Shown here: positions 1-43,782 of the stretch, piece by piece
Numbering within the stretch: position 1 is the stretch's first letter
How the letters are laid out: each line of letters opens with the position of its first letter
Notes under the pieces: generated by a model
Told to the model about the DNA's origin: nothing
Databases searched by the model: none
What the model saw: only the letters and a program-made list of their open reading frames with translations
Source of the DNA: Thermoleophilaceae bacterium
GTDB taxonomy: Bacteria; Actinomycetota; Thermoleophilia; Solirubrobacterales; Thermoleophilaceae
DNA length: 43,782 bases
Direction of reading: 5' to 3'
Assembly: GCA_030448005.1 (NCBI GenBank)
Contig: JAUJNT010000001.1
Span: 662,897 to 706,678, forward strand
Position numbers and translations under genes: made by a program

Positions 1-41
1 TCTCAGCGCATGGACCCGCGAGAGGAGCGCGCAGAGCGCGG

Positions 42-854
42 CTACTCGTCCTTCGCGGAGCCGGGCTCGGCCATCTTGGCGTGGCCCTTGGCCTTCAAGG
101 AGTCGGGCACCAAGCGGCCCGCCCGCGCCTGCACCTTGTTCATGAAGGAGCCTGCCACCACCTGCTCCTCGCCGTTCATCAGCCCCTGAAAGCCTTGAGC
201 GGCCACCTCGGCCGCGCTGTCCTTGCTGTCGCTGGCCCCGATCCTCGTGTCCTCCATGTGCGCGCGTTCGAAGAACTCCGTCTCTGTCGGACCCGGCATG
301 AGCGAGGTCACCGTCACGCCGGTGCCCTCCAGCTCCTCGCGGATCGCCTCGGCGAAGGACTGAACGAAGGACTTCGACGCGTTGTACACAGCCTGGTAGG
401 TGCCGGGCATCGTCGACGCGATCGATGAGGTGAACAGCACTCGCCCATGTCCCCTCTCGAGCATTCCGGGCACCAGGTGCTTGGCCAAGTGCACCGTGGA
501 GCGAACGTTCAGGTCGATCAACCGGAGCTCCTGCTCGAGGTCGGTCTGGCGTGCGAAGTGCCCGCCGGCGCCGATGCCGGCATTGAGCGCGAGTGCGTTC
601 ACGCTGTCCCCGCTGGCGCGCAGATGCTCTACCAGCCGGTCCACGCCGCCAGGGGTCGCGAGGTCGAGCCGAAGCGCCTCCACGCTGGTCCCGAGGGCCT
701 CGACCTCACGAGCGGCGGCGGGAAGCTCGGCGTCCTCCGCCACCATGATGACGTCGAAGCCGTTCTCCGCGAACTGCTTGGCCAGCTCGAGACCGATCCC
801 GCTCGAGGCACCGGTGACGACGGCGAGAGAGCGCCCTTCTGCGTCAGTTGTCAT
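42..854 (-). CDS. SDR family NAD(P)-dependent oxidoreductase
   Basis: Classical short-chain dehydrogenase/reductase of 270 residues, the usual family length, predicted cytosolic. The N-terminus holds the cofactor motif TGASSGIG (about residues 15-22), followed by NAG (about 91-93), the catalytic serine in TSSIAS and the YNASK active-site pair (YxxxK). The substrate cannot be told from sequence; close relatives are called dehydrogenases acting on alcohols or ketones. The ATG at 854 is followed within 15 residues by the Rossmann strand, so little room exists for another start. It stands alone on the minus strand, separated by about 100 bases from the next gene upstream. Family assignment is secure; the reaction is not. 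Confidence 0.93.
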   Translation of the reverse strand: MTTDAEGRSLAVVTGASSGIGLELAKQFAENGFDVIMVAEDAELPAAAREVEALGTSVEALRLDLATPGGVDRLVEHLRASGDSVNALALNAGIGAGGHFARQTDLEQELRLIDLNVRSTVHLAKHLVPGMLERGHGRVLFTSSIASTMPGTYQAVYNASKSFVQSFAEAIREELEGTGVTVTSLMPGPTETEFFERAHMEDTRIGASDSKDSAAEVAAQGFQGLMNGEEQVVAGSFMNKVQARAGRLVPDSLKAKGHAKMAEPGSAKDE

Positions 855-959
855 GTGACGAGGTTGCCCGGACCGACGCTCCCTACACGTGCAGGGGGTA
901 CGTCGAGGCCGGGGGCCCAGCGCCCGCCCCCGAATGGTCGGGGGCGGGCCGGCGGCTGC

Positions 960-1982
960 CTAGGCGTTGGCGAGGTCGCGCTCGGCGGCCTTCAGCACAC
1001 CGGTGCGGTTCTTGTGGGAGCGCTCGTAGGAGCGCACCTCCCTCGCGCGCTCGTCGTCACCCTCCCCGAGGACGGACTCGATCTCCGCGACTGAGAGCTC
1101 GTCATAGCCCGGCCACGGCTCGTCGCCGCGCAGCGAGGTGATCTTGCTGAGCACCGTGGTACGACTCTGGTGCTTGCGCTCGTAGGAGTCGACCTTGGCC
1201 AGCTCGATCTGGGAGAGATCGCCAAGCTTGCTCACGATCTCGTCGGCCGTGAGCTTGTCATAGCCGGTGATGGCGAGATCCTCCTCGGAGGCCACGGCGC
1301 CCTTGACCTGGCCTTCGGCCTGCGCCACACCGGGCGCCTTGCGGGCCTGGCGCGCGCCGCGCTTGGCCTGCGCCGTACCGCTGCTAGCGGCCTTCTTGGC
1401 CTTCCGGCCGGCCTCGCGCGCGACGTCGGCCGCACCCGTCTGCGAGAGGTCATACGAGCCGTTCCCCTCGACCTCGGCCCGAACCACGGCCTCGGTGATC
1501 TTGGGGATCTCGTCGAGGATCCGCTCCAGCATCTTCTCCTCGTCCTCGCGGATCGAGGCGGCCAGATCGGCCGTCGTGGCATCACCGACCGAGCGCGCGA
1601 GGCGCTCGAGCGCCGTGTAGGTAGCGATCTCGAGCGCTTCGGTCGCGCAGGCATCCTTGGCGTTCTTGAGCACCTTCTCCTCCCCGCCGCTGCCGCGAAC
1701 GAGGTCGAGCGGGGTCTTGGCGAGAGCCAGGGCTTGACCGACTGCGCCCTCGGCCGCCCCGAATACGACCTGGAGCGGGTTGTTGGCAAACCCGAGATCG
1801 CTCAGCCGCTCCTGCACTCGCTCGGCGTGGTCGCGTGTCTCATCCAGGTGCTTCTCGAGCCCGCTGCGATAGCTGCCGCTGGGGGTCATCGCGATCTGCG
1901 ACTGCAGCACGCGGGTCAAGCCGAGCTCGGTGGCGTGGGCTTCGTTCAGGTACTGCACAACCTTCTGCTTGGACTGACTCAT
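960..1982 (-). CDS. DUF892 ferritin-like protein with C-terminal repeat domain
   Basis: A 340-residue protein. Residues 1-165 look like the DUF892 (YciE/YciF-type) ferritin-like four-helix fold, with acidic and histidine residues in helices (EAHATELGL, HLDETRDHAERV, ATEALEIATYTALE, REDEEKMLERI). A lysine/alanine-rich linker follows (about 190-220). The C-terminus carries two copies of a motif with YDxL, EI, L and then YExxHxxRxxVL (about 240-280 and 290-335). DUF892 proteins are linked to stress responses; the tail pair is seen in actinobacterial proteins but I know of no defined function. ATG at 1982. The product may be a stress-induced di-metal protein; that is inference. Confidence 0.8.
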   Translation of the reverse strand: MSQSKQKVVQYLNEAHATELGLTRVLQSQIAMTPSGSYRSGLEKHLDETRDHAERVQERLSDLGFANNPLQVVFGAAEGAVGQALALAKTPLDLVRGSGGEEKVLKNAKDACATEALEIATYTALERLARSVGDATTADLAASIREDEEKMLERILDEIPKITEAVVRAEVEGNGSYDLSQTGAADVAREAGRKAKKAASSGTAQAKRGARQARKAPGVAQAEGQVKGAVASEEDLAITGYDKLTADEIVSKLGDLSQIELAKVDSYERKHQSRTTVLSKITSLRGDEPWPGYDELSVAEIESVLGEGDDERAREVRSYERSHKNRTGVLKAAERDLANA

Positions 1983-2164
1983 GGAGTCGGCCTCCCGTTC
2001 ATAGACATTTGAAGTCGAGTGATGACGCGCCGCCGGTCAGACTGGCTACCTGCGGTCGATCTGCTGGCACCGCCTGTGACGCCGGCATGTGGCGCTTCGA
2101 GGTGTGTACCCAACTGTTATTAGATCTAAGCCTCGCGCGGTCGATACAACCCGACGGAGGTCCT

Positions 2165-2578
2165 TTATGAGCTACAGCCGTCCGGCAGCCGCTTGACCAG
2201 CCTCACCACGGTCCGTCCGGCGACGGACTCGATTTCAACGTTGTCCATCGTCGCGTGCATTATCGGCAGGCCCCGGCCTCGTTCGTCCAGGCCATTGGTG
2301 GCCTGGCGCGCCGCCTGAAAGTCCCCGCAGTCCCCGACCTCGGTTGTAAGGCAGCCAGCCTCAAGGTAGACGGACACGCTGATCAGGCCGTCCTCGCAGG
2401 GAGCGCCGTGCTCGATGGCGTTGACCACCGCCTCGTTGACGCCCAGCCGCAGGGCGTCCGCCGCCGCGCGGTCGTAGTGGAGCTCCTCGGCCGCCTGCGA
2501 TACGAAGGCACGGGCCACCGAAGCGCTGGCCGGGTCGGCTCGCAACCACATCTCTCGCTCGAGTTCATGGCCCCCCAT
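2165..2578 (-). CDS. RsbW-like ATP-binding anti-sigma factor/serine kinase
   Basis: A 138-residue HATPase_c_2 protein of the RsbW/SpoIIAB type, which in known systems binds a sigma factor or phosphorylates an anti-sigma antagonist. Visible motifs are the N-box (EAVVNAIEHGA, about residues 55-65), the G1-like DCGDF and the G2-like GRGLPIMHATMD. The reading frame is open further upstream, but the start at 2578 is chosen because GTAGGAGAGGT lies immediately before the ATG and the domain starts there. No sigma factor or antagonist gene is adjacent, so its partner is unknown. Divergent from the secreted protein gene at 2773. Confidence 0.82.
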   Translation of the reverse strand: MGGHELEREMWLRADPASASVARAFVSQAAEELHYDRAAADALRLGVNEAVVNAIEHGAPCEDGLISVSVYLEAGCLTTEVGDCGDFQAARQATNGLDERGRGLPIMHATMDNVEIESVAGRTVVRLVKRLPDGCSS

Positions 2579-2772
2579 ACCTCTCCTACGAACGCACCGG
2601 CCCTGCGTAGGTTCGCGAGTGCGAGCTCGGACTCGAGGCTGCCGATAAGGACAGGCAATGCTCTGCAGGGTCGATATCGATCGACACCGGTTGCGCCCAG
2701 CAGATCGTGAGCAACCTTTTCCCAGCTTCGCGGAGATAGGTCCTGACAGGCGACTGGCCGGCGGGAGCGCTG

Positions 2773-3621
2773 ATGGCGACTCTCGTGGCCGTGCCCGCGA
2801 CCGCCGAAGCAAAGCCCGTGTCCAAGGCCCGTACAGAGGCCGTAAAGGCCGACAAGTCACTGGACCGTGTGGTCTCGCTCGCAAAGCGCAATCGCGATTC
2901 CGCGGCCGCCAGGGAACTGCGTAACTACCGCCGCCATCTGCGAAGCGCAGAAGCCCGGGTTCGCCTGCAGCGCAGCCCCGTAAGCAGCGTCGCCGGGACG
3001 CGGAGCTACGGCAGCTCCGTGCGCGTGGTCGGAGCCGTGGCCAACCAGTGTGCGGACTCGCTCTCGCAGATCGTGGACGAGGTCGGCGGCGACCCGCAGG
3101 TGGCTGTCGCCCAGGCGATCAAGGCGTGCATCGTGACCCGCGAGCGGGTCGTTGAGGTGCTCACCCAGCTGCTTCCCCAGGTGCCCGCGGAGGCACGCCC
3201 CTACATCTCCAGGGTCATCGCGCTGCTGTCGAGCGATGGCCAGGACGAGGTTCAGGGCATCACCAGCGCGCTCGCCAACCCCGCGCTGCCGGTTGACGTC
3301 GCGGGAATCCTGACGCAGGCGCTCGAGCTCGCGACTGGCGCGATCAACGACGCCGTCGGACGGCTGCAGGGGATCGTGGGCTTGCTTCCCGCCCCCGCCC
3401 AGCCGGTCGTGCAGATGGCGTTGGGGATCGTGACCGACTCGCTCCAAATGGTCACGACGCTGATCCAGGACCTGTTCGCCGGAACCACACCAACGCCCGC
3501 CGGCACGGGCGGCTCGGGAGGACTCGGCGGCCTGTTGGGCGGCGGCCTACCCGGACTGAACGTGCTCCAGGGCATCCTCGGCGGCCTGCTCGGCGGCGGT
3601 GGCCTGCTCGGCGGCCGCTGA
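2773..3621 (+). CDS. Secreted helical protein, paralogue A
   Basis: A 282-residue protein of a family I cannot name, with two paralogues at 15545-16540 and 16836-17717. Shared order: short signal-like N-terminus, a block with SLDRVVSLAKRN (compare ALDRVESLVSHN and ALDRAVSLYERN), a basic helical stretch, then long amphipathic helices (QIVDEVGG, ALLSSDGQDEV), and a low-complexity tail, here Gly/Leu-rich (GGLGGLLGGG). The hydrophobic N-terminus (MATLVAVPATAEA) has no charged n-region; an in-frame stop at 2737 limits upstream extension, so the signal peptide may be damaged. GGGAG precedes the ATG. Export to the cell surface is inferred. Neither the promoter motif nor the riboswitch of the other two copies was found here. 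Confidence 0.72.
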   Translation: MATLVAVPATAEAKPVSKARTEAVKADKSLDRVVSLAKRNRDSAAARELRNYRRHLRSAEARVRLQRSPVSSVAGTRSYGSSVRVVGAVANQCADSLSQIVDEVGGDPQVAVAQAIKACIVTRERVVEVLTQLLPQVPAEARPYISRVIALLSSDGQDEVQGITSALANPALPVDVAGILTQALELATGAINDAVGRLQGIVGLLPAPAQPVVQMALGIVTDSLQMVTTLIQDLFAGTTPTPAGTGGSGGLGGLLGGGLPGLNVLQGILGGLLGGGGLLGGR

Positions 3622-3674
3622 TCCCGGTGAACCTGCCGGGCAACGTCCCCGGCTTCGCTTCGCAGCCCGCCGCA

Positions 3675-4446
3675 CTACCCACGGCTTCGGGGCCCCCGCA
3701 AGATGCGGGGGCCCCGGCTCTCGCGTGCGGGGGCAACCGGGACACGGCGTCGACTCCTGACCTCGCGCGCGATAGTTTCGATCAGCCAGTTCGCCCCCTC
3801 GACCAGGGTGCCCGGGAAGTTGGTCCTCTCAACGGCCGGCATGCGCCGGCGGCCGCCGCCGACCATCAGGATGACCTCGTCGCGGATCTTCTTTGAGTCG
3901 GCGTCATAGTCGAGCAGGGATGCGAGCGGCGACGCCCTCGTTCTCGCGCGCCAGCCCGAGCAGGATGTGCTCGGTGCCGATGTAGTCGTGCTTTAGGGCA
4001 AATGCCTCCTCATGCGCGAGTTCGATGACCTTGCGGGCTCGTTCTGTGAAGCGCTCGAATTTTCCCTCCTGTGCGGTGGAAGCTCGCTCGCCCCCGTCTG
4101 CGCCGTACCCCGCGCCTCCGAACGCCGATGCCCGCGGGGACAGGAGAGCGTCGAAATGACCGCGTTGCGGATTTGTCTCGGGGTCGGCGTCGAAGTTGAA
4201 CAAGATGCGGGCAGCAACACCCTCGTTCTCGCGTAGGAGCCCGAGCAGAAGATGCTCGATGCCGACGTAGTCGTGCCCGAGGCTGAGCGCCTCGCGAAGC
4301 GCCATTTCGAGCACCTTCTTCGTGCGCGGGGCGAAGGGGATCCGGCCTGAGGTGACCTCCTCACCCAAGCCGACGACCCGGACCACCTCCGCGCGCGCGG
4401 GCTCGACGGTGATGTCGGTGAAGCGCTCGAACATGCCGACCATCAT
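3675..4446 (-). pseudogene. Clp N-domain repeat protein, frameshifted
   Basis: A ClpC/ClpA N-domain protein (double Clp-N repeats, no ATPase part). Repeat 1 starts at MFERFTD (ATG at 4434 or 4446) with HDYVGIEHLLLGLLRENEGVAARIL; repeat 2 with KFERFTERARKVIELAHEEA and HDYIGTEHILLGLARENEGVAARI. The frame then ends at 3904 (IPARL), but removing one C from the CCC near 3929-3931 restores LLDYDADSKKIRDEVILMV and runs on to 3675. In repeat 1, one extra A near 4173-4175 hides the expected TIRNAVISTLS, and a second compensating shift follows. So there are at least two indels. Such stand-alone domains may act as adaptors or decoys for Clp proteases; that is inference. Truncation could be real or a sequence error. 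Confidence 0.75.
3688..3716. terminator. Strong GC hairpin between convergent genes
   Basis: CGGGGCCCCCGCA pairs with TGCGGGGGCCCCG around an AGA loop (13-bp stem). It lies just after the gene ending at 3621 and at the 3' end of the minus-strand Clp-N gene, so it may serve both as terminator. No T-run follows, as is common in high-GC actinobacteria. Confidence 0.7.
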
Positions 4447-4595
4447 CGCCGATCAGGCAGCAGGTCCCGGTTGGGTCGGCGTCGGGAGCCGGAGTTGATA
4501 CCGGCGGTGAGGGATCGACTGCAGCCCCGCCGACGCAGTGGAACCGGGGGCCTCGCCGCCCGTAGCGCGAACAGAGGCGCTGAGTGCTGCTGGCG

Positions 4596-5248
4596 CTAAT
4601 CGGAGTCGAGCACATTGATCCCGAGCGCTGCGGCCCACACGTCGGCCTTTGTGACGATGCCGGGCCAATCGATGGCGGCCCCTCGAAGGTGCGTGACGCC
4701 TTCGAGGTCGGTTAGGTCGCTGCGTCGAAGCTCGCAGCCCCGCAAGGTGGCCCCGCGGAAGTCAGCGCGACTGAGGTCGCAGTCATGGAAGCGGACATGC
4801 TCCAGCCGAGCGTCGAGGAAGCTCGTCTCGGTCATCAGGCAGTCCTCGAAGGTCACGCGGACCAGATCGGCGAAGCAAAGGAGGCTAGGTCAGCGCGGCA
4901 ATTTCGAACCGTCACGTCGCACAAGGAGGCATCCGTGAGGGAGATCCCCGTCAGGCGGCTGCCCTCGATGACCACGCGGCTCGCTTGCGCGCCGAGGCCG
5001 TGCAGGTTGGCGAGGTTGCATCTGGTGAGCTCACCGTCGCTCATTCTCAGCTTCTCGAGCCGCGCGCCAGACAGGTCGACGTTTGCCATTCGTACGGTCT
5101 CGAAGTGGACGCCGTCGGCGTGCTGGTCCGACCAGACGACGTCCGACAACCTCATGTCGGTGTAGGCGGCGTCATGCGCCAGCACGCCGATCTTCTTGTC
5201 CTCGAGTGGCGAGGGCAGTCGTGGCAGCTTTGGAGCGATGTCGCTCAC
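4596..5248 (-). pseudogene. Pentapeptide-repeat protein split by a frameshift
   Basis: Two adjacent frames form one pentapeptide-repeat protein of about 217 residues. The 5' part (5248 to about 4853) starts MSDIAPKLPRLPSPLEDKK and contains VDLSGARLEKLRMSDGEL and DASLCDVTVRNCRADLASF; the 3' part (to 4596) continues VTFEDCLMTETSFLDARLE and CDLSRADFRGATLRGCELRR. Adding one base in the short run near 4878-4882 (reading FAFADLVRVTF) joins them and keeps the five-residue spacing of hydrophobic centres exactly. Families of this type fold as right-handed beta-helices; some protect gyrase, but most have no known role, and none can be assigned here. Whether the split is biological needs reads. Confidence 0.75.
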
Positions 5249-5486
5249 CCAGATCGCCCGAAGCCAAGCAGGTGCGGCCAGCCACGCGCAGAAGGGGAGC
5301 CAGCACTTGCGTTCCCCCGCTGTCGCCGCTACGCGAGAGCGAAATATGCCCTGCTGGCGCTCCGCACGACGAGCAGCACACTCGGCGGGGTGGTCGCGGA
5401 GCGCTGCGAGCTGTCCAAAGCGACGCCGGGCGCCCCTCTTTGTCGCGGTTGGTGCTGCGGCGTGCCTCGGATCGCGCGATGATCCA

Positions 5487-6203
5487 GTGGTGGTACATGA
5501 TCCTGATTCCTGGTGGCTGGACGAGGTAAGCCATGCCGGCCGTGAGCATTTCGATGAGGAGCACGCGCGGCGCTATGACGCAAAGATGGACGCGCAGGCG
5601 GCTGAGGAGATCGGCCTGCTCCAGGATGCGCGCGTCCTGACCCCTGGGTGCTCGGTCGTCGATATGGGCGCTGGCAGCGGTCAGTTCTCGCTGGCCGCCG
5701 CCCACATCTGCGAAAGGGTGGTCGCGGTCGACGTTTCGCCGGTGATGCTGGCGCGGCTTCGCGAGAAGCTCGATCTATGCGGTACCGGCAACGTCGAAGT
5801 GATCGGTGCCGGTTTCTTGAGCTATCGACACTCGGGCGAACCACCCGACCTCGTCTACAGCCGGTTTGCGCTGCATCACCTTCCGGACTTCTGGAAGGTG
5901 ATGGCGTTGTGTCGGATCGCCGACATGCTGCGACCGGGAGGCGCGCTGCGCCTGTCGGATGTGGTCTACAGCTTCGAACCAACTGATGCCGAGCCGCGCA
6001 TCGAGGCGTGGATCACCGAGATCATGACCGCCGACGTCGAGCGGGGCTGGACACGGGCAGAGATCGCAGAACATGTGCGCGACGAGCACTCGACCTTCAC
6101 GTGGCTGCTGGAGCCGATGATCGAGCGCGCGGGGTTCACCATCGTCGACGCTAGCTGCAGCGCGTCAGGCATGTTGGCCCAATACCTGTGCAAGAAGCGG
6201 TAA
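5487..6203 (+). CDS. Class I SAM-dependent methyltransferase
   Basis: About 238 residues with a Rossmann methyltransferase core: motif I VVDMGAGSGQFSLAAA, motif II acidic VVAVDVSPVML, then YSRFALHHLPDFWK and MLRPGGALRLSDVV. The N-terminal SWWLDEVSHAGREH is typical of a group of bacterial methyltransferases of unknown substrate. The frame is open far upstream, but homology begins only near SWWLDE, so GTG at 5487 (or 5490) is chosen; no clear Shine-Dalgarno is seen. It precedes the MerR-type fusion gene on the same strand by about 110 bases, and that gene has its own promoter. Family sure, substrate unknown. Confidence 0.85.
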   Translation: MVVHDPDSWWLDEVSHAGREHFDEEHARRYDAKMDAQAAEEIGLLQDARVLTPGCSVVDMGAGSGQFSLAAAHICERVVAVDVSPVMLARLREKLDLCGTGNVEVIGAGFLSYRHSGEPPDLVYSRFALHHLPDFWKVMALCRIADMLRPGGALRLSDVVYSFEPTDAEPRIEAWITEIMTADVERGWTRAEIAEHVRDEHSTFTWLLEPMIERAGFTIVDASCSASGMLAQYLCKKR

Positions 6204-6276
6204 GCACCCGCGCCAACGCCGCGTACGCTCTGGCTCGCCGGAAATCCAAGGCTCTCGCCCAATGAGGAAGACGCCC

Positions 6277-6307
6277 TTGAATCTCACGCAACGTGAGGTC
6301 GTAGCGT
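6277..6307 (+). promoter_or_regulatory. MerR-type promoter with 19-bp spacer and palindromic operator
   Basis: TTGAAT (6277-6282) and TAGCGT (6302-6307) are separated by exactly 19 bases, the over-long spacer typical of promoters controlled by MerR proteins. The spacer contains the perfect palindrome CTCACGCAACGTGAG (6283-6297). The start codon of the MerR-type gene at 6315 lies where transcription should begin, so the transcript is probably leaderless and self-regulated. Confidence 0.75.
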
Positions 6308-6314
6308 TCGCCTC

Positions 6315-7715
6315 GTGAGCGCAGGCGAAGAGAGGCACTGGAAGGTCGGGGAGCTCGCCAGAGCCACGGGCCTGACCGTGCGAGCGCTGCACCACTATGA
6401 CGACGTTGGGCTGCTCGTCCCGTCGGAGCGCACCTCGGGAAACCACCGCCTGTACTCAGAGCACGACGTGCGGCGTCTCTACGGTGTCATCGCCCTGCGC
6501 CGACTCGGGTTGGGCCTCGATGAGATCGCTGCGCTGCTGGACGACGACAGGGTCGGTCTCGTCGAGACCGTCCGCCGCCATCTCGCCCAGGTCGAGCGAG
6601 AGCTCGAGCACCAACATCTGCTTCGGGAGCGCTTGCGCCGGATGCTCGAGGCACTCGAGCATCGCGTCGAGCCCTCAGCGGAGGAATTCATCGACGCACT
6701 GGAGGCGATGACGATGATCGAGGTGAACGTGGAAGACGTGCTGATCCAGCTCTCGGCGGAGGAGGTAGACGAGCCGCCGCCCCGGTTGGCTCGCGAGGGA
6801 TACCGCATGGTGCACTTGAAAGAGCGCGGCGGCGAACGGGTGCTGCCGATCTGGATCGGGGCCCAAGAGGGCGATCTACTCGCTGCGCGGCTCGGCGAAT
6901 GGTCACAGAACCGCCCGATGAGCCCAGACCTAACCGCCCAGCTTCTCAAGGCCGGCGGTGCTCGCGTGGAGCGCGTCGTCATAGAGGGCATCCGCGAGCG
7001 CACCTACTACGCGACGGTCACCGTGGCCGCCGGTGGCGAGTCGCATGAGGTTGACGCGCGCCCGAGCGACGCATTGAACCTCGCGCTGAGAGTCGGCGCC
7101 CCGGTGCTGGTCGCACCCGAGGTAATCGATCAAGCCGGCGTTCCATCCGGCGTCATCGCTTCCCGACTCAATGATCCAGCGGCCGGCCCAGCGGCGCAGG
7201 GGTGGCACTCGCTCTCAGCGGATCTCGTGCGCTCGCTCTACCCCCGGGAGGCTTCGATCGGGTGGGAGCGCTACAGCCGTGAGGCGTTCCAGGTGATGAC
7301 GAACGCGCGAGAGGAGGCGCGATCCTGCGGGCACGATTACGTCGGCTCGAAACACGTCGTGGTAGGTCTTCTGCTCGAGAAGGGCAGCGTTGCGGCCAAC
7401 GTCCTCGATTCGCTCGGAGTAACGCTCGAGCGCGCCCGCGGACGGCTCATGCATCGCTCCGATGAGCAGATCGCCCCGGGGTTTCTCCCCTACGGAGAGA
7501 CGACCCAGAAGACGCTCGAGCTGGCACTTCGCGAGGAGGGCACGCGGCGACCCAACGTCGTCGGCGCAGAGCACATTCTCCTCGGGCTGGTCCGCGCGGA
7601 CGAGGGGGCGCTGCGTGACCTTGGCGTTGACGTCGAGCGCGTGCCCGAGGAGGTCTGCCGCGCGCGGCAGTCTCTAGCCCGGGAGTCGCCCTCAGGGGAA
7701 GCGCCGCACCAGTGA
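6315..7715 (+). CDS. MerR regulator fused to bifunctional-nuclease (BFN) and Clp-N domains
   Basis: A 466-residue three-part protein. Residues 8-75 are a MerR winged helix (WKVGELARATGLTVRALHHYD, then NHRLYSEHDVRRL). A charged coiled coil follows (about 85-125). Residues about 133-265 match the DUF151/bifunctional nuclease domain (LPIWIGAQEGDLLAARL, EVDARPSDALNLALRVGAPV). Residues about 310-450 are two Clp-N repeats (HDYVGSKHVVVGLLLEKGSVAANVL and VVGAEHILLGLVRADEGAL). Starts with GTG at 6315. DNA binding to its own promoter is supported by the operator just upstream. Linking a MerR sensor to a nuclease-like domain and a Clp-protease docking domain suggests control of regulator stability; this is inference. 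Confidence 0.88.
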   Translation: MSAGEERHWKVGELARATGLTVRALHHYDDVGLLVPSERTSGNHRLYSEHDVRRLYGVIALRRLGLGLDEIAALLDDDRVGLVETVRRHLAQVERELEHQHLLRERLRRMLEALEHRVEPSAEEFIDALEAMTMIEVNVEDVLIQLSAEEVDEPPPRLAREGYRMVHLKERGGERVLPIWIGAQEGDLLAARLGEWSQNRPMSPDLTAQLLKAGGARVERVVIEGIRERTYYATVTVAAGGESHEVDARPSDALNLALRVGAPVLVAPEVIDQAGVPSGVIASRLNDPAAGPAAQGWHSLSADLVRSLYPREASIGWERYSREAFQVMTNAREEARSCGHDYVGSKHVVVGLLLEKGSVAANVLDSLGVTLERARGRLMHRSDEQIAPGFLPYGETTQKTLELALREEGTRRPNVVGAEHILLGLVRADEGALRDLGVDVERVPEEVCRARQSLARESPSGEAPHQ

Positions 7716-7876
7716 CCTGACCGCCGCTTCTCGACAATCCGGCGGACCCGTCACAGGGGGGCCGGCTGCTGCTGTGACGCGGCACCACCAGTGTTTGCCG
7801 GCGACGCCAGGAGGATGTCCTCTGAAGTATCCCATCTGGCACGCATGGTTTGCGGGCGGGTGGGTAAGGGGCCCTC

Positions 7877-8116
7877 ATGTACATCGGTACCTCCATCTTC
7901 ATGATCACGCTCGGCGCGATCCTCAAATACGCGATCACGGCCACGGTGGCGGGCTTCAGCATCCAAACCGCCGGCCTGATCCTGATCGTCGCCGGAGTGA
8001 TCGGGCTCGTCGTGTCGCTGATCCTCTACTTCTCGGATGCCGACCGCCGCGGCTCGCGCGAAGTCGAAGTCGTCCGTGAGCGTGAGCCCGTCGTGCGCGA
8101 GCGCGAGCGCTTCTAG
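7877..8116 (+). CDS. DUF6458-type small membrane protein
   Basis: A 79-residue protein with two hydrophobic helices (about residues 3-27 and 30-51) and a charged cytoplasmic tail rich in Arg and Glu (VREREPVVRERERF). Length and pattern (MYIGTSIFMITLGAILKYAI) match the small actinobacterial family DUF6458, whose role is unknown. It stands alone on the plus strand with a weak hairpin 30 bases after its stop. Confidence 0.85.
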   Translation: MYIGTSIFMITLGAILKYAITATVAGFSIQTAGLILIVAGVIGLVVSLILYFSDADRRGSREVEVVREREPVVRERERF

Positions 8117-8146
8117 CGGCTGCGGCGCGCCGTCGGCTGGGCCGAA

Positions 8147-8169
8147 GCCGAGGGCTTTCTGGCCTCGGC
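8147..8169 (+). terminator. Possible terminator hairpin
   Basis: GCCGAGG pairs with CCTCGGC across a 9-base loop, 30 bases after the DUF6458 stop. The stem is short and no T-run follows. The rest of 8117-8407 shows nothing recognisable. Confidence 0.35.
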
Positions 8170-8407
8170 ACCCTCCGATGGATCGGCCTCCTGACGCCCT
8201 TGCCTCCTGACCTCCTCGGCCTCGACGTTAGAGCCGGAGGAGCCCCAAGCACCTTTGCCGCCTAGTCGTTTCCCGACCCTCCGACGGATCCAACGTCTCC
8301 CACGCTCTGCTCGATCGCGCTATCTAAGCCTCACGGCCGCGGCGTATGATGCCGGGCAAGACGTGCTCGGTGCCGGTGCAGCGGAGGCACCAGCAAGCCG
8401 CCGGCAC

Positions 8408-8902
8408 TCAGCCGGAGTTGGTGCCGTAGCGCTTGAAGCTGTCCTCGAGGACTTGCATGGCCTCCTCGCGGGTGCCCCAGCCCTCAACCAGTACCTCTTG
8501 GTCCTCGAGCTGGGTGTAGACATCGAAGAAGTGGGCGATTTCCTCCTTGAGGTTTCCGGGCAGCTCATCTACCTCCTCGAGGCCGCTCCAGGCTGGGTCG
8601 CCCAGCGGAACGCAGAGCACCTTGTGGTCCGGCCCGTTCTCGTCCCGCATCTTGAAGAGCGCGATGATCTTGACCTGCACCACGCAGCCGGGAAAGGTGG
8701 GCTCATCGACGCAGATGAGAGCATCAAGCGGGTCGCCAGACTCCGCCTTGGTCTCGGGAATGAAGCCGTAGTCGGTAGGGAAGGAGACGGCCGCGAACAG
8801 ACGGCGGTCGAACTCGAGCTCGCCACTCTGCGGGTTGAACTCGTACTTGTTGCGGCTGCCCTTGGGTACCTCCACGAAGGCCTTCACCGATCTCCCCGCC
8901 AT
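8408..8902 (-). CDS. ppa: Inorganic pyrophosphatase
   Basis: Soluble family I pyrophosphatase of 164 residues, hydrolysing pyrophosphate to two phosphates in the cytosol and pulling biosynthetic reactions forward. Motifs: VEVPKGSRNKYEF near the start, FPTDYGFIPET, the metal-binding SGDPLDALI and the D-x4-D pair in DENGPDHK. Length fits the bacterial hexameric type. ATG at 8902 is chosen because homology starts at once (SVKAFVEVPKG), although the frame is open upstream to 9202; no strong Shine-Dalgarno is visible. Downstream on the same strand nothing is co-transcribed. Confidence 0.95.
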   Translation of the reverse strand: MAGRSVKAFVEVPKGSRNKYEFNPQSGELEFDRRLFAAVSFPTDYGFIPETKAESGDPLDALICVDEPTFPGCVVQVKIIALFKMRDENGPDHKVLCVPLGDPAWSGLEEVDELPGNLKEEIAHFFDVYTQLEDQEVLVEGWGTREEAMQVLEDSFKRYGTNSG

Positions 8903-9083
8903 TGGCAGAGCGTAACGACGACGCGCTTCCGGCCGACGGCACGCCTCCCGCCACCCCGGCACGCAACCATCCCTTGTGGAGGGGTTTACTAGGCTCGACC
9001 GGAAGCGAGAGGAGCAATTGCGATGTACGCGTTGAGCCGGACCGGGTTCCACGGAGACCGGGTTTTGTGGGTCTCGTAGGGAT

Positions 9084-10052
9084 TCATGGCAGCGTACTCG
9101 GGTCGGCGCGGCCGGTGAGCGCGGCGAGCCTGGAGGGCGAGCCGCGCGAAGCGGCGGCGGTGAGTGCGTGCAGTGCTTCAAACTCGGCGGGTGGCAAGTC
9201 ACCGAGCGATTCGTGCAGCCGGGCGTGGTTAAACCAGCCGATGTACTCGACCGTCGCGAGGTCGAGCTGCGAGCGCGTGCGCCAGACGCGGTCGGCGATC
9301 AGCTCGGTCTTGTAGCTGTCGACGAAGCTCTCGGCGAGCGCGTTGTCATAGGCGTCACCGACCGAGCCGACCGACGCCAGCACTTGATGGTCATCGAGCG
9401 TCTGGGTGTAGTCGATCGAGGTGTACCTGGCTGCCGCGATCGGAGTGGTGCACCAAGGCGACATCGGCGCCGGGCGCACGCTGTGAGAGCGCCATCACAG
9501 CGCGTCGAGCACGAGCGTGGTGGGCATGTTGGCGGCGAGCTGGAAACCGACCACCATGCGGCTGAACGCTCGAGCACGAAGGCTAAGAACACCAGCCCCT
9601 GCCAGCAGCGCAGGTAGGAGAGATCCGCCACCCACAGCCGGTTAGGCGCCTCGGCCGAGAAGTTGCGCTCGACCAAGTCCGGCCGGCGGCTGGCCTGCGG
9701 ATCCGGCTTAGTGGTGCGCCACGGCTCCCCGCGCCGCTTGGCGCCCTGGATGCCGTTGGCGGCCATCAGCCGCTGCACCCGGCCGCGGCCGACCTGCTCG
9801 TCGGCCCTGCCAAGCGCCTTCCACATCCGTCGGTAGCCGTAGGCGTAATAGTTCGCCGCCTAGACCTCTCGGATCCGGCCGAGCAGCCCGCTCGTCCACG
9901 ACCTCACGCGCGCAGCGCTCGCCGTTTGCGCGCTGGTAGTAGGCGGACGCCGACACGCGCAAGCTCCGACAGATCGGCTCGACGCCGAAGCGGCCGCGAC
10001 GCTCATTGATATAGCGGCTCACTTCGGTCGGTCTGGTCGAGCTCCTTCGCAA
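9084..10052 (-). pseudogene. IS3-family transposase OrfB, multiply frameshifted
   Basis: DDE integrase (rve) part of an IS3 transposase in at least four pieces. In order: RGRFGVEPICRSLRVSASAYY; an in-frame TAG at about 9861 before AANYYAYGYR; MWKALGRADEQVGRGRVQRL; NRLWVADLSYLRCWQGLVF (first catalytic Asp); a shift before AFSRMVVGF; a second TGA; HHSDRGSQ (second Asp); a shift, then YTSIDYTQTL and NALAESFVDSYKTEL (catalytic Glu), ending with ARLHESLGDLPPAEFEAL. With so many lesions it cannot make an active enzyme, so this is a true relic even if some indels were sequencing errors. Confidence 0.88.
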
Positions 10053-10260
10053 AAAACACCGACGCAGACTTCAAGATCGTCGTTCGCGCGGCGCAGCTCG
10101 TAGTTCTCTTCTCGCAGCCTCCGGATATCCTCGCGCTCCCGCGTGCTCAGGAGCTCTGTGCGCTTGCCGCTGTCGGCCTCGGCCTGACGCACCTTCTTGC
10201 GCAACGTCTCCGGGTGCATCCCCACATCAGCCGCGATGTGGGCGATCGGCCGCTCGCTCT
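10019..10260 (-). pseudogene. IS3-family OrfA fragment
   Basis: The helix-turn-helix and leucine-zipper part of an IS3 OrfA: ERPIAHIAADVGMHPETLRK, then a coiled coil (EREDIRRLREENYELRRANDDLE). The first 15-20 residues of a normal OrfA, including its start, are missing. The frame slips near the usual OrfA-OrfB overlap, where the expected ASVFFAKELD-like stretch appears in another frame; this may be the normal programmed -1 region or damage. Confidence 0.7.
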
Positions 10261-10287
10261 CAAGCCGACGGTGGGGGAGAGCGCCAG

Positions 10288-10600
10288 TCAGCTTCCTGGA
10301 GGCGGGTAGTCGACGGAGCGCTTGGCGGCCGCGTCGACCTCGTCCGGGCTCAGCAGCACGACCGTATCCACCGTCGCCTTGCCGTCTGCATTGAAGGTCA
10401 GCCCGAGTGCCGCGGCGCTCTCGTTGTCGGGGAGGTCGCAGACGAGGTAGGAATCCGTGTTGCCAAATGCGAAGTAGAAGCTTTCGAGCTTGCCTCCAAC
10501 GCTCTCAGCGGCCTGTGCAAGGGCATCACGCCTGCTGCTCCCACCCGCGCTTTGGACGCCCCTCAAGCGTGTAGGAAGCCTGGAACAGGTACTTCGGCAT
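10288..10600 (-). pseudogene. GYD-domain protein with a frameshift
   Basis: A protein of about 103 residues of the GYD family, found in many actinobacteria and of unknown function. It begins MPKYLFQASYTLEG at ATG 10600, after the strong Shine-Dalgarno GGGAGGT. The frame then breaks in the run GGGG near 10561-10564 and resumes as VQSAGGSSRRDALAQAAESV and ends in KRSVDYPPPGS at 10288. One base added or lost in the G-run repairs it, so a sequencing error is quite possible. The IS3 relic abuts its 3' end. Confidence 0.78.
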
Positions 10601-10885
10601 CGTTACCTCCCAATCGAATTCTGGGCCTACCCTACCCCCTTCGCAGCGGCAGTGCCGTTCACGGTGACTTGGCTGCTGATGGTCGGGCCGCTCAGCTGAC
10701 GGCTTAAGGCGAGCGGTCGCTGCCGTTGCTCTGCTTCCGGCGGAGGAGGGCACTCTGTCGCGGCTGGATCGAGAGTGCTCGGATTCGCGCAGAGCAGGAG
10801 CGGCGACTTTCGGTGCGGGCCGGCGAAGCCGCCTCCTACACCACGACACGATGCGGCCGAGCCGAGGTCGAGCTCGACGCGGCAG

Positions 10886-11440
10886 TCATGCCGCGGCCCG
10901 CCGGCTGTTCGGTCCGGCAGCGGGCGGGAGCTTCCCGAGCGCTCGGGCGAAGGCGATCTCGATGCCGTTAACGATCCGAAGCCAGATCTGGATGCGGGTG
11001 CGCCGCTCCAGCGACCCGGTCGCCTCGAGTTGGGCCCGGTCCATGGCGGTCTCGACCATCGCATCGTGCCAGCCGATCAGGAACGGCACGAGCGGTCGCA
11101 TCCAGCGGCTCGTCTCCACCTCGAGGACGTGCGTCAGACGGCACCGGTCCGGCCCGAGCGGCTCGAGCTCGAATCGGTGAGTGCCCGCCAGGCCGCCCTC
11201 GGGCGCGAACTCAAAGACGATCCGCCGGCCCAGCTCGTACGCGACGACCGAGTAGCGGATCGATCCGTGCCCGCCCTTGGCCCCGACACCGAGCGGGCGA
11301 TCGAAGACCACCGGTTCGGCGACCCAGATGTCGCGCGCCCAGAGCCGATCGTCGTCGCTTCCGAGCGTGTCGAGGATCTCGCCGACCTCCGTGACCGGAG
11401 CTGCGATCTCGCGCTGATGGACGTTGTGGATGGTAGTCAT
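10886..11440 (-). CDS. SRPBCC-family lipid-binding-like protein
   Basis: About 184 residues with the START-like/polyketide cyclase pattern: an N-terminal strand (HQREIAAPVTEVGEIL), central strands (YELGRRIVFEFAPEGG, THRFELEPLGPDRCRLTHVLEVE) and a long C-terminal helix. Such proteins bind hydrophobic molecules; no ligand can be assigned. ATG at 11440 is preferred over 11455 because GGAAGGAAT lies just before it. Upstream on the same strand is the DUF2867-type gene. Confidence 0.72.
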   Translation of the reverse strand: MTTIHNVHQREIAAPVTEVGEILDTLGSDDDRLWARDIWVAEPVVFDRPLGVGAKGGHGSIRYSVVAYELGRRIVFEFAPEGGLAGTHRFELEPLGPDRCRLTHVLEVETSRWMRPLVPFLIGWHDAMVETAMDRAQLEATGSLERRTRIQIWLRIVNGIEIAFARALGKLPPAAGPNSRRAAA

Positions 11441-11564
11441 CGCATTCCTTCCCACACGGTTGCGTACGGTCGGCAGAGGCGCGCAGGTCGGTGAGTCTCT
11501 TCGTCAATCGACCGCGTCTCCCCTCCGAAGAAGCTCTGGTCGGTGAGTTTCATAGGTCCTCCAT

Positions 11565-12228
11565 CTATGCCGGTACCGATCGAGACGAGCTAGCGGTGGA
11601 GCTCGGTGACGCGTTCGTCTGCCAGTCGCGCTCGATCGCACGCATCAGCGCCGGGTGCACGATCAGGTGGCGGAATGGCTTGATCGCGGCCATGTACGCC
11701 GCCCCGAACCGTCCGTTGGGCTTGACCAGGACCGCCATCTGGCCGCCGGTAGCCACCCGCCCCGTCTGGGACCCAGCCGATGTGCATGACCGAATGCACC
11801 GTGCGGTTGGCCATCTCCGCCGCCCACTCGTCTTCGGTCAGGTAGAGCGAGGTCATCGGGACCGAACCGAGATCCGGCCCGCGTGGAGCGTCGCGCAGAT
11901 CGGCCGGCAACCGGTCGCGCAACGTGGCCACCCGGCGGCCCACGCCGGAGTCGCGATCGTCCCACCCGAGCAGCTCCCCGAGCTTCCAGCGCAACTCGAA
12001 GAGCGTGCGTGAGACGTGGGAGACGACGCCGCGCGACCCGTCCCCCACGTACTTACCTTGCGCGTTCAACTCGCGTGGATCATCCGTAGCGCCCAACCGC
12101 ACCAGACGAGGGAAGTCGTCCGGCCCGCCCGGCGTCGGCAGCGCCCAGACGTCCTCCACTTCGAAGTCGGGCGCGACCTCATGGATGCGCCAGGGTCGGG
12201 AGGTGTGGGCGGTGTCCGGGAGCTTCAT
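11565..12228 (-). pseudogene. DUF2867-family protein, frameshifted near its 3' end
   Basis: Starts MKLPDTAHTSRPWRIHEVAP at ATG 12228 and follows the DUF2867 pattern (DFEVEDVWALPTPGGPDDF, LFELRWKLGELLGWDD, MTSLYLTEDEWAAEMANRTV, HIGWVPDG). Near 11745-11760 the frame slips: the expected ending (GQMAVLVKPNGRFGAAYMAA, then IKPFRHLIVHPALMRAIERD) is found in a second frame and stops at 11565. Joined, it is about 220 residues, normal for the family, whose role is unknown. The break is close to a C-rich run (CCACCCGCCCC). Confidence 0.76.
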
Positions 12229-12319
12229 GGTGCTGCCCCGAAGGTACGGGCGCCCGGGCGTGAAATCGTCGGCCTGCGGTCTCGATCCGCTGTAGGCCCC
12301 CGGGACTACACGCGGCCAC

Positions 12320-12979
12320 TCAACGGCCGGGCGCCACCAGCCCGCTGTCGTAGGCGAAGATCACCAGCTGCACCCGGTCGCGCACTTCGAGCTTCGCTCG
12401 CAGCCGGCCGAGGTAGGTCTTCACCGTGGCCTCGGCGATGTGCAGGGCGGCCGCGATCTCCGCGTTCGAAAGCCCGCGGGCGACCTCCAGCAGGATCGCG
12501 CGCTCCCGGTCGCTCAACGCCGCCAGCCGCGAATCGTCGACCGGCGCCGGCAGCGTGCTCGCGACACGCTCGAGCAGCCGGCGCGTCGCGGTCGGTGCCA
12601 CGATCGCGTCGCCGCACGAGACCGCCCGGATCGCCGCCAGCAGCTCCTCCGGATCGGCGTTCTTGAGCAGGAAGCCGCTGGCACCGGCGCGGAGCGCGGG
12701 GAACACGTACTCGTCGAGGTCGAACGTCGTCAGGACGATCACCCGCGGGGCCGCGTCGCCATCGCGCTCGATCAGCACCCGCGTCGCCGCGACGCCATCG
12801 AGCCGGGGCATGCGGACGTGCATCAACACCACGTCGGCGGTCGTGACCGCGAGCCGCTCGAGCGCATCGCGACCGTCCTCGGCTTCGCCAACCACCAACA
12901 TGTCGGGCTGCGAGTCGATCACCATCCGCAGACCGGCGCGGACGAGCGCTTGGTCGTCGACCAAGAAGACGCGGGTCAC
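12320..12979 (-). CDS. NarL/LuxR-type response regulator lacking the phospho-acceptor Asp
   Basis: A 219-residue receiver plus LuxR-type helix-turn-helix regulator. Receiver: VFLVDDQALVRAG (acidic pair Asp8-Asp9), LTTFDLDEYV, GASGFLLKNA (conserved Lys). The usual phospho-acceptor motif LMDVRMP reads LMHVRMP, so His54 replaces the Asp. The output domain (LSDRERAILLEVARGLSNAEI to VKTYLGRLRAKLEVRDRVQLV) looks intact. GTG at 12979 overlaps the kinase stop by four bases, so the two are translationally coupled. It may act without phosphorylation or be inactive; the GAC to CAC change is a single base. Confidence 0.9.
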   Translation of the reverse strand: MTRVFLVDDQALVRAGLRMVIDSQPDMLVVGEAEDGRDALERLAVTTADVVLMHVRMPRLDGVAATRVLIERDGDAAPRVIVLTTFDLDEYVFPALRAGASGFLLKNADPEELLAAIRAVSCGDAIVAPTATRRLLERVASTLPAPVDDSRLAALSDRERAILLEVARGLSNAEIAAALHIAEATVKTYLGRLRAKLEVRDRVQLVIFAYDSGLVAPGR

Positions 12980-13818
12980 GCTGGCAGCTCCGTGACGTCG
13001 TCCGCCGGTGCCGGCAGCCGGGCGCGGACCTCGTAGCCATCGCCGGCACGCGGTCCGGCGTGCACCGTGCCGCTCTGCAGCGCGACGCGCTCCCGCATCC
13101 CGGCCAGGCCGTGCCCCTGACCGTCGCCGGCGCCGACCCCGGGGCCGTCGTCGCGGACGGTGAGCTCGACCTCCGCATCGAGATAGCGCAGCACCACCTC
13201 CACCCGCCGTGGCGAGTCCGCGTGCTTGAGCACGTTGGTCAGCGCCTCCTGGGCTACCCGATGGATGCACAACTGCACGTCGGCCGGGAGCTCGCGCGCC
13301 CGGCCCTCGACCTCGAGTTCGACCGGCAGGCCCGCGCTGGCGAGGCGGCGGACGAGGCCCAGCAGGTCGCCGCCGTCCTCGCCACCCCGCAGTACGCCGA
13401 GCAGGCGGCGCATCTGGGCGAGTGCCTCCCGGCCGGTCTCGGCGATCCGCGCCAGCGCTCGGCCCGCCGCATCTGGATCGCCGGGCGCGGCGTAGCGGCC
13501 GCCGTCGGCCTGGGCGACCATCACCGCCAGCGAGTGCGCCACCACGTCATGCAGCTCGCGCGCGATCCGAGCCCGCTCCTGCGCCGCCCCGATCTCCGCC
13601 TGCCGGTCGCGCTCGACCTCCAGCGCCGCCAGCCGGGCGCGGCGGCTGACCCGCCGGTCGGCGACCAGCGCCGCCAGCAGCACGTAAGTGGTGAGGACGG
13701 CGGTCCCGATAACAAAGCCGTCGAGCACGCCGGGGAATGAGGCTCGCAGTGACATCACGACGCCGCCGACGACGGCGACGCCCAGCCCGATCGGCTTCAG
13801 CGGGCTCGGCCCGTGCAC
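12976..13818 (-). CDS. NarL-type sensor histidine kinase, 5' end truncated
   Basis: HisKA_3/HATPase kinase, 280 residues as open from GTG 13818. Residues 10-60 hold membrane helices; the phosphorylation motif is ARIARELHDVVAHSLAVMV (about residues 83-101), then the N-box QEALTNVLKHA and the G boxes VRDDGPG and GHGLAGMRERVALQSG. The frame continues upstream of 13818 without a start or stop as SRLAPLVALYYLVVHGP, which reads like a further membrane helix, until about 13870, where the sequence becomes a TetR remnant on the other strand. The first part of the sensor is thus missing. It is coupled to the response regulator at 12979. Confidence 0.85.
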   Translation of the reverse strand: MHGPSPLKPIGLGVAVVGGVVMSLRASFPGVLDGFVIGTAVLTTYVLLAALVADRRVSRRARLAALEVERDRQAEIGAAQERARIARELHDVVAHSLAVMVAQADGGRYAAPGDPDAAGRALARIAETGREALAQMRRLLGVLRGGEDGGDLLGLVRRLASAGLPVELEVEGRARELPADVQLCIHRVAQEALTNVLKHADSPRRVEVVLRYLDAEVELTVRDDGPGVGAGDGQGHGLAGMRERVALQSGTVHAGPRAGDGYEVRARLPAPADDVTELPA

Positions 13819-14397
13819 GACCAGGTAATAGAGGGCGACAAGCGGCGCCAGGCGGCTACCAGCACGTGCTTGGTAACCGCGAGCACGGTCTATGAAGCGG
13901 TCGGGCGCGAGGCTGGCGTGGCGCTCGATACGGTCTATGAAGCGGTCGGGCGCAAGCCCGTGCTGGTTCGCCTGCTCGCCGAGATGGCGATCTCGGGCCA
14001 GGAGGAGGCGGTGCCTGCCGAGCAGCGCGACTGGGTGCGTCGCATCCGTGCCGCCCCTAGAGCGCGCGAGAAGATCTACGCCGATGCGCTCCGCCAGATC
14101 CTGCCGCGACTCGCACCGATCGTCGTTGCGCTGCGCGACGCGGCGTCTGATTATCCCGAGCTCGCCGCTCTCTGGAAGGAGATCGCCGAGCGGCGGGCGG
14201 CGAACATGCGCGTCTTCGCCGACGACCTGATCGCGACTGGTGAGGTCAGGCCGGAACTTGACCGCGATGCCGTCGCCGACGTTATGTGGAGCATGAACGC
14301 ACCGGAGTTCTACACGCTGCTTGTCGATGAGCGTGGCTGGTCGCCCGAGCGCTTCGCGGCGTGGCTCGTCGAGGCGTGGGAGCGGCTCTTGCTCTGA
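13813..14397 (+). pseudogene. TetR-family regulator, 5' truncated with internal duplication
   Basis: The C-terminal ligand-binding region of a TetR regulator is intact (REKIYADALRQILPRLAPIV, then YTLLVDERGWSPERFAAWLV). The DNA-binding part is damaged: AGVALDTVYEAVGRKP, the usual end of the helix-turn-helix, is present, but the first helices are replaced by a second copy of TVYEAVGR made by a 24-base direct repeat. Residues before that read as antisense of the kinase gene. A normal repressor would need some 30 more residues. It probably cannot bind DNA. Confidence 0.7.
13885..13953 (+). repeat. 24-base direct repeat inside the TetR remnant
   Basis: An identical 24-base unit beginning ACGGTCTATGAAGCGG occurs at 13885-13908 and 13930-13953, 45 bases apart, so the copies are in the same reading frame. 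It sits at the breakpoint between the truncated kinase and the truncated TetR gene. Confidence 0.9.
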
Positions 14398-14589
14398 TCA
14401 CCGGCCGGTTCTCTGGTCGTTCGGGTGGTCCAAGCGGCGGCTACCGCTTTCGTGGTTGGAGAAGTGCGCGGTGTGAAGCGTCGTGCTGCCCCTCCCGTGA
14501 AGAGCAGTAGCCGCAGGGGCGCCCGCGCGGACGACTGGATCCGGCACGGAGCATTGGTGCGCCCGGGCCACGTGGCGCACCAGATGCCC

Positions 14590-15195
14590 TCAGACTCGTA
14601 GCCCGACGCTGGCAGGCATCATCGGCGCTCGCCGGGCCTGGACGGCGCTGATGATCTCCGCGCTGTCGATTCCCTGCAAGTACACCGTCGTGACGCGCAG
14701 GTTGGCGTGCCCGAGCTGCCGCTGGATCACGTTGAGGGGCACGCCTTCGCGTGCCATCTCGACCGCATCGGCGTGGCGCAGCTGATGTGGCGCGAAGCGG
14801 CGCCGCACCCCCGCCTCCGCTGCGAGCCGGCGCAGCTGGATCCGCACGGCCGCCGCGGTCCAGGGCCTGCCGCGCTTCGGCCCGTCGATCACGCAGAAGA
14901 GCGGCCCGAGCGGCATCGAGCTGCGGTCGTGAAGCCATGGCGAGAGCTGCTGCCAGCCCCAGTCGTCCATCCCAACCTCACGACGGCGGCCACCCTTGCC
15001 CTCGCGCACGAGCAGCGCGCCGCGCCCCGGCTCGAGATCGCCTTCGTGGAGGTCAAGCGCCTCGCCGATCCGCAGGCCTGCGCGCCACAGCACCACGATC
15101 AGCCCCCGCAGCCGGTCGCTATGGATGCCATCTCCGGCTTGGCGCATCACCGCGACGATCTCCTCCACCCGCGGCGGGTCGGCTGGGTAGCTCAT
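14590..15195 (-). CDS. Short tyrosine recombinase, intact copy
   Basis: A 201-residue tyrosine recombinase made almost only of the catalytic domain. Catalytic residues are visible: Arg in AGLRIGEALDL, HQLRH (HxxR), LGHANLRVTT and the Tyr nucleophile in VYLQG. The usual N-terminal core-binding (SAM-like) domain is absent: the protein starts MSYPADPPRVEEIVAVMRQA, and AACAAAGGGG precedes the ATG. A related, damaged copy lies in the opposite orientation at 21252. Such minimal recombinases occur in mobile or integron-like contexts; which DNA sites it uses is unknown. Confidence 0.9.
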   Translation of the reverse strand: MSYPADPPRVEEIVAVMRQAGDGIHSDRLRGLIVVLWRAGLRIGEALDLHEGDLEPGRGALLVREGKGGRRREVGMDDWGWQQLSPWLHDRSSMPLGPLFCVIDGPKRGRPWTAAAVRIQLRRLAAEAGVRRRFAPHQLRHADAVEMAREGVPLNVIQRQLGHANLRVTTVYLQGIDSAEIISAVQARRAPMMPASVGLRV

Positions 15196-15484
15196 CCCCT
15201 TTGTTGGAAAGGACGGCCCAGAGAGGTCCGATGCCGCATGGCGTCACCGACGCGCGATCGGTGTGCGCCGTAAGCGATCACGTAGGCCAGCTACGAAGTC
15301 GCTAATTGCTTTTTGCAACCACATGGACCGTGCCGGCGGCCCGTGAGGTCCCCCGAATGCTCGCCGACCTCGGCGCCCAGATCAGAGCGCCCCGCCGGTG
15401 GAGATCGACGCCGTGGGCGTTCTACGCTGAGTCGCGGCGCGTAGTCCGCCGCCGCCCGCATTTGTGCTGTGGGCGAAAGCGGCA
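15196..15484. other. Intergenic stretch, no gene seen
   Basis: Between the recombinase start and the terminator of secreted paralogue B I see no supported gene. It should hold the recombinase promoter, and, if the recombinase acts nearby, its site; no inverted repeat stood out by eye. Confidence 0.5.
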
Positions 15485-15516
15485 ACGCCCCGCCGCCCTC
15501 GAGGGCGGCGGGGCGT
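15485..15516 (-). terminator. Perfect 32-base palindrome, terminator of paralogue B
   Basis: ACGCCCCGCCGCCCTC is followed directly by its exact reverse complement, giving a 16-bp perfect palindrome 29 bases past the stop of the gene ending at 15545. It should form a very stable hairpin and is best read as a terminator. Confidence 0.75.
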
Positions 15517-15544
15517 CGAGCCTCGCTACTGCTGTGTGTTGTGG

Positions 15545-16540
15545 CTAGCCGCCGAAGGGTCCGGCCGGAGGCGTCGGCGTGCTGCCGGGGGCGGTCGGGG
15601 TGCTCCCCGGGCCGGTCGGCGTGCTGCCGGGACCGGTCGGAGTGCTGCCCGGGCCCATTGGCGCGCTGCCGGGGCCGCCGGTCGGCGGCGTCGGGCGGTT
15701 CTCGCGCATCCCCTGGGCGTCGCTGCGCGCCTGGGTGATGATCTGCTCGACGAACGAGCGCACGAATGCGGGCATCCGGTCAGAGAGGCGGGCGAGGATG
15801 AACGCCGCGCCGCCGTGCTCGGCCATCACCGCGTCGTAGGCGCGCTGCAGGCCGGGCTTTGACGCGGCCGGCATGTCCGGATCGGCGATCAGCTCGGCGA
15901 GCTTGGCGGCGGCCTTTGACTGGCTCCTGACGTTGGCTCCCACCGTGCGGGCGACGGTCCGCTTGCCAGAGCGCGCGACATCTCCTCCGACGAGCGCCTT
16001 TGCCTCCTCGACGACCTCGTCGACGCGATCGGTCGAGAGCGCGGTGAGCGCCCTCAAGAGGCCGGTCTCGGCCTTCTCCGAGACGCCGCGCTCGAGCAGC
16101 GCGGTGATGATCGCGATCGCCTTGTCACGGCCGCGCGTGTCGGCGAGGGCGGCCTTTGCGACCGTGTTCTCGACCTTGCCAGAGACCTCGTCGAGCATGC
16201 CGACGAGCTGCTCGACGTTCTCGTCCTGCTGGTCTGCGACGAGCGCCTGGGCGCGGGCGGCGTTCGCGCGCCCGTTCTCGCTGCGTGCGTTGCGGCGCAG
16301 CTTCGCCGCCTCCGCGGTCGCCTTGCCGAGCTCACGGCGGCTGCGCGCGAGCTCGCGCGAGCCGCGGCGGTCGGCGTTTCGCTCGTAGAGCGATACGGCG
16401 CGGTCGAGCGCCGAGTCGGCGCGGTCTGTGTGGGACTTGACCGACTTGACCGCGACATCGATGTGCGCGGACGCGGTTGTGGCGGGGGCGATGGCGGCGA
16501 CTGCAGCCAGCGCTCCCGTCACGATCAGCTTGTTCTTCAT
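15545..16540 (-). CDS. Secreted helical protein, paralogue B
   Basis: A 331-residue exported protein. The signal peptide is clear: MKNKLIVTGALAAVAAIAP, cleaved near TTASAH. The mature part is helical and charged, with the family block SALDRAVSLYERNADRRGS, then QDENVEQLVGMLDEVSGKVE and ALTALSTDRVDEVVEEAKAL. The last 45 residues are a PGSTPTG-type heptad repeat. ATG at 16540 follows GAGGAGG. The gene has its own promoter-like motif, a leader related to a cyclic-di-GMP riboswitch and a terminator, so it is a separate unit from paralogue C upstream. No named domain is recognised. A cell-surface or extracellular role is inferred. Confidence 0.82.
   Translation of the reverse strand: MKNKLIVTGALAAVAAIAPATTASAHIDVAVKSVKSHTDRADSALDRAVSLYERNADRRGSRELARSRRELGKATAEAAKLRRNARSENGRANAARAQALVADQQDENVEQLVGMLDEVSGKVENTVAKAALADTRGRDKAIAIITALLERGVSEKAETGLLRALTALSTDRVDEVVEEAKALVGGDVARSGKRTVARTVGANVRSQSKAAAKLAELIADPDMPAASKPGLQRAYDAVMAEHGGAAFILARLSDRMPAFVRSFVEQIITQARSDAQGMRENRPTPPTGGPGSAPMGPGSTPTGPGSTPTGPGSTPTAPGSTPTPPAGPFGG
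15571..15680 (-). repeat. 21-base coding repeat (PGSTPTG heptads)
   Basis: About five to six tandem 21-base units encode PGS(T/A)P(T/M)(G/A) heptads at the C-terminus of paralogue B. Such Pro/Gly/Ser/Thr tails often act as flexible wall-spanning or spacer segments, and copy number can vary between strains. Confidence 0.8.
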
Positions 16541-16544
16541 CTCA

Positions 16545-16620
16545 TGCCTCCTCAGGCAACTGGGCCGCCTTCTCAGGAAAGGCCCCTCTTGGGCAAACCA
16601 CCTCGCGGTTTGCGGTTTCG
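16545..16620 (-). promoter_or_regulatory. Diverged GEMM-like leader before paralogue B
   Basis: The leader shares with that of paralogue C the 5' CGCAAACC-GCGA element, GGGGCC in the middle, and the 3' GCCCAGTTGCC followed by a Shine-Dalgarno hairpin (TGCC, loop TGAGGA, GGCA). The canonical ACGCAAAGCC stretch of cyclic-di-GMP-I aptamers is not recognisable (GTTTGCCCAAGA instead). It may be a variant aptamer with altered ligand or a decayed copy. Confidence 0.4.
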
Positions 16621-16640
16621 TTGGGCGGTGTCTCACTGCG

Positions 16641-16668
16641 ATAACGCCCGTCTGGCCGGCACGTAACG
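16641..16668 (-). promoter_or_regulatory. ECF-type promoter motif, paralogue B
   Basis: On the minus strand CGTTAC (16668-16663), 16 bases, CGTTAT (16646-16641). The same pair precedes paralogue C and the ECF sigma gene. Transcription would begin just upstream of the GEMM-like leader. Confidence 0.55.
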
Positions 16669-16761
16669 AACGACCTCGAAGTTCGCGTAAGGCGCCCGGC
16701 CAGGATGCCTCTCGCTCCCGGCTGGCACCCGCTCGAGAGCGGCGGGACTCCAAGCGAACGA

Positions 16762-16791
16762 GGGGCTCCCGCGGCGCGAACCGCGGGAGCC
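16762..16791 (-). terminator. Terminator of paralogue C
   Basis: GGGCTCCCGCGG pairs with CCGCGGGAGCCC around a 6-base loop, 45 bases past the stop at 16836. The perfect 12-bp stem separates paralogue C from the promoter of paralogue B. Confidence 0.75.
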
Positions 16792-16835
16792 CTGTGGGAC
16801 GGCGGGAAGGCCCCAGTTGCCGGGGGGGAGGGTGC

Positions 16836-17717
16836 TCAGCAGCCGGGGATCGGCAGCGGGATCGCCCCGCAGGGCACCACCCCGGTTGGGATCGGCACCC
16901 CGGTCGGGATTGGGAGGCCGCCTGGGATCGGCAGTCCGCTGCCGGTCGGCTGTCCGCCTGCGCCGGAGAAGAGCCCGGCGAGTAGCTGCTTGACCATCTG
17001 CAGCTGCTGGGTGACGATCTGGACGGCCTGCTGGACGTGGGGCCTTGCCTGGGCGGGGACCTGGTCGACGATCCCGTTGAGGCGCTCGAGGCCGCTGTCG
17101 ATACCGGCGACGGCCAGCGCGAGTGCCTGCGCGACGGCCTGCTGTGCCTCGGGCGGGAGCGTGCCGCCTCCGAACGCCGAGCTGAGGCTTGCGACCTCAT
17201 CGGAGCCATCGGAGGACAGTGCGGCGATCACCCGGGCGAGGCCCGGCTTGGCCTGAGCGGGCACCTGGTCCATCAGGCGGGTGAGCACGTCGAGGGCCTT
17301 CTCGCGACCGCGTAGGTCTGACTTCGCGGCGCGCGCGACATCGATCTGCAGCTTGCCGGTGACCTCGTCGACGATCTCGGCGAAGCTCTCGGCGTTGGTG
17401 TTCGACTGCTTGGCCACCAGCCGGGTGGCCGAAGCGGCGCGAGCGGCGCCACGCTTGCCCCTGGAGCGGCGCTGAAGTGAAGCGGTCTCGCGCGAGGCGG
17501 CGCGCATCTGGCGGCGGTTGCGGGCGAACTGGATCGCCGCCCTTGCGTCCTGGTTGTGGCTGACGAGCGACTCGACCCTGTCGAGTGCCTGGTCGGCGCT
17601 GCGCACGTGGACCTTGACCGACGTCGGGGAGGGCGTCACGTGTGCCGACGCTGCCGCCGGAGCGATCGCGAGCGCCCCCACGAGCGCTGTGGTGAATATG
17701 CGAGCTCTTTGATTCAT
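16836..17717 (-). CDS. Secreted helical protein, paralogue C
   Basis: A 293-residue exported protein, closest in order to paralogues A and B. Signal peptide: MNQRARIFTTALVGALAIAP with cleavage near AAASAH. The family block is QALDRVESLVSHNQDARAA, then FAEIVDEVTGKLQIDVARA, VLTRLMDQVPAQAKPGLARV and VIAALSSDGSDEV; a second PAQA-type helical unit follows (IVDQVPAQARPHVQQAV). The tail is a Pro/Ile/Gly repeat (GLPIPGG, VPIPTG) ending in PLPIPGC with two cysteines. ATG at 17717 is preceded by AAGGAGG inside a hairpin. It lies under a strong cyclic-di-GMP-I-like riboswitch and beside the ECF sigma gene. No named domain is recognised. Confidence 0.83.
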   Translation of the reverse strand: MNQRARIFTTALVGALAIAPAAASAHVTPSPTSVKVHVRSADQALDRVESLVSHNQDARAAIQFARNRRQMRAASRETASLQRRSRGKRGAARAASATRLVAKQSNTNAESFAEIVDEVTGKLQIDVARAAKSDLRGREKALDVLTRLMDQVPAQAKPGLARVIAALSSDGSDEVASLSSAFGGGTLPPEAQQAVAQALALAVAGIDSGLERLNGIVDQVPAQARPHVQQAVQIVTQQLQMVKQLLAGLFSGAGGQPTGSGLPIPGGLPIPTGVPIPTGVVPCGAIPLPIPGC

Positions 17718-17718
17718 C

Positions 17719-17797
17719 TTGCCTCCTTGGCAACTGGGCGGCCTCGCCATCGAGGCCCCTGGTTTTGCGCCCCCGCCTCGCGGCGAGTTTGCCTTTG
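17719..17797 (-). promoter_or_regulatory. Cyclic-di-GMP-I (GEMM-I) riboswitch
   Basis: On the minus strand the leader reads AAAGGCAAAC, a stem CGCC-GCGA-GGCG, GGGGCGCAAAACCA, a hairpin GGGCCTCGATGGCGAGGCC, and CCAGTTGCC, which is the order and spacing of cyclic-di-GMP-I aptamers (canonical GGCAAACC, stem, GGGACGCAAAGCCA, stem, GGTTGCC). Positions matching the known ligand contacts G20, A47 and C92 are kept. The closing stem pairs GGCAA (17793-17789) with TTGCC (17733-17729). The same TTGCC can instead pair with GGCAA at 17723-17719, enclosing the Shine-Dalgarno AAGGAGG. Ligand binding would then free the ribosome site, an ON switch. Two core bases differ from consensus. Confidence 0.75.
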
Positions 17798-17820
17798 TCT
17801 AAGGCGTGTGCCTTGCAGCT

Positions 17821-17847
17821 ATAACGCGAACCCTGGGAGAAGTAACG
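17821..17847 (-). promoter_or_regulatory. ECF-type promoter motif, paralogue C
   Basis: Minus strand CGTTAC (17847-17842), 15 bases, CGTTAT (17826-17821). It overlaps the end of the sigma gene (stop at 17850) by position and sits 24 bases before the riboswitch, as expected of a promoter for it. Confidence 0.55.
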
Positions 17848-17849
17848 CG

Positions 17850-19316
17850 CTATCTGCCGGGTATCGGCAGTTGGGACGCGGCCGGCGGCACCGGCACCGT
17901 TAGCGCCCCGGGGGCGCTTCGCTCCGGGGTAGCGCCCTGGCCGTCGCCGCCCAGGTACTGCTGGGCAGGGGCCGGCAGATTGGAGGGTGCGTGCTGGCGA
18001 GCCGTTTCTCTACCGGCTTCGGAGGCCGGGTCGCCGGCCGCCGGCGGGCCACTCGAAGGAGTGCGATCGCTCGGCTCATCGCCTTGCCCCGTGCCGGGTG
18101 CGTCCCGACTGCCGCCGCTCCCGTCGCCGTTTGGCGACGACCCAGGGTCTGTGCTCATTGGGCTGTCGCTCGTCGGGCCGTTCCCGTCGTCGGCGGCGTC
18201 GTCCCCGGCGTCCGATTCGAGGTTCGACGCAGGATCGCGCCTGCTGTCGGTCTGGGGGGTGTTCGCGGCGAGCTTCTCCGCCCCTTGCCGTGTCTGCTCG
18301 CGCGCGCTTTGAGACGCCGCCCGTTCGACTGTCGCCGGCGAACGCGCGGATCCTTTCTCGTCGACCCCTTGCGCATCCATGGGGCCATCTACGGTCGCTA
18401 CGCCGGCTCCGGCAACGAGCGCGACTCCGAGGGCCGCCGACGCTTTGAGGGCGGCTCCGCCACTCGCGAGCTTTCCGCCCGCGCCCGAGAGCATGGCCAT
18501 CAGCCCGCCGCCACCGGCTCCCCCGCCACCATGGAGGATTCCCTCCAGCAGCGCGGCTGCGGCCGCCGGTGCGATCGGCGGAGTCAGCGCCGAGAGAGCC
18601 GCGCGCCGCTCGCCGAAGGCGAGCTTGAAGGCGGCACATTCGTCGCAGTGGCGCAGATGCGCGCGCAGCTTGAGCGAGCGCAGCACCCGACCGTCGCGCC
18701 CTGACACCGCTTGGCGGGCCGACTCACAGTCCATTGCCCTGCCCTCTGCGAACTGCCCCAGGGCGACGCGGGCGTTGTAGACAGACTGCTTGGCAGCAGC
18801 CTCGGAGATCGAAAAGGCCGCTGCGATCTCCTTGTAGCCAAGGCCGTTTAGCTCGCGCATCACAAGCGCGCCTGACTGGCGCTCTGGCAGCTCGCGAAGA
18901 TCGCGCAAAAGGCCGGCGAGGCGCTCGCGCGACTCGACCTGCTGCTCCGGCCCGCCGTCGGCCGCTAAATCCTCGGGTAGCTCCGTGCTCGGGCGCCGGC
19001 GCCGGCGCCGGATCAGCGAAATCGACTCGTTGTGAGCGATGCGGTAAAGCCACGGCTTCAACGCGACCTGCCGGTGCTCGCCCGGCAACGACCGCAGCGC
19101 CGCAGCCATCGTGCTCTGCAAGGCGTCGCTTGCGTCCTCGTGGCCGAGCATCGAGCGGCAATAGCGGTAGATGCCCTGGTGATGGCGCTCGAAAATCACG
19201 GTGAACGCCGCCCGATCGCCTTGCGCCGCCCGCTTTGCCAGCCGCTCGTCTGAGAGCAGCCGCAGACCAACCCCTGAAAGTTGGGGTGCGGGGAGTGTCG
19301 CCTCGGTCATACCCAT
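17850..19316 (-). CDS. ECF sigma factor fused to a zf-HC2-like, membrane-spanning tail
   Basis: A 488-residue protein. Residues about 27-95 are sigma region 2 (FTVIFERHHQGIYRYCRSML, DASDALQSTMAAALR) and about 135-190 region 4 (LPERQSGALVMRELNGLGYK, ISEAAAKQSVYNARVAL). Directly after comes a cysteine/histidine segment (MDCESARQAV to LRAHLRHCDECAAFK), like the zinc-binding anti-sigma domain zf-HC2, a Gly-rich linker, one likely membrane helix (ALKASAALGVALVAGAGVAT), and about 170 residues of Ser/Asp/Pro/Gly-rich tail ending in QLPIPGR. Sigma and its inhibitor may thus be one chain, released by cleavage or signal. The same promoter motif precedes this gene and both secreted paralogues. ATG at 19316 or 19310; no Shine-Dalgarno. 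Confidence 0.85.
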   Translation of the reverse strand: MGMTEATLPAPQLSGVGLRLLSDERLAKRAAQGDRAAFTVIFERHHQGIYRYCRSMLGHEDASDALQSTMAAALRSLPGEHRQVALKPWLYRIAHNESISLIRRRRRRPSTELPEDLAADGGPEQQVESRERLAGLLRDLRELPERQSGALVMRELNGLGYKEIAAAFSISEAAAKQSVYNARVALGQFAEGRAMDCESARQAVSGRDGRVLRSLKLRAHLRHCDECAAFKLAFGERRAALSALTPPIAPAAAAALLEGILHGGGGAGGGGLMAMLSGAGGKLASGGAALKASAALGVALVAGAGVATVDGPMDAQGVDEKGSARSPATVERAASQSAREQTRQGAEKLAANTPQTDSRRDPASNLESDAGDDAADDGNGPTSDSPMSTDPGSSPNGDGSGGSRDAPGTGQGDEPSDRTPSSGPPAAGDPASEAGRETARQHAPSNLPAPAQQYLGGDGQGATPERSAPGALTVPVPPAASQLPIPGR

Positions 19317-19331
19317 CCATGATCTACATCG

Positions 19332-19359
19332 GCAACGCGGCCCAGATCCATAAGTAACG
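19332..19359 (-). promoter_or_regulatory. ECF-type promoter motif, sigma gene
   Basis: Minus strand CGTTAC (19359-19354), 16 bases, CGTTGC (19337-19332), about 16 bases before the sigma start. Matching motifs before the two downstream genes point to self-activation, the common habit of ECF sigma factors. Confidence 0.5.
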
Positions 19360-19520
19360 GCCTACCCCGTCAGATCTTGGAGCCGTGGCTGGCCCGCCGG
19401 CTCTGAGGCCGATCGCCCTCGGGGCGTCTGGCGTACGCAACCCCCCGCGTAGCCTCGTCCTTGTCGACGCAAGGCCAAAGCGCCACTACGCTGGCGCGAA
19501 CGCCGCTCGCTAGGAGGCCG

Positions 19521-20803
19521 ATGTCCGCACGCAGCCCGCTCCGGCTCGTTCTCGTCATGCTCGCCGTGCTCGCGCTCAACGCCGGCGCCGCTCATGCCGA
19601 GCGAGCGCACGTCAACGGGCAACTGATCGTCCACTTCAAGGGGGCGTCGAGTCCAAACGCAAGGGTGGCCACGCACGCGCGCGCCGGCGCCGTGGTGGCA
19701 GACCGAATTCCCGCTATCGGCGTGGAGGTCGTGCGGGCCGCCGACGCGCGGGCTGCGCTCGCCCGCTACAACGCAGACCCCGCGGTCGAGCTCGCTGAGC
19801 TCGACGTGCTCGCGCGGGCGCTGCACGACGACTGCTTCGCCAATGAGCTCTGCCTTGTGCCAAGCGAGCCCTCGTTCTCGCTCCAGTGGGGACTTCAGAA
19901 CGACAGCTCGACGATCCAGCCGGCCGATACGGCCGCCGACACGACGCCGACATCGACGCCCCGTATGCCTGGGGACACACGACGGGGAGCGCCGCGACGA
20001 GGATCGGGATCCTCGACTCGGGGATCGACCTCGACCACGAGGACCTCGCAAGGAAGGTGGTGGCCAGCTACAACGCGACGAAGAGCCGGACGCTCGACGA
20101 CAAGTACGGGCACGGAACCGCGGTGGCGGGCGTCGCGGCACCGGTCTCGGACAACGCGGTCGGAAGCGCCGGCGTCGGCTTCTCCTCGTCGCTGATGAAG
20201 GTCAAGGTGCTCGACGACCGCGGGATCGGCTCGTGCTCGACCGTAGCGAAGGGAATCAACTGGGCAGCCGACAACGGCGCCAACGTGATCAACATGAGCC
20301 TCGGCTTCTCCGACTGCACCGCCGGGCGGCGGGCGGTCGACTACGCCTGGGGTAAGGGCGTCATCCTGACGGCCGCCGCCGGCAACGACGGGGATCAGTC
20401 GGCCACCTACCCCGCCTACTACGCGAACGTGATGGCGGTGGCCGCGACCGACAACGCGGACATGAAGACCTCCTTCTCCCAGTACGGCGGCTGGGTCGAC
20501 CTCGCGGCGCCCGGCATCAACGTCTACACGACCTTCCCGAACCACTCGAACCGGCTGGGAAACATGAACTACGACTACGGCAAGGGCACGTCGATGTCGG
20601 CGCCGTTTGTCGCCAGAGCCGCCGGCCTGCTGTGGCCTGGCGCATCTGATGCGAACTCCAACGGCCGAGCGAACGACGAGGTGCGCGCACGGCTCGAGAC
20701 CTGCGCCGACGACATCGCAGGAACCAGCAGCCTCTGGACGGCAGGGCGCCTGAACGTATGCAACGCGGCCGCGGCGAACGCGAGCGCGTGCCCTTGCCCT
20801 GAG
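19521..20803 (+). pseudogene. Subtilisin-like serine protease (S8), frameshifted
   Basis: A secreted subtilase in two frames. From ATG 19521 (after AGGAGG): signal peptide SPLRLVLVMLAVLALNAGAA, then an inhibitor-like propeptide (HVNGQLIVHFKG, EVVRAADARAALARYNADPA) and SLQWGLQNDSSTIQPADTAA. The frame slips near 19947; adding one C to a CC run gives TTPDIDAPYAWG and continues with the catalytic Asp (GILDSGID), His (KYGHGTAVAG), oxyanion Asn (AAAGNDG) and Ser (GKGTSMSAPFVARAAGLL). Homology ends near 20803 (NVCNAAAANASACPCPE), but no stop follows in this frame, which runs on into the recombinase relic to 21859. Both the slip and the missing stop need checking in reads. Confidence 0.8.
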
Positions 20804-21251
20804 CGCGCAGTCAACGGCCGCCTGCTCGCGTTGTCGGACTACACCGTTCCAGCACGGCGGGTCGCAAGCTTCATCGCCCGGCGGCAGGCTCGCGCGCGCT
20901 CGTGCTCTCGGACCCACCCCCGCGCCGACCGTCACCGCACGCGACTGGGTTGGCGAAAGGAGTCGTCCTCCTGGCCGGTGCCGCGCCGTATCGCTTCCGG
21001 CGCGCAACGATCACGATGGTGGGGAAGCCGTGCGTTATCGCCTTGCGGGCCGAGCGCCACGGCGGGTGATGCCCGTTTACGCCGTTCGAGGCAGATCGGC
21101 CGTGCATGTCCGGTGATAGAGCAGCGATGTTCGCTGTCCTACGAGGGAGGGACCGATGTCCTCAGTCACGAGTTTGGATGTGTCCGGCCGGCGGCGCTCG
21201 CCGGCAACTACGGCGGAGTTCCACCTCGGCCGCGCGCCCGGAAACAAGGGG

Positions 21252-21859
21252 ATGACCTACCCCGCCGACCCGCCGCGGGTCGAGGAGATCGTCGCGGTGA
21301 TGTGCCAAGCCGACGACGGGATTCACGGCGACCGCGCTCGCGCGCTGATCATCGTGCTGTGGCGCGCCGGCCTGCGGATCGCCGAGGCGCTCGATCTGCT
21401 GCGCGAGGTCGATCTCGAGCCGGCGCGGCGCGCTGCTCGTGCGCGAGGGCAAGGGCGGCGGCCGTCGTCGCGGTCGGCATGGACGACTGGGGCTGGGAGC
21501 GACTCCGCCCATGGCTTGAGCACCGCCAAGCGCTGCCTATCGGACCGCTGTTCTGCGTCATCGACGGACCTACACGCGGCAGGCCATGGACCGCACCGGC
21601 CGTTCGGATTCAGTTTCGCCGCCTCGCTGCCGAGGCCGGCGTGCGCCGTCGGTTCGCGCCTCACCAGCTCCGCCATGCCCACGCGGTCGAGATGGCTCGG
21701 GAAGGCATGCCGCTCAACGTGATCCAGCGCCAGCTCGGACACGCGAACCTGCGTGTCACCTCGATCTACCTGCAGGGGATCGACAGCGCAGAGATCATCA
21801 ACGCGGTCCATGCGAGACGAGCGCCGATGATGCCCGCCAGCACCGGTTTGCGGCGCTGA
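21252..21859 (+). pseudogene. Short tyrosine recombinase, frameshifted copy
   Basis: Close relative of the recombinase at 14590-15195, on the opposite strand. It starts MTYPADPPRVEEIVAVMCQA after AACAAGGGG, keeps Arg in AGLRIAEALDL, then shows, against the intact copy, a 3-base insertion, a 2-base loss in a G-run (near 21424) and a 1-base gain (near 21475). The C-terminal part resumes as MDDWGWERLRPWLEH and keeps HQLRHAHAVEM, LGHANLRVTSI and YLQG. As read it makes no full enzyme. Total length is 608 bases against 606 in the intact gene. Confidence 0.87.
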
Positions 21860-22006
21860 CCAATTGAGAAGCCCGCGGCCCGCCCGCCGCTCGCAACGAG
21901 CACGGGCGGACTGCATCGCCTCGCGCAGATTGCAGTAGTGGCCTGTCCGCGGACGGCGCTGCGACACGACAGCCCAGCTACAGCGTCTCTCGGTTACACA
22001 TAGCTC

Positions 22007-23191
22007 GGCCGCCGCGCGCGCGGCCTGACGGACCAGGTGGTCGCGCTCGGCGACGTCCGCGGCCCGACGGGCGGCATCCGCGTACGCCGTGGCGGCGGCA
22101 GGGAGGTCGCCGCCCAGCTCGTGCAGGTGACCGCGGACGGCGTGCCACCGGTGCCGCTCGCCGATCACCTCGCGCAGCCGGTCGGTCTCGCGCAGCCCGG
22201 CGGCGGCGCCGAGGACGTGGCCGACCGCGACCGCGCGCCCGAGCACCGCGGCGGGATCCTGGCGCACCGGGTCGTCGGTGAGGGCGACGAGGTCGTCGTA
22301 CCAGGCGAGGATCTGCGGCCAGTCGGTCTCCTTGGCGCTCACCGCGTCGTCGTGCAGGGCGGCGATGGCGGCCTCGACCTGGTAGCGGCCGGGGCGCTGG
22401 ACGGCCAGTGCCGACTGCAGGACGCGCACGCCCTCGGCGATCTCGCGGGTATCCCACAGGCCCCGGTCCTGTCGGTCGAGCGTGACGAGGCGACCCTCTG
22501 AATCGAGTCGCGCCGGGAGGCGGGCGTGGTTGAGGAGCATCAGTGCGAGCAGGCCGCGTGCCTCCGGTTCCTCGGTGGCGAGGGTGAGTTGGCGGGCGAG
22601 CCGGATCGCCTCGCCGGCCAGATCGACCCGGCCCCCGTGGCCGGCCGTGTAGATGAGGTAGAGCACGCGCAGCACGACGGCGAGGTCGCCGGGCTGGTCC
22701 AGGCGGCGTCCCCGCAGGGTGCGCTTGGCGCGGCTGATCCGCTGCGCCATCGTCGCCTCCGGCACGTAGAAGGCGTCGGCGATCTCCCGGGTGGTGAGGC
22801 CGCCGACGGCGCGCAGGGTCAATGCCACCTCGGAGGCGGGCGCGAGGTCGGGGTGGCAGCAGCAGAAGAGCAGGAAGAGGGTGTCGTCGCCCTCCTCGGT
22901 GGCGGCGGGCTGCGGCTCGGCGTGTGTCGCCTCCTCGCGGCGGTGGCGGGCGGCCTCGCTGCGGCGGGCGTCGACGAGCCGCCGGGTCGCGACCGTCGCC
23001 AGCCACGCGCGCGGGTCGCGCGGCGGGTGCTCGGGCCACACCCGCAGCGCCTCGAGCAGCGCCTCCTGCAGCGCGTCCTCGGCGGCGTCGAAGTCCTCGC
23101 CCCGCCGCACCAGGCTCGCGAGCACCCGCGGGACGAGGGCGCGCAGCGCGCCCTCGTCCAGCGCTCGCGCCGATTCGTCGAGCGCGCTCAC
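22007..23191 (-). CDS. ECF42-like RNA polymerase sigma factor, 3' end lost
   Basis: Sigma factor with region 2 (FDAAEDALQEALLEAL, DPRAWLATVATRRLVDARRS), region 4 (VGGLTTREIADAFYVPEATM, QRISRAKRTLRGR) and a long C-terminal helical domain (ALMLLNHARLPARLD, WPQILAWYDDLVAL, LGGDLPAAATAYADAAR) typical of group ECF42. It starts with GTG at 23191, one base after the stop of the YCII-domain gene, the usual partner of this group. Homology ends near 22007 (VRQAARAAA); no stop follows and the frame stays open to 21323, antisense to the recombinase relic, so the original end seems to have been cut by a rearrangement. Confidence 0.85.
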
Positions 23192-23192
23192 G

Positions 23193-23603
23193 TCAGCCGT
23201 CCGCCGGCTCCCCGGACATGATCTCCCGGACGTCGATCCACTCGTACAGCGGCCCGCCGCCCGGGCCGGGCTCGGACGAGATGTAGGCCGCGACCTCGAC
23301 CGCGCGCTCGTGGGACTCGACGTCGATCATGTACCAGCCCGCGACCAGGTCGCTGGTCTCGGGCAGCGGACCGTCGGTGGTCACCGGCGCAGGCGTCCGG
23401 GCCGCCGTAGCGCACCCACGTCTGCACCGGCGTGAGCGCCTGCACCCCAACGAGCTCGCCGCGCTCCTCGAGCAGCTCGCCGACGTGCCGCAGGAAGGCC
23501 ATGTGCGCCTCCACGTCCTCGGGAGCCCACTCGTCCATCGGGGGAAGGGATGGTGCGGCTCCGGGCCGCCGCGGTAGTGCTTGAGCAGCAGGTACTTCGG
23601 CAT
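23193..23603 (-). pseudogene. YCII/DGPF-domain protein with two frameshifts
   Basis: Begins MPKYLLLKHYRGGPEPH at ATG 23603, after CAGGAGACC. Near 23540 the frame slips in a G-run (CGGGGGAAGGG) into MDEWAPEDVEAHMAFLRHVG, then ELVGVQALTPVQTWVRYGG, and near 23395 it slips back to TTDGPLPETSDLVAGWYMID, ending in EWIDVREIMSGEPADG at 23193. Joined, it has normal length (about 136 residues) for the DGPF/YCII family that accompanies ECF42 sigma factors. Translation would be coupled to the sigma gene. The paired slips could be sequence errors. Confidence 0.8.
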
Positions 23604-24269
23604 CGGGGTCTCCTGGTGTCGTGGGCCGCGCCTGTCGCGGCCCTTCACCTGGTGAGCGGAGCCGGTCAGAGCTTCTCTACATGGAATCACTCATCTAGCT
23701 CCGAGAACGTCGCGTAGGGGAACCCCATGCGGGCGCTTCGCCTGCATTGAGCGACTACCCCGACGCCGTACGCATGCGTGGTGTTCGTAAGACCCGCCCG
23801 ATGAGGATTCCCGGTGAGCGGGGGCTATACGGACACGTCGAGGCTGGCCAAGGGCGCCCCCTCGCCATGCGCACGAACGACCACCGCTCTCCTCGACGAA
23901 GTAGCAGCCATGGTGCGGCCGGGTCGCGTTATCGGATCCGGCGCGATGGGATAGCGAGCTTCGGCAGACTGCTCCTTGGCGCCGGAACGAGTAGCTGTCG
24001 CGGATCGCGCCGCCGCTTCTGCTTCCGGCCGAGCGGCCTGTTGGGGTCGGTCGGGCGGGGGGTATTCGAACGCTGACCTTCGCTTCGCGGTCAGCCGCTG
24101 GCCGTTGCGAGGAGGCCTGCGGTAATGATTGGCCGAAGCTTCCATGGTCTGGATGACTTCTGGGTCTGAGCTGGGTGCGTTTGCTCTTGCGCCGCCGGCG
24201 AAAGCGGGGGACTCCACCGGGTTCGCCTTTCTTGAGGTCGGCGCGGTCGCGTCCACCGATGCAACTTCG
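23604..24269. other. Gene-free stretch
   Basis: About 665 bases with open frames on both strands but no protein I can support; codon content and composition look like non-coding or decayed sequence. A hairpin at 24072-24095 (GCTGACC, 10-base loop, GGTCAGC) lies beyond the metal ATPase operon and could be its terminator. Confidence 0.5.
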
Positions 24270-24527
24270 TCAGCTCGTACCGTCCGTTGCGGCCGGCGCG
24301 CTCTGCTCGCTTTGTACCTCCGCGTAGATGTCGCGCACCTGTTCCGACGCCTCTGCGGCCAGCTCGCGTCCTCGCAGCCCCGCCTTGATGAGGCCCTTGA
24401 GCGCCTCGCGCGGGCCGTCGCGCAGCACCGATGCTGCGGTCAGCACCGCGCCGACGCCGACGGCCCATCCCGTCCCCCGGCGCACGCCCTTCCACATCTC
24501 GGAGTTCCTCCCCGGCACCTCAGGCAT
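24270..24527 (-). CDS. Small helical protein of the P-type ATPase operon
   Basis: An 85-residue protein with one short hydrophobic segment (TGWAVGVGAVLTAASVL) and a charged helical tail ending DIYAEVQSEQ. It resembles the small protein at 26685-26906 (DLYAEAKSER), so the two are probably related. ATG at 24527 overlaps the last codons of the ATPase gene by eight bases, showing coupled translation. Similar small proteins (DUF5132-like) are found beside metal-type P-type ATPases; the function is unknown. Confidence 0.7.
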   Translation of the reverse strand: MPEVPGRNSEMWKGVRRGTGWAVGVGAVLTAASVLRDGPREALKGLIKAGLRGRELAAEASEQVRDIYAEVQSEQSAPAATDGTS

Positions 24528-26688
24528 CCTCGAGCCCCTCCTGTTCGTCATGGGACCGCCTGCGGCGGCCGTCGTTGCCCAGCAGCGGCCGCAGCCCGTT
24601 GACCGCGGCCACCACGGTCGAGCCGTTGTGCACCACGGCGGCGGCGGTAGGCGGCAGCCCGGTGGTCATCGCCGCGGTCAGCGCGGCGAGGTTGACTCCG
24701 CCTACAATCGCGATGTTCTGTCGGACCAGACGGAGCGCCTGGCGTGCGGCGGACAGCGCGTCGGGAAGCGCGTGCAGGTTGTCCTCGATCAGCACGACGT
24801 CCGCCGTCTCGCGTGCGACGGCTGTGGCCCCGCCGAAGGACACCGAGACATCGGCGTACGCCAGCGCGGGCAGGTCGTTGATGCCGTCGCCCACGAACGC
24901 GACGCGCCTGCCGCGCGCGCGTAGCTCCCGCAGCAGCGCCGCCTTCTGCTCGGGGAAAAGATCGCCGTGCACGTGGGCTGGGGGCACGTCGAGGTCGGCG
25001 CCCACCGCGCGTGCGGTCTCGGACTTGTCGCCCGTGAGCAGGTGGATCTCCATCCCGTGGCGGTCGCACAGCGCCATGATGATGCGGCGCGCCTCGTTGC
25101 GGACCGGGTCGGCGTAGGCGATCACCCCCCGCACGGCGCCGTCGACTGCCACATAGACCTGCGACTGTCCCATGCGCCCCGCCGCGGCGGCCGGCGCGAG
25201 GTCGACGCCCTCGCCGTCCAGGAGCCGGTCGCTGCCGACGAGCACGTCAGCCCCGTCCACGCGCGCGCGGACACCGAGACCGATGTCGTAGTGCCAGCGC
25301 CCCCGCCGCCCCGGCTGGGCGCCGCGCTCCGCCGCGTAGCGCACGATCGCCTCGGCGACGGGATGCGTGAGCCGCTGCTCGACGGTCACCGCCAGCTCGA
25401 GGACCTGTCGCGCGGTCATGTCGGGGGATACGGCGTCGACCCCGAGGACCGCCGGCTGCCCGGCGGTGACGGTGCCCGTCTTGTCGAACACGACGGTGTC
25501 GACGCCGGCCAACTGCTCGAGAGCGCGCCCGCTGCGGATGAGCACCCCGGCCTGCGCCGCGCTGGTCATCGCCGACAACACCGCAGTGGGGACCGAGACG
25601 CGAATGCCCGTCGCGAAGTCCGCGATCAGGATCGACGCCGCGCGCGTGGGGTTTCGGGTGAGCACCAGCACCGCGCCGGCGAGCAGGAAGGACGGCAGGA
25701 CGATCCGGTCCGCCACCTTGGCGGCATGGTTCTCGATGCGCGTGTCGTGCACGGGGGCCTCGCGCATGAGCTGGACGATCCGCCCGGCGCGCGTCTCGGC
25801 CCCGACCTGTTCGACGCCTATGTGCAGATGCCCCTCGCGCATCAGCGTCGATGCGTAGACGAGCTCGCCCTCCTCGCGCAGGACCGGCATCGGCTCACCG
25901 GTCAACTGGTGCTCGTCGATAAGCGCCCGGCCGTCGAGCACGCGGCCGTCGACGGGGATGCCCTCGCCCGGATAGACGACCACCACCTCACCTCGGCGGA
26001 CGTCCTCGATCGGCACCTGGCGGCGCTCGCCGTCGCGCTCGACCCATGCCACGTCGGCGATGGAGTCGAGGAGGTCGAGCAGCTCGCGGCGCGATGCCCG
26101 CGCGGTGCGTTCGCGGATCGCCTCGCCGATCTCCACGAGCCCAATCACCGACGCGGGCGCCAGCAGCGATCCGCGGAGCGTCGTCAGGAGGATCGCCGTC
26201 ATGTCGAGCACGTCGAGGTTGAGCCGCCGGTCCACGGTGAGGCTGCGGTAGGCCCGCCGGGCGATCGGCAGCGATGCGCTCAGCACCACGGCTGCGCCGA
26301 CCGGCGCGGGCAGCGCGAACCCCACCAGCCGCCCGAGGCCGGCGGCGCCGGCCACCGCGGCCGGGAGCGCCAGCTGCGGCCAGCGCCCCTGGAGCAGTGG
26401 TGGCGCGCTCGGCGCGGGCGGCGCCGGGTCGGTTTCGGCCTGGCGCAGCAGTTCGCTGACGCGGTCGCGCGCGCGGTCGGCGGGCGTGGAAGGCGTCCAG
26501 CGGATCGCCACGGAGGCGGCGGAGCGGTTGATCCGTATCGATGCCACGGACTCGTCGCGCTGGGCTACGGCTGCCAGCCGTCGCGTGTACGCGGCGTCGG
26601 AGGCGACGCGCGGTGCGCGGCATCGCACGCGGTCGGGGAGCTGGTGGACGACCGTGTGCTCGGGAGCCGCCGCGCCCGCGGTCGTCAC
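24520..26688 (-). CDS. P1B-like P-type ATPase without CPx motif
   Basis: A 722-residue cation pump. An N-terminal HMA-like fold (HQLPDRVRCRAPRV to SVAIRW) has no CxxC pair. Membrane helices follow, then TGE in the actuator domain (DEHQLTGEPMPVL), the phosphorylation motif DKTGT, the P1B-specific HP pair (LTHPVAEAIV), LLTGDKSETA and GDGINDLPAL. In the helix where metal pumps carry CPC or CPx, this reads DFATGIRVSVPTAVLSA, without cysteine, as only some divergent P1B members do, so the metal is uncertain. GTG at 26688 overlaps the previous stop (GTGA). Likely exports or loads a metal across the membrane. Confidence 0.88.
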   Translation of the reverse strand: MTTAGAAAPEHTVVHQLPDRVRCRAPRVASDAAYTRRLAAVAQRDESVASIRINRSAASVAIRWTPSTPADRARDRVSELLRQAETDPAPPAPSAPPLLQGRWPQLALPAAVAGAAGLGRLVGFALPAPVGAAVVLSASLPIARRAYRSLTVDRRLNLDVLDMTAILLTTLRGSLLAPASVIGLVEIGEAIRERTARASRRELLDLLDSIADVAWVERDGERRQVPIEDVRRGEVVVVYPGEGIPVDGRVLDGRALIDEHQLTGEPMPVLREEGELVYASTLMREGHLHIGVEQVGAETRAGRIVQLMREAPVHDTRIENHAAKVADRIVLPSFLLAGAVLVLTRNPTRAASILIADFATGIRVSVPTAVLSAMTSAAQAGVLIRSGRALEQLAGVDTVVFDKTGTVTAGQPAVLGVDAVSPDMTARQVLELAVTVEQRLTHPVAEAIVRYAAERGAQPGRRGRWHYDIGLGVRARVDGADVLVGSDRLLDGEGVDLAPAAAAGRMGQSQVYVAVDGAVRGVIAYADPVRNEARRIIMALCDRHGMEIHLLTGDKSETARAVGADLDVPPAHVHGDLFPEQKAALLRELRARGRRVAFVGDGINDLPALAYADVSVSFGGATAVARETADVVLIEDNLHALPDALSAARQALRLVRQNIAIVGGVNLAALTAAMTTGLPPTAAAVVHNGSTVVAAVNGLRPLLGNDGRRRRSHDEQEGLEDA

Positions 26689-26906
26689 CCGGCGCGGTCC
26701 GGCTGCGACGGCAGCGGAGGCGGATCCGAGCGGCGCTCGCTCTTGGCCTCGGCGTAGAGGTCGACGATCCCGCGGCGGGCATCCATCGTCGCATCGCCGG
26801 CCGCAACTACGCCCTTCATCGCCAACTTCGCGACCGGCCGTAGCCCGCGCCCGGCGAAGGTCAACGCCGCCGCGGCACCGACCAGAGCAGCCATCTTCTC
26901 GTCCAT
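26685..26906 (-). CDS. Small helical protein upstream of the ATPase
   Basis: A 73-residue protein starting MDEKMAALVGAAAALTFAGR with one hydrophobic helix, then a basic amphipathic helix (RPVAKLAMKGVVAAGDATM) and DLYAEAKSER. ATG at 26906 follows CAGGAGGAGG and shares a base with the stop of the preceding gene (TGATG); its own stop overlaps the ATPase start. It therefore belongs to a tightly coupled four-gene operon. Related to the protein at 24270-24527. Confidence 0.7.
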   Translation of the reverse strand: MDEKMAALVGAAAALTFAGRGLRPVAKLAMKGVVAAGDATMDARRGIVDLYAEAKSERRSDPPPLPSQPDRAG

Positions 26907-27442
26907 CAGTCCTCCTCCTGTTGCTTCCCGGAGCGCCACGTCGCGGGAGCGCCGTAGAACTTAAAGAACGTCTCCGACGCGTACCAGGCGAGCAGGTACC
27001 AGGGCGCGTCGCCCAGCCGGTCGGTACCCCGCAGCGCCTGGCGCACCGAGAGCAGCCCGAGCCCGAGCGGCACCAGCGTCCGCAGGTCGCCATGCGGAAC
27101 GCGCCGTGCCAGGGCCCCGTTCAGGGCGCCCGCCGCCTCGCGCGCGACCGTCGCGGGATTCTCCGCGGGATGCGAGCTTTCACTCTTGGCCACCGTGAGC
27201 CCGAGCGCGTCGAGCCGGGCGGTCACGGTCGCCGCGTCGCGGGGGTCGAACTGCGCCACGACGCTCGCAGCGTGGACGCGCACCGCGACCTCCGTCACCT
27301 CGTGGATCGCGTCGAGCGCACGCTCGACGCGCGCCAGCTCGCCGGTTGCGGAGGGGCCCCGCGCGACGCGGATGCGCAGCCGTCCCGGGGCGGCGCTGAC
27401 CACGCGCGCCGTTTCCAGCGAGACCACCGCCCTCCCATCCAC
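26906..27442 (-). CDS. HMA_2-domain membrane-associated protein
   Basis: About 178 residues from GTG 27442. It holds an HMA-like fold (VVSAAPGRLRIRVARGPSA to VVAQFDPRDAATV) without metal-binding cysteines, then a likely membrane segment (LVPLGLGLLSVRQAL) and a C-terminal WYLLAWYASETFFKFYG. This arrangement is common in first genes of such P-type ATPase operons. The frame is open to 27592, but that part lies antisense to the recognisable start of an oxidoreductase gene, so the later start is preferred; no Shine-Dalgarno is seen there, so the start remains unsure. Confidence 0.7.
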   Translation of the reverse strand: MDGRAVVSLETARVVSAAPGRLRIRVARGPSATGELARVERALDAIHEVTEVAVRVHAASVVAQFDPRDAATVTARLDALGLTVAKSESSHPAENPATVAREAAGALNGALARRVPHGDLRTLVPLGLGLLSVRQALRGTDRLGDAPWYLLAWYASETFFKFYGAPATWRSGKQQEED

Positions 27443-27530
27443 GATGGCAGTGTAGGCAACACCCACGCAAAGTGGCGCACCGGCAGCCGCCACTGTCAGG
27501 ACGAGGCGGGGCGGGTATGCGCCCGGGACA

Positions 27531-27876
27531 GTGTCCCTGCGCGGCTCGAAGAGCATCTGGCTGGCGACCGTCGAGGGCGCGGTTTCCGACACTTGACCGT
27601 GACGTGATGGTGGACGTGGCGGTCGTCGGGGCCGGCATCACCGGCATCACGACGTCGCTGCTGCTGAAGCGCTTGGGGGTGACGGTCGCGGTAGGCGAGC
27701 GCGAGGCCGTCGCCGCAGGCGCCACCGGGCACACCACCCCGGAAGATCACGGCGCTGCAGAGCACACGCCTCCCGGACATCCGCTCCAAGAACGGGACCG
27801 ACGGCGCCGTAGCCGACGCCGACTCCGGCCGGCTCCGGCTCCGCGCTCCGGCTCCGGCTCCGCGCTGAAGCAGTAA
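27531..27876 (+). pseudogene. FAD-dependent oxidoreductase (DAO type) N-terminal remnant
   Basis: From GTG 27531, SLRGSKSIWLATVEG, then a slip near 27573, then RFPTLDRDVMVDVAVVGAG and ITGITTSLLLKRLGV (FAD-binding GAGITG) with AAGATGHTTP. Homology stops after about 60 residues (near 27745), and the rest of the frame, to 27876, is low complexity. A normal protein of this kind has 350-500 residues, so this is a remnant. Confidence 0.75.
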
Positions 27877-28210
27877 CCAAGTGCCGATTCGGTTGGCTAG
27901 CGCTGCCTGCGCGAGGGAGTAGGAGCGGCGACGGGCTTCTCCTTCGCGTCGGAAGGAATCGCCACCTCGCTTCGCGGCTTGGACACGCTTCTGGCCCCAC
28001 CTCTAGCGCCAGCCCCACAATGGCGCTGTCGCAAGCCTCCGAAGCGGCTTCATGCGGCTGCCGGCGGCGCGCGTCATGCACGTGTCCCGCCAGGCGCGCA
28101 CAGCCCTACCGATGACAGCCCACGAACCCGATCGGTGGATTCGGGCTGAGCCGGGGGTGAGAATACGGCGATCACTGAACCGCCGCCCGAGGGCCTGCCT
28201 ACTTGTTCTC
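27877..28210. other. Gene-free stretch
   Basis: Lies between two gene remnants. No coding frame here resembles a known protein, and I see no RNA or repeat. Confidence 0.45.
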
Positions 28211-28474
28211 ATGCAGCCCGTCCGCGACCGGTTGGTGCAGCTCGAGAACGCGATCCACCGACTCCTCGTGCGCCGCAGCGCGAGCGCCCCGCGGCTGGCC
28301 GTCGGCGCGGTCTTCTTCGGCTTCGGGTTATTGAAGTTCTTCCCGGGTGCCAGCCCTGTCGAGGACCGGCTTCCCCGTGAAGGGAAGCCGCTGGCGGGTC
28401 GCCGGGCCCTGAAGGCCGCGCACTTAGGAGGTGCACGGCTCAAACTATCAACGGGGCAGGAGGCACGCCCCTGA
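28211..28474 (+). pseudogene. DoxX-like membrane protein, N-terminal fragment
   Basis: Begins MQPVRDRLVQLENAIHRLLV and reads into the first membrane helix RLAVGAVFFGFGLLKFFPGA typical of DoxX-like proteins, then SPVED, after which homology stops. A perfect 9-bp hairpin (CGGCTTCCC, loop CGTGAA, GGGAAGCCG; 28367-28390) sits exactly at the break. Normal relatives have three more helices, so the gene is cut. Confidence 0.6.
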
Positions 28475-28660
28475 ACCCTCCGGAACGACGGACGGCCGAC
28501 GGCCCCCCGAAGGAGAGCCGCCAGACCGTCGGGCGACCCATCGCGGGTCACCAGCAACTGAGGAGGTTGCGCCACGCACACTAGTAGCCCCCGACCAGGC
28601 GGAACGGCGGTCGCGCCGGGCGGCGGGAAGCGTCCGGCTCGATGGGAACTATCCGGGCTC

Positions 28661-29095
28661 ATGGCGAACACGCTGATGACGGTCACCCGCTGCTGCAAGA
28701 CGTGCGGGGCCTGCCTCCCGCTCGAGGACTTTGCCGCGCGCGGCAACCGTCGCGGACCCAGCTGGCACTGCCGGCCATGCTCCAGGGCCAGCAAGCGAAC
28801 CCAGGAGCGGCGGAGGGCGGACCCGGACGGCCGCGATGCCATCAGCTTCGCCGTGGACCACGCTCCCGATCGAGCTCCCGCGATCCGGCTGCGCGAGGAG
28901 CTCGAATGCCACCGCGAGGGTGGTCGTCCGTGGCGATCGGCATGGCCCCACGCCCAGAGCGTCGCCCTACGTGATCTGCCGGTATCCGAGGCGGAGGAGT
29001 GGAGGCAGGCCTTCAGCGCTATGCAGAGGGCCTGGGAGGCGAGCTACGAGGGCACGGCTACCGGTCTGGTGATGGACCTACCCGGAGCGGTTTAG
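28661..29095 (+). CDS. Small zinc-ribbon protein
   Basis: A 144-residue protein with a likely zinc ribbon near the start: CCKTCGACLPLEDFAARG then WHCRPCSRASKRTQERRR, two CxxC pairs 20 residues apart, as in many phage and mobile-element proteins. The middle is Arg-rich and the C-terminus helical (EEWRQAFSAMQRAWEAS). ATG at 28661 or 28676. Function unknown; nucleic-acid binding is plausible. Confidence 0.6.
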   Translation: MANTLMTVTRCCKTCGACLPLEDFAARGNRRGPSWHCRPCSRASKRTQERRRADPDGRDAISFAVDHAPDRAPAIRLREELECHREGGRPWRSAWPHAQSVALRDLPVSEAEEWRQAFSAMQRAWEASYEGTATGLVMDLPGAV

Positions 29096-29141
29096 TGTGC
29101 GACCCGACGCAGGTAGAAGACGAGAGGACTAGTCTCGATAC

Positions 29142-29507
29142 ATGCCTCGATACATGCGCCGGATAGCTGTTGTCCTGACCGCAGTTGCCATCGGGGCCCT
29201 CTCGGCGCCGCCGGGAGCCGCTGCGGCATCGAGGGGGTGCGGCACCATCGATGGCTGGCGTGTCTCCGTTGACGCGGAGTCCACGACGTGCGGGCTCGGG
29301 CGAAGCGCCACCCGCAGCTTCCTCCGACGGGTCGGGCAGGGCGCTGGTACCCCGGGTTTCATCTACGGCCGGAGTCCGAAGACGGGGAGGGTCTACCGCT
29401 TCCGGTTGGCTAGCGACACGGGTACGCAGACGACCAGCAACCTCCTGTACAGGGGCCGCGCCGGGGCCGCTGTGCTCCGAGTCAGAATCCGCAGCCGTAT
29501 CTACTGA
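29142..29507 (+). CDS. Small secreted protein
   Basis: A 121-residue protein with a clear signal peptide (MRRIAVVLTAVAIGALSAP, cleavage near GAAAAS). The mature part has two cysteines (GCGTIDGWRV and STTCGLGRS) that could form a disulfide, and ends in a basic, strand-like stretch (RVRIRSRIY). ATG at 29142 or 29154. Similar small exported proteins are known from Solirubrobacterales, with no function assigned. Confidence 0.65.
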   Translation: MPRYMRRIAVVLTAVAIGALSAPPGAAAASRGCGTIDGWRVSVDAESTTCGLGRSATRSFLRRVGQGAGTPGFIYGRSPKTGRVYRFRLASDTGTQTTSNLLYRGRAGAAVLRVRIRSRIY

Positions 29508-29737
29508 CCCGTCCTCCGGCCGGACTTTCCTCCGCGCGCGTCCGAGCGCTCGGACACCGGGCCGCTGCTGGCGATCCCCGGAGCGGCCTAGCGCGCCTGC
29601 GCCCGGTGCTTCGGTACGGAGCGCGAACGCCCTGGGGCACGCCGCCGATGGAGTGGATCGAGGCCGTCCGCAAATCCGACAACACTCACTCCGGCGGAAG
29701 TCCGCCACGAACCCGAACGCCCAGGAGGCGAAGAACG

Positions 29738-29869
29738 ATGCCCGAGCAGAACCAGCCCGACCCCACGCCGGAGCCGAAGGCCACTCGCACCGGCGAGCCG
29801 GGGAGCACTCTGTTGGAGCGGAAGGAGCAGGCCGAGCGGCTTGAGAGATTGCGCGGCCTAACGACGTAG
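29738..29869 (+). CDS. Very small charged protein
   Basis: A 43-residue frame (MPEQNQPDPTPEPKATRTGE, then an acidic/basic helix LLERKEQAERLERLRGL) after a good AGGAGG nine bases upstream. The Shine-Dalgarno and the sensible composition are the only support. The 29508-29737 stretch before it shows nothing else. Confidence 0.45.
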   Translation: MPEQNQPDPTPEPKATRTGEPGSTLLERKEQAERLERLRGLTT

Positions 29870-29954
29870 GGTGGCGCAGCGGTTGCGCTCCCTGACGACC
29901 GACTGAGGCCACGCCTCGCGCTGCACAGGAACGGCGGCGGGGGTGGCCCCCTCC

Positions 29955-30167
29955 TCAGCCCTCGTCCAACCCCGCCGCGTCCAGTGCTTGCTGCCACCGC
30001 TGCTCAGCGAAGTTTTCATCGGATGCGGTGGCGCAGGCGTCGCACTTCCAGACGGAATCGTCCGAGGGGTCGCCATCCTCCACCGCGCGCTCGACCGGCA
30101 CCCATCCTTCGGCGTCACGAACCTGCACGCGCTTGACGCACTCGATGCAGGTCAGCCAGTCGAGCAT
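29955..30167 (-). CDS. Small double-CxxC protein
   Basis: A 70-residue acidic protein with two CxxC pairs (LTCIECVKRVQVRDAEGW and WKCDACATASDENF), the layout of a zinc ribbon, and a short C-terminal helix (RWQQALDAAGLDEG). No known name. It shares strand with the next zinc-ribbon gene upstream, 28 bases away, and may be co-transcribed. Confidence 0.6.
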   Translation of the reverse strand: MLDWLTCIECVKRVQVRDAEGWVPVERAVEDGDPSDDSVWKCDACATASDENFAEQRWQQALDAAGLDEG

Positions 30168-30195
30168 TACGTCGGGCAGGGCTTGGCGATTCGCG

Positions 30196-30552
30196 TCATG
30201 GCGTCAACCTATCGCCGGGCGCGGTCAGCCCTGGGGGCTGCCGCCGGGGCGCTCCCGCCCTTGCCGCTTCCCACCGCATCGACGGCCGGTAGCCCTTCGA
30301 GTCCTCGCGCTGCTCCGCGCAGGGCACGCACAGCACCTCCCGCGGCGTGTGGCGATACACCGCGTCCCCGCCCTCGCGGATCACCAGCGCGCACCTGGCG
30401 CAGCACTGCTTCGAACGGAGCGGGGTCAGCCACCACTTCTCGGCCGAACTGCCCGACCTGCGTGACTGACGCTGCGCCGAACCCGACGCTGCCTCCCTCT
30501 TGCGTTCCTGCCGCTTGCGTTCCCGCTTGCGCTCTCTCTGCCTGAAGCCCAA
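30196..30552 (-). CDS. Basic zinc-ribbon protein, phage-like
   Basis: A 118-residue protein. A very basic N-terminus (QRERKRERKRQERKREAASG) is followed by EKWWLTPLRSKQCCARCALV, YRHTPREVLCVPCAEQ, a CxxC pair set well known from actinobacterial phages and integrated elements. The start appears to be TTG at 30552; an ATG at 30571 lies in another frame. Likely nucleic-acid binding; function unknown. Confidence 0.62.
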   Translation of the reverse strand: MGFRQRERKRERKRQERKREAASGSAQRQSRRSGSSAEKWWLTPLRSKQCCARCALVIREGGDAVYRHTPREVLCVPCAEQREDSKGYRPSMRWEAARAGAPRRQPPGLTAPGDRLTP

Positions 30553-30958
30553 TCGTCTCGCCTCTCTCCATCCGGGTAGGTGCTGACCTCGTTGCCGCAG
30601 GCGGTGGGCACCCTCCTACCGAGAATCAGTGCTTCCGATGCTGCATCCGTGTCCTCTCCGGCGACCCAGTAGGCGACGGTCCGGCTCGTTCTGGCCGGAC
30701 GGCCACCAGCGGCTCTCCGTTGGCGGGCACTTCGCCCAAACGCCGCGCAGTTCTCGGGGTGCGCTCACCCGGACCTGCTCCCACCGGGGACACGGGTTGT
30801 GACTGCCCCGGCTACTGGGCCTGCGCCGGCTACCGAGCGGCGGCTCCGGTGTCCGGATGCTGGCGTGACGATTGGGCCACTATCGGGCCACGCGGGCGAC
30901 CGGTGGGCCAAGCGGTCAGACCATCGAAAAGCGAGCCTGAGCTGGGGAAAGAGAGGAG
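30553..30958. other. Gene-free stretch before tRNA-Asp
   Basis: No gene is supported; the frames across it read into the tRNA. A hairpin at 30679-30700 (GTCCGGC, 8-base loop, GCCGGAC) is the only structure noticed. This is where an element integrated at the tRNA 3' end would have its edge. Confidence 0.45.
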
Positions 30959-31032
<74 letters not shown>

Positions 31033-31061
31033 GAGCGCCGCCCGAGGATAGCGAAACGGCC

Positions 31062-31208
31062 CTAGGGCTCGGGCGCTTCGCGCGTCTCCTTGGCGGCCTG
31101 CCGCCGCTCACGAATCGTTGTGACGAGCAGCCACGCGAGAAAAGCCGCGACGGGCAGCAGGTAGGCGACGTTGACCAGCCAGTGCCCTGTGTGTGCGAGG
31201 TGGAGCAT
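31062..31208 (-). CDS. 48-residue single-helix membrane protein
   Basis: Short gene just after the cupredoxin-like gene on the same strand. It encodes MLHLAHTGHWLVNVAYLLPV, a hydrophobic helix continuing to AFLAWLLVTTI, then a charged cytoplasmic tail (RERRQAAKETREAPEP). The gap to the upstream gene is 86 bases and no strong Shine-Dalgarno is visible. The helix plus positive-inside tail makes a real small membrane protein likely; its partner is probably the cupredoxin-like protein. Confidence 0.6.
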   Translation of the reverse strand: MLHLAHTGHWLVNVAYLLPVAAFLAWLLVTTIRERRQAAKETREAPEP

Positions 31209-31294
31209 CTTCTCTATCCGGGCGCCGCGCGGCGGTTGCCCAATTCACCGAACCTTGGCAGGTCGCGTGCCAAACGCGTCGGTGGCCCATCCGA

Positions 31295-31747
31295 TCACGA
31301 GGGCTCTACCACCAGCCTCGCTATCAGCGGATCACCACCTCCGTGCTCCGCCTCGTGGCTCTCCACCTCGAAGACGCCCTCGATCTCCGCCCGGAATGAG
31401 AAGCGGGCGCGAGCGTCCGGGCTGGTTTCCTTCTCGATGTCGTAGCCATGCACGTGAATCTGGTCCGGCGCGTCCGACTCGACCACCAATCGCACCAGGT
31501 CGCCCCTCCTCACCTCGATCCGCGCGGTGCCGCCGGCCGGCTTACCGTTGCGAAGCACGACGCTGTGCTCGGGTCGCGTGTCGGTGGTGGCGCTGGGCTG
31601 CTCCCGGTCCGCGAACGGCGCGGTCTCGGATGACGGCGCGGGGTCATCTGCCTTCTCGTCCCCCTCGTCTGGACGCGCGAGCACGAACCCCACCGCTGCA
31701 ACCGCAACAGCCAGGGCGATCAGCCCGAGGCGCTGTCCTCTCGACAT
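31295..31747 (-). CDS. Membrane-anchored cupredoxin-like protein
   Basis: A 150-residue protein with an N-terminal membrane helix (RLGLIALAVAVAAVGFVLA), an acidic/Pro linker, and a cupredoxin-like beta domain (TARIEVRRGDLVRLVVESDA, QIHVHGYDIEKETSPDARAR, FRAEIEGVFEVESHEAEHGG). The HVHGYD strand is typical of a group of cupredoxin-like proteins; the Cys ligand of blue-copper proteins is absent, so electron transfer is doubtful and copper binding through His is only possible. The domain would face outside. Confidence 0.8.
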   Translation of the reverse strand: MSRGQRLGLIALAVAVAAVGFVLARPDEGDEKADDPAPSSETAPFADREQPSATTDTRPEHSVVLRNGKPAGGTARIEVRRGDLVRLVVESDAPDQIHVHGYDIEKETSPDARARFSFRAEIEGVFEVESHEAEHGGGDPLIARLVVEPS

Positions 31748-31907
31748 GCAAGTACCTCCGTCGGGGCTTCTGTGGGCCTTCGCGAGCCCCGAGCGAGTAT
31801 GGCAATAGCCCCGCCGAGCAGGGCCCGGCGGTTCACACCAAGGCCACAGCGGCGTAACGCGACCGTGACCGGGACCACCCCCTCTGCCACCGAAGCTCCC
31901 ATCAGCT

Positions 31908-32657
31908 ATGAGAGGCGCCGAGATCCACTTTCACGCGCTGCCCGGAGTGGACGACGGACCATCGACGATGGAGGAGAGCGTTGCGCTCCTGCGCGCGGCC
32001 GCCCACGACGGGACGGACACCGTGGTGGCCACACCGCACGTGCGCGGCGACTTCCTGACCCAGGTGGGAGACCTTGGCGACCGGGTGCGCGAGCTGCGAT
32101 GCGCCGCATACGCCGCCGGATTGGCAATCGATCTGTGCCGCGGTGCAGAGCTCGGGCACGACATGGTGGGGCGCCTCGGTCAGCACGAGCTGGAGACGCT
32201 TGCCCAGGGACCCCCCGGGGCGCGCTGGATCCTGGTCGAGACGCCCTTCGAAGCGCTGGACGACGTCTTCCATGCGGCCACCGACGAGCTGCGAGACCGC
32301 GGCTTCGAAGTGGTCATCGCGCATCCCGAGCGCAGCGCCGATGCCGCCCTCGATGATTTCCGCGGCCTGCGGCGCGAGCTCGCGCGCGGAGCGGTGGCAC
32401 AGGTGAACGCCCAATCCATAAGCGGGGCGCATGGCCACGAGGCGTGCGTGGCGGCCTTCGCGCTGATCGCCGAGGGGCTGGTCCGGGCCGTGAGCTCCGA
32501 TGCCCACGGCCCGATGCGGCCGCCGTCGCTAGGCGAAGCTCGGGCGCGACTGCTCGACGCCGGTGTGCCGGTCGAGACCTGTCGCCGCCTCACCTTCGCC
32601 GGCCCCCGCCACCTGCTGGCTCGGGGCCTCGTGAGCCCGGCCGTGGTACGAGCCTAG
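31908..32657 (+). CDS. PHP-type protein tyrosine phosphatase (CpsB/YwqE-like)
   Basis: A 249-residue PHP-fold hydrolase. Metal motifs run in the CpsB order: EIHFHALPGVDDGPSTMEES (HxH plus Asp), VVATPHVRG, CRGAELGHDM, VIAHPERS and VSSDAHGP. Family members dephosphorylate tyrosine kinases controlling polysaccharide export; no such kinase or capsule gene is in this window, so the target is unknown. Start ATG at 31908. Its 3' end overlaps the convergent response-regulator gene. Confidence 0.87.
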   Translation: MRGAEIHFHALPGVDDGPSTMEESVALLRAAAHDGTDTVVATPHVRGDFLTQVGDLGDRVRELRCAAYAAGLAIDLCRGAELGHDMVGRLGQHELETLAQGPPGARWILVETPFEALDDVFHAATDELRDRGFEVVIAHPERSADAALDDFRGLRRELARGAVAQVNAQSISGAHGHEACVAAFALIAEGLVRAVSSDAHGPMRPPSLGEARARLLDAGVPVETCRRLTFAGPRHLLARGLVSPAVVRA

Positions 32658-33380
32658 GTCCGCCGGGATCCTCAGCTCCGGATCGAAGCGGTATCCCACG
32701 CCGAAGTGGGTGTGCAGGTACTTCCACTGCGGGGAGGCGTCCTCAAGCTTCTGGCGCACCTTGCGGATGAAGACGTCGACGGAGCGGTCCCCGTGGGCCA
32801 TCGCGTAGCCCCAGACCTGCTGATAGATCTCCTCGCGCTGGAGCACCCTGCCCTCGGCATCGGCCAGGAGTCGAAGCACCTCGAACTCGCGCCTCGTGAG
32901 ATCGGCGCTGCGTCCGGCGGCGAAGGCCTGGAACTGGTCTGGCCGGATCTCGAGCTCTCCGGCACTCAGGGGGGGCTCCTCCCCGCGGCCGCCCGCCACC
33001 TTGCGGCGGCGCACGACCGCCTCGACGCGCGCAATCACTTCTTGAGGGTGACAGGGCTTCGTGACCCAGTCGTCGGCACCCATCCGCAGGCCGCGCACGC
33101 GCTGGGCGACACTCGAACGACCGGTACAGACCACCAGGCCGAGGCCCGGCATCGCAGTGCACAGCCGCTCGAGGAAATCCCACCCGCTCGAGCCGAGCAT
33201 GGCGAGGTCGACCACGAGCGCGTTCACGCGCATGGCTATGAAGTCCTCGACCAGCGGGGCGGACTCGAGCCGGCGGTACTGCCAGCCGATGCCGTCGAGC
33301 CGGTTAACGAGGACGCTTACGAATCCTGAGTCGCGATCGAGGATCGCGAGCCGGATTGGGCCTGGATCAGTGCCTTTCAC
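32529..33380 (-). CDS. PhoB/OmpR-type response regulator
   Basis: A 283-residue two-domain regulator: receiver (LAILDRDSGFVSVLVNRLDG, phospho-acceptor Asp in ALVVDLAMLGSSGWDFL, Lys in VTKPCHPQEV) and winged helix (GELEIRPDQFQAFAAGRSAD, LTRREFEVLRLLADAEGRVL, DRSVDVFIRKVRQKLEDASP, THFGVGYRFDPE). About 45 extra residues follow the usual end and overlap the phosphatase gene antisense. Position beside a second PhoB-type regulator and the pst genes suggests phosphate control. No histidine kinase is in the window next to it. Confidence 0.88.
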   Translation of the reverse strand: MKGTDPGPIRLAILDRDSGFVSVLVNRLDGIGWQYRRLESAPLVEDFIAMRVNALVVDLAMLGSSGWDFLERLCTAMPGLGLVVCTGRSSVAQRVRGLRMGADDWVTKPCHPQEVIARVEAVVRRRKVAGGRGEEPPLSAGELEIRPDQFQAFAAGRSADLTRREFEVLRLLADAEGRVLQREEIYQQVWGYAMAHGDRSVDVFIRKVRQKLEDASPQWKYLHTHFGVGYRFDPELRIPADLGSYHGRAHEAPSQQVAGAGEGEAATGLDRHTGVEQSRPSFA

Positions 33381-33422
33381 CTTTCGCGAGCATACGGCAC
33401 CGGCACGCGGAGGAGCATGGTT

Positions 33423-33466
33423 TTACAGGTTCTTCACACCCCGGTCACGCGCACATAACGGCCTTC
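33423..33466 (+). promoter_or_regulatory. PHO-box-like 11-bp direct repeats
   Basis: TTAC, TCAC, TCAC and TAAC start at 33423, 33434, 33445 and 33456, exactly 11 bases apart, the pattern bound by actinobacterial PhoP/RegX3-type regulators. The block lies in the divergent region between the two regulators, about 30-70 bases before the start at 33495. Confidence 0.65.
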
Positions 33467-33494
33467 CGGCGCTCCCGTGGCAGGTTTTCCCGTG

Positions 33495-33812
33495 ATGGAG
33501 GCGCTCACGACCGGGATCCTCAGGGCGGGAGACGTCGAGGTCCGTCCCGACGAGTTCCGGGCGTTTGCGGGCGATCAGGCGCTGAACCTGACCGCGCGGG
33601 AGTTCGAGCTACTGACGGCCCTGGTCGGCCGCGCCGGACGGATCGTGAGCCGTGAGGAGCTCTACCGCACGGTGTGGGGCGAGCGCTACCGCAAGTCCGA
33701 CCGCTCGGTGGACGTCTACGTGGCCAAGCTCCGGCACAAGCTCGAGGACGCGCTCCCAGGCAGGCGATTCATCCATACGCACTTCGGGTTCGGGTACCGC
33801 TTCCAGCCCTAG
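33495..33812 (+). CDS. Stand-alone PhoB-type winged-helix regulator
   Basis: A 105-residue protein consisting only of the OmpR/PhoB DNA-binding domain: GDVEVRPDEFRAFAGDQALN, LTAREFELLTALVGRAGRIV, WGERYRKSDRSVDVYVAKLR, IHTHFGFGYRFQP. No receiver is present, so it cannot be phosphorylated in the usual way. It is a near relative of the output domain of the neighbouring full regulator, which suggests duplication and loss. ATG at 33495; GTG at 33477 would add six residues. PHO-box repeats lie upstream and it precedes pstS by 111 bases. Confidence 0.85.
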   Translation: MEALTTGILRAGDVEVRPDEFRAFAGDQALNLTAREFELLTALVGRAGRIVSREELYRTVWGERYRKSDRSVDVYVAKLRHKLEDALPGRRFIHTHFGFGYRFQP

Positions 33813-33825
33813 GGCACGGCGTCCT

Positions 33826-33851
33826 TCACATCTCTTTCACATTCGGGCGAC
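33826..33851 (+). promoter_or_regulatory. PHO-box repeats before pstS
   Basis: TTCACATCTC and TTTCACATTC place TCAC at 33826 and 33837 (11 bases apart), with a weaker CGAC at 33848. This is the expected site for phosphate-starvation control of pstSCAB, whose first start is at 33924. Confidence 0.65.
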
Positions 33852-33923
33852 AAATCGGCAACAGACTGGGGCCTGTGCCGTGGAACGCTCGCCACTCCAA
33901 GTGAACGAACCGAGGAGAAACGC

Positions 33924-34883
33924 ATGAGGAAGTGGCTCGCATTCGGCGCAGCCGGCGTACTGGCGCTGGGCATCACGGCCTGCGGAAGCGACGACGAGGA
34001 CTCCGGAAGCGGCGGGGGCGGTGGTGGGGGGGGCGACCTGTCCGGCACGATCAAGATCGACGGCTCGAGCACTGTCGCGCCTCTGAGCGAGGCAGCCGCG
34101 GAGCTCTTTCAGGCGGAGAACCCGAACGTCCGGGTGACGGTGGGGACGTCAGGCACCGGCGGCGGCTTTGAGAAGTTCTGCGCCGGCGAGACCGACATCT
34201 CCGACGCCTCGCGGCCGATCAAGGACGACGAGGAGGCCCCAATTTGCAAGAAGAACGGCATCGCCTACGAGGAGGTGCAGGTCGCAAACGACGGGCTCGC
34301 AGTGGTGGTCAACCCACAGAACGAGTTCGCCAGCTGCCTCACGGTCGCAGAGCTCAAGAAGATCTGGGACAAGGGCTCGAAGGTGAACAACTGGAAGCAG
34401 GTCAACCCGAAGTTCGAGGACACAAAGATGGAGCTCTTCGGGGCGGGTACGGACTCCGGCACCTTTGACTACTTCACGGAGGCGATCAACGGCGAGGAGG
34501 GTCGCTCGCGGTCGGACTACAACGCCACCGAGGACGACAACGTCACGGTCCAGGGGGTCTCGGGCTCCGAGGGAGGGATCGGCTATTTCGGACTCTCCTA
34601 CGCCCAGCAGAACGAGGGCAAGGTCAAGACAGTCGAGATCGACGGCGGGGATGGCTGTGTTGCGCCCTCGACCGAGACCGTCCAGGACGGCACCTACAAG
34701 CCGCTGTCGCGCCCGCTGTTCATCTACCCGAGCGACAAGGCGCTGAAGCGGCCCGAGGTGAAGGCCTTCCTCGACTTCTACCTCGAAAACCAGGACAAGA
34801 TCACCGAGCAGGCCCTCTACGTCCCGATGACCGAGGAGCAGCTCACCAAGAGCAAGGAGAAGGTCGCCTCGTTGGGCAGCTAG
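33924..34883 (+). CDS. pstS: Phosphate-binding lipoprotein PstS
   Basis: A 319-residue substrate-binding protein of the high-affinity phosphate ABC transporter, anchored outside the membrane. Lipoprotein signal: [20 protein letters not shown] with the lipidated Cys in ITAC, then an acidic/Gly linker. Phosphate-binding segments: [39 protein letters not shown] and [13 protein letters not shown]. Length and order match PstS. Start ATG after GAGGAG. First gene of pstSCAB-phoU, with PHO-box repeats upstream. Confidence 0.96.
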
Positions 34884-34908
34884 CCCCGCCACAGGCAGCC
34901 GATCACGG

Positions 34909-35856
34909 ATGAGCGCCACCGAGGCCAGCGCGGTCTCCACCTCCGCACCGCGGCGGCTGGAGACCGCGCGGCCTCGCTACGGCGAGCTGCTGATCCAGGG
35001 GCTGCTGGCCGTCTGCGCGCTCGTGTCGGTAGCGACCACGGTAGGCATCGTGATCGCGCTGCTGGAGCCGACGATCGAGTTCTTCGGCGACGTCAGCCTG
35101 AAGGAGTTCTTCACGACCAAGGAGTGGTCGCCACTCTTCTCGCCCCCCAGCTTCGGGGTGCTTCCACTCGTTACTGCGACGCTGACGATCACCTTCTGGG
35201 CGCTGCTCGTGTGCATCCCGTTCGGGCTCGGCGCCGCGATCTACCTCAGCGAGTACGCCCAGCCCCGCACGCGCTCAGTCCTCAAGCCGGTTCTCGAGGT
35301 GCTGGCGGGGATCCCGACGGTTGTCTACGGGTTCTTCGCGCTCACCTTCGTCACCCCGATCCTGCAGGACATCTGGTTCGTGGGCGAAAAGCCGCAGGTC
35401 TTCAACGCCATCTCGGCCGGCCTCGTGATGGGCATCATGATCCTGCCGACCGTGGCCTCGCTCGCCGAGGACGCGATGGCTGCCGTGCCCCAGGACCTTC
35501 GTGCAGGCGCCTTCGCGCTCGGTGGGACGAAGTTCCAGGTATCGACCCGCGTCGTCGTGCCGGCGGCTCTTTCGGGGATCGTGGCCGGGTTCGTGCTCGG
35601 CATCTCGCGAGCGATCGGAGAGACGATGATCGTGCTCATAGCCGCCGGCGGCACTCCAAATCTGAGCTTCAACCCGTCGGAGGCGATGCAGACGATGACC
35701 GCGTTCATCGCGGCCGCAGGCATCGGTGACCAGCCGACGGGCAGCGTCGGCTACAAGACGATCTTCGCGGTCGGATCGACGCTGTTTGTCATGACTCTGG
35801 TCATGAACATGGTCAGCATCCGCCTCGTGCGCAAGTACCGCGAGGTGTACGAGTGA
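34909..35856 (+). CDS. pstC: Phosphate ABC transporter permease PstC
   Basis: A 315-residue inner-membrane permease with six predicted helices and the binding-protein-dependent transport motif near GISRAIGETMIVLIAAGG. Family signs include VLEVLAGIPTVVYGFFAL and DAMAAVPQDLRAGAFALG. 25 bases after pstS; its stop overlaps the pstA start (GTGA), showing coupled translation. It pairs with PstA to form the channel. Confidence 0.96.
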   Translation: MSATEASAVSTSAPRRLETARPRYGELLIQGLLAVCALVSVATTVGIVIALLEPTIEFFGDVSLKEFFTTKEWSPLFSPPSFGVLPLVTATLTITFWALLVCIPFGLGAAIYLSEYAQPRTRSVLKPVLEVLAGIPTVVYGFFALTFVTPILQDIWFVGEKPQVFNAISAGLVMGIMILPTVASLAEDAMAAVPQDLRAGAFALGGTKFQVSTRVVVPAALSGIVAGFVLGISRAIGETMIVLIAAGGTPNLSFNPSEAMQTMTAFIAAAGIGDQPTGSVGYKTIFAVGSTLFVMTLVMNMVSIRLVRKYREVYE

Positions 35857-36743
35857 GTACGCCGGAGGCAGCCGCGCGCATCGTCGGGAGCCAGCCGCTG
35901 AAGGACCGCGTGCAGGGACAGTTGTTCCGCTTCGCGCTGCTGTTCAGCCTGGCGATCGGCATCCTCAGTCTCCTGACGCTGCTGATCCAGGTGGGGGTGA
36001 AGGGGGGCCCGCGGTTCGGGGCGGACATCCTGAACAGCTTCCCGTCGGGCAACCCTGACACCGCCGGGGCGCGCTCAGCGATCTTCGGCACGATCTGGGT
36101 GATCTCGATCGTCGCGCTCGTGACGATCCCGATCGGGATCGGGGCTGCGATCTACCTCGAGGAGTACGCCAACAGGGAGCGCTGGTGGAACCGACTGATC
36201 GAGCTCAACATCCAGAACCTGGCGGCGGTTCCCTCGATCGTGTACGGCATCCTCGGGCTCGCGTTCCTGGTACGCGGCTTTGCCGATCTGGGGCAGACGG
36301 TGCTGGCGGGCGCACTCACGCTGTCGCTGCTCGTGATGCCCGTCGTGATCATCTCGGCGCGCGAGGCGATCCGCGCAGTCCCGGACTCGATCCGGCAGGG
36401 GTCGCTGGCGCTCGGCGCTACGCAGTGGCAGACGATCCGACGCCAGATCCTGCCGGGCGCCATTCCCGGCATGGCCACGGGGTCGATCCTGGCGCTCTCC
36501 CGGGCGATCGGCGAGGCTGCACCACTGGTGTTGCTCGGCGCGCTGACGTTCATCACGTTCAATCCCGAGAGCCTCAACAGCGCGTTCACCGTCCTACCGA
36601 TCCAGATCTTCAACTGGATCTCCCGGCCGCAGGAGGAGTTCAAGATCTTGGCGGCTGCAGCGATCCTCGTGCTGCTGATCATCCTGCTCGCGATGAACGC
36701 CGGCGCAATCTACCTTCGAAACCGATACCAGAGGAAGTGGTAG
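35853..36743 (+). CDS. pstA: Phosphate ABC transporter permease PstA
   Basis: A 296-residue permease, second half of the channel. Visible: a first helix (FRFALLFSLAIGILSLLTLL), LNIQNLAAVPSIVYGILGLA and the loop motif SILALSRAIGEAAPLVLLGA. GTG start at 35853 overlaps the pstC stop by four bases. The next gene, pstB, follows by 10 bases. Confidence 0.96.
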   Translation: MSTPEAAARIVGSQPLKDRVQGQLFRFALLFSLAIGILSLLTLLIQVGVKGGPRFGADILNSFPSGNPDTAGARSAIFGTIWVISIVALVTIPIGIGAAIYLEEYANRERWWNRLIELNIQNLAAVPSIVYGILGLAFLVRGFADLGQTVLAGALTLSLLVMPVVIISAREAIRAVPDSIRQGSLALGATQWQTIRRQILPGAIPGMATGSILALSRAIGEAAPLVLLGALTFITFNPESLNSAFTVLPIQIFNWISRPQEEFKILAAAAILVLLIILLAMNAGAIYLRNRYQRKW

Positions 36744-36753
36744 GTGATACTCC

Positions 36754-37682
<929 letters not shown>

Positions 37683-37683
<1 letters not shown>

Positions 37684-38393
37684 TGGCCGACCTCACGAGC
37701 CGGACGCAATTCCAGGACGAGCTCAAGGAGCTGGAGGGGGCGGCCCTCGGTGGCCTGAACCTGGTGTGCCAGTCACTCGATCGGGCGATCGAGACGGTGC
37801 AACAGCAGGACGTCGAACTGGCGAGCATGGTGATCGCCGACGACGACCGGATCGACGGACGCTACCTCGAGGTGCACCAGGGCATCCTTTCGCTGCTCGC
37901 GTTGCAGGCTCCTGTCGCTGGTGACCTGCGCCTCGTGGCTGCACTGCTGCATGTCATCAAGCACGTCGAGCGGATGGGGGACCAGTGCGTGAACATGGCA
38001 AAGCTCGTGCCGCTTGCGGGGCACCAGCCGCCCGCAGACGCGGAGATGCTCGCCAATATCGCCCGCATGGGCAAGCTGGCCAGCTCCCTCGTGGTGCAGT
38101 CAAAGCAAGCCTTCCAGCGCCGTGACGTGGCGCTCGCCCAGGACCTCGTCCGGCAGGACGACGACATCGACGGCCTCAACCGCGCCTGCTTTCACCGGGC
38201 GCTCGAGATTGGAGACGATCCCGACGCGCGCGAATGGGCCATGCACATGATGCTCGTGGCCCGCTGTCTCGAGCGGATCGGCGACAACGCGGTCGACATC
38301 GGCGAACAGTGCGCGTTCGTGGTCACCGGCCTCTTCCGCGAGTTCGAGGACGCATCGCATCCCGAGCTCTCGCCAGGGCCGCGGGGCGGCTGA
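37683..38393 (+). CDS. phoU: Phosphate-uptake regulator PhoU
   Basis: A 236-residue protein of two PhoU three-helix bundles, with the family signature ADDDRIDGRYLEVHQGILSL and LLHVIKHVERMGDQCVNMAK, repeated later as RQDDDIDGLNRACFHRALEI and VARCLERIGDNAVDIGEQ. PhoU restrains the Pst transporter and its signalling when phosphate is plentiful. ATG shares a base with the pstB stop. A DUF47 gene follows after three bases. Confidence 0.95.
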
Positions 38394-38396
38394 ACG

Positions 38397-39017
38397 GTGG
38401 CCCTCTTCGCCAGCACGCCAAATCACCGCACCTTCTTCTCGCTCTTTCAGGAAGGGGGGCTGAACGCCCAGGCCGCCACCGGCATGCTCGACCGCCTCAT
38501 GCGCGGCTGGCCCGAGAGCTCGGGCCTCCGGAGAGAGATCAAGCTGCTCGAAGATGAGGGCGACAGGATCACCCACGACGTGATCCACGAGCTCTACTCC
38601 ACAGCAGTCACGCCGTTTGACCGTGAGGACATCCACGCGCTCGCCGCCGCACTCGACGACGTGGTGGACTACGCCGAGGAGACGGCCGACGTGCTCGGGC
38701 TCTACGGGATCGAGGCCCCGATGGAGCAGGCGATCGAGCTCACCGGTGTCCTGCGTGACGCCGGCAGGGAGCTCGCGGCCGCCCTCGGCAAGCTCGGCTC
38801 GATGAGCGAGATGACCCCACACCTGGAGGCGGTCGACCGGCTGGAGGATGAGGGGGACCGGATCAGCCGCCAGGCGCTGGTCTCCCTGTTCGAGGGTGGC
38901 ATCGACCCGATGGTTGTCATCCGCTGGAAGGACGTCTTCGAGCGGCTCGAGGAGGGCATCGACGCGTGCGAGCACGTAGCGCACATCCTCGAGGGCATCG
39001 TCGTCAAGCAGACCTGA
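38397..39017 (+). CDS. DUF47 (PhoU-like) protein
   Basis: A 206-residue PhoU-related helical protein (IKLLEDEGDRITHDVIHELY, FDREDIHALAAALDDVVDYA, WKDVFERLEEGIDACEHVAH). DUF47 proteins usually sit before a low-affinity PiT phosphate transporter and control it; here no PiT gene follows, and it is instead attached to the pst operon three bases after phoU. GTG start. It may act on Pst or on a PiT gene elsewhere. Confidence 0.9.
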   Translation: MALFASTPNHRTFFSLFQEGGLNAQAATGMLDRLMRGWPESSGLRREIKLLEDEGDRITHDVIHELYSTAVTPFDREDIHALAAALDDVVDYAEETADVLGLYGIEAPMEQAIELTGVLRDAGRELAAALGKLGSMSEMTPHLEAVDRLEDEGDRISRQALVSLFEGGIDPMVVIRWKDVFERLEEGIDACEHVAHILEGIVVKQT

Positions 39018-39137
39018 CGAGAGGACGAGTGGGGTCACGGGCTCGGCATCCTGCCTCGCCTTCGGGGCAGAATCTATTTCGCCGTTCCGACCCGGTAGAT
39101 CGCTTCGCGATCTTCCCGGGACAGGCGGCCTACCACG

Positions 39138-40061
39138 ATGGTCCTCGGTTCGTCTGCCAAGCTGCGACGGGTCTGCGTGATTCTCGGCTGCATCGACATC
39201 GGCAGCAACACCACGCGCCTCCTGGTGGCGGAAGCCGGCCACGGGAAGCTGCGGGAGCTGACGGCCGAGCGTGTCTTCACCTGTATCCGCAAGAGCCTCG
39301 ACCATCTCGGGCGCATGCCCACCGAGAAGATCGCGGAGACGGTAGGCGTTGTGTGTGCCCAGGTAGAAACCGCCCGGGGGCTCGGAGCCGGCGAGATCGC
39401 AGCAGTGGCCACGGCCGCGATACGCGACGCTCCGAACCGTGGAGAGCTCGAACAGGGTGTGCAGGAGGGCTGCGGGGTCCCGCTGCGGGTGATCTCGGGG
39501 CAGGAGGAGGCGCGCCTGTCGTTCGTGGGCGCCACCCGCACGCTTCGGGAGCCCGCGGCGGGGAAGGTCGCCGTGGTGGACGTGGGGGGCGGCTCGACCG
39601 AGATCGCGATCGGCGCGGCCGGTGGTGGCGTGCAGTGGTGGCGTTCGCTTCCCATCGGCTCGGGCGTACTCGCGGATCGCCACCTTCTATCCGACCCACC
39701 CGCCGCGCGCGAGATCGAGGCCGTCCGCCGGCAGGTTGCGGCCACCTTCGAGGGCCTCGCGGCGCCCGGCGTGAGGGGCGCCCTGGCAGTGGGCGGAACC
39801 GCCACGTCGCTCGCGCGGGTGATCGGCAGCGCCCTCGATCACTCGACGCTCGAGCGCGCGGTGGAGCTCCTCTCGCAGACCCCCATCGCCGAGCTGGCCG
39901 GCCGGCTCGACCTCGATCCCGAACGGGTTCGGCTGCTGCCGGCGGGGATACTCGTGCTGCAAGCCGTCTCGGAGCGGCTCGGGCCCCTTCAGATCTCCTG
40001 CGGTGGCCTGCGGGAGGGCGTGATCCTCGAGCTGGCCGAGCGGGCGGTAGAGCGCTCGTGA
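39138..40061 (+). CDS. Exopolyphosphatase / pppGpp phosphatase family (Ppx/GppA)
   Basis: A 307-residue ASKHA-fold phosphatase with phosphate-binding loops CIDIGSNTTRLLVAE, GQEEARLSFVGAT, VVDVGGGSTEIAIG and ALAVGGTATSLARV. Members hydrolyse polyphosphate or pppGpp; the short form (about 300 residues) is typical of actinobacterial Ppx proteins. GTG at 39177 is an alternative start close to the domain. Its place between the pst genes and ppk1 favours a polyphosphate role. Confidence 0.93.
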   Translation: MVLGSSAKLRRVCVILGCIDIGSNTTRLLVAEAGHGKLRELTAERVFTCIRKSLDHLGRMPTEKIAETVGVVCAQVETARGLGAGEIAAVATAAIRDAPNRGELEQGVQEGCGVPLRVISGQEEARLSFVGATRTLREPAAGKVAVVDVGGGSTEIAIGAAGGGVQWWRSLPIGSGVLADRHLLSDPPAAREIEAVRRQVAATFEGLAAPGVRGALAVGGTATSLARVIGSALDHSTLERAVELLSQTPIAELAGRLDLDPERVRLLPAGILVLQAVSERLGPLQISCGGLREGVILELAERAVERS

Positions 40062-40077
40062 ACGGCGACCGGCGCTC

Positions 40078-40515
40078 TCAGCCTCGCCCCGCCAGCGCCT
40101 TCAGCTCATGCGGGCGGAGCAGCACCTTGAGCTCCCCTCGGTCGATCCCCGCGAGGCCCCCCTTCGGCATCCGCACCTGGGCGCCCGTCTCCCTGTGCAC
40201 CGCCATCGAGAAGTCCGGGTCGTGGCCCACCAGCAGCACCTCCTCGCCCAGCCCCGTTGTGACCTCCCCCACGTCGAACGGTCCCGCCTCCAGGCGGTCG
40301 TCTTCTGACACCTCCACGGCGAAGGGCTCGCACGCCAGGCGGGCGGTGTCGCGGGCCCGCAGCTTGGGGCTCGAGACGCAGGCGTCGATCGGCACCTCCA
40401 GCTGCGCCAGGGCGGCTCCCGCGGCGCGCGCCTGCCGCTCGCCCTCCTCCGTGAGCCTGCGTTCGGCATCGGGCGATCCGTCCTCTGCCTCGCCGTGCCG
40501 GAGCAGCCAGATCAC
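40078..40515 (-). CDS. SixA-like histidine phosphatase
   Basis: A 145-residue phosphoglycerate-mutase-fold phosphatase: WLLRHGEAEDGSPDAERRLT with catalytic RHG, SSPKLRARDTARLA, and the second His in LLVGHDPDFS. SixA proteins remove phosphate from phosphohistidine; here between ppx and ppk1 it may act on a related target, which is inference. The frame is open far upstream, antisense to ppk1, but homology begins at GTG 40515. The only gene on the minus strand in this block. Confidence 0.9.
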   Translation of the reverse strand: MIWLLRHGEAEDGSPDAERRLTEEGERQARAAGAALAQLEVPIDACVSSPKLRARDTARLACEPFAVEVSEDDRLEAGPFDVGEVTTGLGEEVLLVGHDPDFSMAVHRETGAQVRMPKGGLAGIDRGELKVLLRPHELKALAGRG

Positions 40516-40563
40516 GGCCAGTAGCGTAGTCACCCACGACTCACAACGGGGAGGAAGTGGCGA

Positions 40564-42684
40564 GTGATGGAACCGGGCGCCGAGACGATCACCACCGAGG
40601 AGAGCGAGGCCGTCGAGGCAAGGGCGCCCGACCTCGACTCGACTGCCCTCTACGCCAACCGCGAGCTGTCGTGGCTCGACTTCAACGAGCGGGTGCTGCA
40701 ACTGGCCGAGGACGAGCGGATGCCGCTGCTCGAGCGGGCAAAGTTCCTCGCGATCTACACCACCAACCTCGACGAGTTCAACATGGTGCGCGTGGCGGGG
40801 CTCCACGATCAGGTGGACGCGGGGATCGACGCGCGGGGGCCCGACGGCCTGTCGCCGCTCGAGACGATCGAGCGGATCGCCGAGCGCACGCGCGAGCTGG
40901 GCAGGCGCCAGTCCCACCACTGGGAGGATGTGATCCGCCCGGCGCTTGCCGAGCAGGGGATCGCGGTGAAGCAGTGCTCGCAGAGCTCGCCGGAGGAGCT
41001 GGAGGAGGTCGACCGGATCTTCAGCGAGCAGATCTTCCCCGCACTGACGCCTCTGGCCGTCGGACCCGGAAGGCCCTTCCCGTACATCTCCAACCTGTCG
41101 CTCAGCATCGGCGTCTGGTTGCGGGACCCCGTCACCGCCGTCGAGCTGTTCGCCCGCGTGAAGGTGCCCAAGGAGGTGCTTCCCCGCTTCGTGAGCATCG
41201 GGCATGGCACCTTCGTGCCGCTCGAGTCCATCATCGCCCGCAACCTCGACGCCCTCTTCCCCGGGATGGAGGTGCTGCGCCACTTCTACTTCCGGGTGGC
41301 GCGCGACGCCGACTTCACGGTCTCCGACGAGGGTGATGACCTGGTGCGCGCCGTGGAGCAGGAGCTCCGCCGCCGCCGCTTCGGCGAGGTGGTGCGCCTC
41401 GAGGTGAGCGCGGACATCGATGCCGACCTGCGGGCTTTCCTGATCTGCCAGCTGGGCATCGAGGACAACCAGGTGATCGACATGGCCGGCACGCTCGACC
41501 TCAGCGACCTGTGGGAGCTCTACGGCGTCGACGGCCACAAGGAGCTGCGGGAGGAGTCCTGGAAGCCGGTGGTCACCGGTGCCTTCTCGACCGAGGACGG
41601 CAAGCCGGACCTCTTCGCCGCCATGGGGCAGGCCGACCTGCTGGTCCACCACCCCTACGACTCGTTCAGCCAGAGTGTCGAGCGCCTCGTGGAACAGGCC
41701 GTGGCAGACCCGGACGTGCTGGCGATCAAGCTCACGGTGTACAGGACCTCTGACGACTCAGCGCTCGTGCCCATGCTGATCAAGGCCGCGGAGCAGGGCA
41801 AGCAGGCGGTGTGCCTGGTGGAGCTGAAGGCGCGCTTCGATGAGCGGCGCAACATCGGCTGGGCCCGCGCCCTGGAGGAGGCCGGCGCGCACGTGGTCCA
41901 CGGCCTGCCCGGGCTGAAGACCCATGCAAAGGCACTTCTCATCGTGCGCCGGGAGGGCTCCGGCGTGGGTCACTACGTGCACGTGGGCACCGGCAACTAC
42001 CACGCAAAGACGGCACGCCTCTATGAGGACTTCGGCCTGTTCACGTGCGACCCGGACGTCACCGCCGACGTGGCCGCCCTCTTCAACGCGCTCACGGGAG
42101 CGGCGCGGCCGCCGGGCTACAACAAGGCGCTGGTGGCTCCCGAGCGCATGCGTGACGGCCTGCTGGCCGAGATCGAGAAGACGGTGGCGGCTCATCGCGC
42201 CGGCAAGCAGGCGCGCATCGTGATGAAGATGAACGCCCTCGTTGACCGCCGTTGCATCCGCGCCCTCTACGAGGCATCGCAGGCCGGCGTGCCGGTGGAC
42301 CTCAACATCCGCGGCATCTGCTGCCTGAGGGCGGGCGTTCCTGGGGTAAGCGAGAACATCCGGGTGGTGTCCGTGGTGGGCCGCTTTCTCGAGCACGCGC
42401 GCGTCTACGGCTTCCAGCGGGACTCGGAGAGGCGCTACTACATCGGCTCGGCCGACCTGATGCCCCGCAACCTCGACACGCGCGTGGAGCTCCTGACCCC
42501 CGTCGAGGCAGAGCCGCTACGCGAGGAGCTCGAGGACACCCTGGACCGCTGCCTGGCCGACGACACGTTCTCCTGGGACCTGTTGCCGGACGGCTCCTGG
42601 GAGCGCCGGCAGGGCGCCACCCGCTGCGTGCACAGCGAGTTGATGGAGCGGGCCTGCGGACGGGTCGAGGTCGACGCCGGCTAG
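40564..42684 (+). CDS. ppk1: Polyphosphate kinase 1
   Basis: A 706-residue enzyme making polyphosphate from ATP reversibly. N-terminal domain: LYANRELSWLDFNERVLQLA, AKFLAIYTTNLDEFNMVRVA. Catalytic half: HHPYDSFSQSVERLVEQAV, LTVYRTSDDSALVPMLIKAA, the autophosphorylated His in GLKTHAKALL and the second active-site region (RRYYIGSADLMPRNLDTRVE). Length is normal. GTG at 40564 or ATG at 40567 follows GGGGAGGAAG. Together with ppx and pst it makes a complete phosphate store-and-release module. Confidence 0.97.
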   Translation: MMEPGAETITTEESEAVEARAPDLDSTALYANRELSWLDFNERVLQLAEDERMPLLERAKFLAIYTTNLDEFNMVRVAGLHDQVDAGIDARGPDGLSPLETIERIAERTRELGRRQSHHWEDVIRPALAEQGIAVKQCSQSSPEELEEVDRIFSEQIFPALTPLAVGPGRPFPYISNLSLSIGVWLRDPVTAVELFARVKVPKEVLPRFVSIGHGTFVPLESIIARNLDALFPGMEVLRHFYFRVARDADFTVSDEGDDLVRAVEQELRRRRFGEVVRLEVSADIDADLRAFLICQLGIEDNQVIDMAGTLDLSDLWELYGVDGHKELREESWKPVVTGAFSTEDGKPDLFAAMGQADLLVHHPYDSFSQSVERLVEQAVADPDVLAIKLTVYRTSDDSALVPMLIKAAEQGKQAVCLVELKARFDERRNIGWARALEEAGAHVVHGLPGLKTHAKALLIVRREGSGVGHYVHVGTGNYHAKTARLYEDFGLFTCDPDVTADVAALFNALTGAARPPGYNKALVAPERMRDGLLAEIEKTVAAHRAGKQARIVMKMNALVDRRCIRALYEASQAGVPVDLNIRGICCLRAGVPGVSENIRVVSVVGRFLEHARVYGFQRDSERRYYIGSADLMPRNLDTRVELLTPVEAEPLREELEDTLDRCLADDTFSWDLLPDGSWERRQGATRCVHSELMERACGRVEVDAG

Positions 42685-42778
42685 CTCGCCGCCTTAGCTC
42701 GAGCACGTCGAGCTTGGCCTGTATCGCTCGGCGTCAGGAGGGCCCATCGACGCAGGCGGCGAAGGCTACGCTGGCGAC

Positions 42779-43654
42779 GTGAGGCCGGGTGCCAGCTCCG
42801 ATTCCGGCATGCCCTTGGCCGAGGCCGAGCTCTACTCGCCCCGTCCCCTTACCGAAGGAGAGCGGTGGACCGCACAGTCGCTGTTCGAGCTTCGTAGCGG
42901 CGGCTACCGGCCCTCTGCCTGGCTCGAGTTCCTGCGCAGCTCGCTCGAGCGTTCGGGCGAGGCTCGCCGGCAGCGCCTTCCCATGGCCAGGCAGGCCCGC
43001 GCATGGGGGGCGGTGGGAGCGCTTGGCTGGATGGCGGCCTGCCTGCTGAGCCGGAGGGTATGCACCATCCACCTCCGGGCCGCCCCCGGACTGCTTTGGT
43101 GGTGGTCCGTGTGGCGGATGCTTGACTGGCATCTGGGCATGGCCGAGGGAGGTGACGGCCGGCCCCGGGAGCGGCTGTCCCCAGCGGACGCCGTGACCCT
43201 CGCGCGCTTCTGGATGGTCCCGGCCGTCCCGGCCTTGACGCGCTCACAGGCGGGCCTTCCGGCGGTGATCCTGATCGGTGGCCTCACCGATTGGCTCGAC
43301 GGCGCCCTTGCCCGGAGTCGCGGCCGTACCCGCCTCGGCCGCGATCTCGACACGACCGCCGATCTTGCGTTCCTTGGCACCGTCGCGGTGTCTGGCGGCA
43401 GGGCGGGGCGGCTGCCTCCCGCCGGGTGCTGGGCGCTGGGCGCTCGATACGGGATCGGCGTCGCCGTCTCGCTCGTGGCCGTGTTCGGCAGGGCCCGACG
43501 GCCGGCGATCAGGGCGAGGCCGTGGGGGGCCCTGCTGCGGGTCGGAGGGCTGGCGATTTGCGCAGCGGGCCGTGAGCGCCCGGGCACCGCCCTCCTCGTG
43601 ATCGGCTGCGCGGCCCCGCCACGCGCGACCGCTCCTCACCTGTCAAGAGCGTGA
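42779..43654 (+). CDS. CDP-alcohol phosphatidyltransferase family protein
   Basis: A 291-residue membrane enzyme. An unusual N-terminal part of about 120 residues (GERWTAQSLFELRSGGYRPS, a helix with WMAACLLS) precedes the CDP-OH-P domain LSPADAVTLARFWMVPAVPA. The motif reads DGALARSRGRTRLG then RDLDTTAD, close to DG-x2-AR-x8-G-x3-D-x3-D but with seven residues, not eight, before the glycine. Family members join a CDP-linked lipid to an alcohol, making phospholipids; the acceptor is not known here. Confidence 0.82.
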   Translation: MRPGASSDSGMPLAEAELYSPRPLTEGERWTAQSLFELRSGGYRPSAWLEFLRSSLERSGEARRQRLPMARQARAWGAVGALGWMAACLLSRRVCTIHLRAAPGLLWWWSVWRMLDWHLGMAEGGDGRPRERLSPADAVTLARFWMVPAVPALTRSQAGLPAVILIGGLTDWLDGALARSRGRTRLGRDLDTTADLAFLGTVAVSGGRAGRLPPAGCWALGARYGIGVAVSLVAVFGRARRPAIRARPWGALLRVGGLAICAAGRERPGTALLVIGCAAPPRATAPHLSRA

Positions 43655-43739
43655 GCGCCGCGGCTGTGCCGTAGTGGGTAGGGGCTGCGCGCTTCGATCA
43701 CTTGCGCTCCCTTCACCGGCGGCGCGCAGGGCTCGGGCG

Positions 43740-43782
43740 CTAGCCGACCTCCTTGCGGCTCTCGATGTAGCGCAGGAACGCC
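43740..43782 (-). CDS. C-terminal end of a gene running off the window
   Basis: The last 14 codons of a minus-strand gene ending AFLRYIESRKEVG and stopping at TAG. Too short to identify. It is convergent with the phosphatidyltransferase gene; 43655-43739 between them shows no clear feature. Confidence 0.5.
   Translation of the reverse strand, partial: AFLRYIESRKEVG

What the first reader, a model, noticed from the sequence alone, without database searches (positions are those of the whole stretch)
6277..7715. MerR + bifunctional nuclease + Clp-N triple fusion under a leaderless self-regulated promoter
One protein joins a MerR DNA-binding domain, a DUF151 nuclease-type domain and two Clp-N repeats. 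The 19-bp spacer with the palindrome CTCACGCAACGTGAG and the GTG at the expected transcript start support self-control. The combination suggests a regulator that is also a nuclease or a Clp substrate.
Basis: partly seen in the sequence, partly recalled or inferred. Interest (0 to 1): 0.75.

Follow-up and report, generated by a model that had tools for sequence, protein, structure and literature searches.

The report
TipA-like regulator with swapped sensor domains
A soil actinobacterium carries a self-controlled antibiotic-sensor-type gene switch whose usual drug-binding domain has been replaced by a probably non-cutting relative of a nuclease plus a copy of the ClpC protease's docking domain; this suggests an unrecognised kind of sensor for gene control.

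Summary
The 466-aa ORF at 6315-7715 has MerR, BFN (DUF151) and two Clp_N repeats, all over Pfam cut-offs. A 57%-identical full-length relative in a second family of the order shows it is no assembly chimera. The -35 / palindrome / 19-bp spacer / -10 / start-codon layout is conserved there and upstream of four TipA-type MerR genes (MerR+TipAS) in relatives. In each genome it is the only operator match with at most one mismatch. TipAS is absent from both fusion genomes. I therefore read the protein as a TipA-type autoregulator whose TipAS sensor was replaced by BFN+Clp_N. The nuclease idea is disfavoured: of TM0160's putative catalytic Thr57/His58/Asp115 only Asp remains (Ser203/Pro204/Asp252), while His is 99% invariant in about 120 other BFNs. 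Related degenerate BFNs are fused to ECF sigma factors in several actinobacteria. Clp_N resembles the drug sensor of mycobacterial ClpC2, but its cyclomarin pocket is not conserved between the two relatives. Ligand and function are untested.

The parts
6277..6282 (+). -35-like hexamer TTGAAT
   Evidence: Sequence; CTTG invariant in six aligned promoters
6283..6297 (+). Operator palindrome CTCACG-CAA-CGTGAG
   Evidence: Only match with 0-1 mismatch in the genome; same in G050 and in four TipA promoters
6283..6301 (+). 19-bp spacer, the MerR-type suboptimal length
   Evidence: Sequence; MerR promoters 19-20 bp (PMC8113463)
6302..6307 (+). -10-like hexamer TAGCGT
   Evidence: Sequence; TAGCGT or TACGGT at the same place in five of six genes
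6315..7715 (+). MerR-BFN-Clp_N fusion gene, 466 aa, GTG start 7 nt after the -10, leaderless by spacing
6342..6542 (+). MerR_1 DNA-binding domain, aa 10-76
   Evidence: Pfam E 5e-18; nearest relatives outside the fusions are TipA-type MerRs at 51-56%
6549..6659 (+). Long helix (MerR dimerisation coiled coil), aa 79-115
   Evidence: AlphaFold model
6702..6722 (+). Junction EAMTMIE, aa 130-136: shared with the end of the TipA linker helix and followed by the first BFN strand
   Evidence: Sequences
6717..7145 (+). BFN/DUF151 domain, aa 135-277 (Pfam match aa 168-277)
   Evidence: Pfam E 4e-32; TM0160 best fold match
6921..6926 (+). Ser203-Pro204 in place of putative catalytic Thr57-His58 of TM0160
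7068..7070 (+). Asp252 = Asp115 of TM0160, the one triad residue retained
7203..7247 (+). BFN tail WHSLSADLVRSLYPR, aa 297-311, shared with the G050 relative, the ECF-BFN of G226 and the lone BFN of G002
7263..7664 (+). Clp_N domain of ClpC1 type, two repeats, aa 317-450
   Evidence: PDB sequence matches E 5e-24; fold match to ClpC1 N-domain; Pfam

Best explanation
The gene encodes a dimeric one-component regulator descended from a TipA-type MerR protein. Its MerR half binds one strong operator, the palindrome inside its own 19-bp-spacer leaderless promoter (binding and autoregulation inferred from conservation). Its TipAS antibiotic-sensing domain was replaced by a catalytically degenerate BFN domain and a ClpC-type N-domain (shown by sequence). 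The most likely working is that a ligand or protein partner bound by the BFN and/or Clp_N part switches the MerR dimer, which remodels the spacer and raises the protein's own expression. The protein would then be both sensor and sponge/decoy, the logic documented for TipA and for the Clp_N autoregulator ClpC2 (inferred). The ligand is unknown; a molecule or protein that normally docks on the ClpC N-domain is the leading candidate (inferred).
For: Domains. Real, conserved fusion in two families of one order: MerR 73%, BFN 59%, tail+Clp_N 40% identity. MerR half closest to TipA-type proteins with TipAS. Same operator/19-bp/-10/start layout in fusion and TipA genes, and a single strong operator per genome. 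TipAS absent from both fusion genomes and present once, at that promoter, in the four relatives. Putative triad Thr/His lost. BFNs of the same non-canonical group fused to ECF sigma factors, with canonical BFNs a separate clade at 96/92 support. Precedents: TipA as minimal autoregulated system (PMC7762955); ClpC2 autorepressor and cyclomarin sponge (PMC10030653).
Against: No binding, expression or ligand data. Clp_N pocket residues of ClpC1 (F2, Q17, F80, E89) are W/R/Y/E here and N/R/L/E in the relative, so a cyclomarin-like ligand is not supported. Clp_N is the least conserved part and could be drifting. Only two members are known. Genes next to it are not conserved, so no target or substrate is hinted at.
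Confidence: 0.55

Rival explanations
1. Target-mimic drug sensor: the Clp_N part is a decoy of the ClpC N-domain that binds natural products aimed at ClpC (as ClpC2 binds cyclomarin A) and induces its own synthesis. This is the specific form of the best explanation.
For: ClpC2 does this with a Clp_N domain; TipA does it with TipAS; aromatic residues at both F2 and F80 positions and E89 kept in the window protein; ClpC1 F2Y and F80Y variants were crystallised with cyclomarin A (entry titles).
Against: The relative lost both aromatics (N, L); Q17 is Arg in both; the genome already has a ClpC2-like protein with an intact pocket (L046). BFN has no role in this model.
Confidence: 0.2
2. Proteostasis switch: Clp_N links the regulator to ClpCP, either docking adaptors/substrates or making the regulator a conditional ClpCP substrate, so promoter activity reports Clp load.
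For: Plant UVR-DUF151 proteins are enriched on a CLPC1 trap (PMC8889267), so BFN-Clp association recurs in another kingdom; Clp_N is the adaptor/substrate docking domain of ClpC.
Against: By the alignment, the first of the two GTEH-motif Glu (phospho-arginine site, from memory of B. subtilis ClpC) is Lys here and the second is Gln in the relative. No ATPase domain or UVR motif. No degradation data.
Confidence: 0.2
3. Regulator that is also an active nuclease.
For: BFN fold and Asp252 retained; plant BFN proteins cut DNA and RNA in vitro (PMC7249048).
Against: Putative catalytic His and Thr lost in both members, His otherwise 99% invariant. The triad itself is only a structural proposal.
Confidence: 0.08
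4. Recently assembled chimera with no selected function in its C-terminal half.
For: Very rare; Clp_N poorly conserved between the two members.
Against: Full length kept in two families at 57% with domain order, promoter and start conserved; folded model.
Confidence: 0.07

Closest known systems
TipA class of MerR regulators (TipAL, SkgA, Mta)
   Same: MerR DNA-binding half, coiled coil, EAMTMIE-type linker, operator and 19-bp leaderless self-promoter, single operator
   Different: TipAS antibiotic domain absent; BFN and Clp_N in its place
ClpC2 of mycobacteria
   Same: Clp_N domain joined to a DNA-binding dimer domain, with a palindromic operator at its own promoter
   Different: ClpC2 has its own helical N-terminal dimer domain, no MerR, no BFN; cyclomarin pocket intact there and altered here
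BFN/DUF151 proteins (TM0160, Rv1829, plant BBD)
   Same: Fold and most invariant residues including RPSD
   Different: Thr57/His58 lost; fused to a regulator; outside the canonical clade
FtsR-BFN-MerR gene cluster of Actinobacteria
   Same: BFN linked to MerR-type regulators (as neighbouring genes)
   Different: Separate genes; here one polypeptide and a TipA-type MerR (PMC6683498)
[quoted passage not shown]
   Same: Principle: sensory domain fused to a transcription-initiation protein; ECF-BFN fusions found here carry related degenerate BFNs
   Different: Known groups carry SnoaL, TPR or Cys-rich domains; nuclease domains not mentioned in the review read (PMC8999054)

Membership tests
MerR superfamily | N-terminal MerR HTH domain with dimerisation helix | tested here: met
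   Pfam MerR_1 E 5e-18; helix 79-115 in model
MerR superfamily | Palindromic operator inside a 19-20 bp spacer | tested here: met
TipA class | C-terminal TipAS effector domain | tested here: not met
   No TipAS in the protein or the genome
TipA class | Operator/promoter layout shared with TipA genes, single autoregulatory site | tested here: met
TipA class | Antibiotic-induced activation | not testable with these tools
   Needs bench work
BFN/DUF151 | BFN profile and fold | tested here: met
   E 4e-32; TM0160 fold match
BFN/DUF151 nuclease | Putative triad Thr57/His58/Asp115 of TM0160 | tested here: not met
   Ser203/Pro204/Asp252
BFN/DUF151 nuclease | DNase/RNase activity | not testable with these tools
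   Needs assay
ClpC2 | Clp_N domain without AAA modules | tested here: met
   no AAA domain in Pfam scan
ClpC2 | ClpC2-type N-terminal dimer domain | tested here: not met
   MerR domain instead
ClpC2 | Cyclomarin contact residues F2, F80, E89 (ClpC1 numbering) | tested here: inconclusive
   W, Y, E here; N, L, E in the relative
ClpC2 | Binds and controls its own promoter | not testable with these tools
   Operator conserved, binding not measured

The most novel reading that the evidence does not exclude
A subfamily of degenerate BFN domains is a general signal-input module of transcription-initiation proteins (MerR regulators and ECF sigma factors) in Actinomycetota. Its fusion to a ClpC N-domain would tie this signal to Clp proteolysis, echoing the plant DUF151-CLPC1 association: an autoregulated sensor of Clp status that no described family covers.
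Probability: 0.25. Interest if true: 0.78.

Novelty: new variant of a known kind. Interest (0 to 1): 0.62.

Why it matters
The role of the BFN/DUF151 domain is poorly understood: its nuclease activity rests on in vitro assays and on a proposed active site. Natural fusions to a MerR regulator and, separately, to ECF sigma factors, with the proposed active site lost, make a testable case that BFN can be a sensor rather than an enzyme. The added Clp_N domain joins two known autoregulated sensor-sponge designs (TipA and ClpC2) in one protein and gives a bacterial counterpart to the plant DUF151-CLPC1 association. The single self-promoter makes a reporter screen for the ligand straightforward.

Tried and rejected
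First genome-contig scan with the single protein found nothing. The second, with an alignment, gave one full-length relative and otherwise ordinary BFNs. Searches for BFN-UVR fusions among 78 collected BFN loci found none by a simple motif. BFNs in long open frames (G380, G268, G043, G531, G521, G260) proved canonical BFNs with spurious upstream read-through. Synteny between fusion and TipA loci was tested and is absent, so they are not the same chromosomal locus. The neighbouring Clp_N gene in the window (3904-4446) has no counterpart near the G050 gene. Plasmid collection: only partial MerR or Clp_N matches, none covering 80%. The structure alignment misplaced part of the ClpC rows, so I use the model only for domain folds, not for domain packing. 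Literature searches for MerR-Clp_N or ECF-BFN fusions in the open-access library found no report; that library lacks most subscription papers.

Full report
Observation. The ORF at 6315-7715 starts with GTG and encodes 466 aa. Pfam finds MerR_1 (aa 10-76), BFN (168-277) and two Clp_N stretches, all over cut-off; in the whole-genome scan the second Clp_N repeat is weak but still over cut-off. PDB sequence searches agree: TipA N-terminal domain (2vz4), TM0160 (1vjl/1sj5) and ClpC1 N-domain (3wdc and others) match the three parts. An AlphaFold model has mean pLDDT 85, and Foldseek returns TM0160 and ClpC1 N-domain as best matches.

The fusion is real and old. A full-length relative with the same domain order lies in G050:C81, the Solirubrobacteraceae MAG AVDCRST_MAG53, a different family of the same order. 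Overall identity is 56-57%; by part it is MerR 73%, BFN 59%, tail plus Clp_N 40%. Two independent assemblies exclude a chimeric contig. It is also rare: 2 of roughly 790 distinct actinobacterial genomes sampled (the searches are profile-limited, so this is a lower bound).

The promoter. TTGAAT (6277-6282), CTCACG-CAA-CGTGAG (6283-6297), 19-bp spacer, TAGCGT (6302-6307), 7 nt, GTG. G050 has TTGAAG-CTGACGTTGCGTGAGGGCG-TACGGT-9 nt-ATG. Four genomes carry MerR proteins whose MerR half is the next closest to ours (51-56%). All four have a TipAS domain (Pfam for two; genome scan for all four). Their genes carry the same operator at the same place. Searching TTGANNCTSACGNNNCGTSAG with up to two mismatches in seven genomes gave exactly one hit with 0-1 mismatch in each of the six genomes that hold a fusion or TipA gene, always in that gene's own promoter, and none in the seventh, G002. 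In five of the six genes the start codon falls 7-9 nt after the -10, which fits a leaderless transcript; G058 lacks a clear -10. A 19-20 bp spacer is the MerR signature (PMC8113463). Self-control is therefore inferred with good support; binding was not measured.

The domain swap. TipAS is absent from G000 and G050 and present once in each of G001, G030, G058 and G100, so fusion and TipA are mutually exclusive in this small set. The MerR linker ends in EAMTMIE, as in TipA-type proteins, and runs directly into the first BFN strand. The simplest reading is a TipA regulator whose TipAS was exchanged for BFN+Clp_N, keeping DNA-binding half and promoter. The loci are not syntenic, so the event cannot be pinned to one locus.

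The BFN part is probably not a nuclease. PMC7249048 reports that the TM0160 structure suggested Asp115, His58 and Thr57 as a putative catalytic triad. Aligning TM0160 with our protein, after allowing for an apparent 12-residue offset (tag) in the chain numbering, puts Ser203, Pro204 and Asp252 at those places; the relative has Gly, Pro, Asp. Among about 120 other BFNs collected here the His is 99% invariant, the single exception being Pro. The triad is a structural proposal, so this argues against catalysis without proving its absence.

An unexpected link to sigma factors. Profile searches found ECF sigma factors (Sigma70 r2 and r4_2) fused to BFN domains in G226 and G431 (Pfam) and, by sequence similarity, in G417, G444 and a contig-edge case in G400. 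Their motif reads RPLTSDL, RPMAYxF or RPGTYRF instead of RPxTHDL; G400 keeps the His. In a 50-sequence tree canonical BFNs form one clade (96/92), and all regulator-linked BFNs, with the lone BFN of G002, fall outside it; our protein groups with the G226 ECF-BFN (98/79). Several of these branches are long, so the exact order is unsure. The G226 gene is interrupted by a short tandem duplication at the BFN end, perhaps an assembly error. In the conserved actinobacterial ftsR cluster a BFN gene sits between two MerR genes (PMC6683498). I found no report of ECF-BFN or MerR-BFN-Clp_N proteins in the papers searched.

The Clp_N part. In mycobacteria the lone Clp_N protein ClpC2 binds its own promoter, binds cyclomarin A, and is induced by it as a sponge (PMC10030653). 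That is the closest precedent for a Clp_N sensor in an autoregulator. But the cyclomarin contacts F2, F80 and E89 are W, Y, E here and N, L, E in the relative, and Q17 is Arg in both, whereas this genome's own ClpC and ClpC2-like protein keep F, F, E and Q. The GTEH-motif glutamates are also each lost in one of the two proteins. So the pocket has diverged and no known ligand is supported. In plants UVR-DUF151 proteins are enriched on a CLPC1 trap (PMC8889267), so BFN and Clp meet again there.

Conclusion. What is shown: the triple fusion, its conservation, the TipA-type promoter with a single strong site, absence of TipAS, loss of the putative BFN triad, and related BFNs on ECF sigma factors. 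What is inferred: autoregulation, sensing, sponge behaviour, ligand identity. It works like a TipA/ClpC2-type autoregulated sensor; it is a MerR-family member but, lacking TipAS, not a TipA protein, and it is not a ClpC2 protein.

Noticed in passing
L094:5287-6552 (G226), L095:4622-5722 (G431), L208:4071-5174 (G417), L209:3835-5274 (G444), L211:96-686 (G400, contig edge): ECF sigma factors with a C-terminal BFN/DUF151 domain that mostly lacks the putative catalytic His, in at least two classes of Actinomycetota; no report found.
   Followed up: partly
L045:5871-6716 (+) and L044:5660-6718 (-) (G050): Clp_N repeats followed by an RsiG-like coiled coil. Pfam RsiG E 2e-14 for L045; L044 has the same tail by sequence. 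This is a possible c-di-GMP/anti-sigma link of Clp_N.
   Followed up: partly
window 3904-4446 (-): Small Clp_N-only protein whose first repeat is largely deleted, followed by a linker and a second Clp_N start, about 2 kb upstream of the fusion gene.
   Followed up: partly
L046:5639-6358 (-), G000:C2: ClpC2-like protein (HTH-like N-terminus plus Clp_N) that keeps F2/Q17/F80/E89 of the cyclomarin pocket, in the same genome.
   Followed up: partly
L038:6141-6710 (-), G002 (same genus): Stand-alone second BFN with the regulator-type substitutions (His to Pro, ALNLA) and the WQPLVPDLIKEL tail, not next to an obvious regulator.
   Followed up: partly
L094:6190-6290: Short tandem duplication near the BFN end that breaks the frame of the G226 ECF-BFN gene; it may be an assembly error.
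   Followed up: no
window 9084-9826 (-): IS3-type transposase remnants in overlapping frames, 1.4 kb downstream of the fusion gene (recognised by eye, not by a family search).
   Followed up: no
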